From Akkermansiaceae bacterium (GTDB taxonomy: Bacteria; Verrucomicrobiota; Verrucomicrobiia; Verrucomicrobiales; Akkermansiaceae): a stretch of DNA of 64,000 nt. The stretch is from contig CP059069.1 in NCBI GenBank assembly GCA_017798145.1, positions 1,411,226 through 1,475,225 of the forward strand, given 5' to 3'. The notes beneath the pieces are model-generated. The model had not been told where the DNA came from. It was given only the letters and a program-made list of their open reading frames with translations, and did not search any database. This document shows, piece by piece, positions 1-64,000 of the stretch (its first letter is position 1; each line of letters starts with the position of its first letter). The translations under genes were made by a program, and so were the position numbers.

Positions 1-330
1 GAGAGCAGACATCAGCACCGGCCTATGCAAACCGGCCCCGAACATGCCCTGGCCGATCTCCGCGTAGCTCAGCTCCATGAGATCGCGCCCGTCCTTTTCG
101 AGCACGTGCAGCCGCCTGACGACGGAGGCATGGGAAATCACCCTTTCATGGATCCCCAGTTCGCGCAGCACATCCATCCCGCTTGGCTGCATCAGGAAGC
201 CCGCGCCGACGGCGCGGCTCTCCGGCGCCTGCTCGAAGGCCACCACCCGATGGCCGTCCCGCCTCAGGAAAACGGCGGCCGCAGCCCCTGCCGCGCCGCA
301 GCCGATCACGGCGACCTTCATCGGGTTCAT
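1..330 (-). CDS. FAD-dependent monooxygenase (UbiH/salicylate hydroxylase-like), 3' part outside the window
   Basis: Only the N-terminal ~110 residues are present; the gene runs off the left edge. The protein opens with a Rossmann FAD-binding motif, VAVIGCGAAGAAAA, followed about 20 residues later by an acidic strand end (VVAFEQ) and then GAGFLMQPSGMDVLRELG, the usual layout of group A aromatic-ring/ubiquinone-type flavin monooxygenases. The substrate cannot be told from this part. The start ATG at 330 overlaps the TGA of the upstream TraB-like gene (ATGA), so the two genes are probably translationally coupled. A second in-frame ATG lies at 321. The family call is from the motif; the reaction is inference. 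Confidence 0.7.
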   Translation of the reverse strand, partial: MNPMKVAVIGCGAAGAAAAVFLRRDGHRVVAFEQAPESRAVGAGFLMQPSGMDVLRELGIHERVISHASVVRRLHVLEKDGRDLMELSYAEIGQGMFGAGLHRPVLMSAL

Positions 331-1262
331 CCCCCGATCCGGGTGATCGTGTAGCCCGCTTTCTCCAGATGGCTGCGTATGCTGGTCTTCGAGCAAAAAT
401 GCCCCGCACCCGCGGCGAAGAAATGAACGCTTCCGGGTTCCTTGGCGAGGATCTCCGCGATGGTGGCTGCCATGATCACATCGCGGTCGGCGATAAGGCG
501 TTTCATCAATCTCTCCCCAAGCTCCCGGTGCTCGCTTTCCGCCAGCTCCCTCATCGCCCTCTGCATCTCCGCCTCCACCTTCGCCACATCCCCGCTGACG
601 TAGGCCGCCGTCAATTCCGCCACAGAGTTGCGCCCCGCATCCCTGTCCTTCTTGAGCATGCGCATGGTTTCGGAAAGCAGCGCCACCTGTTCCTTTTCCG
701 TCAGCTCCGCGAAAATTCCGAGCTGGCCGGCCAAGGTTTCGAGCGCACCGGTTTTCTTCCCGGCTTCCGCCGCCTGCTCCCAGAGCTGCATATCGAGCGC
801 CTTTTTCCCAGCCATCTGATCCGGCAAGAGCGGCAGGCTCATCCCGACAAGCCATGTGGCCATCGGCTGGAACGGTGTGGAATCGAGTGCCGGATTGATG
901 AGCTTCAGCTCCTCATCGAGGCGGTCGGAAAGCTCCTTGCCGATGGACTCCGCGAGGGTTTTGCCGTCCTTCCTCATCATCATCGGTGCCGCCGCAAGCT
1001 GGGATGCGACATCAAACGGCACCTCGGTGTACAACGCATCCGCCGAGTCGAAGGCCTTGCGGGCCTCCGGGTGCAGAGTCGTGACCTGCTCTGAGCCGAG
1101 GTGGATGGTGCCGAAAAGGTAGGAGGGGGTTTCAAGCCCTTTGCCCTCGATTTTCCACAGCAGGGGCTTGAGCGGGTGTTTTTGCTCCTGGGCGAATCCC
1201 TGCCCACCAAGCAGGGCGATGGATGCGAGGGAATAGGCGGCGCAACGGATGGATCGTTTCAT
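327..1262 (-). CDS. TraB/GumN (PrgY-like) family protein, secreted
   Basis: The protein is about 311 residues. It begins with a signal peptide (MKRSIRC, then a hydrophobic stretch to GFAQ), followed by LLWKIEGKG and SYLFGTIHLG. The GTxHxG motif and the later conserved acidic/His positions (AGAGHFCSKTSI near the C-terminus) are typical of the TraB/GumN family, thought to have a metalloprotease-like Tiki fold. No reaction is established for bacterial members. A GTG 27 bases upstream would add nine residues; the ATG at 1262 is preferred because it gives a clean signal peptide. The stop overlaps the start of the next gene downstream, the flavin monooxygenase. Confidence 0.75.
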   Translation of the reverse strand: MKRSIRCAAYSLASIALLGGQGFAQEQKHPLKPLLWKIEGKGLETPSYLFGTIHLGSEQVTTLHPEARKAFDSADALYTEVPFDVASQLAAAPMMMRKDGKTLAESIGKELSDRLDEELKLINPALDSTPFQPMATWLVGMSLPLLPDQMAGKKALDMQLWEQAAEAGKKTGALETLAGQLGIFAELTEKEQVALLSETMRMLKKDRDAGRNSVAELTAAYVSGDVAKVEAEMQRAMRELAESEHRELGERLMKRLIADRDVIMAATIAEILAKEPGSVHFFAAGAGHFCSKTSIRSHLEKAGYTITRIGG

Positions 1263-1364
1263 CGGGCATGAGACTGCATGCTTTTTCACGAGACCGCCAT
1301 ACCATAGTTCCGCATCGCGGGGACTCTTCCTTGATGTTTAAGGTTTAAAATTTAAGGTTTCCCC

Positions 1365-2279
1365 ATGCGCTGCTTTTACTCCCAGGCCTTTGAGCTGGAA
1401 CTCCCTGCGGGACACCCCTTCCCGATGGATAAGTTCCGTGTCTCCAAGGACATGCTGCTCACCGAGAAAATCCTCCGCCCGGAGGAGGTCATCGAGGTGA
1501 AGGCCGCGGATTTCCACCACCTGCTGCGCGTCCATGAGCGCGGCTACATCGAGAAAATCCAGTCCTCCGCCCTCGACCGCAAGGAGCAGATCCTGCTCGG
1601 CCTCCCCGCCTCGCCCAACCTGTTCACCCGCTCCGCCACCGAGGTGGAGGCCACCCGGCTCGCCTGCAACGCCGCCCTTGAGGAGGGTGTGGGCGTATGC
1701 CTTGCGGGCGGCACTCACCATGCCTTCAGCAACCACGGCGAGGGCTACTGCGTCTTCAACGACATCGCCATCGCCATCCGCGATCTCCAGGACAAGCGCC
1801 CCGGCATCAAGGTCATGGTCGTCGATACGGACGCACACCAGGGCAACGGCACAGCCTCCCTGCTTGGAGACGATCCGCGCGTTTTCACCTACTCGATCCA
1901 CGTCGGGAAAAACTATCCGACGAAAAAAATCGCCTCCACCCTGGATGTGGAAACCGTCAGATACGTGGAGGGAGAGATGTATCTCCAGCAACTCTTCAAA
2001 ACCCTGGCCGACTCGCTCGACAAATTCTCCCCGGATCTTGTCATCTGGATCTCCGGCGCTGACAACCACCGCAACGACCGCTTCGGCCAGATGCACCTTT
2101 CCCTCAAGGAAATCCAGCGCCGCGACGAGGTCTTGCTGCGGGCCATGATCAAAAACCGCATCCCTGTCGCCATCCTCTACGGCGGCGGCTACAACCGCCA
2201 GCCGGAGTTCACCGCCAAGCTCCACCGCAACACAATCGCCACCGCGAAACGCCTCGCCGCGGAATACCGGGGGCTTTGA
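1365..2279 (+). CDS. Histone deacetylase superfamily (AcuC/HdaH-like) amidohydrolase
   Basis: 304 residues, close to the usual single-domain length. Zinc-dependent deacetylase signatures appear in order: GGTHHAF (the His-His charge relay), the metal ligands in DTDAHQGNG, HVGKNYP, a distal acidic ligand region ISGADNHRNDR, and GGGYNR carrying the transition-state Tyr. Bacterial members remove acetyl groups from acetoin-pathway enzymes, polyamines or other small amides; which applies here cannot be read from sequence. It stands alone on the plus strand between a divergent TraB-like gene and a kinase gene. Confidence 0.88.
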   Translation: MRCFYSQAFELELPAGHPFPMDKFRVSKDMLLTEKILRPEEVIEVKAADFHHLLRVHERGYIEKIQSSALDRKEQILLGLPASPNLFTRSATEVEATRLACNAALEEGVGVCLAGGTHHAFSNHGEGYCVFNDIAIAIRDLQDKRPGIKVMVVDTDAHQGNGTASLLGDDPRVFTYSIHVGKNYPTKKIASTLDVETVRYVEGEMYLQQLFKTLADSLDKFSPDLVIWISGADNHRNDRFGQMHLSLKEIQRRDEVLLRAMIKNRIPVAILYGGGYNRQPEFTAKLHRNTIATAKRLAAEYRGL

Positions 2280-2367
2280 GATGGCGGGGCTCCCGGGAAA
2301 AAAATCATGTAATTCCGCTACGTGATTGCCCCGCCTTGCGGATGCTGATAGAAGCCGCGCAATCACC

Positions 2368-4269
2368 ATGAGCGACGAAGCCTTCCGAGCACCCACGCCA
2401 CAGGCTCTCGCAGGTCTGCTTCCCCAATACGGCATCGAATCCTTCATCGCCCAGGGCGGGATGGGAGCCGTTTACAAAGGCCGCCAGATCTCGCTCGACC
2501 GTGATGTGGCGATCAAGGTGCTGCCCAAGGAACTCGGGGGCGATGCGGAATTCCGCGAATCATTCATCACCGAGGCCAAGGCCATGGCCCGCCTCAATCA
2601 TCCGAACCTGCTGGGCGTGTTCGATTACGGCGATGTCGATGGGATGCCATACATCGTCATGGAATACGTGGAGGGGGGATCTCTCCACCAGGCGGCCTGG
2701 AACCAGGCGATCGAGCCTGCGGCGGCGGTGGCCATCGTCAAAGGCATCTGCGACGGGCTCGCCCACGCCCACGAGAACGGCATTGTCCACCGCGACATCA
2801 AGCCTTCCAACATCCTGCTCACCACCAAGGCGGAGCCAAAGATCGCGGACTTCGGCCTGGCCCACTCCTCGGACTCGGGCGATTCCGGCCTGATGATGGG
2901 CACGCCGGGCTACACCGCCCCGGAGGTTTTCCACGATCCCGGCCAGGCGGGTGAGCTTGCGGACATCTACTCGGTGGGAGTCATCCTCCACCAGATCCTT
3001 TCCGGCATCGATCCGGCAGGCTCCATGGGGCCGCCCAGCCAGCCGACAGGCAGCCTGCGGCTTGACACGATCTGGCGCAAGGCGACCCACCTCACCCCGT
3101 CCCAGCGCTACCCATCCGTGGCCGCGATGGCTGCTGATTTGGAAAAATGGGCTGTCGCCTTCCAGAAACAGGCAGCCGCCACCCCTGCGGGCAACACCCC
3201 CTACCGTCCCGCTGCCAGGCCGCTGGCCAGTGCCCGAAGCGGCGGCGGCGGTGGCTTTGTCGGGAGATTCCTCATCATCGGGATACTCGCCCTAGGTGCG
3301 ATTTTCGCCTACCAAATGCTCAAGGGAAAGTCCGGGGAAACCGACAAAGCCATGGCGGATGCAAACGCGGACGCCATCCCGGAAACGCCCGCCGCCGCCC
3401 CGGAGCCGGAACCCAGCCCCCAGCCGCCCGCAGAGGGAGAACCCGAACCGATGCCCGAGCCGGAAATCGTCGTGAACGACACGCCCGAAGAACCTGAACT
3501 CCCTCCCGTCGTGGGGAACGAACCGGAACCCGGGGAGGAAGCCGCTCCCGGAGACCCGGAACTGCGCACAAAAGCCATCGCATTGATTTCCGAGGCCAGA
3601 AAGAAGCGCGACAAGGAAATCCAGGACAACGGCGGCGCACTCGCTTCCAGCCTGGATGCCAGCGCCCGCAGCGCCAAGAAGGATGAGGCGGCTTCCATGG
3701 AGCGGCTCAAGGGCGATATCGTCGATGGCATCATCCCCGATTCTGAGGGAGTCATCGGCCTTCCATCAGGAGTCGCCATGACCATTGCGGACGCCCGATC
3801 CAGGGAAGCGGCGATCATGAGAAGCCACGAGTCCGATCTCACCCGCATCCGCGATGCCTACGTGGCGCGCCTCCAAGGGGCCGCCGCAGAGTCCACGGAC
3901 GAGAGCCTCAAGCGGCGCTTGCTGGCACAGGCGGATGAGGCGGAAGACCAGGAAGCATGGATCGCACTGCTTTCGCCCGAGCCGGTGAAAACCCCGAAAA
4001 GGAGCACCGGAGCCTTCGGAACGGGCGGCATCGTCGGCAACTGGGATCAGCACTCCGAGGGCAAGACGGCACGCTGGATCGCCCATCCCGACGGCCGGAT
4101 GGAAATCGTCGGGAAAACCTGGGACGTCACCTGGAAAATCCTCGATAACGGCACACTTGAGGTGGATTGGAAGAAGGTGAGGCCATACACCTTCGAACGC
4201 GATGGCGAGGGCTGGAAAGGCAAGACCACCTTCGGGCAGGAAGCCATCCTCACTCGCGGGGATTGGTGA
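2368..4269 (+). CDS. Hanks-type Ser/Thr protein kinase with a membrane anchor and extracytoplasmic C-terminal region
   Basis: About 633 residues. The N-terminal kinase domain has the glycine loop QGGMGAVYKG (~res 29), the ATP Lys in VAIKVLPK (~50), the catalytic loop HRDIKPSN (~141) and DFG (~161). One transmembrane helix sits at ~301-318 (FLIIGILALGAIFAYQML), followed by a long Pro/Glu-rich stretch, a charged helical segment and a C-terminal beta-rich module (GNWDQHSEGKTARW). This is the layout common in Planctomycetota/Verrucomicrobiota, where the outer part is thought to sense an envelope cue. The ATG at 2368 was chosen over one 42 bases upstream because homology-like sequence begins with MSDEAFRAP. 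Confidence 0.9.
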   Translation: MSDEAFRAPTPQALAGLLPQYGIESFIAQGGMGAVYKGRQISLDRDVAIKVLPKELGGDAEFRESFITEAKAMARLNHPNLLGVFDYGDVDGMPYIVMEYVEGGSLHQAAWNQAIEPAAAVAIVKGICDGLAHAHENGIVHRDIKPSNILLTTKAEPKIADFGLAHSSDSGDSGLMMGTPGYTAPEVFHDPGQAGELADIYSVGVILHQILSGIDPAGSMGPPSQPTGSLRLDTIWRKATHLTPSQRYPSVAAMAADLEKWAVAFQKQAAATPAGNTPYRPAARPLASARSGGGGGFVGRFLIIGILALGAIFAYQMLKGKSGETDKAMADANADAIPETPAAAPEPEPSPQPPAEGEPEPMPEPEIVVNDTPEEPELPPVVGNEPEPGEEAAPGDPELRTKAIALISEARKKRDKEIQDNGGALASSLDASARSAKKDEAASMERLKGDIVDGIIPDSEGVIGLPSGVAMTIADARSREAAIMRSHESDLTRIRDAYVARLQGAAAESTDESLKRRLLAQADEAEDQEAWIALLSPEPVKTPKRSTGAFGTGGIVGNWDQHSEGKTARWIAHPDGRMEIVGKTWDVTWKILDNGTLEVDWKKVRPYTFERDGEGWKGKTTFGQEAILTRGDW

Positions 4270-4317
4270 GTTCACGGCGCTGCCGCTTGGCGGAGGCCAT
4301 GCGCAATTTCCGGCGCG

Positions 4318-4352
4318 AAAAACCCGCCGTCCGTTTCCGGAGCGGCGGGCTT
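4318..4352 (-). terminator. Rho-independent terminator of fusA
   Basis: On the minus strand the arms CCCGCCG/CGGCGGG, extended by TCCG/CGGA around a TTTC-type loop with one bulged G, are followed by five T residues. It lies about 35 bases past the fusA stop codon, and the plus-strand kinase gene ends just beyond it. Confidence 0.75.
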
Positions 4353-4387
4353 CGAAAGGCATCGCGGTTGGAAACCGCCGCCACGGA

Positions 4388-6478
4388 TCACTTGCGCAGC
4401 TCTTCCTCGCGGGCCTTGGCCTTGGCGATCACCTCGTCGGAGATGTTTTTCGGGCAAGCGGCGTAGTGGCTGAACTCCATCGAGAACTGGCCGCGGCCGG
4501 AAGTCATGGTGCGGAGGTCGCCGATATAGCCGAACATCGCGGAAAGCGGAGCCTCGGCCTTGACGCGGACACCGCCCGGTGTCGGCTCCTGTCCCTGGAT
4601 CATGCCGCGGCGGCGGTTCAGGTCGCCGATGACATCGCCGACCTTTTCCTCGGGGGCGAAGACATCGAGCTTCATCATCGGCTCGAGGATCTGCGGGCCG
4701 GCCTTGACCATGGTCTGGCGGTAGGCCGCCTTGGCGGCGATCTCGAAGGCGATGTTGCTGGAGTCAACGGCGTGGAAGCCACCCTCGTTGAGCGTCACCT
4801 TGAAATCAAGGCAGGGGTAACCGGCGAGCGGCCCCTTGTCGATGGAGGTCTTGAAGCCTTTTTCGACGGCGGGGATGAATTCCTTCGGGATGCTGCCGCC
4901 GACGACCTTCGATTCGAAGATGAACCCCGTGCCCGGCTCGCCCGGCTCGATGGTGTAGTCGATCTTGGCGAACTGGCCGGAACCGCCGGACTGCTTCTTG
5001 TGGGTGTAGCTGTCATTGACGGGCTTGGTGATGGTTTCGCGGTAAGCGACCTGCGGGGCACCGACGGTGACCTCGACCTTGTGCGTGCGCTTGAGGATGT
5101 CGATCTTGATGTCGAGGTGGAGTTCGCCCATGCCCTTGAGGATCATCTCGTTGGTTTCCTCGTCGGTCTCGACGCGGAACGAGGGGTCTTCCTGGATCAT
5201 CTTGCCGATGGCGTTGGCGAGTTTCTCGGCGTTCGCCTTGTCCTTGGGGGCGACGGCGATGGAGATGACGGGATCGGGGAACACCATCGGCTCGAGGGTG
5301 GCCGGGTTTTTCTCGTCGCAGAGGGTGTGACCGGTCTGGACGTTCTTGAGGCCGACGATGGCGACGATGTCGCCCGCCTGCGCGGAGTCGATTTCCTTTC
5401 GGTCATCGGCGTGCATCTCGACCATGCGGCTGATGCGCTCGGTCTTGCCGGTGAAGGAGTTGAGGACGGTGTCGCCCTTCCTGATCGTGCCCGAGTAGAT
5501 GCGGGTGAAGGTCAGTGCGCCGAACTTGTCGTCCATGATCTTGAACGCCAGGCCACGGAACGGGGCGGTCGGGTCGATGATGGCGAACTTGCCGGTCTCG
5601 TTGCCCTCCTCGTCCACTTCGGGGAGGGGTTTGACATCGATGGGGGCGGGAAGGTAATCCACGACGGCATCGAGCACGAGCTGGAGACCCTTGTTCTTGA
5701 ACGAGGAACCGCAGTAGGTCGGGAAAAACGCGAGGTCGATGGTGCCCCTGCGGATGCACTTCTTGATCTGGTCTATGGTCGGTTCGGTGCCTTCGAGGTA
5801 GGCTTCCATGATCTCGTCGTCCTGCTCGACGGCGGTCTCGATGAGCTGGGCGCGGTATTCCTTGGCCTTGTCAACCATGTCGGCGGGGATTTCCTCGACC
5901 TTGAAGTTCTCCGGCTGTCCGGATTCGTCCCAGATGTGGGCTTTCATGGTGAGGAGATCGACGACGCCGACGAAATCGGATTCCGTCCCGATGGGCAGGA
6001 CCATGACGAGCGGGGTTGCGCCGAGGATCTTTTTCACCTGGGCGACGACGCGGTAGAAATCGGCGCCGATGCGGTCGAGCTTGTTGACGTAGATGACACG
6101 GGAAACCTTGGAGTCGTTGGCGTAGCGCCAGTTGGTTTCCGATTGTGGCTCAACGCCGCCGGAGCCGCAGAACACGCCGATGCCGCCGTCGAGAACCTTG
6201 AGCGAGCGGTATACCTCGATGGTGAAGTCGACGTGGCCGGGGGTGTCGATGACGTTGAACTGGTGGCCCTGCCAGAAGCAGGTGGTGGCGGCGGACTGGA
6301 TGGTGATGCCGCGCTCGGCCTCCTGCTCCATGAAGTCCATGGTGGATGCACCGTCGTGAACCTCGCCGATCTTGTGGATCTTGCCCGTAAGTTTGAGAAT
6401 GCGCTCGGTGGTGGTCGTTTTGCCGGCGTCAACGTGGGCGAAAATGCCGATGTTGCGGTATTTGCTGAGATCCTTCAT
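4388..6478 (-). CDS. fusA: Elongation factor G
   Basis: 696 residues, the normal EF-G length. It is the ribosomal translocase GTPase that moves tRNA and mRNA after peptide bond formation and helps recycle ribosomes. The G1 P-loop is AHVDAGKTT near residue 15-22, G3 is DTPGHVDF, G4 is NKLD, and domain IV/V signatures follow ([16 protein letters not shown], then the C-terminal [17 protein letters not shown]-like part). The ATG at 6478 gives the canonical [12 protein letters not shown] start; the open frame continues upstream without homology. It is not next to rpsL/rpsG/tuf, so it sits outside the usual str operon in this window. Confidence 0.97.
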
Positions 6479-6629
6479 GGCTGATGTGTGTGATGTTTGG
6501 TGGCCGGGGGTATCCCGGCGGGGGCGGGTTTTTAGCCAAGGAAGCGGGTTTTGCAACCTTTGATTGCTGAAACGGCGGGAGACGCAAGTTTGGGGTTGAG
6601 ACGCCGGCTTTGGAGGACATTGTTTCGGC

Positions 6630-7895
6630 GTGACAAAACTTGCTGTTGGAATGACCCGGGTGCCCGGGCTATGTGGACTTGCGGCGGACGAGGTTGCGGA
6701 TCGCCTGCGCCACCTGGGAGGACTGGTTTTTTTCGATACCGCCGGGAACATCCCCGAAAAAGCGGGCAGGCCGGTGTCGGTGATCGCGGCGAATCCGGCT
6801 CGGATCCACAGAGGCTCCATTTTTTCGGAATCGGATCTCGGACTGCTGAGGGAGGCGCTGGCGGGGAACGCCCGCGCGGGTGGCGACCACGGTTTCCCGG
6901 ACGGCGGGCTGTGCGGGTGGGTGGATTACGAGGGGGATTTCGTTTTCGGGGAATACCTGGAAATGCTCGTCCGGGATGAGGAAAGCGGGGAATGGTGGGA
7001 ACGCGGCGGGCTTTCCGCGAAAATGCGAAATGCGGTGGAGGAGCCGGTGGCGGTGGGGGATTTCCGGGGTGAAACAGGCAGGGACGATTTCCTGGAGTCC
7101 GTCCGGCGTGTGAAGGAATGGATCGCGGCGGGGGACATTTACCAGGTCAATGTGGCACGGGAGTTCTCGGCGGAGGTTTGGGGGGACGGATCGCTCTACG
7201 GGCTGTACGAGGCGCTCCGGGAAGCAAGTCCCGCGCCGATGGCGGCGTGGATGGCGCTGGACGGGAAGGAAGTCCTGAGCACCTCACCGGAGCTTTTCCT
7301 GAAAGTTTCCGGGAAAGGGATAGAGACCCGCCCGATCAAGGGTACGCGGCCGCGTTTCCACGATGCGGATGAGGACAGGCGCTCCGCCGTGGAGCTCCAG
7401 ACCTCGCCCAAGGAGGTGGCGGAGCTGGTCATGATCACCGACCTCCTGCGCAACGATCTCGGGCAGGTCTGCGAGTTCGGCAGCGTGGAGGTCACGCAGA
7501 TGCTCCAGCTTGAGAGCCTGGCGCAGGTCCATCATCTCGTCTCGACCGTTCAAGGGAGGCTTGCGGAAGGCGAGGACGCGATCTCCGCGCTCGCCGCGTG
7601 CTTCCCCGGAGGCAGCATCACCGGCGCGCCAAAACAACGCGCCATGGAGATCATCGGGGAGCTGGAAGGCAAGCCGCGCGGCATCTATTGCGGGGCGATA
7701 GGCTGGCTGGGCTTCAACGGCGAGAGCCAGTTCAGCATCGCGATCCGCACCCTCGTCCGCGAGGAAGGAAAGCTCCGCTACCACGTCGGTGCGGGCATTG
7801 TTGCGGATTCCGTGCCGGAGGCGGAATACGAGGAAACCGAGCACAAGGCGGCGGGGATACGCCTCGGAATTTCGCGCTGGCTGGGACTGGCCTAA
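6630..7895 (+). CDS. pabB: Aminodeoxychorismate synthase component I
   Basis: 421 residues of the chorismate-binding family. It converts chorismate plus ammonia to 4-amino-4-deoxychorismate for folate synthesis. The sequence carries PIKGTRPR, whose Lys is the active-site residue that separates PabB from anthranilate synthase TrpE (PIAGT), plus [15 protein letters not shown] and [11 protein letters not shown] near the C-terminus. Translation appears to start at GTG 6630, preceded by GGAGG about 13 bases upstream. No glutaminase subunit (pabA) or lyase (pabC) is adjacent. It is divergent from fusA across a ~150-bp gap. Confidence 0.93.
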
Positions 7896-7925
7896 GGTTT
7901 TCCCGGTCCTCTGCGTTCCGGAAAC

Positions 7926-8390
7926 ATGGCACTCCACAAATCCGCCGAACGCCCTGTCCTCCCCGAAGCCGATCTCGATATCTCCTCGCTCATCGATATC
8001 TGCTTCCTGCTGCTGATCTATTTCCTCGTCTCCACGACCATCGTCCCCAGGGAGCGTGATCTCGCGATGAGCCTGCCTGGGGATCAGGGAAGCCCCGGGA
8101 CGCCTTCCATCCCTCCCATGGTGATCAGGATAGACGGCCTGGGTGCCTTGTATGCCGGCCACGGCCTTTCCGAACGGCAGCTCGACACAAGCATGGAAAG
8201 CCGCGAGCTCCCGCTGCTTTCCAGCCAGCTGGCGCTCTACCACGACGCCGCACGAAGCGCCGGAAACGAGCCGATGGTCATGCTGCGCGTCGACCAAGCC
8301 GTGCGCCAGCAACGGGTGATCGATGTGCTCAACGCCCTGGCCGCCGCCGGGATCTCATCGGTCACCTTCGAGGATCTCGTGGCGATGTGA
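7926..8390 (+). CDS. ExbD/TolR family biopolymer transport protein
   Basis: 154 residues: a short cytoplasmic tail, one transmembrane helix (IDICFLLLIYFLVSTTIV) preceded by the conserved Asp-containing DISSLIDI, and a periplasmic domain ending in a strand-helix-strand (RVIDVLNALAAAGISSVTFEDL). ExbD/TolR proteins use proton flow through an ExbB/TolQ partner to energise outer-membrane processes. No exbB/tolQ or tonB lies in this window, so the partner must be elsewhere. It starts 30 bases after pabB and is probably co-transcribed with it. Confidence 0.85.
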   Translation: MALHKSAERPVLPEADLDISSLIDICFLLLIYFLVSTTIVPRERDLAMSLPGDQGSPGTPSIPPMVIRIDGLGALYAGHGLSERQLDTSMESRELPLLSSQLALYHDAARSAGNEPMVMLRVDQAVRQQRVIDVLNALAAAGISSVTFEDLVAM

Positions 8391-8399
8391 AACGCCGCC

Positions 8400-8837
8400 T
8401 CAGGCGATCTCCGCGGCGTGGAATTCCTGCCAGTCGTCGAGATTGTTCAGGTTGACCGCATCCGTCGGCTTGCCGTCGGGCAGCCCGGCGGCGGAAAGGA
8501 TCGCCTGCCGCGTCTCGTCCGTGTGCTGGTAGCCGGTGATCGCCGCGTTCAGTTCGGAAACCGAAGCCTCGGTCAGCTTGGTCGCGTTTTCGGAAACGAA
8601 TTTCTCGAACTCCACATACGCCGGCCTCTTCGCCGAAACGAACTCCACGAGCGCCTCGCGGTCTACGCCGAGCGCATCGAGGACCATCATGTCGTAGCCG
8701 GGGCCGCAGTTCGCATATCCGTCTGCGAGTTTCCCGGCCGCGCCGAGGCACATCTTCTGCCAGAGGCGCGGAAGGTGAAGGACTCAAGCGGGGCCGGCGG
8801 TGCCGGATGAAATGGTGGGAACGATTTTGTTGCTCAT
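8400..8837 (-). pseudogene. DUF5069-like protein gene interrupted by an in-frame TGA
   Basis: The minus frame opens at ATG 8837 with MSNKIVPTISSGTAGPA, meets a TGA, then continues in the same frame as VLHLPRLWQKMCLGAAGKL and on to an intact 117-residue C-terminal part with KLTEASVSELNAAITGY and AVNLNNLDDWQEFHAAE. From memory the family (DUF5069, common in Verrucomicrobiota) reads GPLGVLHLPRLW here. That reading is restored by removing one C from the CCCC run and adding one G after CTTG, a compensating pair of one-base changes that keeps the length. It could be a decaying gene, a sequencing error, or expression from the ATG at 8753. The function of the family is unknown. Confidence 0.6.
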
Positions 8838-9427
8838 GGTGGCACGACACTAAACGCCGATTCCCGGTTTTCAACCCGCAATCAGGTGGTTAGTGGAGAG
8901 ATGCCATTCTTACAGGCACTTGCAATTGCCGGGATTCCCAAGGTTGCGGCGACCTCCGCCGGCGGAAGCCCCTGGAGACCGGTGAACTTTCTTGCTCAGG
9001 ATTTCCCAATCTGGTGCTCCAGCTGCGAGGTCATGGGTTTTGTCGCAGGCATCAAAAAATCTTCAAGCTTCATAACACCCCTTTGGAGCGGCCTGCTGCG
9101 GATCGGATCCCCAACCGTGCAGATTCGTTGCCGAATGATCTGATGATGGATTCCACCCCGTTCCAGCTGCATGGCAAACGATTGCTTCCGGCCAACACTC
9201 ACCGGACAGGTAAAAACAGAACCGCCATCGGGAAAGGGGTTGATCCGGACGATGATCATGGGCTTGCCTTGCCGTGTGATCGATTTGACAGATCTGCCAA
9301 CGAAGCTCTTGAGCAGGCTCACTTCGTTGGATAGGGTCTTCGGCGGAATCCGCACCCACCGAGTCATTCCCTCGGGTCGATTCGCTCGCCAGTCGCACGC
9401 ATCTGATCCCGGCCCACAACGATTCCC
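8838..9427. other. 590-bp gap, mostly without a recognisable gene
   Basis: This stretch has lower GC and less codon bias than its neighbours. The only coding candidate is the minus-strand frame listed separately at 8996-9367. No RNA gene, palindrome or repeat was recognised in the remainder. Confidence 0.4.
8996..9367 (-). CDS. Small hypothetical protein (doubtful)
   Basis: A possible 123-residue protein starting MTRWVRIPPKTLSNEV and ending LEHQIGKS. Its composition is fairly protein-like (mixed hydrophobic and charged residues, no low-complexity runs) and the ATG at 9367 points away from the TSUP gene. Against it, no family is recognised, no ribosome binding site is clear, and the frame also stays open upstream into the antisense of the TSUP gene. 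Treat as a candidate only. Confidence 0.3.
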   Translation of the reverse strand: MTRWVRIPPKTLSNEVSLLKSFVGRSVKSITRQGKPMIIVRINPFPDGGSVFTCPVSVGRKQSFAMQLERGGIHHQIIRQRICTVGDPIRSRPLQRGVMKLEDFLMPATKPMTSQLEHQIGKS

Positions 9428-10183
9428 ATGTCGCCGCTGACATACCTGCTGCTTTTCCTGGCCGGCTTCTGCGGAGGATTCATCGACTCTATCGCAGGCG
9501 GTGGCGGCCTCATCACCGTCCCCGCACTGCTGGCCGCCGGATTGCCCCCTCAGATCGCGCTGGGCACCAACAAGCTCCAATCCTCCTTCGGCACGTCCAT
9601 GGCCGCCCTGCGCTATGCCCGCGCCGGGCTCATGGATACGCCGGGGCTGAAACACGCGGCCTGCCTGGCCTTCTTCGCCAGCATGGGCGGTGCGCTCGCC
9701 GTCACCATGCTCGACAAGGAGCTGCTCAGGCTAGCCGTCCCATGGATGCTGGCCGCCGTGGCCGTTTACACCGCGCTCAACCGCCGTTTCGGAATCCACC
9801 CCGGACATGCCAAGCTGCCACCAATCCTCTTCGCCTTCGTCTTCGGGATCTCGCTGGGCTTTTACGACGGCTTCTTCGGCCCCGGCACCGGATCGTTCTG
9901 GATGGTGGCGCTGGTCGCGCTACTCGGCCTGGATCTGCGCGCCGCGACTGGTTACACAAAAGCCACCAACCTCGCCAGCAACCTCGGGGCGCTGGCGTTT
10001 TTCCTCGCGGCTGGCTCCATCCATCTCGGTGCCGGCGGGGTCATGATCGCCGGCCAACTGCTCGGCGCACGGCTGGGCTCCGGCCTTGTCCTTAAAAATG
10101 GGGCCGCTTTCATCCGCCCCATCTTCCTCGCCGTGGTTTTCGCCATGACCATCAAGCTGCTGTGGGATGCGATGGCGGGGTGA
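9428..10183 (+). CDS. TSUP (TauE/SafE) family membrane transporter
   Basis: 251 residues with about seven or eight hydrophobic segments. The first has the family hallmark FCGGFIDSIAGGGGLITVPALL, and the second half repeats the pattern with FYDGFFGPGTGSFW. TSUP proteins are thought to export or import small sulfur-containing or organic anions such as sulfite, sulfoacetate or thiosulfate. The substrate here is unknown; no sulfur gene is nearby (cysH/cysI are 53 kb away). Confidence 0.88.
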   Translation: MSPLTYLLLFLAGFCGGFIDSIAGGGGLITVPALLAAGLPPQIALGTNKLQSSFGTSMAALRYARAGLMDTPGLKHAACLAFFASMGGALAVTMLDKELLRLAVPWMLAAVAVYTALNRRFGIHPGHAKLPPILFAFVFGISLGFYDGFFGPGTGSFWMVALVALLGLDLRAATGYTKATNLASNLGALAFFLAAGSIHLGAGGVMIAGQLLGARLGSGLVLKNGAAFIRPIFLAVVFAMTIKLLWDAMAG

Positions 10184-10277
10184 CCCGCATGGCAACCGTC
10201 TCCCCGGATGTGCCCAAAAGACTGCATTGCCATGCCACAGGATGGCTCATACCATCCGGCCAACCTCAGGATAGAAC

Positions 10278-10916
10278 ATGATGAAACGAAGATCATTCAT
10301 AGCTCTCGCAACATCGGCTCCCATCGGGTTGGCCCTCTCCGCGGAGAATCAGGAAGCCGTTGTTTTTGCAACCAAGCTCAATGAGGCAAAGGAAGCGTGG
10401 CATGGTAAAACGGAGGACGTTGAATCAGGTGTTTTTGTCTCAACCGATGGCAATCTCCGCCTCGAGGTCTCGCTGATCGGAAAGAACGAACACATCGAGG
10501 AAAAGTCCGTGGAAACCGAGGACGGGGTTGAAACGATCTACGTTTACAATGGCGAAAGACTGCCCCGGTGGGTTCATCCGCAGGATGGGGTGATCAAGCA
10601 GTTCCGTTTTTTCTGGGACAATGGGGAAATCCCCATCGAGAAACGTTTCTGGAACGATTTCGGCGGATGCAGGATCGGACAAACCACGGTATCCAAGGAA
10701 AGCATCCCTGATGACCTCATGATCGAGTTTGAGGATTTTTTGGGAAATCTCGACGGCCCCAAGGTGATCCTGTCCGCAGATGGCGGCACCGCCCTCATCC
10801 ACTGGCGAATCATCGACATGGATGCCTGCTGCGGACATCGCGCCGATGTGCGGTGGATCATCTCCAGAAGCGGCGCGGTCATGAGACACCGGCACACGAC
10901 ACCCAGCGCTTGCTAG
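10278..10916 (+). CDS. Hypothetical exported protein
   Basis: 212 residues beginning MMKRRSFIALATSAPIGLALSAE, which looks like a signal peptide; the KRRSF start resembles a Tat motif but lacks a clean second Arg pattern. The mature part is beta-strand-like with many acidic residues and contains DMDACCGHRADVRWII near the end, with two adjacent Cys. No family recognised. It sits alone between the TSUP gene and trpA. Confidence 0.65.
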   Translation: MMKRRSFIALATSAPIGLALSAENQEAVVFATKLNEAKEAWHGKTEDVESGVFVSTDGNLRLEVSLIGKNEHIEEKSVETEDGVETIYVYNGERLPRWVHPQDGVIKQFRFFWDNGEIPIEKRFWNDFGGCRIGQTTVSKESIPDDLMIEFEDFLGNLDGPKVILSADGGTALIHWRIIDMDACCGHRADVRWIISRSGAVMRHRHTTPSAC

Positions 10917-10980
10917 ATGGTGAATCGCGACCGCTCATTTAGCGCTTCAAGTTTCTGAAACGGCGCTTACCTTCCGCGCC

Positions 10981-11769
10981 ATGCGACTCGACGACACCTT
11001 CGCCACCCTGAAAGCCAATGGCCGGAAAGCCTTCATCGCCTACGTGGCGGCGGGTGACCCCAGCTTCGACCTCTCGCTGGAGGTGATGCATGCGCTCGCG
11101 GAAACCGGTGCGGATGTCATTGAGCTCGGCCTGCCGTTTTCCGATCCGCTTGCGGACGGGATCGTCAACCAGATGGCCGCCGACCGCGCCCTCAAAGCCG
11201 GGATGACGACAAAGCGCACGCTGGACCTGATCCGCGCCTTCCGGGAAACAGACACCCAGACCCCCATCGTCCTGTTCACCTATTTGAACCCGATTTTCAC
11301 CTACGGCTTCGCAAAATTCCAGCAGGACGCGGCAGCGGCCGGGGCGGACGGGGTTCTGCTCCTTGACTTGCCGCCGGATGAGGCGGAACTGTCAGGGGAA
11401 CTGGCGGAAAACAAGTCCCTCTCCCACATCCGGCTCATCGCACCGTCCACCCCACCGGAGCGTGTGAAAATGCTCGCCGCGCAGGCTGAGGGCTTCATCT
11501 ACGCGCTTTCCCGCAGCGGGGTGACCGGCGGGCACTCGGCACCTGCGGAGACCATTCCGGCCCAGGTCGCGGCGATCAAGGCGCACACGGAAGTGCCTGT
11601 CTGCGTCGGCTTCGGCATCTCGAACCCGGAACAGGCAGCCATGGTCGCGAAATCGGCGGATGGGATCATCGTTGGATCCGCCATCGTCAAACAGGTGGAG
11701 CTCAACCAGCAAAAACCCGCCGAGGCGGTGCGGGCATTCACAAAGCCGCTCATCGATGCCATCCGCTGA
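10981..11769 (+). CDS. trpA: Tryptophan synthase alpha chain
   Basis: 262 residues, TIM-barrel length. It cleaves indole-3-glycerol phosphate and passes indole to the beta subunit. The catalytic Glu is in ADVIELGLPFSDPLADG and the catalytic Asp in ADGVLLLDLPPDEA. Phosphate-binding glycines are in VCVGFGISNPEQ and DGIIVGSAIVK. No trpB or other trp genes are adjacent, so the pathway genes are dispersed. Confidence 0.97.
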   Translation: MRLDDTFATLKANGRKAFIAYVAAGDPSFDLSLEVMHALAETGADVIELGLPFSDPLADGIVNQMAADRALKAGMTTKRTLDLIRAFRETDTQTPIVLFTYLNPIFTYGFAKFQQDAAAAGADGVLLLDLPPDEAELSGELAENKSLSHIRLIAPSTPPERVKMLAAQAEGFIYALSRSGVTGGHSAPAETIPAQVAAIKAHTEVPVCVGFGISNPEQAAMVAKSADGIIVGSAIVKQVELNQQKPAEAVRAFTKPLIDAIR

Positions 11770-11822
11770 GCGGCTCACATAGGGTTTGGAATTTCGGATT
11801 CCGCGCCTAGTATCCCTTCCGC

Positions 11823-12641
11823 ATGCTTCTCCACTTCTACAAAATGAACGGCGCCGGGAATGACTTCATCGTCATCGACAACCGCGACCTCACCATCTCC
11901 CTCGACGAGGACACCATCGCCGCCCTCTGCGACCGCCACCGCGGCATCGGTGCCGACGGCCTGCTCGCCGTGGAACCCGCAGAAAAAGGGGCCGACTACA
12001 AATTCCGCTACTACAACGCCGATGGCGGCGAAGCGGAGATGTGCGGCAACGGCGCGCGCTGTTTCGGGTTTTTCACCGCTCACCTCTCGGAACAGGAGGA
12101 ACTCCCCTCCTCCGTCTCGTTCGAGACCATCGCCGGCACGCTCACCGCGGAGATCGTTGGCGATGATGTCCGCATCGCCATGTCGGAACCCAAGGATCTC
12201 GCAATCAAGACCGGTGCGAGCATCGAGAATTTCCACGATGACATTCATTTCATAAACACCGGTGTGCCCCACGCCGTCGCCTTCGTGGATGACTTGGAAA
12301 ACACCGATGTCTTCAACCACGGCCGCGCGATCCGCGAGCATCGGCATTTCGCCCCCGCAGGGACCAATGCGAACTTCGCGAAGGTTCTGGCCCCTGACCA
12401 CATCGCCATCCGCACCTATGAGCGCGGAGTCGAGGACGAGACCCTTGCCTGCGGCACCGGCATGGTCGCCTGCGCCCTCATCCACCACCTCCTCACCGGC
12501 GCGGAAAGCCCGGTCAAGGTCGATGTCGAGGGCGGCGACACCCTATCCATCGGATTCAGGAAAACCGGCGACACCACCTTTTGCGACGTCACCCTCACCG
12601 GCCCGGCGGACTTCGTCTTCGAGGGCGAGATCGAGATCTGA
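11823..12641 (+). CDS. dapF: Diaminopimelate epimerase
   Basis: 272 residues. It interconverts LL- and meso-diaminopimelate for lysine and peptidoglycan synthesis. The two catalytic Cys are in [13 protein letters not shown] and [11 protein letters not shown]; the N-terminal [13 protein letters not shown] signature and GGDTLSIGF near the end complete the two-domain pseudo-symmetric fold. It follows trpA by 53 bases on the same strand. Confidence 0.97.
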
Positions 12642-12724
12642 GCCGGGGCAAATCTCGCCCCATCCGATCCCTTCCCGGAAAAAAATGGACTAAGTGGGCC
12701 GTCGCAGCGCTCCCATATGCAATC

Positions 12725-13258
12725 ATGAACCCAATCCCACATCTAGGAAGAATCTCCCTGTGCCTCCTCGCCGCCACGCTGGCGGGATGCAGCGAGCCTG
12801 CGGAAGAGCGAACCAAGGAACAGGCCGGACAGCAGCGGAACCTGAAAAAGGAACTCACCGCCCTGCAATATAAGGTCACCATGGAGAACGGCACCGAGCC
12901 GCCCTTCAACAACGAATACTGGAACAACCACAAGTCCGGCATCTACGTCTGCATCGTCAGCGGCGAGCCGCTTTTCAGCTCGAAGGACAAGTTCGAGTCG
13001 GGCACCGGCTGGCCCAGCTTCACGAAACCCATCTCTGAGGGCGTGGTGAAGGTCGGCACCGACACCTCGCATGGCATGACCCGCGACGAGGTTCGCTCCG
13101 TCAAGGCGAACACCCACCTCGGCCACGTCTTCGACGATGGCCCGGAGCCGACCGGGAAACGCTATTGCATGAACTCCGCAGCGATGAAGTTCATCCCGGC
13201 CGAAAAACTCGAGGAGGCCGGTCACGGGAAATTCCTCAAGGATTTCGAGAAAGAATGA
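12725..13258 (+). CDS. msrB: Peptide-methionine (R)-S-oxide reductase MsrB, predicted lipoprotein
   Basis: 177 residues. The N-terminus ([22 protein letters not shown]) ends in a lipobox-like LAGC, so the enzyme is probably anchored at the membrane facing the periplasm. The MsrB fold is marked by [36 protein letters not shown], and the catalytic Cys in [11 protein letters not shown]. The two CxxC zinc motifs of many MsrBs are absent, although one Cys occurs in [11 protein letters not shown]. It repairs oxidised methionine in envelope proteins. The ATG at 12725 is preferred because upstream codons lack homology. Confidence 0.92.
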
Positions 13259-13264
13259 GCGGCC

Positions 13265-13546
13265 ATGCCATCGCGCGGACGCCACCAATCCACCTCGAAA
13301 GAGTGCAAGGAAACGATACGCAGGATTGAGGCGATTGATGGCGTCATCGCCCTCATCATAGGCCGTTCCTATGGCGGGAAATCGCTCGGCAAGGGCACCA
13401 GCACCGGCTCGGTGCGGGTCCAGCGGAAAATATCCGGGGGCATCAAGGCCGTGACGCAGACGGAGAAGGGCTTGCAGGAGATCTTCATCCGCACGCATGA
13501 CGGCGCGGAGGACAGGGTGATGGAAACGGTGCGCAGTTGGGAATAG
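13265..13546 (+). CDS. Small basic protein, possibly DUF2103-like
   Basis: 93 residues, starting 6 bases after msrB and probably co-transcribed. The middle, GVIALIIGRSYGGKSLGKGT then SVRVQRKISGGIKAVTQT and LQEIFIRT, resembles from memory the DUF2103 group (predicted metal-binding, unknown role), but this is not certain. No membrane segment or signal peptide. Confidence 0.6.
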   Translation: MPSRGRHQSTSKECKETIRRIEAIDGVIALIIGRSYGGKSLGKGTSTGSVRVQRKISGGIKAVTQTEKGLQEIFIRTHDGAEDRVMETVRSWE

Positions 13547-13897
13547 CCGTTCGGACGCCTGCTTCAGGGAAGTTGGGGCGACACTCTGCACCGGGGATAT
13601 CACCCCATTGCGCAATACAAGGGACCGAAGAATGCCGAAATGTGTCATGATGCAATCCTCGGGCTGAACCAACCCACCCGCCCCCCTGCTCGCCCGCAAG
13701 GGCGAATCCCCCGCCGCCCCCCATGAAAGCCGGCGGCGAAACGATCCGAAACGGCAGCGGCTATCTTTCTGCGCCGACCTGATCGGAAAAGCGCCCGACC
13801 AGGCCAACCAGAGCTACGCTCGCAGCAGATTCGAGCCTGATGGCCATTCCGGATCTCCGTCCGATGCCATGGCCGGCATGCGGCGCGTGGCGGGCTG
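13547..13897. other. 351-bp gap, no gene recognised
   Basis: Lies between the small protein after msrB and the convergent RRM gene. Short open frames are present on both strands but none has a protein-like composition or a recognisable domain. No hairpin with a T-run or repeat was found. Confidence 0.4.
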
Positions 13898-14176
13898 CTA
13901 GCGCGCGCCGGGCTTGCCTTGGTGCTTGGCGACTGTCGAGTTCGCGGCGCGCTTTACCCGCAAGGCAGAGGATCCGAGCTTCATGCCATTGAGTGCCTCG
14001 ATGGCTTTCATCGCCTCGTCGAGGTTCGGCATTTCCGCAAAACCGAAGCCCTTGGACTGGCCGGTCTTCGCGTCCTTGACAACCTCGCAGGACTTCACTT
14101 TCCCGAACTTGCGGAAGTGGCAGACAATCTCGGGCTGGGTCAGCGAGCGGTCGATGTTGCGGATGAGGATTTGCAT
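13898..14176 (-). CDS. RRM-type RNA-binding protein
   Basis: About 92 residues, a single RNA recognition motif: RNP2 is ILIRNI near the N-terminus and RNP1 is KGFGFAEM, with the usual spacing. A short basic tail (VKRAANSTVAKHQGKPGAR) follows. Small bacterial RRM proteins of this size bind single-stranded RNA and are often cold-induced; no target can be inferred. The ATG at 14176 (MQILIRNIDRS) matches the family start, though the frame opens 27 bases earlier. It is divergent from the M32 peptidase gene. Confidence 0.9.
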   Translation of the reverse strand: MQILIRNIDRSLTQPEIVCHFRKFGKVKSCEVVKDAKTGQSKGFGFAEMPNLDEAMKAIEALNGMKLGSSALRVKRAANSTVAKHQGKPGAR

Positions 14177-14272
14177 GGTCTCGCGGGCATGTTGGCCACG
14201 CATCCGCCGGATGACGAGTTTTTCCTGAAATCAAAAACTGGCCATCCGCACACCCATGGTCAAACTCCGCGC

Positions 14273-15736
14273 ATGGACATCTACGACCGCAGCCGCGAAA
14301 TCGCCCTTGTCGGCAGCACCACCTCGATACTCTCGTGGGACCAGGAAGCCTACCTGCCCTCCGGCTCCGCCGATTACCGCGCGGAGCAGCTCTCCTACCT
14401 CGCCGCCCTCGCCCACAGGCTCGCCACCTCGGAGGGTTTCCTAACATCCCTCGCCGATGCCGAAGCATCCGATGATGCCAGCGACCCCACCCGCACCGCC
14501 AACCTGCGCGAACTGCGCCGGGAGAGCGACCGCTCGGTGAAGCTGCCGACGGAGCTCGTCGCCCGCCAGTCCACCGCCGAGTCCGCGGCGCACCACGCAT
14601 GGATCGCCGCACGCAAGGCATCGGATTTCTCGCTCTTCGCCCCCCATCTTCAGAAACTCGTCGATCTCGCCTTGGAAAAGGCCGATCTCTGGGGCTTTGC
14701 GGAGGAACCTTACGACGCGCTTTTGGAAGGCTTCGAGCGCGGCACCTCCACCGCCGCCATCGCCGCGCTCTTCGATGATCTGTTGAAACAGCTCGCGCCC
14801 CTTTCCGCCAAGGCCGTCGCGAAGGCGAAAGCCGCCTGCCCCACCCTGCCGGACGGCCCGTATCCTGTGAGCGCGCAGATGGATTTCAATGCGCTCATCG
14901 CGGCGGAGATCGGCTTTGATTTCCAGACCGGACGCATCGACACCACCACGCATCCGTTCTGCACCACGCTCGGCCCCAAGGACATACGCCTGACCACACG
15001 CTACGATGAAACCGATTTCACCTCCTCGCTTTTCGGCATAATGCACGAGGCCGGGCACGGCATGTATGAGCAGGGTGTCCCGGCAAGCGACTTCGGCCTG
15101 CCCTCCGGATCCGCCGTCTCGCTTGGCATCCACGAGTCGCAATCGCGGCTGTGGGAAAACCAGGTCGGGCGCTCGCCGGAGTTCTGGGGGAAATTCTATC
15201 CGGTCGCGCAGGAGTTCTTCCCACCACTCAAGGGGTTTCCGCTCGCGGATTTCCTAGGATACATCCACCGCGCCGAGCTCTCGCCGATCCGAGTCGAGGC
15301 GGACGAGGCGACCTATGACCTGCATATCATCCTGCGTTTCCGCATCGAACGCATGCTGCTAAACCGTGAGATCGGCGTCACCCAGGTGCCGGAGACATGG
15401 AACGCGTTGTTCGAGGAATCCTTCGGCTTCGCCCCGCCGGATGATGCCCATGGCTGCCTCCAGGACATCCATTGGTCCATGGGCGGGATCGGCTACTTCC
15501 CCACCTACACGCTGGGCAACATCAACGCCGCCCAGCTCTTCGCCGCCGCCACCGCGATCCCGGAGATCGCACGAGCCACCGCCGCCGCAAACTACTCCCC
15601 ACTCCTCGCATGGCTCCGCGAAAACATCCACCGACACGGCGGCACCATCGACCCTCCGGCCCTGATGGAGAAGGCCACCGGGAAGCCCCCGTCCACCGAC
15701 GACTACCTCGCCCACCTAACAGCCCGGTATCTCTGA
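14273..15736 (+). CDS. M32 family metallocarboxypeptidase (carboxypeptidase Taq)
   Basis: 487 residues, normal for M32. The zinc-binding HEXXH is HEAGH at residues 258-262 in FGIMHEAGHGMYEQG. Other family blocks are TSILSWDQEAYLP at the N-terminus, HPFCTTLGPKDIRLTTRY, GIHESQSRLWEN (the HES motif) and IRVEADEATYDLHIILRF. It removes C-terminal residues (not Pro) from peptides in the cytoplasm. The ATG at 14273 is chosen because family similarity begins with MDIYDRSREIALVGS; the frame is open far upstream, antisense to the RRM gene. Confidence 0.95.
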   Translation: MDIYDRSREIALVGSTTSILSWDQEAYLPSGSADYRAEQLSYLAALAHRLATSEGFLTSLADAEASDDASDPTRTANLRELRRESDRSVKLPTELVARQSTAESAAHHAWIAARKASDFSLFAPHLQKLVDLALEKADLWGFAEEPYDALLEGFERGTSTAAIAALFDDLLKQLAPLSAKAVAKAKAACPTLPDGPYPVSAQMDFNALIAAEIGFDFQTGRIDTTTHPFCTTLGPKDIRLTTRYDETDFTSSLFGIMHEAGHGMYEQGVPASDFGLPSGSAVSLGIHESQSRLWENQVGRSPEFWGKFYPVAQEFFPPLKGFPLADFLGYIHRAELSPIRVEADEATYDLHIILRFRIERMLLNREIGVTQVPETWNALFEESFGFAPPDDAHGCLQDIHWSMGGIGYFPTYTLGNINAAQLFAAATAIPEIARATAAANYSPLLAWLRENIHRHGGTIDPPALMEKATGKPPSTDDYLAHLTARYL

Positions 15737-15740
15737 CCTC

Positions 15741-15763
15741 TTCCACTGATCACCCGGCACTTT
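15741..15763 (+). repeat. Short interspersed TGATCA-type motif, copy 1
   Basis: TTCCACTGATCACCCGGCAC lies between the M32 peptidase and the next start codon. Related copies occur at 16293, 18391 and 21951. The core TGATCA is self-complementary. Confidence 0.5.
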
Positions 15764-15777
15764 TACACTCCACAACC

Positions 15778-16308
15778 ATGACCATGCTCATCGAGCGAGA
15801 CATAATCCGGCTCCAGCTTCTGACGCCACCGGTTTTGAAGCGTATCAGAATCGCAATTCTTACATTCATCGCTTTGCAAGGAGCCGCCACTGCCTCCAGC
15901 ATATCCGACGGAAAGGGATTTTTCCCTGTGGTTGTTCAGGTAATCGACGCGGATGCAGGGACACCGGTAGCGGGTGCCGAGGTAAAGGTTGTAAGTTCAA
16001 CCCCTTTCCGAGAGACGGAACTCGACGCTGACCCGCGGACCAAGGCTCTCAAAGAATCACTGGGACTTCCCGTGGAAACGAATGGACTGGGTGCTGCTGT
16101 GGCTTTCTATTATGGCAGGTGGTCTGAAACTGTCGTCAATGAGGTTGTCACATATTCCAGATCCATGGATGCGGTGGTCACAGTCAATTACGGCGGCAAG
16201 GAAATCTTCAGGTCCAATTTGAAGGACTGGGCTAAAAAGAATCACCATGAAACCAGTTCGAGTTCCGCACCTGTTATAAGCGTATCCGTTTCTTCCACTG
16301 ATCACTGA
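15778..16308 (+). CDS. Hypothetical exported protein with a carboxypeptidase-regulatory-like beta domain
   Basis: 176 residues. A hydrophobic segment (IAILTFIALQGAATASS) looks like a signal peptide or anchor after a 20-residue basic lead. The following FFPVVVQVIDADAGTPVAGAEVKVVS is typical of small transthyretin-like/CarboxypepD_reg beta-sandwich domains. The last codons (SSTDH and stop) are contributed by the TGATCA-type repeat, so the reading frame ends inside that element. Base composition is lower in GC than the neighbours, which suggests a non-core gene. No function can be given. Confidence 0.6.
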   Translation: MTMLIERDIIRLQLLTPPVLKRIRIAILTFIALQGAATASSISDGKGFFPVVVQVIDADAGTPVAGAEVKVVSSTPFRETELDADPRTKALKESLGLPVETNGLGAAVAFYYGRWSETVVNEVVTYSRSMDAVVTVNYGGKEIFRSNLKDWAKKNHHETSSSSAPVISVSVSSTDH

Positions 16309-16322
16309 TCACTCGGCACTTC
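16293..16322 (+). repeat. Short interspersed TGATCA-type motif, copy 2
   Basis: TTCCACTGATCACTGATCAC followed by TCGGCACTT. It contains two tandem TGATCA cores, overlaps the 3' end of the preceding gene and ends 14 bases before the tmk start codon. Confidence 0.5.
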
Positions 16323-16335
16323 CCACTTTCTTACC

Positions 16336-16908
16336 ATGTTCATCGTCCTCGAAGGCATCGACGGCACCGGAAAATCCACCCAGGCGCGGAAACTCGCCGA
16401 GCATTTCATCGAGCGGGGTCGCACCGTCGCCCTATCCCGCGAACCCACCGACGGCCCGTGGGGCACGCTCCTGCGCAACTCCGCCGAGACCGGACGGCTG
16501 TCTCCGGAGGAGGAACTGGGGACATTCCTCAAGGATCGCCGCCAGCATGTCGAGGAACTCATCGCCCCCGCGCTTGCGGCGGGCAATGTGGTGATCCTGG
16601 ATCGCTACTATTTCTCCACCATGGCCTACCAGGGCGCACGGGGTTTTGATCCGCAGCAGATCCGCGAGGACAACGAGGCTTTCGCACCCGTCCCCGATCT
16701 CCTTCTCATCCTCGACCTCGATGTTGACACCGCGCTGAAACGAATCGGCTCGCGCGGCGACACGGCAAACGAGTTCGAGCAACGTGCGAACCTTCAGCGC
16801 TGCCGGGAGATTTTCCTCTCGGTGAAGGACGAGCCCTTCGCCCGGGTCATCGATGCATCCGCTGCGCCCGACGATGTCACCGCAGCCATCCTCGCCGCCC
16901 TTCCCTGA
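16336..16908 (+). CDS. tmk: Thymidylate kinase
   Basis: 190 residues. It phosphorylates dTMP to dTDP. The P-loop is LEGIDGTGKST at the N-terminus, the dTMP-binding DR motif is in VILDRYYFSTMAYQG, and the LID-region Arg residues follow in IGSRGDTANEFEQR. The family is unambiguous. Confidence 0.95.
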   Translation: MFIVLEGIDGTGKSTQARKLAEHFIERGRTVALSREPTDGPWGTLLRNSAETGRLSPEEELGTFLKDRRQHVEELIAPALAAGNVVILDRYYFSTMAYQGARGFDPQQIREDNEAFAPVPDLLLILDLDVDTALKRIGSRGDTANEFEQRANLQRCREIFLSVKDEPFARVIDASAAPDDVTAAILAALP

Positions 16909-16968
16909 GCCTGCGGCGGGGCAATCTTGCTTGTTGGAAATCCCGCCCCGTCGTTTCATCCTCCCGAC

Positions 16969-18366
16969 ATGACACGCCGCCTCAAAACATTCTTCATCTG
17001 CGAGGCGGTCGCTGTTCTGGCATGGCTCCTCGTCCCCGGCACCGCCATCGACCGCGCATTCTTCCGGTTGACGGCGAATTCCTTTTCCAAATCGGCCCAC
17101 TTCGTTTCCGGGACGGGGGAGGAAGACAAACCCTTCACGCTCCATACGCTGCGGGACAGCCCGCCGGACGTTTCCGGGAGCCTTCCCGCGGATATCGTCA
17201 TCGGGGACGATCCTGAGAAAGTGTTCCAGACTTCGCCGCCCTCGCCGGTTGATTTCGCGGTGATCCTGAGGAATCTCCGGCGCATGGGCAGGGAAAGGGT
17301 TGCCATCGGCATGCCGCTGTCGTGGCCTGAACCGGATGTGATCTCGCTTACGGCGCTCGACCAACAGCTCGATGCCTTTCCCGGCATCGTCACATCCGCC
17401 CCGCTTTCGCGTAACCCTGTGGCCAGCCCCATCCCACCGGCCTTCCGCCGCGCATCCGTCCCGCTTTTCTCGGTCAAGGGCGACAGCTCCCTGCTGCCTG
17501 CGGTCAACCACATACCCATCCCCGATGTGGTGCTTGGAAACGAAAGCTCGCTGGCCGGTTTCACCCAGCTTGAGTCCTTGGAAACGACCGATCTCCCCCA
17601 GCTCCTGGCGCGCTGGGACGACCGCGTGGTTCTGTCCTTCCACCTGCTGGTTGCGCTACAACATTTCAAGGTGCCGCCACATGCCATCCAGATCCGCCTG
17701 GGGGAGTGGATCTCGCTCGGTGCCGACGGCCCGTTCATCCCGCTCGATGGATTCGGGCGGCTTGCCATAAGACCTCCGCGCCATTCCCTGCCCGGGATCC
17801 CTGCGGAGAACCTCGTCGACGCTCCCGACGATTTCCTCACCGCGAGCCCCGCAGTGATCCGCAACGGACTGTCCGCCGCGGAGCCCGCCGCCATCCGTTA
17901 TTCGGAAAGCCTGGTGCCCACGGTGGCGATGCTCACCCATCCGGAGGGCACATCGGCGAACCGCAGCTTCCCGCGCCCGCCATGGTATGCGGAGCTGCTG
18001 CTCATCGCCTCCGCCCTCTGCCTCATCTACGGCTTCCGCAATTACACCCGGCTTTCCGGGAAACTACCCCTGGCCGTCCTTGCGGGTTCCCTGCTCATCC
18101 TCCATTTCATCCTCGTCCCCGCAGCCTCCACCTGGATCCCGACCCTGCCCATGCTGGCCTGCACCCTCACCGCCATCGCCTTCACCTTCACCTCAAGCCC
18201 CGCAACACCAAGGCCAGCCCCTCCCGCCGAGAAGACCATTCCTGAAAAAAAGGCAGCAAAGAAATCGCCAAAAAAGACCGCGAAGAAAGCGGCGAAGAAG
18301 GCCGCGCAAAAAACAGCCAGGAAAGCCCCTGCGAAAAAGACTCCGCGCAACCGCAAGGGAGCGTGA
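16969..18366 (+). CDS. Membrane protein with CHASE2-like sensor region and histone-H1-like C-terminal tail
   Basis: 465 residues. An N-terminal helix (FFICEAVAVLAWLLV) precedes a large domain in which VDFAVILRNLRRMGRERVAI, then MPLSWPEPD and LTALDQQLDAF, follow the CHASE2 pattern. At least three hydrophobic helices come near residues 343-405. The last ~45 residues are almost only Lys, Ala, Pro and Thr (KKAAKKSPKKTAKKAAKKAA). CHASE2 domains sense extracellular signals, but here no kinase or cyclase output domain follows; the basic tail is the only cytoplasmic part. CHASE2 is a pattern-level call, not certain. The ATG at 16969 was chosen for its basic-then-hydrophobic start. Confidence 0.6.
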   Translation: MTRRLKTFFICEAVAVLAWLLVPGTAIDRAFFRLTANSFSKSAHFVSGTGEEDKPFTLHTLRDSPPDVSGSLPADIVIGDDPEKVFQTSPPSPVDFAVILRNLRRMGRERVAIGMPLSWPEPDVISLTALDQQLDAFPGIVTSAPLSRNPVASPIPPAFRRASVPLFSVKGDSSLLPAVNHIPIPDVVLGNESSLAGFTQLESLETTDLPQLLARWDDRVVLSFHLLVALQHFKVPPHAIQIRLGEWISLGADGPFIPLDGFGRLAIRPPRHSLPGIPAENLVDAPDDFLTASPAVIRNGLSAAEPAAIRYSESLVPTVAMLTHPEGTSANRSFPRPPWYAELLLIASALCLIYGFRNYTRLSGKLPLAVLAGSLLILHFILVPAASTWIPTLPMLACTLTAIAFTFTSSPATPRPAPPAEKTIPEKKAAKKSPKKTAKKAAKKAAQKTARKAPAKKTPRNRKGA

Positions 18367-18390
18367 GATCATACCCGTAAAAATCGATAC

Positions 18391-18424
18391 TTTCACTGAT
18401 CACCGATTACTGATCACTTTTCAC
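18391..18424 (+). repeat. Short interspersed TGATCA-type motif, copy 3
   Basis: TTTCACTGATCACCGATTAC then TGATCACTTTTCAC, ending about 9 bases before the argB start codon. Two TGATCA cores spaced by ten bases. Confidence 0.5.
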
Positions 18425-18432
18425 CCTCTCCC

Positions 18433-19302
18433 ATGAACCCCGCCGAAAAAGCCGACGCCCTCATCGAAGCCCTGCCCTACCTCCAGGCCTTCCGTTCCAA
18501 GACCATCCTCATCAAGATGGGCGGTTCCGCCATGGAGGATCCGGATCTCGTCGCGAACGTGATGCGTGACATCGTCTTTCTCGAAGTGGCGGGTATCAAC
18601 CCCATCGTCGTCCACGGCGGCGGCAAGGCGATCTCCGCCGCCATGGAGAAATCCGGAATCGAGGCGAAGTTCATCAACGGTCTCCGCTACACCTCCGACG
18701 AGGCCATCGACATCGTCTCCCGCGTGCTTTCCAACGAGATCAACCCCGGCCTCGTCCGCATGATCCGCGACTTCGGCGGCAAGGCCATCGGCATCCCCGG
18801 CACCGACATCTTCCTCGGCGAGAAAATGAAAGCCACCGGCTCCGACGGCGGACAGGTCGATCTCGGGCGCGTCGGCGAGGTCATCGGCTGCCAGCTCGCG
18901 AACATGGACACCGCCCACAAGGCGGGCATCGTTCCGGTCATTTCCCCCCTCGCCTCCGAGCTCGCCACCGGCAAGCCGCTCAACATCAACGCCGACCTCG
19001 CCGCCGCCGCCCTCGCCAAGGAACTCCGCGTCTCCAAGCTCGTCTATCTCTCCGACGTCCCCGGCCTGCTTTCCGACGCGAAAGATACCTCCACCCTCAT
19101 CAAATCCATCAACCGCGCCCAAGCCGACGCGCTCATCGCCGACGGCACGATCTCCGGCGGCATGATCCCCAAAGTCCGCTCCGCCGTGGACGCCCTCAAC
19201 GCCGGGGTCCGCAAGGTCCACTTCGTCGATGGCCGCCTGCCGCACGCGCTGCTTCTGGAAATTTTCACCGATGGCGGCATCGGCACGGAGGTCATCCGTT
19301 AG
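18433..19302 (+). CDS. argB: Acetylglutamate kinase
   Basis: 289 residues. It phosphorylates N-acetylglutamate in arginine synthesis. Key blocks: TILIKMGGSAMED (ATP phosphate loop), IVVHGGGKAISA (acetylglutamate site) and NINADLAAAALAKEL, then LIADGTISGGMIPK near the C-terminus. Other arg genes are not in the window. It ends tail to tail with, and overlaps by four bases, a minus-strand membrane protein gene. Confidence 0.97.
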   Translation: MNPAEKADALIEALPYLQAFRSKTILIKMGGSAMEDPDLVANVMRDIVFLEVAGINPIVVHGGGKAISAAMEKSGIEAKFINGLRYTSDEAIDIVSRVLSNEINPGLVRMIRDFGGKAIGIPGTDIFLGEKMKATGSDGGQVDLGRVGEVIGCQLANMDTAHKAGIVPVISPLASELATGKPLNINADLAAAALAKELRVSKLVYLSDVPGLLSDAKDTSTLIKSINRAQADALIADGTISGGMIPKVRSAVDALNAGVRKVHFVDGRLPHALLLEIFTDGGIGTEVIR

Positions 19303-19880
19303 ATCCGACCCTCGCGGAACATCCTTTTCCTATCATTCACCTGCAGGATGATGATCGCGATGAAGCAAAAGATGAAGAGCATGAAGGAAAGGATCAGCCC
19401 TTCCAGCATAGTGGTCAGATAGACTTCCATGAAGCCGGGAACGGCACCGCTTCCGCCATCCAAGCGATCGAAGAGCGTAGCCTTGTAGCCGAGGAAATCA
19501 TAACCCCAGGCAACTGCCGCTGCGGCGATCCGTCCGCACCACAAATCCGGAGTCAGCATCAGCATGGGGCCGAACGGGATCAACGTCACCGTGATCACCG
19601 ATATGACCAGCCTGACGAGGAGGCCGGCGTTCATCGCCCTTGCAAACAGGCTGTCATTTCTCGAAAGCGGCCCCGGAAGCGATGTCAGCACCGAATACGC
19701 CAGCACAAAGGTGAACACCGCGCAAAACATCGCCACATGGGAAACGGGAAAGGCCCAAAGCCCCAGCCACACCACCGCTATCAGATAACTGGGCAAGGCA
19801 TTGATCAGGCAGTGCCAGAACCATTTCTTCAGACACGAGGGGAAAAGTTCCCTGAACTCCTTGCAGGATTCCGGTTTCAT
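19299..19880 (-). CDS. Hypothetical multi-pass membrane protein
   Basis: 193 residues with about four or five hydrophobic helices (including PSYLIAVVWLGLWAFPVSHVAM and LILSFMLFIFCFIAIIIL) and a basic C-terminal end. No family recognised. It is the last gene of the minus-strand cluster holding two GYF_2-CD225 proteins and a DUF2752 protein. An ATG at 19943 would add 21 residues and overlap the DUF2752 stop by 11 bases; both starts are possible. Confidence 0.65.
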   Translation of the reverse strand: MKPESCKEFRELFPSCLKKWFWHCLINALPSYLIAVVWLGLWAFPVSHVAMFCAVFTFVLAYSVLTSLPGPLSRNDSLFARAMNAGLLVRLVISVITVTLIPFGPMLMLTPDLWCGRIAAAAVAWGYDFLGYKATLFDRLDGGSGAVPGFMEVYLTTMLEGLILSFMLFIFCFIAIIILQVNDRKRMFREGRI

Positions 19881-19932
19881 CTGAACGGAATATGTGTATC
19901 TCCGCGCCAAGGAGCAACCTTTCCCCAGCCAC

Positions 19933-20307
19933 CTACCAAACATTCCGCCCCACCCACCATACGATCACCACCACCGCGATCACCGTCGCCCCCCAGCGCC
20001 CGGGGTTGATCCGGAAGGGCAGCGGCTTCCCCCTGACCCAGCCAAGCACCTCGATTCCGAGGCCCAGCAGCGCCAGCGGCAGCAGCACCATGCCGACTGG
20101 ATTGAATGAGAACGCCTTGGCCACATCGCCGTGCAGCAGCGCATAGGTTCCCCGCGTCATCCCGCAGCCCGGGCAATCAAGCCCGGTCAGCTTCCGGAAC
20201 GCGCAGCCAGGCATCCATCCGGCGCCACCCGTCTCCCTCAGCATGTAGGCGGCGAATGCCAGGCCGAGCACCGCAAGCGAAGCCCACAATGCGCGGTCCC
20301 TGTGCAC
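19933..20307 (-). CDS. DUF2752 family membrane protein
   Basis: 124 residues. The family mark is the Cys pair region CAFRKLTGLDCPGCGMTRGTY followed by ALLHGDVAKAFSFNP, with three or four hydrophobic helices. DUF2752 proteins are often found beside CD225/dispanin-type proteins in Bacteroidota and Verrucomicrobiota, and that is so here: the upstream GYF_2-CD225 gene ends ten bases before this start. Function unknown. Confidence 0.85.
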   Translation of the reverse strand: MHRDRALWASLAVLGLAFAAYMLRETGGAGWMPGCAFRKLTGLDCPGCGMTRGTYALLHGDVAKAFSFNPVGMVLLPLALLGLGIEVLGWVRGKPLPFRINPGRWGATVIAVVVIVWWVGRNVW

Positions 20308-20317
20308 GTCGCGGGCT

Positions 20318-20818
20318 TTAGTTCAGGGATCCGCTCGCGGCACCAATGATGATCAGCAAGACATATGCCACGAGCACAAAAAGCCCGCAACCGACGGCGA
20401 CGCTCATCCAGGTCTTGGCGGACTTCGATGCTGCGTTGGCACCGGCGATATCGCCGCGTGCGACAAGGCCGTCCACCTTTGCGGCATACACGATCGCCAC
20501 AACGCCGAAAGGCATGCAACATAGCACGGTCGCCACGATCGACTGCCAGAGATAGTTCGGGATCTGCGGGGCGTATCCGGCGGGATACGCGGCAGGCTGC
20601 TGCATCGGCACGGAACCCATCTGGCCGAGTGCCGGCACCTGGGGAGAAATTCCGCCGGGATGCAGCTCGGGAACCTGGCCGTAGGCTTTCCAATCCGCCA
20701 TCCCCTCCTTCCAGACGAGATCCGTGGCGAGAACCTCGCCGCTGCTTGCCTTCGCTTTGAGTTCCTCGTCCGTGAGCGGGCCGAGCTGCGTTCCGTTTTT
20801 CGAATAATACCAGGACAT
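20318..20818 (-). CDS. GYF_2 plus CD225/dispanin protein, second paralog
   Basis: About 166 residues. The N-terminal GYF_2 domain (MSWYYSKNGTQLGPLTDEEL, then VWKEGMADWKAYGQVPEL) probably binds proline-rich ligands in the cytoplasm. A Pro/Gln-rich linker leads to a CD225/dispanin segment: PNYLWQSIVATVLCCMPFGV, then AIVYAAKVDGL, and ANAASKSAKTWMSVAV before a final helix. CD225 is the domain of animal IFITM proteins. The two domains are known together in bacteria; no activity is established. The ATG at 20818 places the GYF domain at the very start. Confidence 0.88.
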   Translation of the reverse strand: MSWYYSKNGTQLGPLTDEELKAKASSGEVLATDLVWKEGMADWKAYGQVPELHPGGISPQVPALGQMGSVPMQQPAAYPAGYAPQIPNYLWQSIVATVLCCMPFGVVAIVYAAKVDGLVARGDIAGANAASKSAKTWMSVAVGCGLFVLVAYVLLIIIGAASGSLN

Positions 20819-20876
20819 GAGACCATTAGAATCCACGTCCGCATGGCGGAGTCAAGTTTCACATCGGGCAAAGAAT

Positions 20877-21458
20877 TCAGAAACTGCCGACGGCGAAGAA
20901 AACGAACATCCCGATGAGACCCAGGAGGATCAGTCCCGAAAGCGCAAAAGAAACGATCATCCAGACCTTTGCGGATTTCGAGGCGGACTCGGCCTCGATG
21001 AGCCTGCCCTGAACCCGCAACCCCTCGACCTTGTTGGCGTAAACCAAGGCCACGATCGCGAACGGCATCCCGATGGGCAGGCAGATCAGCAACATCAGCA
21101 CGCCACTGAGCACCAGCGCGACGATGGACTGCCACATGTAGTTGGGGATCTGGGGCGCGATGTAATTCCCTTGGTAAGCGGGTGGCTGAGGCAGCGGGAT
21201 GTGACCCGGCTGCGGGTTCGCAGGCTGCCGTTCCGGCGCCATCACAGGAGCTAGGCCACCCGGTGCATCCGCTGTGGGTGTCGCAAGGGGGGATTCCTGA
21301 AGCTCGGCAACCCCTGAAATCGGCAGCCAGCCCGCCATGCCCTCGCGCCACACAAGCGTAGTTGGCCCAATCTCGCCCCTGCGTATCTTCTGGCGCAGCT
21401 CGTCCTCCGGCACTGGCCCTTGCTGCAATCCCATCTTCGTGTAGTTCCAGAGCGTCAT
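20877..21458 (-). CDS. GYF_2 plus CD225/dispanin protein, first paralog
   Basis: About 193 residues with the same order as the downstream paralog: GYF_2 (MTLWNYTKMGLQQGPVPEDEL, then VWREGMAGWLPISGVAEL), a longer Pro-rich linker, and the CD225 part (IPNYMWQSIVALVLSGVLML, AIVALVYANKVEGL, ESASKSAKVWMIVSFAL). Tandem duplication is likely because the two proteins align throughout while differing in the linker. It heads the run of four minus-strand genes ending at 19299, with short gaps that suit one operon. Confidence 0.88.
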   Translation of the reverse strand: MTLWNYTKMGLQQGPVPEDELRQKIRRGEIGPTTLVWREGMAGWLPISGVAELQESPLATPTADAPGGLAPVMAPERQPANPQPGHIPLPQPPAYQGNYIAPQIPNYMWQSIVALVLSGVLMLLICLPIGMPFAIVALVYANKVEGLRVQGRLIEAESASKSAKVWMIVSFALSGLILLGLIGMFVFFAVGSF

Positions 21459-21511
21459 ACGGGAAACCATCCTTCGGACACGCCCGGGGTGTCAATCCCA
21501 CCGGACAGCCC

Positions 21512-21889
21512 TCACCACCTTTCGTCCCCGGAATCGACCACAGGCAGGGCGGATTCAAACTCCTCAAAAGTCAGGAAAAGCCGATCCGGAGGGTCATGGG
21601 GCGAGAGACCGAGCGGCATCACACCGGACAAAGGGGCTACAGGTTTCCTTCTCACGGGATTTTGAACCGGGCAGCTGATCATGCCTCCGCATGTCGTCTT
21701 TTCCTCTCCGGCAAACATCACGAACTGCGGCCGGTAATCCGGCACCTTCCGCAGCTTCACCCCATCCATCACGACCGCGCCCAGAACCACGAACACCAGT
21801 CCGGCCACCATCCCCAAGAGAGCCGCAGTCACCCGCTCCCAATGCACTCGGCGCTTCGCTGAAATGGATGTTTCAAAATGCAGGCTCAT
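21512..21889 (-). CDS. Hypothetical single-pass membrane protein
   Basis: 125 residues: a short basic N-terminus, one transmembrane helix (VTAALLGMVAGLVFVVLGAVVM) and a soluble part with a Cys-containing segment (EEKTTCGGMISCPVQNP). No family recognised. It lies between mnmA and the GYF/CD225 cluster on the same strand with ~40-100 base gaps, so it may belong to the same transcript. Confidence 0.6.
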   Translation of the reverse strand: MSLHFETSISAKRRVHWERVTAALLGMVAGLVFVVLGAVVMDGVKLRKVPDYRPQFVMFAGEEKTTCGGMISCPVQNPVRRKPVAPLSGVMPLGLSPHDPPDRLFLTFEEFESALPVVDSGDERW

Positions 21890-21950
21890 GGTGTTTCCAC
21901 CTTCAACAACGCACTCCCACCGGAAACCCTTAGGTCACACAAGCCCAGTC

Positions 21951-21986
21951 TTCCCACTGATCACCGATCACTGATCACCCGGCACT
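21951..21986 (-). repeat. Short interspersed TGATCA-type motif, copy 4
   Basis: TTCCCACTGATCACCGATCA then CTGATCACCCGGCAC, overlapping the 3' end of mnmA. Unlike the other three copies it is not just upstream of a start codon on its own strand. Confidence 0.45.
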
Positions 21987-23064
21987 AGCAAACTCCCTCC
22001 ACCACCCCGCCCCCCAGCATCCTCCCGCCGTCGTAGAACGCCATGATCTGCCCCGCCACGATGGCCCGCTGCGCCTTTCCGAAAAACAGTTTCACCCTCC
22101 CGCCGTCTACCGCCTCCACCCTCGCGAGCTCCGCCTTCGCCCGGTAGCGCGGCTGTGCCTCCACCCGCTTTAGCGAGGCGATGTCCTCGTTGATCGAGCT
22201 GATACTGCCAACCATGCATTCCTTCGAGTAGAGCCCCTCCGTGTCCTCCCTGTCCCAGCCGATCACCAGCTGGTTCTCCGCCGCCTTTTTCCCCACCACC
22301 ACATACGCCATCCCATCCCTCGGCGAGGCGACCCCATGCCCTTTCCTCTGCCCTATCGTATAGAAGTGCAGCCCCCTGTGCTCGCCCATCACCTTGCCAT
22401 CCAGATCCACGATCTCGCCCGGCTTGTCCGGCAGATAATGCGCCAGGAAATCCCCCATCTTCACCTGACCAAGGAAACATATCCCCTGCGAATCCTTCTT
22501 CTCCGCCACCGGGAGGCCGAAACGCCGCGCCACCTCCCGCACCTCCGGCTTCAGCATTTCCCCTGTCGGAAAAAGCGCGTGCGCCACCTGGTGCTGCGTC
22601 ATCAGCGAGAGAAAATAGCTCTGATCCTTGTTAGGATCCGCCCCGCGAAGCACTGCCGCCTGTCCATTGGAAAGCACCCGCCGCCGCGCATAGTGCCCAG
22701 TGCCGACCGCCTCGAATCCCTGGCTGATCGCGTAATCAAGGAACACCCCGAACTTCATCTCCCGGTTGCACCACACATCGGGATTCGGCGTCAGCCCCTC
22801 CTCATATCCGTTCACCAGATACTCCACGATCTTCTCCTTATACTGGTCTATCAGATCGATCACCCGGAACTCGATCCCCAGCCTTTTCGCAACCGCATGC
22901 GCATCCGCTATGTCCTGCTCCCAAGGACAATCGCCCGGAATCCCCTCCTCGTTCATCCAGTTTTTCATGTAACCGCCCACCACCTCATGCCCCTGCTCCA
23001 CGAGCAGCGCCGCCGCCACCGCGCTATCCACACCCCCGGACAAACCAACCATCACCTTCGACAT
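21985..23064 (-). CDS. mnmA: tRNA 2-thiouridine(34) synthase MnmA
   Basis: 359 residues. It adenylates and thiolates U34 of Glu, Gln and Lys tRNAs. The PP-loop SGGVDSAVAAALL is at the N-terminus. The catalytic Cys pair is in NPDVWCNREMKFG and DSQGICFLGQVKMGDF, with IGQRKGHGV and a C-terminal beta barrel following. It is the last core gene before the accessory island at 23.1 kb. Confidence 0.96.
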   Translation of the reverse strand: MSKVMVGLSGGVDSAVAAALLVEQGHEVVGGYMKNWMNEEGIPGDCPWEQDIADAHAVAKRLGIEFRVIDLIDQYKEKIVEYLVNGYEEGLTPNPDVWCNREMKFGVFLDYAISQGFEAVGTGHYARRRVLSNGQAAVLRGADPNKDQSYFLSLMTQHQVAHALFPTGEMLKPEVREVARRFGLPVAEKKDSQGICFLGQVKMGDFLAHYLPDKPGEIVDLDGKVMGEHRGLHFYTIGQRKGHGVASPRDGMAYVVVGKKAAENQLVIGWDREDTEGLYSKECMVGSISSINEDIASLKRVEAQPRYRAKAELARVEAVDGGRVKLFFGKAQRAIVAGQIMAFYDGGRMLGGGVVEGVC

Positions 23065-23114
23065 TCCCGCAGCTTAAATTCCAAATCCCAAACCTCAAAC
23101 TTCAAATCAAGCCC

Positions 23115-23340
23115 CAAGGAGGGGCGCGCCCTATCGCCGCCCGGCAAGCCAAGCCATTTCCCAAGGAGGGGCGTGCCCTATGGCCGCCGACACAACCCAA
23201 GTCTTCCCAAGGAGCGGCGGATGTCATCCGCCAGACAACCCAAGCACCCAACCAAAGTCTTCCTGAACACTGAAAACTGCCAACTGGCAAACTCCTCTCC
23301 TCCATTCTTATCCGGCGGCCATAGGGCGCGCCGCTCCTTG
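23115..23340. repeat. REP/REPIN-like palindromic repeat cluster, copy A
   Basis: Contains two direct copies of CAAGGAGGGGCGYGCCCTAT, a CAAGGAGCGGCGGATG block with the internal palindrome GGCGGATG-T-CATCCGCC, a ~60-bp linker, and an inverted copy ending GCGCGCCGCTCCTTG. The same array of blocks recurs at 33190-33747, and shorter versions flank the RAYT gene. Apparent ORFs here (reading ALWPPGNP or PYGRPA) are translations of the repeat and not genes. It separates mnmA from the CRISPR-Cas locus. Confidence 0.85.
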
Positions 23341-23513
23341 TTCACCCTTCTTTCGCCAACGCCTCCTCCACCACGCGCTACTCCGCCGTTCTGAATAATT
23401 CCCTCAGCCCTTTGTTCCCCATTCCGCTTTGTTCCCCATTCCGGAGACACTCCAGGAGAACCCGCCCTCATTCAATCCGGTATTCTCTCTTCCCCTGATT
23501 AGCCCTCGCTGGC

Positions 23514-23551
23514 AAAAAAAGGGCGGGGTGTCCCGTAGGACAGAGCCCGCT
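23514..23551 (-). terminator. Rho-independent terminator of the tracrRNA
   Basis: Minus strand: outer stem GCGGG/CCCGC, inner stem TGTCC/GGACA around the tetraloop TACG, then seven T residues. It closes a transcript that starts at the anti-repeat 50 bases upstream, which is the strongest evidence for the tracrRNA strand. Confidence 0.85.
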
Positions 23552-23600
23552 AAATCTGATTATTGCTACGAAAAGACAACAAGCAGTGATCAATTACCGT
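23514..23600 (-). ncRNA. tracrRNA with a full-length 36-nt anti-repeat
   Basis: The 36 bases at 23565-23600, read on the minus strand, align to the CRISPR repeat over its whole length: the first 18 differ at one position, and the second half keeps register with mostly C-to-T changes. Modelled against the minus-strand repeat RNA this gives 28 Watson-Crick pairs, four G-U wobbles and four mismatches; two adjacent U-U mismatches after an 8-bp lower stem form an internal loop like the bulge of known Cas9 guides. The anti-repeat is followed by a short A/T-rich linker and a terminator hairpin with seven T residues. Predicted length is ~87 nt. It diverges from cas9. Coordinates of the 5' end are inferred. 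Confidence 0.85.
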
Positions 23601-23604
23601 AGAC

Positions 23605-23632
23605 ATGATGTCAAAAACCGAGAGTATGTCAA
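23605..23632 (-). promoter_or_regulatory. Predicted tracrRNA promoter
   Basis: Minus strand: a perfect TTGACA at 23632-23627 and CATCAT (4 of 6 matches to TATAAT) at 23610-23605, spaced by 16 bases. Transcription would begin about 23598, at the 5' end of the anti-repeat. The -35 box lies only a few bases upstream of the cas9 start codon, so tracrRNA and cas9 transcription may affect each other. Confidence 0.55.
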
Positions 23633-23635
23633 CCT

Positions 23636-26600
23636 ATGAATTACACATTGGGATTGGACATGGGAGTGGCATCGCTGGGTTGGTCGGTCGTTTCCGAAGA
23701 GGATGAGTTTATCGATACCGGGGTCAGGGTGTTCCCCGCCGCTGTTGACGCCTTCAATTCTTCCAAAGAGAAACACCCAAACCAAGACCGCCGTGGAGCC
23801 AGGGGCATGCGGAGGAGGATCAGACGCAAGGCGGAGAGGAAGAAAGCAATTTCCGAAGCGCTAGTTTCCCTAGGTTGGAAACCGGCGGAAGACGAAGCTC
23901 GCGAGGAATGGTTCGCTTTGGACGTATATGAACTCAGGCACCGCGCCATCCTTGAAAAGATTTCCCTCCAGGAACTAGGGCGCATCATCTATCACCTGAA
24001 CCAACGTCGGGGCTTTCTTTCCCTGCGCAAGACGGAGGCTAATACGGATGACAAGGAGACAAAGGGGATGCTTGGCGAGATCTCAGACCTCCAAAAAACC
24101 ATCTCGACATCCGGTGCAAAGACCTTGGGAAACCACCTCTACGAAACCTACAAAAAGGAAGGCATTTCCACTCGACTCCGGAACAGGCATTTCAGTCGAA
24201 GGATGCTGCACGATGAATTCGGTCTCATTTGGGAAACGCAGGCACAATGGCACCCTGAGCTCACCCCCATCATAAGGCATGGAACCGAGGGGATTCCCAA
24301 AAACGGAATCAAAGTCGTAAAACCTACCCCCGCCGCACCTGGACAGAACCTTCTCGAACAATTCGGAATTGAAGGCATGACCTTCTTCCAGCGGAAGGTT
24401 TATTGGAAAGAGGGGTCCATCGGCAAATGCGAGCTGGAGGCAGGCGACACCCGCGCTCCAGTCGCAGACCGCCGCTTCCAAGAGTTCCGGATGCTCCAGG
24501 AGGTCAACAACCTAAAGATAACTGATCTTTCTGAACCCGGTAACCCGTTAGAAAGGCGGCTCCATGAAGATGAACGCCTTGCTGCTGTCGCTTACCTGAC
24601 AGGAAAGGACAAACCGAAGCTAGATGCACTCAAAGTCAATCTCTGTAAGAACCGCAAATTGGAATCCTTCCCCCGGGAGCCAGCCCTCGTCACTTTCAAC
24701 CTCGAAAACAGCGGGCGCACCACCATTGCAGGCACAACGACCGACGCCAAGCTCAAGGGTGCGAAAATCCTCGGCAAGACCTGGGACAACTTCACGGAAT
24801 CACAGCTGAACGGTATCGTCGAAGCCCTCACCCTCCCCGCCGCCACGGATGAGGATATCCGGGAAGCCTTAGAAAAACTCGGCTTCCTCAAGGAACCCCA
24901 GATCGACAAACTCCTGTCCCTCTCACTTCCCACGGGTTACGGCCATCTATCCATCAAAGCTCTCGAAAGGCTCCTGCCTCACATGCGCAGCGGCATGCTC
25001 TACATGCACAAATCACCCGAGAGATCAGCAATGGCAGCAGCAGGCTACCAGCGCCGCGACGAACACGATAAGGAAAGCCTCGATCTCCTGCCCCGCCTTG
25101 AGGAAGTGCTGGATTCGGAGTCTCCCTTCTACGATCCCCAGCAGGTCGTCATCAACAATCCCGTCGTGCTTCGATCCCTTACCGAGATGCGCAAGGTCGT
25201 CAACGGCCTCATCCGGAAATACGGCAAGCCATCCCGCATCCATCTGGAGATGGCGCGCTCCCTGAAGATGGGGCCAAAGCAGCGAAAGGAACATGAAAAG
25301 GAAACGCGGGGATATGAGAGGGAACGGGAAAAGGCCGCCGCATTCCTCGAAAGCCACGACGTCATCCCCACCGGGGATGCACTCCAGCTTGTCCGCCTAT
25401 GGGAGGAACAGGAAAAGCAGTGCCCCTACTGCGACAAGGCCATCTCACAATCCCAACTTCTCGGTGGAGCTGGCGAGATCGACATCGACCACATCTTCCC
25501 CTTCAGCCGCTCCGCTGACAACAGCATGGCAAACAAGGTTGTCTGCCATCGTGGATGTAACAGGGACAAACTAAACAAGACACCCCGGGAGTGGCTAGAG
25601 TTCACCGATCCGGACGGCTACGAAGCCATGATCCAGCGCACCCGCAGCCTCCAGTCGAACAAGCGCAAACGCTTCTACGCGGAGGAAATCCCCGAGGGTT
25701 TTGCAAACAGGGATCTCAACGACACGGCATGGATGGCGAAAGCCGCCCGCCAATACCTCGCCCGCCTGATGGAAAAATCCCACCTCGTGCAGGGCACAAA
25801 GGGAACCCACACCGCCCTCCTCCGGGATCACTGGCAGCTACATTCCCTCCTCCGGAACGACGGTATCGATCTCAAGAACAGGGACGACCACCGCCACCAC
25901 GCCCTTGATGCCGTTCTCATAGCCCTCTGCGACCAAAGGCGTATCCGTGCGTTGCTGGACAAGCACCATTTCTCTCTCGTTGCAAAGGAGGCGAAGGAAA
26001 AGGGGAAACGCATCTACCGCCTCACGAATAGCGGTGAAAACATCGCCCCCCCTTGGCCGAACTTCCGGACGTCTGTCGAGTCCTCGCTCAATTCCATTTG
26101 GGTATCCCACCGTCCGCGCCGCAAGCTATCCGGAGCGCTCCATAAGGAAACAAACTATGGCAAGACTGCGGATGGGCTTCTCGTCGTTCGCAAGCCGATC
26201 CAGAACCTCAGCGCGAAGGAAATCGCCGGCATCCGCGATTCAGGTATCGCCGCCATCATCCGCGAGTATATCAATAGCCACGGGGGTGATGCCGCCTGCC
26301 TCAAGGCCATTACCCCGGAGAATCCGCTCCTGATGCCTTCCGGCACGCCCATACGCAAAGTCCGCACTGCCATCCCCTACTCCCATCTCACCATCCGTGA
26401 AGGCACCGACCACGAAACCCACGTCCAGTCCGCCTCCACCCACCACCTTGCCATCTTCTCTCTCGGCGATGGGAAATTCCACTTCGAGCCCGTAACCCTC
26501 TACGAGGCATCCCGCCGCCACCGTGCCAAAGAACCTGTCATCCAAAGGACTTTCGCGGGAATGCCGCCGGAAGCCGAGTTCCTCATGCACCTCTGCTCTG

Positions 26601-26839
26601 GTGACAGCATGATGGCCACGGTCGACGGTGAGGATGTCCTGTTCGTGTTCAACACCATGGCGACTTCAACACTCCAGGTCTGGTTTGCCCATCATACCGA
26701 CGCCGCACAGCAACACAAAGATCCGGAGACGGGACAGTCCTTGCTAAGATCGTGCATGCCCGGTTCTTTCGGCAAAAAGTTCCCGAATGCTCGAAAGGTT
26801 CAGATCCTACCCACCGGGGAAGTGCGTAACACCCAATAA
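23636..26839 (+). CDS. cas9: CRISPR-associated endonuclease Cas9, type II-C
   Basis: 1067 residues, the compact II-C size. RuvC-I is LGLDMGVASLGW with catalytic D8; the Arg-rich bridge helix is near residues 50-75 (RRGARGMRRRIRRKAERKK). RuvC-II is IHLEMARSLKMG with E538. The HNH domain has CPYCDKAI, then DIDHIFPFS with D618/H619, and HRGCNRDKL. RuvC-III is HHALDAVLIAL with H755 and D758. All catalytic residues are present, so both strands of target DNA should be cut. The C-terminal ~250 residues would hold the PAM-interacting domain. cas1 follows after 10 bases. No csn2 or cas4 is present, which defines II-C. The start has no strong ribosome binding site. Confidence 0.97.
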   Translation: MNYTLGLDMGVASLGWSVVSEEDEFIDTGVRVFPAAVDAFNSSKEKHPNQDRRGARGMRRRIRRKAERKKAISEALVSLGWKPAEDEAREEWFALDVYELRHRAILEKISLQELGRIIYHLNQRRGFLSLRKTEANTDDKETKGMLGEISDLQKTISTSGAKTLGNHLYETYKKEGISTRLRNRHFSRRMLHDEFGLIWETQAQWHPELTPIIRHGTEGIPKNGIKVVKPTPAAPGQNLLEQFGIEGMTFFQRKVYWKEGSIGKCELEAGDTRAPVADRRFQEFRMLQEVNNLKITDLSEPGNPLERRLHEDERLAAVAYLTGKDKPKLDALKVNLCKNRKLESFPREPALVTFNLENSGRTTIAGTTTDAKLKGAKILGKTWDNFTESQLNGIVEALTLPAATDEDIREALEKLGFLKEPQIDKLLSLSLPTGYGHLSIKALERLLPHMRSGMLYMHKSPERSAMAAAGYQRRDEHDKESLDLLPRLEEVLDSESPFYDPQQVVINNPVVLRSLTEMRKVVNGLIRKYGKPSRIHLEMARSLKMGPKQRKEHEKETRGYEREREKAAAFLESHDVIPTGDALQLVRLWEEQEKQCPYCDKAISQSQLLGGAGEIDIDHIFPFSRSADNSMANKVVCHRGCNRDKLNKTPREWLEFTDPDGYEAMIQRTRSLQSNKRKRFYAEEIPEGFANRDLNDTAWMAKAARQYLARLMEKSHLVQGTKGTHTALLRDHWQLHSLLRNDGIDLKNRDDHRHHALDAVLIALCDQRRIRALLDKHHFSLVAKEAKEKGKRIYRLTNSGENIAPPWPNFRTSVESSLNSIWVSHRPRRKLSGALHKETNYGKTADGLLVVRKPIQNLSAKEIAGIRDSGIAAIIREYINSHGGDAACLKAITPENPLLMPSGTPIRKVRTAIPYSHLTIREGTDHETHVQSASTHHLAIFSLGDGKFHFEPVTLYEASRRHRAKEPVIQRTFAGMPPEAEFLMHLCSGDSMMATVDGEDVLFVFNTMATSTLQVWFAHHTDAAQQHKDPETGQSLLRSCMPGSFGKKFPNARKVQILPTGEVRNTQ

Positions 26840-26849
26840 GTAAAAGAGG

Positions 26850-27752
26850 ATGATCAAGCATACCCTCGAGATCTCCCAACGAGCAGCACGCCTGTCCCTT
26901 AAGCAGCGACAGCTCGTCATCCATCTCGATGAAGGGGAGACACGCAGCTTCGCCTGCGAGGACATCGGCGTGCTCATCCTCCAGCATCCCGCCATCTCAC
27001 TGAGTTCTGCCCTGCTCAATGCCTTGCTTGAATCGGGAGCCGTCGTGGTCATCTGCAACGAAAAGCACCTGCCCTCAGGCCTCATCCTCCCCACCCTCAC
27101 CCACACCGAGCTGGTACCCAGGATGATGGCGCAGATGGGAGCTTCCCTCCCGGCACGCGAGCAGGCATGGAAGGCCATCGTCCAGGCGAAGATCCGCGCC
27201 CAGGCAAACGACCTCTCCCCATCCATCAAAGCCAGATTGCAAACACTCGCCGCAAACGTGAAATCCGGGGACGCGGAGAACCACGAAGCCCGCGCCGCAC
27301 GCCTCTATTGGCAGGCACGCTTCCCGGACCGATATCTTCAGGACGACAAGCGCGATCCCATGAGCGAATCCTTCTTCAACTCCCTACTAAACTATGGTTA
27401 CGCCATCATCCGTGCCGCCACCGCCCGCGCATTGGTATCAGCGGGGCTCCAGCCCGCCCTCGGCGTCTTCCACCACAGGCGGGACAACCCTTTCTGCCTT
27501 GCTGACGACGTGATGGAGCCTCTTCGCCCCTTGGTTGACCGGACAGTCCAGGCTCTTCTCGAAAACGAACCGGATCTCCAGACCGCAGCCATAGAAAGCC
27601 GCCACCGCAAGGAACTGCTTTCCCTTCTTGCCGCACCGGTGACCTTCGGCGAAACAAGCGGCCCGCTCATGGCCGTCCTCCCGCGCTACATCAATAGCTT
27701 CTACCGGTTGCTTGTCCGTGAAAGCGAACTGCTCGTCGTGCCAACCTACTGA
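26850..27752 (+). CDS. cas1: Type II CRISPR-associated endonuclease Cas1
   Basis: 300 residues. It is the spacer integrase, working with Cas2. Likely metal ligands are E146 (in NHEARAARLYW), H208 or H209 (in LGVFHHRRDNPFCLADD) and E223 in the following helix (DDVMEPLRPLVD). The N-terminal part ISQRAARLSLKQRQLVIHLD matches type II Cas1. AGAGG precedes the ATG by a few bases; the gene is in one operon with cas9 and cas2. Confidence 0.96.
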   Translation: MIKHTLEISQRAARLSLKQRQLVIHLDEGETRSFACEDIGVLILQHPAISLSSALLNALLESGAVVVICNEKHLPSGLILPTLTHTELVPRMMAQMGASLPAREQAWKAIVQAKIRAQANDLSPSIKARLQTLAANVKSGDAENHEARAARLYWQARFPDRYLQDDKRDPMSESFFNSLLNYGYAIIRAATARALVSAGLQPALGVFHHRRDNPFCLADDVMEPLRPLVDRTVQALLENEPDLQTAAIESRHRKELLSLLAAPVTFGETSGPLMAVLPRYINSFYRLLVRESELLVVPTY

Positions 27753-27754
27753 AC

Positions 27755-28084
27755 ATGAACATCTCAGGCTACCGCTGTATGTGGATCATCGTTCTTTTCG
27801 ACCTCCCAACCGACACCAAAAAGGCTCGGAGGCAATACACCGACTTCCGCAAAAGCCTGCTGGAGGATGGTTTTGCCATGATGCAGTATTCCGTCTACTT
27901 CCGCCACTGCGCCAGCAAGGAGAACGCGGAAGTCCACCAGCAGCGTGTCCGTATGAGCGTCCCGCCGGATGGTGAAGTCCGTGTCATCCAGTTCACAGAC
28001 AAGCAGTTCGCAAGGATGGAAGTGTATTTTGGAAAACGCCGCACCCGAACCGAAGGAGCGCCTGCCCAACTGGAAATGTTTTGA
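27755..28084 (+). CDS. cas2: CRISPR-associated endoribonuclease-like Cas2
   Basis: 109 residues, a little longer than average. The ferredoxin-like fold shows MWIIVLFDLPTDTKKAR with the conserved Asp at residue 16, and GFAMMQYSVYFRHCAS. Cas2 is mainly the structural bridge of the Cas1-Cas2 integrase. It starts two bases after the cas1 stop and ends 46 bases before the first repeat. Confidence 0.95.
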   Translation: MNISGYRCMWIIVLFDLPTDTKKARRQYTDFRKSLLEDGFAMMQYSVYFRHCASKENAEVHQQRVRMSVPPDGEVRVIQFTDKQFARMEVYFGKRRTRTEGAPAQLEMF

Positions 28085-28091
28085 AGGAAAC

Positions 28092-28124
28092 TTCGGAACC
28101 GACTGCAAATCAGTCGGTTCCGAA
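28092..28124. promoter_or_regulatory. 14-bp perfect palindrome between cas2 and the CRISPR array
   Basis: The arms TTCGGAACCGACTG and CAGTCGGTTCCGAA are exact complements around the loop CAAAT. The hairpin ends six bases before the first repeat and starts seven after the cas2 stop. It has no good T-run on either strand (GTTTCCTTC on the minus side), so it may be a weak bidirectional terminator, an RNA-processing stem, or a leader/integration element. Confidence 0.75.
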
Positions 28125-28130
28125 TCTCCT

Positions 28131-30139
28131 ATGGTAATTGATCACTGCCTGCGGTCAATCCGCAGCTCCCGCCATAATCTCTCCGCTCGGCCTCATATGG
28201 TAATTGATCACTGCCTGCGGTCAATCCGCAGCTCGCTGGACTGCCGCGCCGTCGAATTTAAATGGTAATTGATCACTGCCTGCGGTCAATCCGCAGCTAA
28301 CCTACAAAGGCTAGTATCAGAACTACCATGGTAATTGATCACTGCCTGCGGTCAATCCGCAGCGACTTTCGCCGCTTGGACGGTTTTGTATTTATGGTAA
28401 TTGATCACTGCCTGCGGTCAATCCGCAGCTTTATGCTTCATGTCTTCGACCGCTACTGGATGGTAATTGATCACTGCCTGCGGTCAATCCGCAGCCGATT
28501 TCACAAATCATTTCCGGCTGGCGCATGGTAATTGATCACTGCCTGCGGTCAATCCGCAGCTGGAGCTGGCAAGCGGCGCGGGGTGGCGTGATGGTAATTG
28601 ATCACTGCCTGCGGTCAATCCGCAGCTAGGGCGGCGAGGCCGTCCACAACCCCAAGATGGTAATTGATCACTGCCTGCGGTCAATCCGCAGCTAGCGTCA
28701 ACACCGGACTGGAATCCGACTGATGGTAATTGATCACTGCCTGCGGTCAATCCGCAGCATCGCGTCCCTTGACCAAAATGCACCTGCGATGGTAATTGAT
28801 CACTGCCTGCGGTCAATCCGCAGCCCCGGCCGCTGGGGCACTCTCTTCCCTCATATGGTAATTGATCACTGCCTGCGGTCAATCCGCAGCCAGAAGGCGA
28901 CGCCGATGAGAGCGTCTGAATGGTAATTGATCACTGCCTGCGGTCAATCCGCAGCCGGCGGATGTCGGCAGAGCTGGCGGCGCGGATGGTAATTGATCAC
29001 TGCCTGCGGTCAATCCGCAGCAATCCCGGCGATGGCTTCGACATGTGCCTTATGGTAATTGATCACTGCCTGCGGTCAATCCGCAGCCGGACGGATGGAC
29101 TGGCGAGGTCGATGACGATGGTAATTGATCACTGCCTGCGGTCAATCCGCAGCTCCGTGAAGGTTACATCCGATGACAAGGGTATGGTAATTGATCACTG
29201 CCTGCGGTCAATCCGCAGCTATACGTTCTAACCTATCGTGGAAAGCCTGATGGTAATTGATCACTGCCTGCGGTCAATCCGCAGCGCGATACCATGCGGA
29301 GCGGCTGGCTGGCATATGGTAATTGATCACTGCCTGCGGTCAATCCGCAGCCATCCTTGCCGACATCAAAAACAGCAACAAATGGTAATTGATCACTGCC
29401 TGCGGTCAATCCGCAGCGTAAGCGTGGAACTAACCAATTCGGCCATCATGGTAATTGATCACTGCCTGCGGTCAATCCGCAGCAGGGGGTTCTGGAAGAT
29501 CAATGCCCCTGCAATGGTAATTGATCACTGCCTGCGGTCAATCCGCAGCATTGCCGCTTGCCAGAAACATCTTCGCGCCATGGTAATTGATCACTGCCTG
29601 CGGTCAATCCGCAGCTAGCTTGCCGGGCCATGGATCAACGCGCCTATGGTAATTGATCACTGCCTGCGGTCAATCCGCAGCTTCGTGGATGTCTTCCGGC
29701 ATTCCGTAGTATGGTAATTGATCACTGCCTGCGGTCAATCCGCAGCTAGATGGCGACCTCGATGAAGGTGGCTGCATGGTAATTGATCACTGCCTGCGGT
29801 CAATCCGCAGCTAGATGGGCGACCCCCAGAGCCGTCCTGATATGGTAATTGATCACTGCCTGCGGTCAATCCGCAGCGCAAAATGCAAGACAAAGGCGTC
29901 CACCTACATGGTAATTGATCACTGCCTGCGGTCAATCCGCAGCTGAATCGCCTGGAGCCGGGCTGGTTGCGGATGGTAATTGATCACTGCCTGCGGTCAA
30001 TCCGCAGCGAGGCCGAGGAGATCCGGAAGGAGCTGCTATGGTAATTGATCACTGCCTGCGGTCAATCCGCAGCCAAGTCATCGAAGCAAAACGGCGCCAA
30101 GGGATGGTAATTGATCACTGCCTGCGGTCAATCCGTTGC
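28131..30139 (-). CRISPR. CRISPR array: 31 repeats of 36 bp, 30 spacers of 29-30 bp
   Basis: The repeat begins ATGGTAATTGATCACTGC on the plus strand and ends in the hairpin CTGCGG-TCAAT-CCGCAG plus C. Repeats 1-30 appear identical by eye; repeat 31 (30104) has two changes near its end. Repeat starts step by 66 bases except seven steps of 65 (at 28262, 28525, 28920, 29711, 29776, 29973, 30038), so 23 spacers are 30 nt and seven are 29 nt. The minus strand is assigned as the crRNA strand from the tracrRNA pairing: a crRNA is then spacer followed by GCTGCGG... at its 3' side. No two spacers were seen to be alike. ORFs across the array (repeating VIDHCLRSIRS or GLTAGSDQLP) are artefacts of the 66-bp period. 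Confidence 0.97.
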
Positions 30140-30169
30140 TTGGGGGCGTCCTAACACTGGCGAAACCTA

Positions 30170-30190
30170 ATGGTAATCGGTCACTGTTCC
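30170..30190 (-). repeat. Decayed half repeat at the array end
   Basis: ATGGTAATCGGTCACTGTTC starts exactly 66 bases after repeat 31 and matches the first ~20 bases of the repeat with a few changes. The hairpin half is lost. It shows the array once extended further on this side. Confidence 0.75.
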
Positions 30191-30196
30191 GAGTGG

Positions 30197-30253
30197 TTCT
30201 CCGGCGGCCATAGGCACGCCGCTCCTTGGGACTTTTGCAACATGTGTAAGATT
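30197..30253. repeat. 57-bp direct repeat, left copy (REP-related)
   Basis: Starts TTCTCCGGCGGCCATAGGCA, includes CGCCGCTCCTTGGG, and ends GCAACATGTGTAAGATT. By eye identical to 31794-31850. The first ~32 bases are a variant of the REP-like block found across the island; the last ~25 bases are shared only by these two copies. Confidence 0.85.
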
Positions 30254-30619
30254 TATTGATCAACTCTTCGATCTTGGATGTCCGTGATACGAAGAAACCT
30301 TGGTCCAATCGCTTCCTGTGTGGAGCTTGCCGCATGTCCGTATTAAATGGACTCGGCAACCTCTTCAAGCTTCACGATCCTCCAAACTTGTTCCGCCCGT
30401 TGATTCCTGTTGGTCACCCCTGTGGGGCAGCCCGGGATACCGTGCTGTCTGTCTCCGCTGCGCTCCGGCAAGGGCTCTGATTCTCCGGGGGTGAGTGACC
30501 CAGGGCGTTTCCCTGGGCTGGTATGTTTCGCCCCGTTGGGGCTGTAGAATCCTTTGGGGTTTCCTCCTTCGCCAAGGCTACTGCGGACGAGGGAGAGGCG
30601 ATGGAACGGGCGCGAGACA
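30254..30619. other. Intergenic stretch with two small palindromes
   Basis: No gene is supported in these 366 bases. CCCAGGG-CGTTT-CCCTGGG at 30499-30517 and GCCCC-GTT-GGGGC at 30530-30542 are adjacent palindromes that look like part of another dispersed repeat type. The zeta-toxin-like gene ends at the right border. Confidence 0.5.
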
Positions 30620-31336
30620 TCAGGGTTGCTTGGGGAGATCCTCGGGATTGCTGACGATGGGCTCCAAGCCAGCGGCGCGGGCTTTCGCGATGGCTTTGGC
30701 GGAGGCGCGTTTGAGGGCAGCCTCCGCACCGATGAAATCGGGATCGTCGAGGGGTTTGACGGGCATGGTTTTACCGGTGTCCGTGAGGTAAGGGGTGACG
30801 TCTTCCATGAGCTTTTCAGGGGCGGGGTTATCGCCGGTATCGATCAGGATTGGCGGGGTGCAGGAAGCATCGTAGATCGCCCATTCATCGACAATGCCAA
30901 TGTAGGCGGCTTGCAGGTTCACCCACCCGCGCGCGTAGCGGCGGCGTATGGTTTCCGTTGGGATATCGTGGCCACCCAAGCGGACGCGTTGGGCAACCCG
31001 GTGGATGGCAAACTCCGCATCGGGCAGTTTCAGGAAATAAAGTTTCACCACATAGCCTGCCTTTTTCCAAACAGGGATGAGACGGAGATAGGTCCGGGTG
31101 GAGAGTGTGGTCTCGAACGCAAAGCTTTTCCCTGCAGCAACCAGATCCGCGATCCGCTCCAGCATCAGCCGGCCTGCCGCAAAGGCCACCTGCTCCGGCT
31201 GGAAGGGGCTCAGTCCGGCGGCGATGAGATCTGCATTCACGAATTCCGGGCAACCCGCTTCGTTTGGGAGGAGTTCCTCCGCAAAGGTGGTCTTCCCTGC
31301 CCCGTTCGGCCCGGCGATGATGAGGATTTTCTTCAC
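30620..31336 (-). CDS. Zeta-toxin-like P-loop kinase
   Basis: 238 residues. The Walker A motif is IIAGPNGAGKTTFAEELLP (Lys 15), followed by FVNADLIAAGLSP, the region that in zeta toxins binds UDP-N-acetylglucosamine, and FAFETTLSTRTYL. The remainder includes VRLGGHDIPTETIRRRYARG, typical of chromosomal zeta_toxin-family proteins. Classical zeta toxins phosphorylate peptidoglycan precursors and are neutralised by an epsilon antitoxin. No epsilon-like gene is present, and many chromosomal relatives are not proven toxins. Its ATG overlaps the TGA of a truncated HsdR frame. The pair lies between 57-bp direct repeats. Confidence 0.8.
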   Translation of the reverse strand: MKKILIIAGPNGAGKTTFAEELLPNEAGCPEFVNADLIAAGLSPFQPEQVAFAAGRLMLERIADLVAAGKSFAFETTLSTRTYLRLIPVWKKAGYVVKLYFLKLPDAEFAIHRVAQRVRLGGHDIPTETIRRRYARGWVNLQAAYIGIVDEWAIYDASCTPPILIDTGDNPAPEKLMEDVTPYLTDTGKTMPVKPLDDPDFIGAEAALKRASAKAIAKARAAGLEPIVSNPEDLPKQP

Positions 31337-31551
31337 GCGACGAGGATTGCGTTGAGTTCCTCGATGATGCCGAGAGCCTTGCCATCGACAAAGAGGATGT
31401 AGTCGGCGGGACCGCCAAAAGATTGCAGCTCGCGGACGGCGACGCCACGGGAGGCGGAGAGGTTCAGCTCCTTGATGTCCTGCACCGCCCAGCCCGCCGC
31501 CGCCAATTGGGCGTCGATGGTTTCGCGGGCGGATTGTTCAGGAGTCGGCAT
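31333..31551 (-). pseudogene. N-terminal fragment of a type I restriction subunit R (HsdR)-like protein
   Basis: 72 residues. ARETIDAQLAAAGWAVQDI, then LNLSASRGVAVREL and ADYILFVDGKALGIIEE, follow the opening of EcoEI-type HsdR proteins, whose N-terminal part continues into a ~1000-residue nuclease-helicase. Here the match stops after about 65 residues at GIIE, where the family normally reads an E-x-K nuclease motif, and the frame ends with LNAILVA overlapping the zeta-like start codon (ATGA). So it is a remnant, possibly re-used as a short leader or partner ORF for the kinase gene. No hsdM or hsdS is present. Confidence 0.65.
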
Positions 31552-31793
31552 CTGTCATTGGGTTTCTAACCAATCCACTGCATTCGGGAAGGGCAAAGTG
31601 CAGCCAAGGAGGGGCGGATGGCGATGTGGGGGGCGATCTTCGGTCGCCGCTTCCTTCTGACATGCTACGGGTGTGCGACCGGAGCTGAGCGCTCCAGATG
31701 GAGGGACTGTTAAAAAATTATCCTATCCCTCAACCGTGCCTATGGCCGCCTGCACCGGCACGGGAGAGGGCTGGGGTTGCCATATCCGGGTGC
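31552..31793. repeat. Intergenic region with degraded REP-like pieces
   Basis: CCAAGGAGGGGCGGATGG near 31602 and TATGGCCGCC at 31741 are partial forms of the REP block. No coding frame is supported. Confidence 0.45.
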
Positions 31794-31850
31794 TTCTCCG
31801 GCGGCCATAGGCACGCCGCTCCTTGGGACTTTTGCAACATGTGTAAGATT
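31794..31850. repeat. 57-bp direct repeat, right copy (REP-related)
   Basis: By eye identical to 30197-30253, in the same orientation, so the kinase/HsdR-fragment segment lies between two direct copies about 1.6 kb apart. It could be a duplicated insertion scar or the border of a mobile unit. Confidence 0.85.
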
Positions 31851-32037
31851 AGTTAATCATCTTCCGGATATGTATCTCTTTGATAATCAAAGGGATAGGA
31901 TTTCGATTCCCGTTTCCCTTGCCATTTTTCGCGGATCCGTGCATATGTGAACCATGTCATTAGGGCTTCCAGTCCGGGGCGGTGAGGGAGGGTTGGGAGT
32001 AGGGGTGCAGGCGGGATTTGCGGATCTGGGAAATCAA

Positions 32038-32310
32038 TTGTCCGCCCGGGAAAACGGCTTGTTCGACCGGGAAAACGGCTTGTCCGACCGGGGAAACGAA
32101 TTGTCCGACCTGGGAAATCAATTATCCGACCGGGGGAATGGCTTATCCGTCCGGGGAAGTGAATTATCCGACCGGGGGAACGGCTTGTCCGGCCGGGGAA
32201 ATGGCTTGTCCGACCGGGGAAATGGCTTATCCGACCGGGGAAACGGCGTGTCCGACCGGGGAAACGGCGTGTCCGACCGGGGGAACGGCGTTTCCGACCG
32301 GGGAGATCCG
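32038..32310. repeat. 21-bp minisatellite, ~13 units
   Basis: The unit is close to TTGTCCGACCGGGGAAACGGC, with variation mainly at positions 3 and 16-21. Because 21 is a multiple of three, frames stay open on both strands: seven-residue repeats such as CPTGETA or LSDRGNG on plus and RFPGRTS on minus. None of these frames has a recognisable gene around it. The stretch ends ~180 bases before the Fn3-like protein start. Confidence 0.85.
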
Positions 32311-32488
32311 CCCGCTCATCGAAGAAAAACCCTTTCCCGGGCGCGAGCGCGCCCACCCGAGGGACCCGGAAGGGTCTTGCCAACACCAACCCGATACGAC
32401 CCCTGATGGAGGGAAGTCCCGGACTCGCCGGCAAGTGCCGCTGCGGGCAGGCGTCGCATCAAACGCATACCAACCGAAAGATAAGAAA

Positions 32489-33121
32489 ATGCAAAAGTTA
32501 ACCATAAGCTTTTCGAAGCTGAATAACAACGACCTGTATGCCAAGGCCAGCCATATCATGGCCACCTTGGCGGGGATACCGGGGGATACCTATTTCCCGG
32601 AACCATTCCCCTCCCCCATCCCGGGGCTCGCGGATATCAACACGGCGGCGCAGGCGCTCAAGGCGGCGATGGACAAGATCACGTCCACCGCAGTGACGGC
32701 GGAGCGCAACGCGCTACGCGAGCCGCTCATCCTGCTGTTGCAGCAGCTCGCCCCGTATCTGGAGATCGTGGCGCAGGACAACCCCGAATGGCTGGAATAC
32801 ACCGGCTACGACCTGCGCAAGACGCCGGAACACACACACATGCCTCCGGGGATGCCGCAGGATGTGCGTGTGCGCTCCACCGGCATCACCGGGTTCATCC
32901 AGACGAAGTGCAAGCCGGAGCCGCTCGCGGACTTCTACGAGCTGGAGTCCTCGCCGGATCCCGCGACAGGGCCATGGACATACCGGGGTTCCTATCCGAA
33001 CTCGCAGAACATGGAGACCGGCGGCTTCGCCCACGGCGAGGACGTCTTCGTCCACGTCCGCGCGGTGGGCACGAACGGCCCCGGCCCGTGGTCCGATCCC
33101 GCGCTGGTGCTTGTCTCGTAG
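32489..33121 (+). CDS. Hypothetical protein with a C-terminal fibronectin-III-like domain
   Basis: 210 residues, no signal peptide. The first ~110 residues are helical (LADINTAAQALKAAMDKITS, LILLLQQLAPYLEIVAQ). The rest looks like a single Fn3-type beta domain: STGITGFIQTKCKPEPLADF, then YELESSPDPATGPWTYRGSY and VFVHVRAVGTNGPGPWSDPA. The ATG at 32489 follows an A-rich, lower-GC stretch; the frame is open far upstream through the minisatellite, but that part is repeat-derived. No specific function; similar Fn3-tailed proteins are common in this phylum. Confidence 0.75.
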   Translation: MQKLTISFSKLNNNDLYAKASHIMATLAGIPGDTYFPEPFPSPIPGLADINTAAQALKAAMDKITSTAVTAERNALREPLILLLQQLAPYLEIVAQDNPEWLEYTGYDLRKTPEHTHMPPGMPQDVRVRSTGITGFIQTKCKPEPLADFYELESSPDPATGPWTYRGSYPNSQNMETGGFAHGEDVFVHVRAVGTNGPGPWSDPALVLVS

Positions 33122-33189
33122 CCGGGTGACTCCCCCCTGGAAACAAAAACATGGGTGTCTCCGCAAGATGCGGGGGCACCCTTTTTTGC

Positions 33190-33747
33190 CAAGGAGGGGC
33201 GCGCCCTATGGCCGCCCGGCAAGCCGAGTCTTCCCAAGGAGCGGCGGATGTCATCCGCCAGACAACCCAAGCACCCAACCAAAGTCTTCCTGAACACTGA
33301 GAACTGCCAAACTCCTCTCCTCCATTCTTATCCGGCGGCCATAGGGCGCGCCGCTCCTTGTCCCTTTTCCCAAGGAGGGGCGTGCCCTATGGCCGCCCGG
33401 CAACCCGAGTCTTCCCAAGGAGCGGCGGATGTCATCCGCCAGACAACCCAAGCACCCAACCAAAGTCTTCCTGAACACTGAAAACTGCCAACTGGCAAAC
33501 TCCTCTCCTCCATTCTTATCCGGCGGCCATAGGGCGCGCCGCTCCTTGTCCCTTTTCCCAAGGAGGGGCGTGCCCTATGGCCGCCCGGCAAGCCGAGTCT
33601 TCCCAAGGAGCGGCGGATGTCATCCGCCAGACAACCCAAGCACCCAACCAAAGTCTTCCTGAACGCTGAAAACTGCCAACTGGCAAACTCCTCTCCTCCA
33701 TTCTTATCCGGCGGCCATAGGGCGCGCCGCTCCTTGTCCCTTTTCCC
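33190..33747. repeat. Three tandem copies of a 181-188-bp REP-containing repeat
   Basis: Units start at 33190, 33371 and 33559. Each holds a CAAGGAGGGG block, a CAAGGAGCGGCGGATGTCAT block, a ~60-base linker with CTTCCTGAACACTGA and an inverted block ending CGCCGCTCCTTG, then TCCCTTTTCC. Unit 1 is 181 bp and lacks a few linker bases; units 2 and 3 are 188 bp and differ at few positions. The same arrangement occurs at 23115-23340. Confidence 0.9.
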
Positions 33748-33749
33748 AA

Positions 33750-35012
33750 TCAGGCGCTGAGCAGGCGCCGGAACTTCGACATCCTGTCGGTGTTCTCGCA
33801 GACGATCTTGAAGATCACCAGGGCAGGCATGGCGATGAGCATCCCGGCGATGCCCCAGAACCCCGCCCATGCGAAGATCCAGACGAAGACGACGAGGGGA
33901 TTGATGCGGAAGCGGCCACCGAGGACGGCGGGCGTCACCAGGTTTCCCTCAACGGCGGTGAGGGCGAAATAGACGATGGGCACCGCGATCACCGTCCCGG
34001 GATCCTGGAAGCTCACCGCTGCGGCAAGGAAAACCACGAGCGTCCCTCCCAAGGCGCCGACATAGGGGATGAAGTTCAGGATCATCGCCATCACACCCCA
34101 CAGCAAAGGGCGCGGCATCCCCAGCGCCCACATCGCCGCGGCGATGCAGATGCCGAGGCAGGCGTTGATGATGGTGATGGTGAACATGTAGCGCGAGACC
34201 TCGCTGCCCATCCTGTCGAGGATGGCCTCAAGGTTCGCATCGCGGTAGAGTTGGCCGACGATGCGGTGGCCGTACGCGAGGATGAAAAAGACCATCAGCA
34301 GGAAGGCGGCGAAGCCCAGCCCGAAGTCGCGCGTCTCCGTGAGCAGGATGCCGACGGGATCCTCGTGGATCTCGACCATCACGGGTTTGTCGGCCTTGGA
34401 TTCCTGGGCATCCGCAGCCTCCTCTGTCTTCCCGGTTCCGGATGGTTTCTCCTTTTCCCTGGAGACCTTCGGATCGGGGGCCGTCACATCCTCCACCACC
34501 TCATCGAATTTCTCCGCCGTTCCCTCCCCCGCTTTCCTGGGAGCCGCCTCCTCAGGCTGTTCCGGAGGAGCGGTTTCGTTCGCCGCCTTCTCCACCCTGC
34601 TCGCCATTTCCTTGATCCCATCCTGCGCCTCTTTCATCGGCCGGAAGACCTCCCTCACCCGACCCAGCACCTCTTCCTCATCCACATTGCGCAGCCACTC
34701 GGCGCCCGGGAGGATCGCATTGTAGGCACCGAGGGAAAGGATCGCCATCAACCCCACCACAGTCAGGCCGGAGCACAGCAGGCGCGGCAGGCGGAGCTTC
34801 CGGAAGATTAGGTAAACCGGATTCAGGATCAGGGAGACGAGAACCGCGAGAACGAGCGGCAGCAGCACCGGCTTCATCTCGTGGAGCACGTAGCAGAGCA
34901 CGATCACAAACAGCCCGACCTGTGAGAATCCGACCGCGCTCATCCCGGTCGGCGTTGTCGGCCAATGGAAGCGCTTCGGCTGCGGCCGGGTCTCGGATTC
35001 TTCTGGGTTCAT
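33750..35012 (-). CDS. AI-2E family transporter (PF01594-like permease)
   Basis: 420 residues. It has paired N-terminal helices (VGLFVIVLCYVLHEMKPVLLPLVLAVLVSLIL), a soluble insertion of ~100 residues rich in Glu, Ala, Lys and Pro, and a C-terminal membrane block including GMPRPLLWGVMAMILNFIPYVG, LVTPAVLGGRFRINPLVVFV and GIAGMLIAMPALVIFKIV. These are the conserved blocks of the family, whose members include the AI-2 exporter TqsA and Na+/H+ antiporters; the substrate is unknown here. The long charged insertion is unusual. The ATG at 35012 avoids repeat-derived sequence upstream, and the stop codon is three bases from a REP repeat unit. Confidence 0.88.
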   Translation of the reverse strand: MNPEESETRPQPKRFHWPTTPTGMSAVGFSQVGLFVIVLCYVLHEMKPVLLPLVLAVLVSLILNPVYLIFRKLRLPRLLCSGLTVVGLMAILSLGAYNAILPGAEWLRNVDEEEVLGRVREVFRPMKEAQDGIKEMASRVEKAANETAPPEQPEEAAPRKAGEGTAEKFDEVVEDVTAPDPKVSREKEKPSGTGKTEEAADAQESKADKPVMVEIHEDPVGILLTETRDFGLGFAAFLLMVFFILAYGHRIVGQLYRDANLEAILDRMGSEVSRYMFTITIINACLGICIAAAMWALGMPRPLLWGVMAMILNFIPYVGALGGTLVVFLAAAVSFQDPGTVIAVPIVYFALTAVEGNLVTPAVLGGRFRINPLVVFVWIFAWAGFWGIAGMLIAMPALVIFKIVCENTDRMSKFRRLLSA

Positions 35013-35084
35013 CGGGGCGAGCTTCGCGAGAATCCGCAGACAATGCCAGCGGAGTTTGGAATGTTCTTTCGATCGCCGACATGC

Positions 35085-35216
35085 CAAGGAGGGGCGTGCC
35101 CTATGGCCGCCCGGCAACCCTAGTCTTCCCAAGGAGGGGCGTGCCCTATGGCCGCCCGGCAACCCGAGCCATATCCTCCATTCTTATCCGGCGGCCATAG
35201 GGCACGCCGCTCCTTG
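35085..35216. repeat. REP-like block pair downstream of the RAYT gene
   Basis: Two direct CAAGGAGGGGCGTGCCCTAT blocks (35085 and ~35130) and one inverted block ending CACGCCGCTCCTTG at 35216. The inverted block ends three bases before the RAYT stop codon. Confidence 0.85.
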
Positions 35217-35219
35217 TTG

Positions 35220-35852
35220 TCACCCGAGCATTCGTTTCACGAATGAGGCTTCATATAGCGCGAAAGCATCCTCTTGCAGCCCGGCCTTTCCGGGATTCCG
35301 GCGGATGTAGTTCGCCACGCGGAAGAAGTGCTCCCAGTCGCGGATGATGCGGTCAAAGTAATCCTTCTGCCAGAGAGACCCGCTTCCCTCCCCGATCTCC
35401 CGGTTGATCAGCCGGGCGCTGTAGCTTTTCCAGTCACGGACTGTGTCCTCCATCTTCCGCGTCTCCGCTGGGGTGACGAGAAGATGGACATGGTTCGGCA
35501 TGACGACGGATGAGTGGATGGTGTATCTGGATCCATCGAACTTTGCGAAGCTGCCGGAAACGATCGCGCGGACAGGAGGGCGGCGCAGGACGCAGGAGCC
35601 GTGGCCTTTGTCCATAATGCGGTCGATCTCCGTGGAGAAGATGCGATGGTATTCGGCTTCGAGGGCTTCGTCCCAAGGCTCGGGATTTTTCGCGAGCCAC
35701 TCCGCCCTCTCCCGCTTCCACTTCGCCATGAGTTCCTGTGGAATCGAATCGGCAAGGCGCCAGGTGATGAAACAGGTGGCTGCGGCCTGCTGCCAATGCG
35801 GGAGACGGTTCCGCGTTGTGGAGGTATCCGCGAGATCGTCAAGAAAACGCAT
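35220..35852 (-). CDS. REP-associated tyrosine transposase (RAYT, Y1/HUH family)
   Basis: 210 residues, the normal RAYT size. The HUH metal site is H121-V-H123 in SSVVMPNHVHLLVTP. Downstream blocks SLWQKDYFDRIIRDWEHF and VANYIRRNP are typical of RAYTs; candidate nucleophile Tyr residues are Y165 and Y182. RAYTs are single-copy relatives of IS200/IS605 transposases that cut at and are thought to spread REP palindromes in the host genome. Here the gene is flanked on both sides, within 60 bases, by the REP-like blocks found across the island, which links enzyme and repeat. The ATG at 35852 was chosen because upstream codons are repeat-derived. Confidence 0.92.
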   Translation of the reverse strand: MRFLDDLADTSTTRNRLPHWQQAAATCFITWRLADSIPQELMAKWKRERAEWLAKNPEPWDEALEAEYHRIFSTEIDRIMDKGHGSCVLRRPPVRAIVSGSFAKFDGSRYTIHSSVVMPNHVHLLVTPAETRKMEDTVRDWKSYSARLINREIGEGSGSLWQKDYFDRIIRDWEHFFRVANYIRRNPGKAGLQEDAFALYEASFVKRMLG

Positions 35853-35907
35853 GGGAGGAATGGTTGTGACGGCGCTGCAAAACTCAAGGATGGAATACAA
35901 GGAGACC

Positions 35908-36054
35908 CAAGGAGGGGCGTGCCCCATGGCCGCCCGGCAACCGAAGCAATTTCCCCGGTGCTTATCCGGCGGCCATAGGGCGCGCCGCTCCTTGTTGTGA
36001 CCCAAGCCATATCCTCCATTCTTATCCGGCGGCCATAGGGCGCGCCGCTCCTTG
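35908..36054. repeat. REP-like blocks upstream of the RAYT gene
   Basis: One CAAGGAGGGGCGTGCCCCAT block at 35908 and two inverted blocks ending GCGCGCCGCTCCTTG near 35995 and at 36054. Confidence 0.85.
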
Positions 36055-36074
36055 CTCGCAATCCAAGCCCCGCA

Positions 36075-37199
36075 CTAGCCACACCACACGCTTTTCAAAT
36101 ACCCCTCCTCCGGGAAATCCTCCGGCATCGCCACCGACTCCATCCCAGGCATTGCAATCATCCGCATGAAGTCGTTCTCCGAAATCCCCCGGAAATTCGT
36201 GCAGCAGAGCATCCATCCGCCCCTCGCCAGCACCTTCCCCGCAAGCGCGGCCAGCTCCCCGAAATCCTTCTCCACACGAAAAACCTTGCCCTTCTCGTCG
36301 CGGGAAAACGTCGGCGGATCGATCACGATCCCATCGAATTTCCGCCCCTGCTTCGCGAAGCGTTTCAACCAATGGAACGCATCGCCCTTGCAGAAATGAT
36401 GCCGCGTATGATCCAGCCCATTGTGGCGGAAGTTCCGCTTCGCCCATTCCAGATAAGGCGCGGAGAGATCCAGCGTGGTCGTTTCCGCCCCGCCCATCGC
36501 CCCTGCCACCGAGAAGCCGCCGGTGTAGGAAAACAGGTTGAGCAGCTTCCCGCCTCCCGCCATCCGCCGCATCACCTCCGCCCGGTTCAGCCGCTGATCC
36601 AGGAAAATTCCCTGCGAGTATCCGCTTTGGAACGAGACCTCGAAGTCCAGCCCGTTCTCCTTGATCAGGAACGACCCGTTCACCGCCTCGCCATAGAGAT
36701 GCATCGGAGATTCCTTCTGGTGCTGATCCAGCCGCTTCCAATAGACGCTCCGCCCGCTAGCCTTCAGCCAATCTTTGACATCCGCCCGGATCTCGCTGCC
36801 CGGCGTCATCGCCATCCACTTCCCAGCATATGCCTCCAGCGCAAATCCCGGCAGCCCGTCCCCCGCGCCGTCCACCAACCGCAGCGCATTGGTCGCCCCG
36901 CCGCAAAGGATTCCCTCACGCCCCGCCATCGCCTTGTCCAATACTTGCCCGTTCACCGCCCGATCAAACGCCGCCAGTCCGATCATGCCAAGCTGACATT
37001 GGCCCAGGCGAGATCCACAATCCGGCGAGTCGGCGTACCAGGGCCCCATCTCCGACCAATGCATCCCCCGCGCCGACCAGTTGCCGATCGTCTGGTTGCG
37101 GGGCAAATGATCCGCCAGGACGAACCCGCCCTGGGTGTCTGCCAGCGATTCCTCGGCAAGGGATAGCAATGCCGAAACGGAAGATGCCGGGGGCTTCAT
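36075..37199 (-). CDS. Class I SAM-dependent rRNA methyltransferase (RlmI/RlmK-like)
   Basis: About 374 residues. The C-terminal half is a Rossmann methyltransferase: LLNLFSYTGGFSVAGAMGGA (SAM-binding motif I), TTLDLSAPYLEWAKRNF, and DGIVIDPPTFSRDEKGKVF, whose DPP is the catalytic motif IV of the RlmI/RlmK group (m5C or m7G in 23S rRNA). The N-terminal half lacks the clear PUA domain of E. coli RlmI, so the target base is uncertain. It borders the accessory island. A start at 37220 would add seven residues. Confidence 0.85.
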   Translation of the reverse strand: MKPPASSVSALLSLAEESLADTQGGFVLADHLPRNQTIGNWSARGMHWSEMGPWYADSPDCGSRLGQCQLGMIGLAAFDRAVNGQVLDKAMAGREGILCGGATNALRLVDGAGDGLPGFALEAYAGKWMAMTPGSEIRADVKDWLKASGRSVYWKRLDQHQKESPMHLYGEAVNGSFLIKENGLDFEVSFQSGYSQGIFLDQRLNRAEVMRRMAGGGKLLNLFSYTGGFSVAGAMGGAETTTLDLSAPYLEWAKRNFRHNGLDHTRHHFCKGDAFHWLKRFAKQGRKFDGIVIDPPTFSRDEKGKVFRVEKDFGELAALAGKVLARGGWMLCCTNFRGISENDFMRMIAMPGMESVAMPEDFPEEGYLKSVWCG

Positions 37200-37418
37200 C
37201 CGGCTAACAGAAAATTGCATGGGGATGCGACAAATGCCGTTCCCGCCCCCTGGCAGACAAAAGCCTCGGAAAAACGGGAACGCATGAAATCACCCGGAAA
37301 AACCGCGCCACTGCCATGGCGCCAGGAAAATCCAGATCGCCGAGCACCTCGCCCAGTGACGGCACCCGCCGATTCATCCTTTCCAGAGCGCAGGGAATCC
37401 GTTGGAATCCATGCAGCC

Positions 37419-38822
37419 ATGGCCTACCTAGACGAAAATTTCCTGCTCTATTCCGACACATCCCGCCGCCTTTTCCACGAGGTCGCCTCCCGGCAGCCCA
37501 TCATCGACTACCACAACCACCTCTCGCCCAAGGAAATCGCCGAGGACAAGCGCTGGGACAACATCGCCGACATGTGGCTAGGGCACGACCATTACAAGTG
37601 GAGGCTGCTGCGCGCCAACGGCATCGACGAGGAGCGCATCACCGGCAATGCCGATCCACGCGATAAATTCCAGGCCTTTGCGGAGACCGTACCCTACACC
37701 CTCCGCAACCCCATGCACCACTGGGTGCACATGGAACTCCAGCGCTACTTCGGCATCGACACCCTGCTCACACCCGACACCGCCGACGAAATCTGGGACA
37801 AGGCCAACGCACGCCTCGCCGAGCCAGGCTTCTCCGCCCGTGCCCTGCTGGAAAAATTCGACGTCCGCGTGGTCGGCACCACGGACGATCCCGCCGATCC
37901 CATCGACGACCACCTTGCCATCGCCGCAGCGGGCATACCCACCAAGGTCGTGCCCACCTTCCGCCCGGACAAGGCCTTCCAGGTGGACAGGCCGGATCTG
38001 CTCAACCCCTGGCTTGCGAAGCTCGAGTCAGCCTCAGATATCTCCATCATCCATCTCTCCGATCTCCTCGCGGCCCTCCAGAAACGCCACGACGATTTCC
38101 ACGCCGCCGGCGGCCGCCTTTCCGACCACGGCCTCGACCGCTGCCCCGCCCTCCCCTGCTCGGATGCGGAGGCCTCCACGATCTTCGACAAGGCCCGCTC
38201 CGGGAACGCCGTCTCCGCGGAGGAACAGGAAAAGTTCTCTTTCTACCTCCTCATCTTCACCGGTCAGCTCGATGCGGCACGCGGCTGGACGAAGCAGCTC
38301 CACCTCACCCCCGTCCGCAACACGAACTCGCTGATGTATGAAAGGATAGGCGCAGACGCAGGCTTCGACACGATGGGCGACACCCTCCAGGGCAAGTCCC
38401 TCTACACCTTCCTCGACTCCCTCGCCTCCCGGGAGTCGCTGCCGAAAATGGTCCTCTACAACATGAACCCGCGCGACAACTACCTCTTCGCCGCGATGAC
38501 CGGCGCGTTCCAGGACGGCACCGTCCCCGGCAAGATCCAGTTCGGCTCCGGATGGTGGTTCCTCGACCAGAAAGAAGGCATGGAAATGCAGCTCAACGCC
38601 CTATCCAACTGCGGCCTGCTGTCCCGCTTCGTCGGCATGCTCACCGATTCCCGCTCCTTCCTCTCCTTCCCGCGCCACGAGTACTTCCGCCGCATCCTCT
38701 GCAACCTCATCGGCACCGAGGCGGAAAAGGGCGAACTCCCCGACGACTTCGAAACCCTCTCGAAACTCATCGCCGACATCTGCTTCCACAACGCGAACAG
38801 GCACTTTGGGTTCAACGTGTGA
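37419..38822 (+). CDS. uxaC: Glucuronate isomerase
   Basis: 467 residues, the family length. It isomerises D-glucuronate to D-fructuronate (and galacturonate to tagaturonate) in uronic acid catabolism. Amidohydrolase-fold blocks: PIIDYHNHLSPKEIAEDKRW at the N-terminus, VVGTTDDPADPIDDH, LHLTPVRNTNSLMYERIGAD, FGSGWWFLDQKEGMEMQLNALS and MLTDSRSFLSFPRHEYFRRI. No other hexuronate gene (uxaB, uxuA, kdgK) is adjacent. The ATG at 37419 gives MAYLDENFLLYSD, the usual start. Confidence 0.96.
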   Translation: MAYLDENFLLYSDTSRRLFHEVASRQPIIDYHNHLSPKEIAEDKRWDNIADMWLGHDHYKWRLLRANGIDEERITGNADPRDKFQAFAETVPYTLRNPMHHWVHMELQRYFGIDTLLTPDTADEIWDKANARLAEPGFSARALLEKFDVRVVGTTDDPADPIDDHLAIAAAGIPTKVVPTFRPDKAFQVDRPDLLNPWLAKLESASDISIIHLSDLLAALQKRHDDFHAAGGRLSDHGLDRCPALPCSDAEASTIFDKARSGNAVSAEEQEKFSFYLLIFTGQLDAARGWTKQLHLTPVRNTNSLMYERIGADAGFDTMGDTLQGKSLYTFLDSLASRESLPKMVLYNMNPRDNYLFAAMTGAFQDGTVPGKIQFGSGWWFLDQKEGMEMQLNALSNCGLLSRFVGMLTDSRSFLSFPRHEYFRRILCNLIGTEAEKGELPDDFETLSKLIADICFHNANRHFGFNV

Positions 38823-38960
38823 CCTCCCCCGGCTTTCCGGGAGCCCTGCCAAGCCTCGGATGATAGGCAAGGGGGCGGATGCGGGAAGAAAAAGGGATGG
38901 GAGCGGCGGCGATCCGGATTTCGCCTCGCCTGCGGCCTGAGGCCACCGTATCATCAGTGC

Positions 38961-40031
38961 ATGAGAAATCTCCTCCTCGCCGCACTCGCCATTCCCCTTG
39001 CCCACGCCCAGCCGGTCTTCATCGGCACCGGTGCGGACGGCATTTACCTCGCCGATTTCGATGCGGAAAAGGGAAGCCTCAGCGAGCCGAAGCTTGCCGT
39101 CGCATATGAGCGCCCCGGCTTTCTCGCCCTCCATCCGGAGCTGCCCGTCCTCCTCGCAATAGGCGGAAAAAACAAGGTCGCCTCCTTCGCCATCGGCGAT
39201 GATTACGCCCTTACCTTACTCGGCGATGCGGATTCCGGCGGCAAAGGCCCCTGCCACCTCGCCGTCGATGCCTCCGGCCGCACCGTGGCCGTCGCAAACT
39301 ATGGCGGCGGCTCCGTCGCCACCATCCGTCTCGATGCGGACGGCAAGCCCGGGGCAACGGTTTCCTTGTTCAAGATCGAGGGTTCCGGCCCGAACAAGCA
39401 GCGCCAGAACGAGGCGCACGCCCACGGCGTCTATTTCGACAACGCCAACCGCTTCCTCTTCGTCCCGGATCTGGGCATCGACAAGACTCTGATCTACGCC
39501 TTCGACCCCGCCACATCCGAGTTGAGGAAAAACGAACCCGACGGCCTGAAATCCGCCCCCGGGGCCGGCCCGCGCCATATGGCTTTTTCGCCGGACGAGA
39601 AGCACGCATACGTCGTCAACGAACTCGACAACACCGTCACCGCAGCTTCCTTCGACGCCTCCACCGGAGCCCTCACCACAATCGCTTCCGTCCCCACCCT
39701 GCCGGAGGATTTCAAGGGGCAGAGCACCACCGCCGAGATCGAGGTGCATCCCACCGGGAAATTCGTCTATGCCTCGAACCGCGGCCACGACTCCATCGCC
39801 GTTTTCCAACGCGACCCGCAATCCGGACAGCTCACCTTCCTCCAGCACGCCCCCTGCGGAGGAGCCATCCCCCGCCATTTCAAGATCCACCCATCAGGCA
39901 AATGGCTGCTCTGCGGCCACCAGAAGGACAACACCATTTCCGTCCTCCCGCTCAACCCCGAAACGGGTCTCCTCGGCGACCCGCAATCCACCGTGAAGGC
40001 ACCCGCCCCGATCTGCCTGCTTTTCCCCTGA
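38961..40031 (+). CDS. Lactonase family protein (6-phosphogluconolactonase-like beta-propeller)
   Basis: 356 residues with a short signal peptide (MRNLLLAALAIPLAHAQ). Seven-bladed lactonase repeats are recognisable from GKGPCHLAVDASGRTVAVAN through NEAHAHGVYFDNANRFLFVPDLGID, GAGPRHMAFSPDEKHAYVVNEL to IPRHFKIHPSGKWLLCGHQ. Cytoplasmic members hydrolyse 6-phosphogluconolactone; a signal peptide suggests this one acts on a sugar lactone outside the cytoplasm. Confidence 0.9.
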   Translation: MRNLLLAALAIPLAHAQPVFIGTGADGIYLADFDAEKGSLSEPKLAVAYERPGFLALHPELPVLLAIGGKNKVASFAIGDDYALTLLGDADSGGKGPCHLAVDASGRTVAVANYGGGSVATIRLDADGKPGATVSLFKIEGSGPNKQRQNEAHAHGVYFDNANRFLFVPDLGIDKTLIYAFDPATSELRKNEPDGLKSAPGAGPRHMAFSPDEKHAYVVNELDNTVTAASFDASTGALTTIASVPTLPEDFKGQSTTAEIEVHPTGKFVYASNRGHDSIAVFQRDPQSGQLTFLQHAPCGGAIPRHFKIHPSGKWLLCGHQKDNTISVLPLNPETGLLGDPQSTVKAPAPICLLFP

Positions 40032-40096
40032 CCCACCGCGGGGAAGGCTGGCTTTTTTTATTCCCATTTACGGAAAAAATGTCATAAACGGTCGTT

Positions 40097-40474
40097 ATGT
40101 CATCACCAACAGTCATCAGCGAATTCAAGGACTTCATCCTCAAGGGCAACGCAATCAGCCTGGCGGTCGGGGTCATCATCGGTGCCGCCTTCGGGAAAAT
40201 CGTCGAGGCGATCACCAAAGGGATCATCGAGCCCATGATCAACCTGGCGGGCGGAAATCCCGAGGTTTCACTCAAGCTCTGGGTCTTTGACCTCGGCATG
40301 GTGATCAATGCAATCCTCGCCCTTCTCATCACCGGTGCGGTACTCTTCTTCGTCTTCGTCCGGCCCATGAACCGGCTCCTCAAAAAGGAAGAAGCAGCGC
40401 CTGCCGCACCACCGGAGCCATCCGCCGAGGAAAAACTCCTCACCGAGATCCGCGACCTGCTCGCAAAGAACTGA
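40097..40474 (+). CDS. mscL: Large-conductance mechanosensitive channel
   Basis: 125 residues. It is the emergency release valve opened by membrane tension during hypo-osmotic shock. The N-terminal amphipathic helix and first transmembrane helix (EFKDFILKGNAISLAVGVIIGAAFGKIV), the second helix (VINAILALLITGAVLFFVFV) and the charged cytoplasmic helical bundle (EEKLLTEIRDLLAKN) are all present. Confidence 0.96.
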   Translation: MSSPTVISEFKDFILKGNAISLAVGVIIGAAFGKIVEAITKGIIEPMINLAGGNPEVSLKLWVFDLGMVINAILALLITGAVLFFVFVRPMNRLLKKEEAAPAAPPEPSAEEKLLTEIRDLLAKN

Positions 40475-40501
40475 AACCGGACCAAACAAACCAACCGCAT
40501 T

Positions 40502-40540
40502 CGGGCGGCGGGAGCTTGGCTTCCCCCGCCCGTTTCCTTT
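40502..40540 (+). terminator. Terminator-like hairpin after mscL
   Basis: CGGGCGGCGGGAGC-TTGG-CTTCCCCCGCCCG, GC-rich with an imperfect middle, followed by TTTCCTTT, 28 bases past the mscL stop codon. Confidence 0.6.
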
Positions 40541-40584
40541 CCATTGACCTCCGCTCCGCCACAAATATCCTCTCCCCCGACCAC

Positions 40585-41061
40585 ATGAAACTCCTCAGCG
40601 TCCTCCGCCGCAAAGCCCGCGCCTCCTTCAAGGAACTCGCCGACATGATCGACTCCACGGAAGACGAGGTCGCCGGAAAAATCGCCGCCTGGGAGAAAGA
40701 CCGCACCATCCTCGGATACCACGCCGTCACCAACCCGGAGATCGTCGGCGACACCTCCGTCTCCGCCTTCATCGAGGTTCGCCTCACCCCAGAGCGCGGC
40801 GGCGGCTTCGACCGCCTCGCCATGCGCATAGCCCGCTTCGACCAGGTCGTCTCCTGTTACCTTGCCAGCGGCGGATACGACCTAATGGTCGTCGTCGAGG
40901 GGCCGGATCTCCGGGAGGTCGCCCGTTTCGTCTCGGAGAAACTTTCCTCGCTCGATGGCGTGCTGTCGACCGCCACCCACTTCCGCCTCAAGACCTACAA
41001 GGAAAACGGATTCCTCTTCGAGAGCGAGCCGGAGACAGAGCGCCTTGTGGTTTCCCCATGA
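40585..41061 (+). CDS. Lrp/AsnC family transcriptional regulator
   Basis: 158 residues: an N-terminal winged helix-turn-helix (LSVLRRKARASFKELADMID, then DEVAGKIAAWEKDRTILGYHAV) and a C-terminal RAM/AsnC effector domain (SAFIEVRLTPERG, VVSCYLASGGYDLMVVVEG). Such proteins form octamers that bind amino acids and regulate amino acid metabolism. Neither the ligand nor the target is evident, and the next gene is an unrelated membrane protein. The ATG at 40585 is preferred; the 23 codons upstream are unlike the family. Confidence 0.9.
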   Translation: MKLLSVLRRKARASFKELADMIDSTEDEVAGKIAAWEKDRTILGYHAVTNPEIVGDTSVSAFIEVRLTPERGGGFDRLAMRIARFDQVVSCYLASGGYDLMVVVEGPDLREVARFVSEKLSSLDGVLSTATHFRLKTYKENGFLFESEPETERLVVSP

Positions 41062-41163
41062 GGGCCCCGGACAGGCTGCCCATGGTTTCCGCTCACCGCC
41101 AGCCGCTCCAAACTTTTCCGATCCGCTGATAAGCCGTCCCCGCAGCCGAAGTATCCTTAGGGT

Positions 41164-42861
41164 ATGACCAACCCCATGAAGCGCGCCTTTTTCTGGCTGT
41201 CCGGTGCGGGAACCGAAACCCTCGAGCGCTGTCCCAACTGGGAACAGCGGAAATACGTCGCCTTCGGAGCCACCGTCCTCGTCCCCTGCGCTTTCGCGTT
41301 CATCGCCTGCGCCTATGCGCTTTCCACGATCACCGACAAGCCCGGCGTCATCTATCCCGTCGCCGCGGTCTGGTCATTCATCATTCTCACCATAGACCGC
41401 GCCCTCCTCGCCGGATACAGGCCCTACCTGTCGGTGTCCCGGAAAATGGCCCAGTTCTCGCTGCGCCTCGTGGTCGCCATACTGATGGGAATCACCATCG
41501 CCCACCCCCTCGTCCTGCTGCTCTTCCGCGATACCGTCTCCTCGGTGATCGAGACCGACCGCGCCGCTGACATCGAGATCGTCCGCGGGGACTTCGCGGC
41601 GGAGAAGGACAAGGTCAGGAGCCGCATCGGATCGCTCGAAACGGCCTTGGCAGACCAGCGCACCCGCTGGAACGAGTCCTTCCAGGCGAAGTTCATCCTC
41701 CAGGAAAACGACTACGCCTCCTCCGCCATACCCGGCCTGACCGCCGAACAGCAGACCGAGCTGAAAGCCGCCACCGATGAGGCCACCGCCCCGTTCCGCG
41801 CCCGCCTCGATGTCGTCCAGAAGCAATCCGACGAACTGACCCCGCAATACGCCACCCTCCAGACCGAGCTTTCCTTCTGGCAGGCGGAGTTCGAGCGCGA
41901 GCTCAACGGCCAGCGTTCCGGCCTCGCCGGCGAGGGGCCGCGCGCCCGCTCGATCCGCTCCGACCAGCTTGAGCCGCGCCGCGAGGAAACGAAACGGCTC
42001 GGGGCATTGCTTGAACACCTGACCGCCGAGAAAGCCACACTCCAAACCCTCGCCCGCGAGGCAGAGGCGGGAGCCATCGCCCTTTTCGAAGCGAAGCTCG
42101 CGGAGATCGAACTCGCCAACAAAGCCGAGGCCGAGCGTGTCGCAGGTCTGCGCCAAAAGGTCGAGAGCGACCAGGCCGAGCAATTCGTCACCCAGCAGAA
42201 CGCGCTGCGGGAAACCATCAAGCAGCAGATCGACACCCACCTCGTCGAGCTCCAGCGCACCCAGGACGAGCTGGCTGCGGTTGGCACCGAGGAATCGGAT
42301 CGCCTCGCCGCAATCCGGGCGGAGCCCCGCCGCGACATCCTCACCCAGACTCTCGCGCTGCATCGCCTTTTCAAAGCCGGCAACGAAGGAGGCCAGTTCG
42401 CCTTCTACACCTACATCATCCTCACCCTGCTCTTCATGCTGGTGGACACGATCCCGCTCATCGTGAAATTCTTCACCAAGCCCGGCCCCTACGACACGCT
42501 GGTGGATCGCGACGAGATGACCTTCGACTCCGAGCATAAGGCCTTCCGCCAGACCCGCGGCCGCTACATGGATCAGCTCACCTCGGGGAACCTCATCGCC
42601 GTCACCCGCAACGCGAATCTGGAGCACGCCCTCGTCGATGGCGTGGAGCACACCCGCGCCGCCCGCGAGTTCCTCGATTCACTGATCGAAATGGAGCGCT
42701 CGTTCGCGGAGAAAATGCGGGCTGAGGAGGAGCGCATCGCCCATCACGACACCGACAAGCGCGCCGCCATCGATGCGATCAAGAAACGCTTCTACGACGA
42801 CCTCCACCACCGCATGGAGCTGTTTTTCACAACCAGGCACGCAACCGCGCCCGGAGCCTAG
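41164..42861 (+). CDS. DUF4407 domain membrane protein
   Basis: 565 residues. The N-terminal part has the DUF4407 pattern FFWLSGAGTETLERCPNWEQ, helices YVAFGATVLVPCAFAFIACA and AVWSFIILTIDRALLAGY (the conserved D-R after a helix), then IAHPLVLLLFRDTV. A ~250-residue coiled-coil rich in Glu, Ala and Gln follows, then one helix (YTYIILTLLFMLVDTIPLIVKFF) and a charged tail. Both ends of the coil are membrane-bound, so it should extend into one compartment. Function unknown. Confidence 0.88.
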   Translation: MTNPMKRAFFWLSGAGTETLERCPNWEQRKYVAFGATVLVPCAFAFIACAYALSTITDKPGVIYPVAAVWSFIILTIDRALLAGYRPYLSVSRKMAQFSLRLVVAILMGITIAHPLVLLLFRDTVSSVIETDRAADIEIVRGDFAAEKDKVRSRIGSLETALADQRTRWNESFQAKFILQENDYASSAIPGLTAEQQTELKAATDEATAPFRARLDVVQKQSDELTPQYATLQTELSFWQAEFERELNGQRSGLAGEGPRARSIRSDQLEPRREETKRLGALLEHLTAEKATLQTLAREAEAGAIALFEAKLAEIELANKAEAERVAGLRQKVESDQAEQFVTQQNALRETIKQQIDTHLVELQRTQDELAAVGTEESDRLAAIRAEPRRDILTQTLALHRLFKAGNEGGQFAFYTYIILTLLFMLVDTIPLIVKFFTKPGPYDTLVDRDEMTFDSEHKAFRQTRGRYMDQLTSGNLIAVTRNANLEHALVDGVEHTRAAREFLDSLIEMERSFAEKMRAEEERIAHHDTDKRAAIDAIKKRFYDDLHHRMELFFTTRHATAPGA

Positions 42862-42963
42862 GAGAGGAACCGTGATTTGGAGATCACGCCTGCAACGGGA
42901 ACGGGCTTTCCCGGCGACTCGCCAAGATTGACGGGATTTCCTGTCCGCCTCACCCGCAACAGG

Positions 42964-44505
42964 TCACCCGACAAGCTCAAGAATCTTGCTGTAGAGCGCA
43001 TAGCCGCCCGCGACGAACAACCCCGCGATGCTCACCCACAGCCCGGTGTCCCACAGCCGCCCCGGAGCCAGCCTGGCATCGCAGCGGCGGTAGCGGAAAT
43101 GCAATGCCGCCACGCCGAGAAGGGGCAGCATCAGCGCACCCATGAAACCGCCGGCCAGAACCAGTTGCTTCGGCGTCTTGAAAAACGCATAGCTTCCCAG
43201 AAAAAGCAGCGGCAGGGCTATGCAGAACGCCCGCACCCACCAGCGGTAGGTCGTTTCATCCCCTTTCGAGACGCCGAAGACACGCAGCGCATCCGCACAG
43301 ACACGGGCATGGCTCGCGGTGGCCACGAAGAACGTCGAGTAAAGCACCGCAAACGCCCCGAAAAGGAACACCGCCTGCGCAGCCTCGCCGAAGACGGGGA
43401 CATACATCTGCCCGAGCGTGCGCACCATCTGCTCGCCTTCCGGATCGAGGCCGGTGCGCCCCAGGATCGCGGCACCGAGGATGTAGAAACCGACCGTTGC
43501 GAAGGTGTAGACGATCATCGAGCACCACGCATCCCAGCGCAGCACGCGCACCCAGCCACGCGCCCTTTTCTCCCAATCCGCGGTGTCATCGCGCGGCCCC
43601 GTCCATTTTGCGTAGCCCTTCTCAAGGCACCAATAGGGGTATTGGATCAGCTCCGTCGCACCCACACCGATGATGCCGAAGGCCGCGAGCGCAACGGCAA
43701 GCCCCTTGCCCTCCGGGATGCGGAAACTCATGCCGTCCAAAAGCTCCGCCCACGAAACCCGCCACTCCGGCAGTGCCTGGAGGTAAAAGACGTTCACGAT
43801 CGTCACCAGCGTGAAGCTCGCCACCAGCGCGGTGGAAACGTTCTGGATCATGCGGTAGCGCCCGACCACGAGCAGCACGATGGAGATGAGGGTGATCCCC
43901 GTGGCCCAGATCATCGAGTCGTGGGAAACGGCGGGTTCCTGCCCTTCAATTTCGGCCAGCACGGCCTTTGCGCCCGCAATCTCCTTTTCCAAGGCCTCCA
44001 GCTTCGGAGCCATTTCCTCCCGCCCCTCGAAACGCTTCGCGATGCTTTCCGCCACCTGGATCTGGATCCTCGCATCCTGCTCGGCGTTCACAATATGCCC
44101 CGCCTCGGTGACCGGCTGCTGGATCGCCAACGCCTGCCCCACCCCGCCGATGATGCCGCCGAGCTGGATCAGCGCAACCACGATGAAGACCAGCCAGAAC
44201 CACATGATCCAGTTCACCTTCGCCCGCGGCCCGGGAACCTCGTTGAGGCCTTCGAGCGTGGTGCTACCCGAGGTGATCGTGAAACGGCCGAACTCGATCT
44301 GGACGAAGACCTTGATCACGCAGCCGATGATGATGAGCCACATGAGGACAAACCCCGCCTCCGCGCCGACGGCCGTGGTGGCGATCAACTCGCCGGAACC
44401 GACGATGGAGCCGGCGATGATCAGGCCGGGGCCTAGCTGGCGGAGGATGCCACGTATGGTGGTTGGCGGATCTGCGATCTCGGTCGGCTCCATGGGTTTG
44501 CTCAC
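42964..44505 (-). CDS. Nramp-like divalent metal transporter
   Basis: 513 residues with ~11 hydrophobic helices. The first helix reads LGPGLIIAGSIVGSGELIATTAVGAEAGF, in the position where canonical Nramp proteins carry the metal-binding DPGN motif; here it is GSGE. The later helix lacks the canonical MPH motif (AFGIIGVGATELIQYPYW). This divergent form is known in Planctomycetota/Verrucomicrobiota annotations as an Nramp family protein, but with these substitutions the substrate might not be Mn or Fe. A large insertion (about residues 130-195) is Glu/Ala rich. Confidence 0.8.
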   Translation of the reverse strand: MSKPMEPTEIADPPTTIRGILRQLGPGLIIAGSIVGSGELIATTAVGAEAGFVLMWLIIIGCVIKVFVQIEFGRFTITSGSTTLEGLNEVPGPRAKVNWIMWFWLVFIVVALIQLGGIIGGVGQALAIQQPVTEAGHIVNAEQDARIQIQVAESIAKRFEGREEMAPKLEALEKEIAGAKAVLAEIEGQEPAVSHDSMIWATGITLISIVLLVVGRYRMIQNVSTALVASFTLVTIVNVFYLQALPEWRVSWAELLDGMSFRIPEGKGLAVALAAFGIIGVGATELIQYPYWCLEKGYAKWTGPRDDTADWEKRARGWVRVLRWDAWCSMIVYTFATVGFYILGAAILGRTGLDPEGEQMVRTLGQMYVPVFGEAAQAVFLFGAFAVLYSTFFVATASHARVCADALRVFGVSKGDETTYRWWVRAFCIALPLLFLGSYAFFKTPKQLVLAGGFMGALMLPLLGVAALHFRYRRCDARLAPGRLWDTGLWVSIAGLFVAGGYALYSKILELVG

Positions 44506-44584
44506 GGATGAAATGCTCTTCCGGCCAACGGTTTCGCGTCAACCCTCATATCATGCCGACCCGAGCCCGATCGCCCTTCCTAGC

Positions 44585-45643
44585 CTAGCGGAATTCGAGA
44601 TCGGAAAACCTGAGCGGCTGGCGGAGGATTTTTTCCCCGTCCTTGTCGATGATGCCCAGTTCGAGGGTCTTGCCTTCCCAATCGATCTCGATGAGCCCGG
44701 CATTGATCACGGGATGCGATTCGCCGACGCGGAAAGGGTTTTTGCGGCGGCCCCAGCCCTTGCTGGTGTTGGTCAGGCCGCTGCTGGTGAGATCGTAAAA
44801 CGGGTAGGTTCCGAGATCCGATTTCGACAGCTCGGCGAAGTGGACATCCCCGGAGATCGCGAAGCTATGGTGCGCCTTGTGCTTTTTGAGCAGATCGGTG
44901 AGCCGCTGCCTTTCGTGCGGCACATTGCCCCAGTTCTCCATGCCCTTTTCATGAGCCAGGATCTGGATGCTGCTGGCGATGATGCGGACATCGGCAGTGA
45001 CCTGGAGTTGCTCTTCCAGCCATTGCCATTGCGCCTCGCCCAGAAGCGTCTTCGAGGTGTCTGCGGTCGGTTCGTACCAGCCGACCGCACCCTTTTTCAC
45101 CGGGCTTTTCGCCCGAGGCAGCTCGTCGCGGAAATAGCGGGTGTCGAGCAGCAGGATCTGGCAGGTTTTTCCGGGCGCCCCATAGGTGTAGGAAGCATAG
45201 ACACCGGCGCGCTTGCGCCTCGGGGAGGTCTCCGCATCCTGGAAGAAATCGAGGAAAATCTTCTGGGACTCGTCTCGCATGCGATAGGATTTCCCGCCAT
45301 CGTTCACCCCGTAGTCGTGATCGTCCCACGTCGCGAGGATCTCGGTGTTTTCGCGGAGCTTGCCGAAGCCATCGGACTCGGCGAGTTCGTTCCATTTTTT
45401 CTTCAGCAGATCCATGTCCTCGGTGTCGCCATAGATGTTGTCGCCGAGGAAAACGAACGTGTCCGGAGAGTGCTTGAGGATGGCCCCGAACATGGGAGTG
45501 CCGCCTTTGCTCGGATCCATGCAGGAGCCGAAGGCGATTTTCGTGATCACTTTTTCGTCATGGAAATCGCTCACCGGATCCGCCTGTGCGGAGCAGGAGA
45601 GCGCGATCCAGAACGCCATCCATGGGTATGCAGGTATTTTCAT
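44585..45643 (-). CDS. PhoD-like alkaline phosphatase D family protein, secreted
   Basis: 352 residues after a signal peptide (MKIPAYPWMAFWIALSCSAQA). Metallophosphoesterase signatures: TKIAFGSCMDP, DTFVFLGDNIYGDTEDMDLL, LATWDDHDYGVNDGG and HHSFAISGDVHFAELSK, which supply the metal ligands of the PhoD fold. Family members hydrolyse phosphate mono- and diesters outside the cell. The ATG at 45643 lies four bases from the stop codon of the upstream FAD oxidoreductase, so both are probably one transcript. Confidence 0.9.
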   Translation of the reverse strand: MKIPAYPWMAFWIALSCSAQADPVSDFHDEKVITKIAFGSCMDPSKGGTPMFGAILKHSPDTFVFLGDNIYGDTEDMDLLKKKWNELAESDGFGKLRENTEILATWDDHDYGVNDGGKSYRMRDESQKIFLDFFQDAETSPRRKRAGVYASYTYGAPGKTCQILLLDTRYFRDELPRAKSPVKKGAVGWYEPTADTSKTLLGEAQWQWLEEQLQVTADVRIIASSIQILAHEKGMENWGNVPHERQRLTDLLKKHKAHHSFAISGDVHFAELSKSDLGTYPFYDLTSSGLTNTSKGWGRRKNPFRVGESHPVINAGLIEIDWEGKTLELGIIDKDGEKILRQPLRFSDLEFR

Positions 45644-45647
45644 GGTC

Positions 45648-47342
45648 TCAATCCAGTTTCTGTCCGTCCGCGACGAGGCGCTCCTTGAGTTTTCCATAAG
45701 GCACGTCCTGGACGGGAATGCCGGCGTCTATCGCCATGCAGGCCGCCGTCGCGGCGCTCTGGCCCAGGATCATGAACACCGGCTCCATCCGGATCGACCC
45801 GAAGGCGATGTGTGTGGAGGAAAGCGCCCAGGGCACCAGCAGGTTCTCGCACTCGGATTTTTTCGGGACGATGGAGCGGTAGGAAATCCCATAGGGTTTG
45901 CCGCTGAGGTAGGTCTGTATGTCGCCCTCGTTCATCACCATGCCGTTGTGGACAAAGCGCTGGGTGTTGTGCGAGTCGAGCGTGTATGCCCCCTGCCCGA
46001 CCGGATCCTCGACCGGCAGCTTCAGCTTGCAGTGGTTCTCGGTCATCACGAAATCGGATTTCATCCGCCGCGCCTCGCGGACGTAGAGGTTGTAGGGCCA
46101 GTGGCCGTTGTCGGTGAACTCGTCCTTGGGCAGCCCCCAAGGTGCGTGGCTCTTGCGGATCGCCTCCGGCACGCGCTCATGGTGCTGGAGCGTCCAAACC
46201 AGCCCGAGCTGCCAGTTGCGGTGCTTCGCGGCCAAGGCCTCGCGCTCCTTGTGGCCGAGGGTGGACCAGTCCCAGCCGTCCCCGTAGTTTTCGCCGATGA
46301 AATCCGTGGAGATGCCGCCGTTGTTGTTCGAATCGGTCTTGCGGTTTGGCATCAGGGAGAGCTTGAAGAAACCCCATTTCTGCCCGGCCTCGATGGCGCG
46401 GAACAGCAACTCGTAATCCTTCTCGTCATAGCCCGCCGGCTTTTCGATGGCGACCCGGTTGTCCTCCGCATCGGTCAGCACCATGCGGTAGCAGTAGGCC
46501 TGGAGCTTCGCATCACCGTCGCCTTGTTCTCCTCCCATGCCGGGGTTCACGCCGGGAAGCAGGCCGCTGGCCGCATCGCCTTTCACCACGTAGGGATCGA
46601 TGCCCTCGGGGAGCTGGTTTTTCTTCGATGGCCCGGTGATGCCGTTGCCGCTTTCGCCGTAGAGCTTGTTCGGTTCCCTGCCGATCATGAACGACACCCC
46701 GGCCTTGGCCAGCAGGTCGCCCTCATAGGATGCGTCGATGAACATTTTCCCGGATACGCTTGCCCCGCCCTCAAGCATGATGCGGATGATTCGCCCTTCG
46801 GATTTCTCGACATCCTTCCCGAGATCGAGCCGGCCTTTCACGATCTCCACCCCGGCTTTCGCGACCATGCCGTCGAAAATCGCCTCCGCGACCTTCGGTT
46901 CGAAGACCGAGGCGAGTTCGCTCTCGGGGTTGAGCGCCTTCGTGCCCTGCCCCTCGTTCTTGAAATCAGCGCGTGCCTCCTGTTTCCATGAGGCATCGTT
47001 TTCGTAGTGCTTGTATGCCGCGTGGTAGAACTCGCGGGAAATCCCTCCGAGGATCGCGGTATTGCCGATGTCCGTCCAGCCCAGCCCGCTGGTGGTCAGC
47101 CCGCCGAGGTGGCCGTATTGGGAAACAAGGATCACCTTTTTCCCCATCCGCGCCGCCTGCACCGCCGCCGTCACGCCACCGGAGGCATCGCCATAGACGA
47201 CGACGTCCGCCTTGTGCTCTACCGCTGCGGTAAGGGTGGCCAGCTGCGCACTTGCGAGCAGCGCGCAGAGGCTTGCCAGGATTGCATGGAATGGGACGGA
47301 GCGTTTGACGGGAGCGTGTGGATTCATCTGAGTTGTGTGCAT
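45648..47342 (-). CDS. Secreted FAD-dependent oxidoreductase (FAD_oxidored family)
   Basis: 564 residues. A signal peptide (FHAILASLCALLASAQLATLTAA) precedes the FAD dinucleotide motif DVVVYGDASGGVTAAVQAARMG and KKVILVSQYGHLGGLTTSGLGWTD. Other blocks are SGKMFIDASYEGDLLAKAGV and NTQRFVHNGMVMNEGD, typical of the large PF12831-type family expanded in Planctomycetota and Verrucomicrobiota and often found in polysaccharide-degradation gene sets. The substrate is unknown. A start at 47327 (MNPHAP) is also possible. Confidence 0.88.
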   Translation of the reverse strand: MHTTQMNPHAPVKRSVPFHAILASLCALLASAQLATLTAAVEHKADVVVYGDASGGVTAAVQAARMGKKVILVSQYGHLGGLTTSGLGWTDIGNTAILGGISREFYHAAYKHYENDASWKQEARADFKNEGQGTKALNPESELASVFEPKVAEAIFDGMVAKAGVEIVKGRLDLGKDVEKSEGRIIRIMLEGGASVSGKMFIDASYEGDLLAKAGVSFMIGREPNKLYGESGNGITGPSKKNQLPEGIDPYVVKGDAASGLLPGVNPGMGGEQGDGDAKLQAYCYRMVLTDAEDNRVAIEKPAGYDEKDYELLFRAIEAGQKWGFFKLSLMPNRKTDSNNNGGISTDFIGENYGDGWDWSTLGHKEREALAAKHRNWQLGLVWTLQHHERVPEAIRKSHAPWGLPKDEFTDNGHWPYNLYVREARRMKSDFVMTENHCKLKLPVEDPVGQGAYTLDSHNTQRFVHNGMVMNEGDIQTYLSGKPYGISYRSIVPKKSECENLLVPWALSSTHIAFGSIRMEPVFMILGQSAATAACMAIDAGIPVQDVPYGKLKERLVADGQKLD

Positions 47343-47575
47343 GTAACGGCTTTGATAGTGAATTCCGGTTTACTCAGGCGCACGAGGTTTTTTGTCACTT
47401 ATCGCAAACGAATATCGGCAAAATGGAAAAAATGGTGCCCGATAATGCGTTGCGCCACATAGGAAATTTGCACACCGAGAAATAAATACTTGCCCACTTC
47501 TGCCATCATGATTCTATGGGTGCGATTTTTTCCAGGTAGATCATAGGAAAAACCCAAAGATCACAGCACCAGCCG

Positions 47576-48283
47576 ATGAAACCCCTAAGACACTTATCCA
47601 CGCCCGTTTTTTTCTCCCTGCTTCTCACAGCCCACACGCTTCCTGGCGCGATCGTTCTCGCCGATGCATTCGCCGATGTCGGGGATGCACAGAAAACCGG
47701 AAACACGGCGACATTCGGCTCCTGGGACACAGTCAACGGCATCATCGCCCCCGCGGCTTCGCTATCATTCTTCGATGCGGATGACGGAACGACTGCCGTG
47801 GGATTTCACTCTGCCACAGATGGGGAACTCGATGTGAACCAGAACATGACCGCCGGCGGATGGGTGACGAGCTTCGCGCTTGTTCTCGACGGTTCGACCT
47901 CGTCGATCGACCTGACATCCATCGTTTTCGACATGCGCCTCGCAAATGGAAGCGGAGGAAATAACACCACGGGAAGCAAGCAGGGCCAGATGGCGTTTCG
48001 GCTCGTTGGGAGCAGCAGCGGAACACTCGGCACCATCGATCTCGGCGGGGATCAGGGCTATCCCAGTGTTGAGTATCAGAGGACGCTCGACCTATCCTCG
48101 CTACCCTCATTGGGCACCAGCGAGACATACACCGCCTTCATCAGTGCCACCGGCTCGGGATTCGGCCACCATAAATCCCTGCAGGCCTTCGTGCTCAACG
48201 GCGACATCGCGGCCGTCCCGGAGCCTTCTGCCACCCTGTTGCTCTCGTTGACAGCACTCGGTCTGCTGCGTCGCAAACGCTAG
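47576..48283 (+). CDS. PEP-CTERM sorted extracellular protein
   Basis: 235 residues. A signal peptide (FFSLLLTAHTLPGA) is followed by a Ser/Thr/Gly-rich beta domain and the C-terminal sorting signal VPEPSATLLLSLTALGLLRRKR: PEP motif, hydrophobic helix and basic tail. Such proteins are cut by an exosortase, often in exopolysaccharide-producing bacteria. No exosortase gene is in this window. Confidence 0.92.
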   Translation: MKPLRHLSTPVFFSLLLTAHTLPGAIVLADAFADVGDAQKTGNTATFGSWDTVNGIIAPAASLSFFDADDGTTAVGFHSATDGELDVNQNMTAGGWVTSFALVLDGSTSSIDLTSIVFDMRLANGSGGNNTTGSKQGQMAFRLVGSSSGTLGTIDLGGDQGYPSVEYQRTLDLSSLPSLGTSETYTAFISATGSGFGHHKSLQAFVLNGDIAAVPEPSATLLLSLTALGLLRRKR

Positions 48284-48388
48284 AAGCCATCGATGCCTTC
48301 CGATCGTCATACACCTGGAAATGCATCCGGTGGCTGCCATCTACTGTTTGCATAGGGGACGGCGATGGCTTATTGGTTTCCCAACACC

Positions 48389-49423
48389 ATGAGAATCAAC
48401 TTCCCGCCCAGTTTCCTGAAATACATACGCATCCCATTGCTCTGCAGCGGAATCGCCACGGCCGAGGATGCGAAATGGCTCACCTACGAAGGCGGCGAAG
48501 GCCCCGGAAAAGGCAAACACATCGTCCTCATCGCCGCAGATCAGGAATACCGCAGCGAGCAGGCGATGCCGATGCTGGCGCGAATCTTATCCACCCACCA
48601 TGGCTTCGATACCACCGTGCTTTTTTGCCTGAACGGAGACGGCCTGGTCGATCCCACCATGCCGGTCCATCCGGAAAAGGGAAAGGAAGCCGATTTCAAA
48701 ACCCACAGCATCCCCGGCACCGAAAAACTCGCCGACGCGGATCTGGTGATCTTTTTCAATAGGATGCTGACCTTGCCCGAGGATCAGCTCAAAAACATCG
48801 TCACCTACCTCGACTCCGGAAAGCCCTTCATCGCGCTGCGCACCGCGAACCACGGGTTCATCGGCAGGCTGCCCTACGAGATCGATGGGAAGCAGGTGTC
48901 CTTCGGCGAGATCGTCGGTGGCGCTTTCATGAACCACCACGGGAATTGGTCGCGAGATTCCACAAGGGGCGATATTGTCCCTGAGCAGAAAGACCATCCC
49001 ATTCTAACAGGAGTGAAGGACATCTGGGGGCTCACCGACGTCTATCGCACCTTCAAAGAAGGCACCGGCCTCCCCGAGGGCTGCACCGCCCTGGTCATGG
49101 GACAACCGCTCATCGGCCGCGAGCAGGGCGGCGCCGACAACCCCGAGAAGGAACCCCTCCCCGTCGTATGGACTAAGCATTGGACCACCACGGATAGCAA
49201 GAAAGCCCGCGTCCTCCACTCAACCATGGGCAGCGGAACGGATTTTGAAAATCCCGGCCTGCGCCGTCTCCTCGTCAATGGGGTTTACTGGTGCATCGGG
49301 ATGGAAAAAGAAATTTCCCCGGACAGCAAGATCGACTACATCGGAGATTATACTCCCCTCTCCAACGGATTCAATTACGAGAAACTCGGTGTGAAGCCGA
49401 GGCCGGTATCCTACTACAAATAA
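48389..49423 (+). CDS. ThuA-like glutamine-amidotransferase-fold protein, secreted
   Basis: 344 residues. A leading hydrophobic segment (YIRIPLLCSGIATA) looks like a signal peptide. The ThuA/trehalose-utilisation fold shows KHIVLIAADQEYRSEQAMPM, ADLVIFFNRMLTLPEDQL, KPFIALRTANHGF and PVVWTKHW with GSGTDFENPGLRRLLVNGVYW at the end. ThuA-type proteins are abundant in this phylum near sugar-degrading enzymes; no catalytic Cys is obvious in the nucleophile-elbow position. The ATG at 48389 is preferred to one 24 bases upstream. Confidence 0.85.
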   Translation: MRINFPPSFLKYIRIPLLCSGIATAEDAKWLTYEGGEGPGKGKHIVLIAADQEYRSEQAMPMLARILSTHHGFDTTVLFCLNGDGLVDPTMPVHPEKGKEADFKTHSIPGTEKLADADLVIFFNRMLTLPEDQLKNIVTYLDSGKPFIALRTANHGFIGRLPYEIDGKQVSFGEIVGGAFMNHHGNWSRDSTRGDIVPEQKDHPILTGVKDIWGLTDVYRTFKEGTGLPEGCTALVMGQPLIGREQGGADNPEKEPLPVVWTKHWTTTDSKKARVLHSTMGSGTDFENPGLRRLLVNGVYWCIGMEKEISPDSKIDYIGDYTPLSNGFNYEKLGVKPRPVSYYK

Positions 49424-49438
49424 AATTTCTCAAGACAT

Positions 49439-49954
49439 ATGAAACTCACAAGCATCCTACTCTCCTCCCTTCTCTGCACCGCCTGCCTTTCCGCAGAAAC
49501 GATACTCGACGCGGGCGGCGACGGCGCCACGAAAACCGAGGTGAGCGACTCGATGATAGGCTTCCGCGACACCCTTCGATTTTACGAATTTGCGCAGCAA
49601 CACGCGATCCTGCTAGTCCGCATCGACAACAGGGATACGAAATTTGCCATTTCTGCGAAGCTGTTTCTCTTCGCCGAAGGGACGACCGCCGAGGACATGG
49701 GGAAATGGGTCAACAACCAGCATTCCGACGGCCTTTTCGCGGACGCACCCGATCCGAAGGCATCCCATGAGATCCCTGCCGCAAGCTGCAAGGTGCTGGA
49801 ACATGCGGCTGCGGATCTGGTTGAGGCACCCAACGGAAAATTCACCAATTACACCGTGACCTTCGCAATCAAGGACGTGCCACCCATCGGCGATATCAGG
49901 ATCAAGGACTTCACCGACAAGGCATCCGTCAAGGTCAAGTCGGTGGAGGGCTGA
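49439..49954 (+). CDS. Hypothetical exported protein
   Basis: 171 residues with a signal peptide (MKLTSILLSSLLCTACLSAE; an alternative lipobox-like CTAC is visible). The mature part contains FRDTLRFYEFAQQHAILLVR and TNYTVTFAIKDVPPIGDIRI. No family recognised. It begins 15 bases after the ThuA-like gene and is probably co-transcribed. Confidence 0.7.
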   Translation: MKLTSILLSSLLCTACLSAETILDAGGDGATKTEVSDSMIGFRDTLRFYEFAQQHAILLVRIDNRDTKFAISAKLFLFAEGTTAEDMGKWVNNQHSDGLFADAPDPKASHEIPAASCKVLEHAAADLVEAPNGKFTNYTVTFAIKDVPPIGDIRIKDFTDKASVKVKSVEG

Positions 49955-50013
49955 AAACACAGCATTGATTCCGGCCTTGGATTCGTTGCTCCCGGAGATA
50001 TCCTTGCGCTCAC

Positions 50014-50688
50014 ATGAGCGAACCCAGCATCGAATTCTACAACGCCGCAGTGGATGCGATCCAGTCCGGCGATCTCACCTCCGCCCTCTCGGCAGCGGAA
50101 AACTCCCTCACGGAAAACCCCTCAGACCCCGAGACCTGGCAGCTCTATGTCATGGTGCTCAGCGCCCTCGGCCGCAAGGAAGATGCCGCAAAAGCTACCG
50201 AAAAACTCAAGGAGCTCGGCCTCAGCGAAGCCGATGAATTCCTCATGAAAGCGGCCGAAGCAGTATCCGCAGGCGATCTCAACAACGCCCTCCGCCACTA
50301 CGAATCCGCTTTCCTCGCCGCCCCCGAGCGCCCGGAAATCCACTCCGCCTACGCCCTCGCCCTCATGCAGGCAGGCAAGGCCAACGAAGCGCAGGCCGCT
50401 GCGGAGAAAGCCGTCTCGCTCGCCCCCGATGACTCCCGCGCAAACTACGCACTCGGCCACATCCTCCGAGTTAGCGGGGATAAGGACGCCGCTCTGGAGG
50501 CTCTCACAAAAGCAGTTTCCGCAGAGCCGGAAATGATGATCGCCCTTTACGAGCAAGGCATGATCCTCGCCGAGAAAGGTCGTCTCGAGGAGGCACTCTC
50601 AAACTTCGAGAAATTCCTCGAAATCCACCCCGATGACCCAAGCGCCTCCGAGGCGTTGGCAACAATCAGGGAACAAATGGGTGCTTGA
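50014..50688 (+). CDS. TPR repeat protein
   Basis: 224 residues made almost only of tetratricopeptide helices, about six units with the W-LG-Y-A-F-A-P pattern (for example AEKAVSLAPDDSRANYALGH, then ALYEQGMILAEKGRLEEAL). No signal peptide or other domain. TPR proteins mediate protein contacts; no partner is indicated. It converges with the metal ABC operon, whose last gene ends four bases away. Confidence 0.88.
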   Translation: MSEPSIEFYNAAVDAIQSGDLTSALSAAENSLTENPSDPETWQLYVMVLSALGRKEDAAKATEKLKELGLSEADEFLMKAAEAVSAGDLNNALRHYESAFLAAPERPEIHSAYALALMQAGKANEAQAAAEKAVSLAPDDSRANYALGHILRVSGDKDAALEALTKAVSAEPEMMIALYEQGMILAEKGRLEEALSNFEKFLEIHPDDPSASEALATIREQMGA

Positions 50689-50691
50689 TCC

Positions 50692-51525
50692 CTAGCCTTT
50701 CCGCCTCCGCGCAATGATCCCGTATTTGGGAGCGAAGAGCAGGGAGACGAAAAAGAATGATGCCTGAACGAGGACGATGCAGCCACCTGTGGACGCATCG
50801 ATGTGGTAGCTGATGAGGATCCCCATCACCGTGGCGATCACTGCGGACACGCAGGCGATGGCCAACATGCGGTCAAAGCGATCCGTCCACAGGTGCGCCA
50901 CGCAACCCGGCGTGACAAGCATCGCAACAACCAGGATAATCCCGACCGCCTGCAGCGCGACGACGATGGCCAGAGCGAGCAAGCCGAGCAGCAGGTAGTT
51001 CAGGAAGCGATCGGGCAGCGCCATCACCCGCGCCTGGCCGGGGTCGAAGCAGATCAGCAGCAGGTCTTTTCTCAGCAGCAGCGTCACCAGCATCACCGCG
51101 CCGCCCATTCCCATCGTTTCCCAAAACTGGAATCTTGTGATCCCGAGGATGTTTCCGAAAAGTATATGATCGAGGTGGAGATCCGAGGGCGTCTTGCTGA
51201 ACAGCACCAGTCCGAATGCGAACAGGCCGGTGAAAACCACTCCCATGGCTGTGTCTTCCTTGATGCGGCTGTTGCGTTTCACAAAGCCGGTGCTCGTCGC
51301 GCAAAACAACCCGGCGAGGAACGCACCGATCGCCAACGGGATGCCTGCGATGTAGGCGAGGACGATGCCGGGCAGGACGGAGTGCGAGACAGCATCGCCC
51401 ATCAACGACCAGCCTTTCAGTATCAGGAAACAGGAAAGCAGCGCACACATCGCTCCGACCAGCCCGCCGACAAGCAGGGCGTCCTGCATGAAAGGGTAAC
51501 GGAAAGGCTCCAGGAAATCGCTCAT
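50692..51525 (-). CDS. Mn/Zn/Fe-type ABC transporter permease, second subunit
   Basis: 277 residues, ABC-3 (ZnuB/MntB-like) fold with about eight helices: [44 protein letters not shown] is the family block, then GILISYHIDASTGGCIVLVQ. Its ATG overlaps the TGA of the first permease. Two different permeases in one operon, as here, is the MntABCD/SitABCD arrangement. Confidence 0.92.
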   Translation of the reverse strand: MSDFLEPFRYPFMQDALLVGGLVGAMCALLSCFLILKGWSLMGDAVSHSVLPGIVLAYIAGIPLAIGAFLAGLFCATSTGFVKRNSRIKEDTAMGVVFTGLFAFGLVLFSKTPSDLHLDHILFGNILGITRFQFWETMGMGGAVMLVTLLLRKDLLLICFDPGQARVMALPDRFLNYLLLGLLALAIVVALQAVGIILVVAMLVTPGCVAHLWTDRFDRMLAIACVSAVIATVMGILISYHIDASTGGCIVLVQASFFFVSLLFAPKYGIIARRRKG

Positions 51526-52406
51526 GGCAGCTGGATGGGAGAGGATTTCACCGCACCCTTGTGCAAAGCGCGGCGGGCGGCGAGGATGCCTTGCTTCGGA
51601 GCGAAAACGAAAGCTGTTAGAAAAACAAGCGTCTGGAGGGTGACGATACAACCACCGGTGGCGCCGTTGAGAAAATAGCTGGCGTAGGCACCGGCCAGAG
51701 AGGTGGCGACACCCAGCCCGGCGGAAATCCACAGCATTTTCCCGAAGCGATCTGTTAGGAGGTAGGCCGTCGCGCCCGGTGTCACCAGCATCGCCAAAAC
51801 CAGGATGGCACCGACTGCCTGAAGCGCAGCCACAGAGGTCGCCGCCAGCAAGGCGAGCAATGTGAGGTGAAGGGCACCGGCATTCAGGCCGAGCGTCCTC
51901 GCCTGATTCGGATCAAAGCAGAAGAGCATGAGATCCCGCCATTTCAGCCCAAGCACGATCAGGGTCACCACGCTGATCCCGACCACCTGCACGATGTCCT
52001 CACTGGCAATACCCAAAATATTTCCATAGATGATGGCTTTAAGATCCACCCCAGCCGGAAACAGGGTAATCAATACCAGCCCGAGAGCGAAGAAGGCGGT
52101 GAAGACGATGCCTATCGTCGCGTCCTCGCGGATCCGGCTCTGGGCGCGGATGAAGGCCATCGCCCCCGCCGCGAGGATGCCAGCGATGAATGCGCCGAGC
52201 GCGAAGGGCACGCCGATGATGTAAGCGACAGCCACCCCCGGCACCACTGCATGGGAGAGAGCATCGCCCATCAGCGACCAGCCTTTCAGAGTAACAAAGG
52301 AGGAAAGGAAACCGCAGGTGCCGCCGACCAGTGCGCTGACCCAGATGGCGCGCAGCATGTAGTCGTATTGGAATGGAACCAGAAGTTCGTGGAAAAGCTC
52401 AGTCAT
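51522..52406 (-). CDS. Mn/Zn/Fe-type ABC transporter permease, first subunit
   Basis: 294 residues, with the same fold as the downstream permease: [20 protein letters not shown], then [23 protein letters not shown], and [21 protein letters not shown]. It overlaps the ATPase gene by eight bases and the second permease by four, so all three must be co-translated. The C-terminus is slightly longer than in the partner. Confidence 0.92.
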
Positions 52407-53304
52407 TTTCCTCGGAGCGTTCGCGGAGAAGCTCGCCGTGCTTCTCGCGGTCCATGTATTCAAGGTGTCCGTCCTTGCCGAAGACCAGCGGCCTCTCGTC
52501 ATCGGAAAGCACGCGCACCTGCCTCCCGTCGTGCTCTTGGATCGTCGATTGCTCGAACTGGAATTCCCGCAGCACCCCGCCGAAGGCCATGGCGAGATTT
52601 TGCGCGGTGAAAACATCTGCAGTCGCCCCGTAGGCCAGCACGGTGCGGTTGATGAGCACCACCTGATCACAGAATTCCGGAACGCTGCCGAGGTTGTGCG
52701 TAGAGACAAAAATGATGCAACCCGCTTCACGTAGTTCTTGGAGCAGGGCGATGATCGCATCCTCCGTTTTCACATCCACCCCCGTGAACGGCTCATCTAA
52801 CAGGATCACCTGGCCGCCCTGTGCCAGGGCCCGGGCGAGGAAGACACGTTTCTTCTGCCCGCCGCTCAGCTCGCCGATCTGACGATCGCGGAACTCCCAC
52901 ATCGAGACGCGCCTGAGGCTTTCCTCGACCTTGCTTTTGTCGATTGCACGCGGGATGCGCAGGAAATTCATCGCGCCATAGCGGCCCATCATCACCACAT
53001 CCCTGACGCTGACGGGGAACTGCCAGTCCACATCCTCTGACTGCGGGACGTATGCGACAGCATGTTTTTTGAGCGATTCCCGCACCGGCATCCCGTTGAT
53101 GCGGACGCTGCCCGAGGTGGGGTTCACAAATCCCATGATGCTCTTGAACAGGGTCGATTTCCCGCTGCCGTTCACGCCGACAAGCGCACAGATCGTGCCA
53201 GCCCCGAGGCGGAAGCTGGCCTCCTTGAGTGCCTGGTGCCCGTTCGGATAGATCACGGAGACACCCTCCACTTCAAGGGAGACGTTATCTGAATCATCGT
53301 TCAT
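52399..53304 (-). CDS. Mn/Zn/Fe-type ABC transporter ATP-binding protein
   Basis: 301 residues. Walker [11 protein letters not shown]-loop [12 protein letters not shown] (typical of metal-type ATPases), signature [15 protein letters not shown], Walker [13 protein letters not shown] and the His switch [10 protein letters not shown]-terminal extension of ~60 residues beyond the usual end ([20 protein letters not shown]) is present. It overlaps the binding-protein gene by four bases (ATGA). Confidence 0.93.
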
Positions 53305-54251
53305 TGGCTTTCCGTGAATCCTTTCAAAATCGTTTCCGCATTTGTCTCCAGCAGCTTCAGATAGCTCGGAGCCGGGCCGTCCGCCGCCGTGAGCGAGTCA
53401 ACATACAGCACGCCGCCGTAGCGCGCACCGGTTTCCTGTGCCACTTGCCGAGCTGGCTTGTCACTCACGGTGCTTTCCGAAAAAATCACCGGGATCTCAT
53501 TTTCGCGCACCGCGTCGATCACCTTCCGCACCTGCTGTGGAGTCCCCTGCGCATCCGCATTGATGGGCCACAGATAGAGCTGGCGCAGGCCCAAGTCCTC
53601 GCACAGATAGGAAAACGCACCTTCGCTCGTCACCAGCCAGCGCTGCGCCTCCGGGATGGCCGCAAGCTTTTCACGCACCGGCCCGCCGACTGCCTTGATG
53701 CGCGTGGTGTAATCCGCCGCGTTTGCGTTGTAGGTTTCCGCATTCGCAGGATCCATCTCCACCAGCGCCTTGCGGATGTTCTCCACATAGATCACCGCAT
53801 TCGATGGCGACATCCACGCATGAGGATTCGGCTTCCCAGTGTATGGCCCTTCGGAAATCCCAATCGGGGAAATTCCTTCCGTGAGCACCGCTCCGGGCAC
53901 ATCCTTGACGTTGGCGAAGAATTTCTCAAACCACAGCTCCAGGTTCATCCCGTTCCAAAGCACCAGATCCGCCTGCTGCGCCTTGACGATGTCCTTTGGC
54001 GTCGGGTCGTAGCCATGGATCTCCGCGCCGGGCTTGGTGATGGATTCCACGATCGCCGCATCGCCAGCCACCTCCCGCGCCATGTCGGCGATGATCGTGA
54101 AGCTGGTGACCACACGCTTCTTGCCCGCCGTTTCCCCGCCGCCATTTTCGGAGCAGGAAGCGGAGCCGAAGCCAACCAGGAGCGCCATCGCTCCCGCAAG
54201 GCCAACGAACTTAATCTTAGTGAATTTTCCCTGAAGCATCCTGTGATTCAT
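53301..54251 (-). CDS. Metal-binding lipoprotein of an MntABCD/SitABCD-type importer
   Basis: 316 residues. A signal peptide ends in a lipobox-like GSASC. The cluster A-1 fold is shown by [58 protein letters not shown], the block [27 protein letters not shown] and [20 protein letters not shown]. The SEGAFSY and P-x-N-x-D blocks, and the lack of a His-rich loop, favour Mn/Fe over Zn. First gene of the operon; the ~60-bp region upstream is A/T-rich and would hold a promoter and any metal-regulator box, but no operator was recognised. Confidence 0.92.
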
Positions 54252-54310
54252 AGTCTTGATACGTTATTGTTTGTTTCAATGTAAAAAATTAGCCGCGCCT
54301 AAATATTTGC

Positions 54311-54644
54311 TCAGAGTTTCGTGATGAAACCAAGGAAGGGAGAGTAATCCTCCGCGTCTTTGCCCAGGCTCACGCGCACCCCGCCATCGAGTCGTAAGGC
54401 CTTTGTCATGCCATACTTCATGTTGAGCTCGCCGATCCCGTAGGAACTTTGCCCGCCATCCCCGCTTATCGAAGCGCTCTCCATTGCGAATTTGAAATGC
54501 CCGGCATCCACCGTTTGCGGGCTCTCCGTCGTGTCCGGGCGATCCGTGCTCAAAGGCCGCAGATGCCCCCCTTGCCCCGCTGCCATGGCTCCCCCCGCCG
54601 CAGCGGCCAAAAACCGTTATCGTCATAGACGCAATGTTTTTCAT
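54311..54644 (-). pseudogene. Decayed outer-membrane (MetA-pathway-of-phenol-degradation-like) protein gene
   Basis: The frame from ATG 54644 starts MKNIASMTITVF, a signal peptide start, but runs into the wrong frame at a T5 run. With one T fewer it would read on as LAAAAGGAMAAGQGG and then RPLSTDRPDTTESPQTVDAGHF, the N-terminal signature of a beta-barrel family. The frame then jumps from FKFAMESAS to GELNMKYGMTKALRLDGGVR and the barrel end SPFLGFITKL, so the middle ~150 residues are missing. A frameshift plus an internal deletion make it non-functional. The missing length is judged from memory of the family. Confidence 0.6.
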
Positions 54645-54768
54645 GAGAACCTAAAGAAGCTTAAGCTAATAAATTTAGTCAAGGCTAATTTCAGAATCCG
54701 AAAGCCGCAAGGTCATCGTTTTCCCGTGCGTATCTGTCCCATCCGTTCCGTTGACTTCAACAGATCCC

Positions 54769-56181
54769 ATGAAACCATCCAAATCCCTCACCATCCTCAT
54801 GGCGCTGGCTGCCATGCTGGCAGTCCCCGCCACGGCCGCCGCACGCAAACCCAACGTGATCCTCATCTTCGTCGACGACATGGGCTACAACGACCTTTCC
54901 TGCTACGGATCGGAGAAGATCAAGACCCCCAACCTCGACCGCCTCGCCTCGGAGGGGAAACGCTTCACCAGTTTCATGGTGCCTTCCTCCGTATGCTCCC
55001 CGTCGCGCGCCGCGCTGCTGACCGGCTGCTACCCGAAGCGGGTTGACATGGAAAAGCATGTCCTTTTTCCGCAGAGCAGAAAGGGCATCAACCCGGACGA
55101 ATACACTCTCGCCGACCACTTCTCATCCGCCGGTTACGCCACCACCGCCATCGGCAAATGGCACCTCGGCCACTACCCGGAGACGCTTCCGCGTGTACTA
55201 GGATTCGGCTCCTACTACGGCATACCCTACTCGAACGACATGAACCACCCGGACAACAAGGGCAAGGCGAGCCCCGCGAGTGACGAAAGCTGGGAAAACC
55301 AGTCGGAATCCGTGAAACTCTGGCACACGCCCCTCGTGGAGAACGAGACGATCATCGAGCTGCCCGCCGACCAGCGCACCATCACCCGCCGCTACACCGA
55401 ACGCGCCATCGGCTTCATCGATGCGAACAAGGAAAAGCCTTTCTTCATCTACCTCCCCCACTCCATGCCGCACATCCCGCTCTTTGTCCCGGAGGATGTC
55501 CTCGATCCAGATCCGGCCAACGCCTACACCTGCACCATCGAACACATCGACGCGGAGATCGGCCGCATCATGGCGAAGGTGAGGGAAGAGGGCTTGGACA
55601 AGGAAACCATCATCATTTTCACCAGCGATAACGGCCCGTGGATCAGGTTCAAGAACCACGGCGGCAACGCCGACCCTCTCCGCGAGGGGAAAGGCACGCC
55701 CTTCGAGGGCGGGCAGCGTGTGCCATGCATCATGTGGGCTCCTGGGCGCATCCCGGCTGGCACGGTCTCGGACGAGCTCGTCACGTCCATGGATCTGCTC
55801 CCTACGCTGGCCGCGATGACGGATATTCCCCTCCCGGAAAACGGGAAGCCAATCGATGGCATCAACCTTTCGCCCACCATCACCGGGCAATCCCCGTCCG
55901 CCCGCCACGAATTCATCTATTACACCGCCAACGGCGAACTGATCGGCCTGCGCAAGGACGGCTGGAAATTGCTGCTCAACCCTGCGGGCAAGAAGCGGGA
56001 ACCCATGCTCTTCAACATCACCAAGGACATGGGCGAGAAGAAAGACCTCTCCGCCACAAACAAGGAAATCGTGGGGGAAATGACAACCCGGATGCTTGAA
56101 CTCGACAAGGAGATCGAAAGCAACAGGCGTCCCGCATGGACCACCCGCGAAGACCACCCGTGGCCGGACGAGATCAGGTGA
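54769..56181 (+). CDS. Secreted sulfatase
   Basis: 470 residues after a signal peptide (SLTILMALAAMLAVPATAAA). Type I sulfatase motifs: NVILIFVDDMGYNDLSCYG (metal ligands), CSPSRAALLTG with the formylglycine Cys at residue 76, GKWHLG, and IIIFTSDNGPW. It removes sulfate from polysaccharides or other sulfate esters. Verrucomicrobiota from marine and freshwater habitats have many such genes. The maturase that converts Cys to formylglycine is not in this window. The ATG at 54769 was chosen for the signal peptide. Confidence 0.95.
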   Translation: MKPSKSLTILMALAAMLAVPATAAARKPNVILIFVDDMGYNDLSCYGSEKIKTPNLDRLASEGKRFTSFMVPSSVCSPSRAALLTGCYPKRVDMEKHVLFPQSRKGINPDEYTLADHFSSAGYATTAIGKWHLGHYPETLPRVLGFGSYYGIPYSNDMNHPDNKGKASPASDESWENQSESVKLWHTPLVENETIIELPADQRTITRRYTERAIGFIDANKEKPFFIYLPHSMPHIPLFVPEDVLDPDPANAYTCTIEHIDAEIGRIMAKVREEGLDKETIIIFTSDNGPWIRFKNHGGNADPLREGKGTPFEGGQRVPCIMWAPGRIPAGTVSDELVTSMDLLPTLAAMTDIPLPENGKPIDGINLSPTITGQSPSARHEFIYYTANGELIGLRKDGWKLLLNPAGKKREPMLFNITKDMGEKKDLSATNKEIVGEMTTRMLELDKEIESNRRPAWTTREDHPWPDEIR

Positions 56182-56206
56182 CGCATACGCTCAGCCCCGG
56201 GCAAAC

Positions 56207-57391
56207 TCACTCCGCAACCACCCAACCGTCCGCGACATACTCCTCGATGATCACCTGGTTGGCCGATTTCGCATCCTCCGGAAAGCGGATTTTCACCATC
56301 ACCGCGACGGTCACAGCCTGCTCGCCGGGGCGCAATCTCTGGTCGAGCAGCGAGTTCCGCTCCGCGTAGCCGTAGAGCGTCGCCACACCATCCGGCGAGG
56401 TGAGCCGGTAGGAGCGCCACTTCGACTCATCCGCAAATCCGAAGTTGTAGTAGTCCACCCATTTCAGCTTCGCCCTCACCAGCACGGGCTTGGACGGTTT
56501 CTGCGCCATGATCTCATCCCATGGCATCTCCGACCATCCGGCCCAGCTCTCCCAGTCGATCTTCAGGCCGTCCGCACCCTCGATGAAGGCAAGCTGCTTT
56601 TGCTCGAAATCCTCCGTCGTGATGCTCACCGCCGCAAAGTTCGACCTGTAGCTAACGCGTCCGGAGGAATTGAATTTGGAGATACCCACCGGCTCCAGCA
56701 CCCCGCCCGGATAATGGGCGCGTATCTTTTCCACAACTTGCTCCGGATTGTGAACGAGAGGCAGGATTTCCGCTATGCTCTTCGCGGCGAAAAAACGCTC
56801 GGCGAGCGGCTCGGCGAGCGCGAGGAACTCCGTCTCGCTGCGTTTCATCACCGCAGGCAGCTCCACCGGATCGGCGAGCTCCGCATCGGGCAGGATCAGC
56901 GGAGCCTTGACCAGATCATCGAAATCGTCGCGTTCACCCCATTCCGGGATGTCCGCCGCTTCGCCATCATCCTGCTCGCTGGCTTTCACGAGGAGGAAAA
57001 CACAGCCGAAAACCGCCAGGATGGAACCCGCAAACACCGCCACCGTCTGCACGGTGCGTTTGCCTTTCTTTCTGCTCGCGCGCCATTTTCCGGAACTCGC
57101 GTCCCAGCCCTGCTCTTCCGCCTCCCTCTGCTTTTTCTTCCTCTTGGATCTTGTCCGCTTCTCGCCGCGCGGATCCGGCTCACTCTCCGCAAAAGCGATC
57201 TTCTGTAGAGGCGCCATCAGCGGGGCGGTTGAATCGCCCTCACCCGGAATGCGCAGCATGCGGCGGCACGATGGGCAGATGATCCCCTCGCCATCGTGAT
57301 CCCGCGGGACGCGGAACACGAAACGGCAATCCGGACAAACATAGCCGCTCCAGCGCCTCACCTTCCCTGCATCCGTCTCGCTCTGCACCAT
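56207..57391 (-). CDS. Zinc-ribbon membrane protein of unknown function
   Basis: 394 residues. An N-terminal zinc ribbon (YVCPDCRFVFRVPRDHDG, then IICPSCRRML) is followed by a very basic stretch (RTRSKRKKKQREAEEQ), one transmembrane helix (VAVFAGSILAVFGCVFLLVKA) and a large C-terminal domain containing IAEILPLVHNPEQVVEKIRA and YGYAERNSLLDQRLRPGEQA. Proteins with this order are frequent in Verrucomicrobiota; no activity is known. The ATG at 57391 is preferred to the longer open frame. Confidence 0.75.
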   Translation of the reverse strand: MVQSETDAGKVRRWSGYVCPDCRFVFRVPRDHDGEGIICPSCRRMLRIPGEGDSTAPLMAPLQKIAFAESEPDPRGEKRTRSKRKKKQREAEEQGWDASSGKWRASRKKGKRTVQTVAVFAGSILAVFGCVFLLVKASEQDDGEAADIPEWGERDDFDDLVKAPLILPDAELADPVELPAVMKRSETEFLALAEPLAERFFAAKSIAEILPLVHNPEQVVEKIRAHYPGGVLEPVGISKFNSSGRVSYRSNFAAVSITTEDFEQKQLAFIEGADGLKIDWESWAGWSEMPWDEIMAQKPSKPVLVRAKLKWVDYYNFGFADESKWRSYRLTSPDGVATLYGYAERNSLLDQRLRPGEQAVTVAVMVKIRFPEDAKSANQVIIEEYVADGWVVAE

Positions 57392-57435
57392 GGGAGGAAG
57401 TTGCCCCCATCCCCATGCCGGTGGCAAGCCCCGGC

Positions 57436-58392
57436 TCAACCCACATCCACGAAAATCCTCCCCGCCCGCCTGCGCAGCCTGCCACCACCGGGAAGATTCA
57501 AGCTCGGAGAGGCATCCGAACCGGCCAGCCCGACACCCCTGGCCACCAGGTCCGAGCTGATCCCCCCCACGCCATTGCGCTTGAGGAAAACCGCCATCAC
57601 CTCGGCCTGCAAAACCTCGGGCAAACCTCGGAAAACCCCGAGATGCAAGCGTCCCTGCGGATCCAGCGCGTCCGCCCGCTCCGCCGCCCAGCCCGCGATC
57701 ACGCGCAAACCCTCCGCCGCCTCCGCCGCCCTTGCCAGCATCGGTGAAACATCGCGCCCGGCGATCTCGCCGAGCAAGGGCAGCACCTCGATCCTGATTC
57801 GGTTCCTCACCACATCGCATTCCGCATTGCTCGCATCCTCACGCCATTTGAAACCATGGGACAGCATCCAATCCCGCATCTCCGCCTTCCGCACCCGGAG
57901 CAGCGGTCTCACCACCTCCATCCTCCGCCCGCCCATCCCGATTTCCGCAGCCTCCCTCATCCCCCGGCACCCGTGCGACCCGCGCATCAGGTTCCACAAA
58001 ACCGTTTCCGCCTGATCATCCGCATGGTGCGCCAGCAGCAAACGCCCGCAACGATGCCTCTTCCCGCACTCCCCGAAAAAACCATGCCTCGCCAGCCTCG
58101 CAACCGTTTCCAGGGAGCCGCCGCCCTCCTTGATCATGCCGCGCACATCCGCCTTCCCCATTTCCACCGCGTAACCCATCCCCTCCGCCACCCTCTTCAC
58201 AAACCGCGCATCCCCCGTCGATTCCCTGCCGCGTAACCCGTGATCCAGATGGCAGACCACCACATCACGGAAGCCGCCCTCCTTGAGCAAATGCAACAGC
58301 GCCATCGAATCCATTCCCCCGGAAACCCCGAGCAGCCAACGCTTCCTCCGCGAAACCCCGGCGAGCCATGGAATGTTTAGTTCAATCTTCAC
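57436..58392 (-). CDS. tilS: tRNA(Ile)-lysidine synthase
   Basis: 318 residues, a short-form TilS. It converts C34 of the CAU-anticodon tRNA(Ile) to lysidine so it reads AUA. The PP-loop is GVSGGMDSMALLHLL; then CHLDHGLRG, LLAHHADDQAETVLWNLMRG and VRPLLRVRKAEMRDWML are classic. The start overlaps the 3' end of the TrhO-RluA fusion by 11 bases, so two RNA-modification genes are co-translated. Confidence 0.95.
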   Translation of the reverse strand: MKIELNIPWLAGVSRRKRWLLGVSGGMDSMALLHLLKEGGFRDVVVCHLDHGLRGRESTGDARFVKRVAEGMGYAVEMGKADVRGMIKEGGGSLETVARLARHGFFGECGKRHRCGRLLLAHHADDQAETVLWNLMRGSHGCRGMREAAEIGMGGRRMEVVRPLLRVRKAEMRDWMLSHGFKWREDASNAECDVVRNRIRIEVLPLLGEIAGRDVSPMLARAAEAAEGLRVIAGWAAERADALDPQGRLHLGVFRGLPEVLQAEVMAVFLKRNGVGGISSDLVARGVGLAGSDASPSLNLPGGGRLRRRAGRIFVDVG

Positions 58393-60163
58393 CGTGTCTG
58401 AACCCGTTCACAAACTCCATCCTCTTCCCGCTCACCGGATGCGTGAAAACCAATTTCCAGGCCTCCAGCTCCATCGGCGCATCCCCCACCTCCAGCGTCT
58501 GCTTGCCGCCCATTTCCCGACCTAACAGATAACACGGATCACCCACCACAGGAAAACCCATCTCCCACAGATGCACCCGGATCTGGTTCGTCCGCCCGCT
58601 GCCCAGCCTCGCCTCCAGCCAGGCCGTACCGTCCGCACATCTCTCCTTCACGGAAAAATCCGTGCTCGCCGCCAGGCCGTCCTCGTCATCCACCATCCGG
58701 CCACCCGGCCCCACCGGCTTCGCCGAAATCGCGGACTCGCACGTTTTCACCTCCCACCCCGGATGCCCATGCACCCGCACACGATAGATCTTCTCCACCT
58801 TCCCCTCCAGGAACTGCCGCTGCAGGAGCCGGCAGAAATGCCGGGTTCGTGCAAATAGCACAAGACCACGCGTATTCGCATCCAGCCTGTGAACCGGCCT
58901 CAGATACTTCGGCTCATACACTTGGTTCACCAAAAATTGCAGCGTGTTCCGGTGATACCTCCCGCTCGCGTGCATCGGCAGCGGCGCGGGTTTTTCCACC
59001 ACCACCACCGCCTCATCGTCCCAAACAATCCGGATCCCCTTCGCCACCTCAGGCTCCACCTCGGGCGGGAAAACCTGCAGGATCCTCTCCCCCGCGCGCA
59101 CCAAATGATCCATCCCCCGCACCTTCCCGCCATAGCTCACGAAGCGCCCCGCATCACACCGCTCCGCCCATTCCCCGCGCGCAACCTGCGGGAACTGATC
59201 CACCAGCATATCCCCCAGCGTCCATCTGTCATACCTCGCGGAAACATTCACCGGCCTCCTGTTCTCCTGCGCCACCGATCCCGGCAAAACCTCGCACACC
59301 GCATCCAGCTTCGCCTGCGACAGCGCGATCCGCTCCGCCATTTTCTCCGGCTCCGCCACAAAGCAATACGGGCAGGTTTTCCCCGCTACATACCTCACAT
59401 CCTCCTGATCCTCCGCATCCAGCGGTGCCTGGCACGCATAGCACACCGCCGTATCCGTCTCCCTTAACGCCGGATCCACCCCCACCCGCTGGTCGAACAC
59501 AAAGCACTCCCCGTCGTAGTGATCCCCACCGCATTCCTCGAAATATTTCAGGATCCCCCCATCGAGCTGATAGATGTTCTTGAAGCCCTCCATCTCCATG
59601 AACGGCCCCGCCTTCTCACAGCGGATCCCTCCGGTGCAAAACATCACCACCGTCTCATGCTTCATTTCCTCGGGAAGCTCCCGGACAGCTTTCGGAAACT
59701 CCCGGAAGGTCTTGATATCCGGCACCACCGCACCTGCGAAGGTCCCGAGTTTCACCTCATAATCGTTCCGCGTATCCAGCAGCGTCACCTTGCGCCCCTC
59801 ATCCAGCCACCGCTTGAGTTCCTTTGCGGAAAGCTTGGGCGAAGTCCGTTTCCCCGGCTCCACACCCTCCACCCCGAAGGAAATGATCTCTTTCTTGATC
59901 CTCACCAGCATCCTCCGGAACGGCTGATCCTCGCTCTCGCTGGTTTTTCCCTCGAAATCCCCCAGCCCTGGGATTTCACGCAGCCGACCCATCAGCCTCC
60001 TCACCGCGTCACCCGAGCCCGCCACGAATAGGTTGATGCCCTCCACGCTCAGCAAAATCGTCCCCTTGAGCCCCACCCCCTTGCACAGCGCGATCAATTC
60101 CTCGCGCAACTCCTTCAAGCCCGCCAGCTCCACAAACCTGTATGCCGCCAAATTCGTAACCAT
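58382..60163 (-). CDS. Fusion of tRNA uridine 5-hydroxylase-like rhodanese (TrhO/YceA) with an RluA-type pseudouridine synthase
   Basis: 593 residues. Residues ~1-310 are TrhO: an acylphosphatase-like N-terminal part (LKGTILLSVEGINLFVAG), a rhodanese domain with the active Cys in VVMFCTGGIRCEKAG, and a Cys-rich segment (CYACQAPLDAEDQ, CPYCFV). TrhO makes 5-hydroxyuridine at U34 of tRNA. Residues ~310-593 are an RluA-family synthase with the catalytic Asp in RPVHRLDANTRGLVLFART, then GRTNQIRVHLWEMGFPVVGD. The two are normally separate proteins. The target of the second half (rRNA or tRNA) is unknown. ATG 60163 is chosen over a TTG 12 bases earlier. Confidence 0.9.
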   Translation of the reverse strand: MVTNLAAYRFVELAGLKELREELIALCKGVGLKGTILLSVEGINLFVAGSGDAVRRLMGRLREIPGLGDFEGKTSESEDQPFRRMLVRIKKEIISFGVEGVEPGKRTSPKLSAKELKRWLDEGRKVTLLDTRNDYEVKLGTFAGAVVPDIKTFREFPKAVRELPEEMKHETVVMFCTGGIRCEKAGPFMEMEGFKNIYQLDGGILKYFEECGGDHYDGECFVFDQRVGVDPALRETDTAVCYACQAPLDAEDQEDVRYVAGKTCPYCFVAEPEKMAERIALSQAKLDAVCEVLPGSVAQENRRPVNVSARYDRWTLGDMLVDQFPQVARGEWAERCDAGRFVSYGGKVRGMDHLVRAGERILQVFPPEVEPEVAKGIRIVWDDEAVVVVEKPAPLPMHASGRYHRNTLQFLVNQVYEPKYLRPVHRLDANTRGLVLFARTRHFCRLLQRQFLEGKVEKIYRVRVHGHPGWEVKTCESAISAKPVGPGGRMVDDEDGLAASTDFSVKERCADGTAWLEARLGSGRTNQIRVHLWEMGFPVVGDPCYLLGREMGGKQTLEVGDAPMELEAWKLVFTHPVSGKRMEFVNGFRHGED

Positions 60164-60282
60164 GTCCGTCACCAAAACCTGCCAACCGCCGCAGCGCTTT
60201 GCAACCGCCCAGCGAAAGAAATCTGGGCTCCGAGGCGGCGATCACCTCGCTCAGAAATCACTTTCCGCCACTCCGCCTAAGC

Positions 60283-61185
60283 CTAAGGCCGAAGAACGGC
60301 ACTGGCGATCCTCTGCTCGGATTTCACGAAAACGGCCACTTCCATGGACTCCTCCATGAGCAGCTCCCTGGTATCGATCTCCCGGCTGCCGAGCAGTTGC
60401 TTTTCCTTGCCGTAAAGCTCGATTCGGAAACGCCCGGAATGGATCGCCATCAGGGTTGAGAACTCTTTCCAATCGCCCTGGGCGGCATCGCCGGGCTTGG
60501 CTTGCATCGCTACCTCCCAGGCGCTGCCACGCGCCAGATGGAAGACAAGGGCGTTCTTGCCGTTGTCCACCGCCACGAGCCTGAAGGTGATGTAATCCCC
60601 TGAAAAGCCGCGTTGGAGGATGAGCTCCTCCTTGCTGAGCGGCGCAAGCCGGTCTCGGGCGCTGAGGAAGGTCTTGCGGTAGTCGATGAAAAAGGTGGAG
60701 ACGAAAAGCAGCAGGAGCAGCCCGATGGCGGCCGGGAAAAATGCACGTCGCAGGGATGCGGGGGTGATCTCCGGCGGGGCATCTTCCGTTGCTGCTTCCA
60801 CCGTCCTCCTCTCCACGGCCACCCGTCCGTCCATACCGATCGCGTAGAGCGATTGCACCGCACTGCCAGCCCTGAACTCCTCGCTGCGCACCGTCGAGAA
60901 CGCAGCGGAAACCGCCGCCTGCGGGATGAGCTCCAGCAGAGCGTTGATCCCTTCGGAAAGCGCCGCGCCGAGCTCGCTTCCCTTGAGTCCCGAGGTTTTC
61001 CGGGGGGTGGGATCGGCGACGAGGGAGAATGAGCCACCCTCAATGCCCAGATGGAAAAGCAGGCCGGCGTCGCCGGCCGATTTCACCCATGCCCTGATGT
61101 CCGCAATCATGCGCTCATCCTGCGGCAAGGGTGCCTGGAGCATCCCGTCCAGACGGTATGTGCCTGCGGTCGGCTTGGCGTTCAT
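60283..61185 (-). CDS. Hypothetical membrane protein
   Basis: 300 residues. A soluble N-terminal half (DERMIADIRAWVKSAGDAGL, SEGINALLELIPQAAVSAAF) is followed by one transmembrane helix (FFPAAIGLLLLLFVSTFFID) and a C-terminal beta domain (ITFRLVAVDNGKNALVFHLA). No family recognised. The ATG at 61185 overlaps the TGA of the GYF_2 gene, so it belongs to that operon. Confidence 0.75.
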   Translation of the reverse strand: MNAKPTAGTYRLDGMLQAPLPQDERMIADIRAWVKSAGDAGLLFHLGIEGGSFSLVADPTPRKTSGLKGSELGAALSEGINALLELIPQAAVSAAFSTVRSEEFRAGSAVQSLYAIGMDGRVAVERRTVEAATEDAPPEITPASLRRAFFPAAIGLLLLLFVSTFFIDYRKTFLSARDRLAPLSKEELILQRGFSGDYITFRLVAVDNGKNALVFHLARGSAWEVAMQAKPGDAAQGDWKEFSTLMAIHSGRFRIELYGKEKQLLGSREIDTRELLMEESMEVAVFVKSEQRIASAVLRP

Positions 61186-61763
61186 GCCGGGAAAAGGTTG
61201 GGGATTGTCCCAGCCGGCTGCCAATCCGCCATACCCTCCACCCATACCAGGGTATCGGGCGAAAGGCTGCCCTGCCTGGCGCGTGAGTTGAGCAATGCGA
61301 ATGTGTATGGCCCGCCCTGCTGCCCGCCTTCGTTCGCATACCAGCCTTGCGCCGGGTATCCGGGCGGCGGCACCGCCGGGCTGTTGCCGGTCAGCAGCAC
61401 CGGCTTGGGCAGGTTCCCCAGGTTCAGTCCGGGGGCCGCGCTGCGGGTATCCATGCCCAGCTTCTCGTCATGCAGGTCCAGCCGGGCGATGGTGTGCTGG
61501 CGCAGCGCGTCGTTCTTCAACTGCTCCTGCCTGAGCTGCTCGCGCAGGCGGCGTTGCTCGATCTCGTTCGCGCTCCACTTCGCCTGCTCTTCCTTGAGGT
61601 TCGAGAGGCAGAGTATGATGATGAGCGAAATGCAGCCGAAGAAAAACCCCAGGAAAAACCAGCCCACCGTGTTGCGACCCTTGGAGGATGCGATGGCTGC
61701 CGTGATGCCGCCCATGACAAGGCCTATCACCAACTGCATGACAAGCTGCTCGCCATTTCCCAT
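61182..61763 (-). CDS. GYF_2 domain membrane protein
   Basis: 193 residues. The N-terminus is membrane-bound (QLVIGLVMGGITAAIASS and NTVGWFFLGFFFGCISLIIIL), a charged coiled-coil follows (IEQRRLREQLRQEQLKNDAL), and a C-terminal GYF_2 domain ends the protein (WYANEGGQQGGPYTFALL, then VWVEGMADWQPAGTIPNLF). It is the third GYF_2 protein in the window and has the reverse order of the 20-21 kb pair, where GYF_2 is N-terminal. It lies between a CPBP protease gene and a membrane protein gene. Confidence 0.82.
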   Translation of the reverse strand: MGNGEQLVMQLVIGLVMGGITAAIASSKGRNTVGWFFLGFFFGCISLIIILCLSNLKEEQAKWSANEIEQRRLREQLRQEQLKNDALRQHTIARLDLHDEKLGMDTRSAAPGLNLGNLPKPVLLTGNSPAVPPPGYPAQGWYANEGGQQGGPYTFALLNSRARQGSLSPDTLVWVEGMADWQPAGTIPNLFPA

Positions 61764-61774
61764 GGGTGCGGAGG

Positions 61775-62560
61775 CTAGGTGTCGAAAAGGCTGATAACAA
61801 CCAAATTATGGGCGAAATGGGCGAGCATAGGCGGGTACAGGCTGCCGCTTTTCCACTTCATCCAGCCCAAAAGCGCACCCAGTCCCGCAAGGTATGGGCC
61901 GGACAGGATGGACATGTGCGCGGCGGAGAAAAGCACCGATGAGGCCGCAATCGCGACCCATGGCCCGACGACCGATTCGAAGCGATGCTGGATGATGCCA
62001 CGGAACGCGATCTCCTCAACGACGGCGGGCATGACGCAAATGAAAAGGATGGCACCCGCCCTGGAGCCGAAGAAGCTGCCATAGTCCTCCATTTCGATGT
62101 CGAGCAACGCCACCAAAACACTGTGATACCCATAGTTCAGGGCCAACATGGGGATGAGCAGTGCCAGCCCCGCCCAAGCTGCGGTTTTCCCGAAGCCCGT
62201 GACAGCCAGCAAGGGCCGCACGTCCGCCCAATACCTGACCAGGGCGAATGCGGTGGTGACGAAAATCGCCAGCTGCACCAACAGCATGACCGGGCCGAGG
62301 TTGTCCTTGCCCCAGATGGCCAGGCCGATGAAGGCGGACACCATCATCGCGGAGAGGAATGCGAAGAACACCGTCCAGACATCCGGCGCACCGGTCCGCA
62401 GCCGTGTCTCGATGTTCTCGAACTTCGGCATGGAAGGCGTCAGGCCAAGCTCGATGGAGCGGTGGGGCTTGGCGCAGCCCGGGCAAAAATACACCCTGGA
62501 ATCGAGATGATGCCCGCAATATCCGCAGGTGCCGTCCGTGGGCATGAGATCTTCCGACAT
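61775..62560 (-). CDS. CPBP family intramembrane metalloprotease with N-terminal zinc ribbon
   Basis: 261 residues. A double-Cys zinc ribbon (CGYCGHHLDSRVYFCPGC) precedes about seven helices. The CAAX/CPBP glutamate motif is EEIAFRGIIQHRF, followed by the second His in SSVLFSAAHMSIL and LYPPMLAHFAHNLVV. Bacterial CPBP proteases act in the membrane, some in bacteriocin immunity; the substrate here is unknown. It is 11 bases from the GYF_2 gene. The ATG at 62560 starts MSEDLMPTDGT. Confidence 0.88.
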   Translation of the reverse strand: MSEDLMPTDGTCGYCGHHLDSRVYFCPGCAKPHRSIELGLTPSMPKFENIETRLRTGAPDVWTVFFAFLSAMMVSAFIGLAIWGKDNLGPVMLLVQLAIFVTTAFALVRYWADVRPLLAVTGFGKTAAWAGLALLIPMLALNYGYHSVLVALLDIEMEDYGSFFGSRAGAILFICVMPAVVEEIAFRGIIQHRFESVVGPWVAIAASSVLFSAAHMSILSGPYLAGLGALLGWMKWKSGSLYPPMLAHFAHNLVVISLFDT

Positions 62561-62615
62561 GATACGGCAGGACGCTGGCATGAAAGGGCGCAGCGCGCGA
62601 GGAAATACGGGTGCG

Positions 62616-63353
62616 TCAGATCTGGAAGTCGGAAGTGCCGGAATCGAGGTGCAGGCCGCACTCGAATTTCTCACCGTTGAAGCGGGTGCCTTCGGCGGAG
62701 CCGTTTTCCGCAGGGCGTGTGCTGTGCCAATCGCCCATGGTCAGGTAGCCTTTTTCGGAGAGCGGGTGGCGCGGGAGATCGTGCTGCTGGAGATAGAGAT
62801 CCACCTGGGCATCCGCCCAGTCGAGGATGGGATAGGCTTTGAGGGTTTTTTTCTGCTGCTCGACGAAGGGGCGGTCGCTGCGGGTCTTCGACTGCGAGCG
62901 GCGCAGCCCGCTCAGCCAGACATCCGCGCCGAGCTCGCGCAGGGCGCGGTTCATCGGCTCGATCTTGGTGAGCATGCCGTAGCGCTCCTGGTCTTCTGCG
63001 GAGCCTTCCCAGAGATTTCCCCACAAGGACTGCATCCGGGCGGCGGAAACCGATGGCTGATAGACGCGGAGGTCGAGCTTGGGCATGATGGTGCAAAGCT
63101 GCTCGGCGTACTGGTATGTCTCCGGAAAAAGGAAACCGGTGTCGATGAACACGACCGGGATTTCCGGAGCATTCTCATGGATGAGATGAAGCATCACCGC
63201 AGCCTGCAGGCCAAAGCTGGTGGTGGCGACGAGGTGGTCCCCGAGCCGCCCGTGCAGCAGGCGCACCCGCTCCCCGGCGCGCATCGGCGCAATCTCGGCG
63301 GACAGGCTCGCGGGGTCGAAATCCGGCTCCGCATGGAATTTTAGTGCTTGCAT
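62616..63353 (-). CDS. cysH: Phosphoadenylyl-sulfate (PAPS) reductase
   Basis: 245 residues. It reduces PAPS to sulfite with thioredoxin. The PP-loop-like VATTSFGLQAAVMLHLIHE and FIDTGFLFPETYQYAEQL are present, with WLSGLRRSQSKTRSDRPFVE and the catalytic Cys in EKFECGLHLD near the C-terminus. The Cys-Cys pairs that bind the 4Fe-4S cluster of APS-type enzymes are absent, so PAPS is the likely substrate. It lies downstream of cysI with a 10-base gap. Confidence 0.93.
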   Translation of the reverse strand: MQALKFHAEPDFDPASLSAEIAPMRAGERVRLLHGRLGDHLVATTSFGLQAAVMLHLIHENAPEIPVVFIDTGFLFPETYQYAEQLCTIMPKLDLRVYQPSVSAARMQSLWGNLWEGSAEDQERYGMLTKIEPMNRALRELGADVWLSGLRRSQSKTRSDRPFVEQQKKTLKAYPILDWADAQVDLYLQQHDLPRHPLSEKGYLTMGDWHSTRPAENGSAEGTRFNGEKFECGLHLDSGTSDFQI

Positions 63354-63363
63354 GGCGATTTGG

Positions 63364-64000
63364 TCAGGCGCTGACGGCCTCTTCCTTCACGTTCTTGTGG
63401 AAATCCTGGCCTTGCTCGGTGGCGGCGACGTATCCCGTGCGGATGCAGAAATCCCCGAAGCGTTCGCCTTCGTTGCGTTCCTTCGCGTAACGGCGGATGA
63501 TGGGAGCCAGAAGATCCTTGATCTCGTTTCCGGGAAAATTCTCGCGATAGAGCTTCGACAGACGCTGCCCCGCAAAGCCACCGCCGAGATAGACGTTGTA
63601 GCAACCCGGTGAGCGGCCGACGAATCCGATCTCGGAAATGTAGGGGCGCGCGCAGCCGTTAGGGCAGCCGGTCATGCGGATGGTGATCGCATCGTGGCGC
63701 AGTCCAGCTTCCTCGATCACTTCCTCAAGCTCAGTGAGGAGATCCGGGAGGTATCTTTCTGCTTCCGCGAGGGAAAGGCCGCAGGTCGGCAGGGCGACGC
63801 AGGCAAGCGAGTTGAGCCGCAGGCCGCTTTTCTCGTGACTGTCCTTCATGCCGTATTGCTCGAGGAGCTTCTCGATCTCCGGGCGTTTCTCCGGCGAGAC
63901 ATTCGCGATCATCAGGTTCTGGTTCGCGGTGAGGCGGAAGTCGCCGTCGTGAACCTTGGCGATCTCGCGCAGGCCGGTGCGCATCGGATAGGAAGGCGTA
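63364..64000 (-). CDS. cysI: Sulfite reductase hemoprotein (CysI/Sir), 5' part outside the window
   Basis: The C-terminal ~210 residues are present. [40 protein letters not shown] (two of the 4Fe-4S Cys would be in the cut and visible parts) and [22 protein letters not shown] with the siroheme-cluster Cys pattern place it with the siroheme sulfite reductases, which make sulfide. The electron donor (NADPH via CysJ or ferredoxin) cannot be decided. The frame continues past the window edge. Confidence 0.92.

Follow-up and report, generated by a model that had tools for sequence, protein, structure and literature searches.

A tracrRNA binds Cas9 together with the crRNA and is required for cleavage. 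In Neisseria meningitidis its anti-repeat spans the whole repeat and the RNA forms more than one hairpin; in Campylobacter jejuni it is a compact scaffold that contains GCGGG and has an anti-repeat of 25 nt. The C. jejuni locus, a type II-C system with the gene order cas9-cas1-cas2, is described as producing crRNAs from promoters in the repeats and very short tracrRNAs of ~62 and ~74 nt (PMC3656092). In type II-C systems, the array is described as running against the direction of the cas operon (PMC3936727). New spacers are reported to be added next to the final repeat of many such arrays, with a separate promoter inside every repeat; a mutated extra repeat, the oldest, is reported for 60% of II-C systems and is common but not universal (PMC12080349). 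Gasiunas et al. placed tracrRNAs in seven clusters plus unassigned sequences, with the shortest sgRNAs in the two-hairpin clade V (PMC7606464). In the open-licence literature, the titles and abstract openings on Akkermansia or Verrucomicrobia tracrRNAs, on single-stem-loop scaffolds, and on whole-repeat anti-repeats do not name the clade described below.

The window analyzed here, meaning the whole stretch of 64,000 nt from an Akkermansiaceae bacterium, carries a locus that resembles that of C. jejuni in its cas9-cas1-cas2 order, its putative repeat promoters, and its very short candidate tracrRNA, a compact scaffold that likewise contains GCGGG. On the plus strand, cas9, cas1, and cas2 are followed by the array (Table 1). 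No PADLOC match to csn2 or cas4 was found in the eight neighboring ORFs (18433–23064 and 30623–35162), where one weak match, to mads_8, was returned; across the cas genes and these neighbors, the locus thus has the type II-C composition of cas9, cas1, and cas2 without csn2 or cas4. Among titled records, the closest relatives are MAGs of Akkermansiaceae, at 71% identity, and of Rubritalea, at 62%. Scanning the genome with HNH_4 returned two matches, of which the first is the 1067-aa Cas9 and the second falls in a frame of 224 aa, and a Cas9 search of viral contigs found none. A repeat-spacer search of the genome matched only the array at 28131–30139, among the 30 matches listed. Comparison of the array region with phage records returned eight records at E 0.6, with no significant spacer target; as these matches are at chance level, they yield neither a protospacer nor a PAM. 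GC-rich direct repeats of ~150–190 nt (23193–23341 and 33109–33737) flank the CRISPR locus, direct repeats at 21-nt spacing occur inside open frames at 31995–32346, and an AAA/zeta-toxin-like ORF lies on the minus strand beside the far end of the array (30620–31336).

Table 1. Features of the CRISPR-Cas9 locus and of the putative tracrRNA gene, in window coordinates
Feature	Position	Strand	Basis or description
promoter-like TTGACA (23632–23627) -16- CATCAT (23610–23605)	23605–23632	-	promoter scan and 12-locus comparison
tracrRNA gene (putative), 87 nt including T-run	23514–23600	-	predicted start near 23598
anti-repeat	23565–23600	-	32/36 pairs with minus-strand repeat; 8-bp lower stem, UU/UU internal loop, long upper stem
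linker AATAATCAGATTTA, 14 nt	23551–23564	-	predicted single-stranded; largely conserved across 12 loci
single hairpin GCGGG-CUC-UGUCC(UACG)GGACA-C-CCCGC	23523–23550	-	likely nexus and terminator stem combined
seven T, 3′ of hairpin and CC	23514–23520	-	read from letters
cas9, 1067 aa	23636–26839	+	TIGR01865, 660 bits; HNH_4, RuvC_III, Cas9_a
cas1, type II, NMENI model	26850–27752	+	profile match
cas2	27755–28084	+	profile match
CRISPR array, 31 repeats, spacers 29–30 nt	28131–30139	-	crRNA sense inferred
degenerate partial repeat, where minus-strand transcription would start	30170–30193	-	by eye

The 87-nt element upstream of cas9 is very probably the tracrRNA of this type II-C locus, a reading that draws on its divergent position, its pairing with the whole repeat, its conservation at 12 loci, and the compensating changes among them. 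A sequence-only reading of the window had proposed a tracrRNA of ~87 nt at this site, divergent from cas9 and with a repeat-spanning anti-repeat, and the comparative data, which also include a conserved −35 motif, bear this out. As that reading described, the 36 bases of the anti-repeat align without gaps to the whole repeat, and the hairpin, the seven T behind it, and the TTGACA just upstream are present in the letters. The minus strand from 23600 to 23565 (ACGGTAATTGATCACTGCTTGTTGTCTTTTCGTAGC) and the plus-strand repeat (ATGGTAATTGATCACTGCCTGCGGTCAATCCGCAGC) share 28/36 identities. With G·U counted, 32/36 pairs with the minus-strand repeat are predicted. If equal base frequencies are assumed, the chance of at least 28/36 identities anywhere on the two strands of 64 kb is ~6e-6. 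Co-folding with the minus-strand repeat, the check proposed along with that reading, gives a predicted duplex of −53.5 kcal/mol, as compared with a mean of −24.1 (SD 4.0, minimum −43.4) for 1914 random 87-mers from the window. Sequence comparison elsewhere and on the plus strand agrees with the proposed placement: 23565–23600 is the best anti-repeat site of the window outside the array (the runner-up reaches 26 pairs), no other minus-strand site there has fewer than 15 mismatches, the plus sense pairs more weakly, and the element is present as a single copy in the 4.39-Mb, one-contig genome (E ≤ 0.001). The 51 nt 3′ of the anti-repeat have a predicted folding energy of −17.6 kcal/mol, with a z of −2.9 relative to shuffled sequences, and an Rfam scan of the window at the gathering score returned 0 matches.

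Relatives of the locus were gathered by searching for Cas9 in a titled collection and in three overlapping samples of genomes, from the phylum (387), the order (386), and the family (260). The 36 stretches taken from Cas9 matches make 37 loci with the window, of which five were dropped for having no usable anti-repeat near cas9 (L068, L069, L074, L085, and L089); L055 shares its contig with L032, as does L057 with L033, and each of these pairs was counted once. One tracrRNA clade comprises 12 loci, including that of the window, with a mean column identity of 88%. At all 12 the element lies on the minus strand relative to cas9, 36–69 nt ahead of the first matched codon, and the sequence 3′ of the T-run seems, by eye, unrelated among loci. 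Pairing of each element with its own repeat was evaluated at 10 loci, excluding L044 and L057, whose stretches contain no repeat; the repeats of L056 and L059 each rest on one copy. At 10/10 of these, a nearly whole-repeat duplex is predicted, and the minus sense (−43.3 to −54.6 kcal/mol) is stronger than the plus sense (−29.7 to −39.1 kcal/mol) at every locus, by 6 to 22 kcal/mol. The most diverged member, G608, forms 20/22 distal pairs with its own repeat and 13–15 with the nine others. Changes on both sides of distal pairs are found at positions 3 and 8 in loci other than G608 and at positions 9, 10, 18, 20, 21, and 22 in G608 alone, whereas most other clade anti-repeats fit a foreign repeat about as well as their own. 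Because the other clade repeats are nearly identical, the strongest evidence for compensation comes from this one locus.

The promoter-like TTGACA-16-CATCAT is the one such site in the 501 bases scanned (23300–23800), where 0.4 would be expected, and CATCAT ends 4 nt from the anti-repeat; this position implies a putative transcription start near 23598. TTGAC is present at 12/12 clade loci, 29–31 nt ahead of GGTAA or AGTAA (background 0.0009 per nt); the −10 element is not conserved across the 12. A formal terminator scan around the tracrRNA called no terminator, since its rule demands an uninterrupted stem with a T-run at most 2 nt behind and the stem of this hairpin contains an internal loop. 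A run of at least four T follows the hairpin at 11/12 clade loci, the exception being G608, which is without a run of four T. Two further proposals about this region were set aside. A cas9 promoter on the plus strand of the anti-repeat (AAGACA-16-TACCGT) was rejected for its poor −35, which is not kept in relatives, and the idea that the UU/UU loop removes a repeat-type −35 from the anti-repeat is not general, several other loci pairing perfectly there.

The array is putatively read from the minus strand, opposite to the cas genes; this crRNA sense draws on the strength of the duplex in each sense, on the hairpin, and on the degenerate end repeats. Among the 31 repeats, 30 are identical and the one at 30104 differs at 2 positions; together with the partial repeat at 30170, it gives the far end the degenerate repeats of the published II-C pattern. 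Each array repeat contains TTGACC-16-TACCAT, with 9/12 promoter matches, and the repeat at 30104 keeps this motif, its changes falling outside. Across the phylum, 12/28 distinct repeats, many of them mutually related, reach 9/12 −35/−10 matches near the repeat end, a level reached by 0.7% of shuffles. These observations suggest that a complete promoter may sit within single repeats. Between cas2 and the array, at 28092–28124, an inverted repeat with 14-nt arms is visible by eye and could be a leader element or a two-way terminator.

The most distinctive feature of the element is its one-hairpin scaffold; neither its length nor the reach of its anti-repeat stands out as much as first claimed. 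At 11/12 clade loci a T-run of at least four is reached 47–52 nt past the anti-repeat (median 51), behind one predicted hairpin. The 20 other phylum Cas9 loci (L065–L088) likewise carry the gene upstream of and divergent from cas9, but nearly all of those with a T-run have more than one predicted hairpin, and the distal repeat half is mostly not clearly paired. Such a T-run is found at 19/20 of them, at a median of 67 nt (range 40–74), and 18/19 with the T-run have two or three predicted hairpins. The window's 51 nt is shorter than in 17/19; for the two shortest, L073 and L084, an early T-run may have truncated the measured length. The sequence-only description of a short, self-contained tracrRNA is therefore apt within the phylum sample, as regards both the single hairpin and the length; at 87 nt, however, the RNA is not unusually short, given the ~62 and ~74 nt reported for C. 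jejuni (PMC3656092). As that description also proposed, the RNA might give the 1067-residue Cas9 a small guide scaffold. The hairpin alignment of the clade has 96.7% of cells paired, versus 42.5–59.2% when slid. Two hairpin pairs have changes on both sides in the window's sequence, one of them also in G535; this covariation alone is modest, since shuffled 3′ letters give two both-side pairs in 27/500 cases.

A hairpin with a 3-nt/1-nt internal loop and a C-G-closed 4-nt loop, set between an outer and an inner stem, starts 9–20 nt past the anti-repeat at 14/20 other phylum loci, and at 13 of these the predicted fold has two or three hairpins ahead of the T-run; at L065 and L088 the same shape starts at 23 nt. 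In the clade it starts at 14–17 nt at 10/12 loci, L058 and L059 missing the strict 3/1 shape. The shape search is permissive (~15% of shuffles match), other loop shapes score in up to 15/20 other loci, and the minimum-energy folds of those loci do not always show the 3/1 hairpin, so that the case for homology with their nexus depends on where the hairpin lies and on its loop, as judged by eye. The clade hairpin is likely the first hairpin (nexus) of the other loci with a longer GC stem that abuts the T-run, so that nexus and terminator would be one and the separate terminator hairpin of most other loci would be gone.

The sequence-only reading also held that pairing in type II tracrRNAs is usually confined to a portion of the repeat. 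This fits the phylum sample, in which pairing of the distal repeat half is clear at 1/20 other loci (L071, −27.9 kcal/mol with its own repeat vs −10.2 with the best foreign repeat); L065, L078, L081, L084, and L086 are marginally beyond the foreign range, L088 ties, and 13 do not exceed it. It also agrees with Riemerella, for which a 16-nt anti-repeat is reported for a 47-nt repeat (PMC5006608). It fits less well outside the phylum. Of 12 plasmid-borne Cas9 loci from there, five had no array found and seven were compared, with no shuffle control; at 2/7, Azospirillum thermophilum and Pigmentibacter ruber, the anti-repeat pairs over repeat positions 1–36. The others pair over positions 2–35 (Ilyobacter, sense uncertain), 1–35 (Tistrella, with a weak distal part), 1–31 (Limnohabitans), or 21 of a 21-nt consensus (Bosea), and Subdoligranulum is not above background. 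A. thermophilum and P. ruber resemble the clade in that a 36-nt repeat is spanned and the gene lies upstream of cas9, on the strand opposite to it, but differ, as judged by eye, in the sequence 3′ of the anti-repeat and in forming more than one hairpin; N. meningitidis likewise differs in its more than one hairpin. Pairing with the whole repeat is thus distinctive within the phylum sample and known elsewhere, and its presence in A. thermophilum, P. ruber, and Neisseria makes it no mark of novelty.

Two explanations would deny the element its role as a minus-strand tracrRNA. If the functional tracrRNA (or the crRNAs) were on the plus strand, the minus-strand hairpin would be merely a terminator, and the plus strand of the same site does form 29/36 pairs with a plus-strand crRNA, at about −38 to −39 kcal/mol. 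However, the minus sense forms 32 pairs at −53.5 kcal/mol and is stronger at 10/10 clade loci; the hairpin, T-run, and TTGAC are all on the minus strand, and the degenerate repeats are found where transcription of the minus strand would begin, making this arrangement highly improbable. We consider it equally far-fetched that the element is a functionless decayed solitary repeat or leftover terminator: scaffold remnants without a close Cas9 do exist (L101, L103, and L104), but an open cas9-cas1-cas2 operon and an array adjoin this one, and conservation at 12 loci comes with compensatory changes.

Other possibilities concern what else the RNA might do, or how it folds. It could also regulate cas9, a candidate role in which any cas9 mRNA with its 5′ end upstream of 23514 would include the tracrRNA antisense. 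The distance from anti-repeat to ATG is just 35 nt, the scan of 23300–23800 held no promoter-like plus-strand site for cas9, and the best plus-strand match in the 250 nt ahead of the gene is 8/12; on the other hand, there is no spacer-like 5′ extension, the predicted start being at the anti-repeat, and the distance between element and cas9 varies from 36 to 69 nt among relatives. Such regulation appears improbable. Somewhat less so, though still doubtful, is a pseudoknot or triple helix like that of C. jejuni, in which the linker CAG would pair with the CUG after GCGGG, and GCGGG with CCCGC. The order of motifs in the C. jejuni tracrRNA is similar (its anti-repeat, at 25 nt, differs from the 36 nt here), and all three CAG:CUG pairs are possible at 9/12 clade loci, with a fourth pair in the window. 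Additionally, a triple helix is described in the CjCas9 and BlCas9 guides (PMC11222456). Against this fold, the third pair is broken at 3/12 loci and the second at 1/12 without compensation, the linker helix is without covariation, and the pseudoknot competes with two hairpin pairs kept at 12/12 and 11/12 loci.

Copies of the putative tracrRNA scaffold also occur away from this cas9. A covariance model built from the clade matched 14/260 family genomes, ten of which also have the Cas9; G617, G659, G610, and G736 have a scaffold match and no Cas9 match at E ≤ 1e-30, the element in G736 beginning at a contig edge. In G617, a nearly complete copy (L101:7195–7282, plus strand; 103 bits) lies 5 nt past the stop of a cas12b gene (L101:3107–7189; NCBIfam Cas12b, 564 bits) that accompanies a Cas4-Cas1 fusion, and the end of cas12b occupies the place of the tracrRNA promoter. 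G610 holds two remnants (L104:7891–7950 and L103:7868–7947), one of which consists of hairpin and T-run behind a 205-aa cas12b remnant. In G659 (L102:7612–7794), a Cas9 of another subfamily (1145 aa) has its own upstream anti-repeat (7612), which pairs with the repeat of that locus at −28.1 kcal/mol, and the scaffold follows further on; here a hairpin replaces the distal portion of the scaffold's anti-repeat, and the whole may form the 3′ end of a longer tracrRNA. In the L101 locus, no long own-repeat anti-repeat scored above chance-like values, a weak test given that type V-B anti-repeats are short. On this result, the G617 and G610 copies are taken to be leftovers that may serve as terminators. 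Use of the scaffold by Cas12b was considered and rejected on the same weak test. Cas12b was matched in 18/254 genomes, three of them among the model hits: G617, G610, and the window's own genome. The last encodes a Cas12b-like protein (G000:C1:3624346–3628461) with 35% identity to that of L101, and its sole copy of the element sits at cas9, not at the Cas12b-like gene.

Activity as a tracrRNA would begin with RNA polymerase, directed by the putative TTGACA promoter in the gap that separates cas9 from the anti-repeat, initiating at ~23598, and transcription would stop at the hairpin and its seven T, at 23514. Minus-strand transcription of the array would yield the crRNAs, probably through the promoter-like TTGACC-16-TACCAT inside the repeats. 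Along the crRNA repeat, the anti-repeat is predicted to form the 8-bp lower stem, the UU/UU loop, and an upper stem, long and with few mismatches, that would be the RNase III substrate for processing. Cas9 would grip the lower part of the duplex together with the conserved AAUAAUCAGAUUUA linker and with the hairpin, whose outer stem, 3-nt/1-nt loop, 5-bp inner stem, and C-G-closed tetraloop would double as nexus and terminator.

More broadly, these data tentatively suggest, at somewhat less than even confidence, an Akkermansiaceae-centered tracrRNA family in which the nexus took over termination, combining a one-hairpin scaffold with a whole-repeat anti-repeat and moving as a module, to a place beside another Cas9 subfamily and to one directly behind a cas12b gene. 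The family goes uncaught by Rfam models in the window at the curated threshold, and the covariance model finds it. Apart from the proposed hairpin merger, the locus has the ordinary CRISPR anatomy of the well-known II-C type. If the merger of nexus and terminator is true, the clade shows how far a natural Cas9 guide scaffold can shrink, and the phylum would offer a natural series, from two or three hairpins to one, for testing which parts Cas9 needs.
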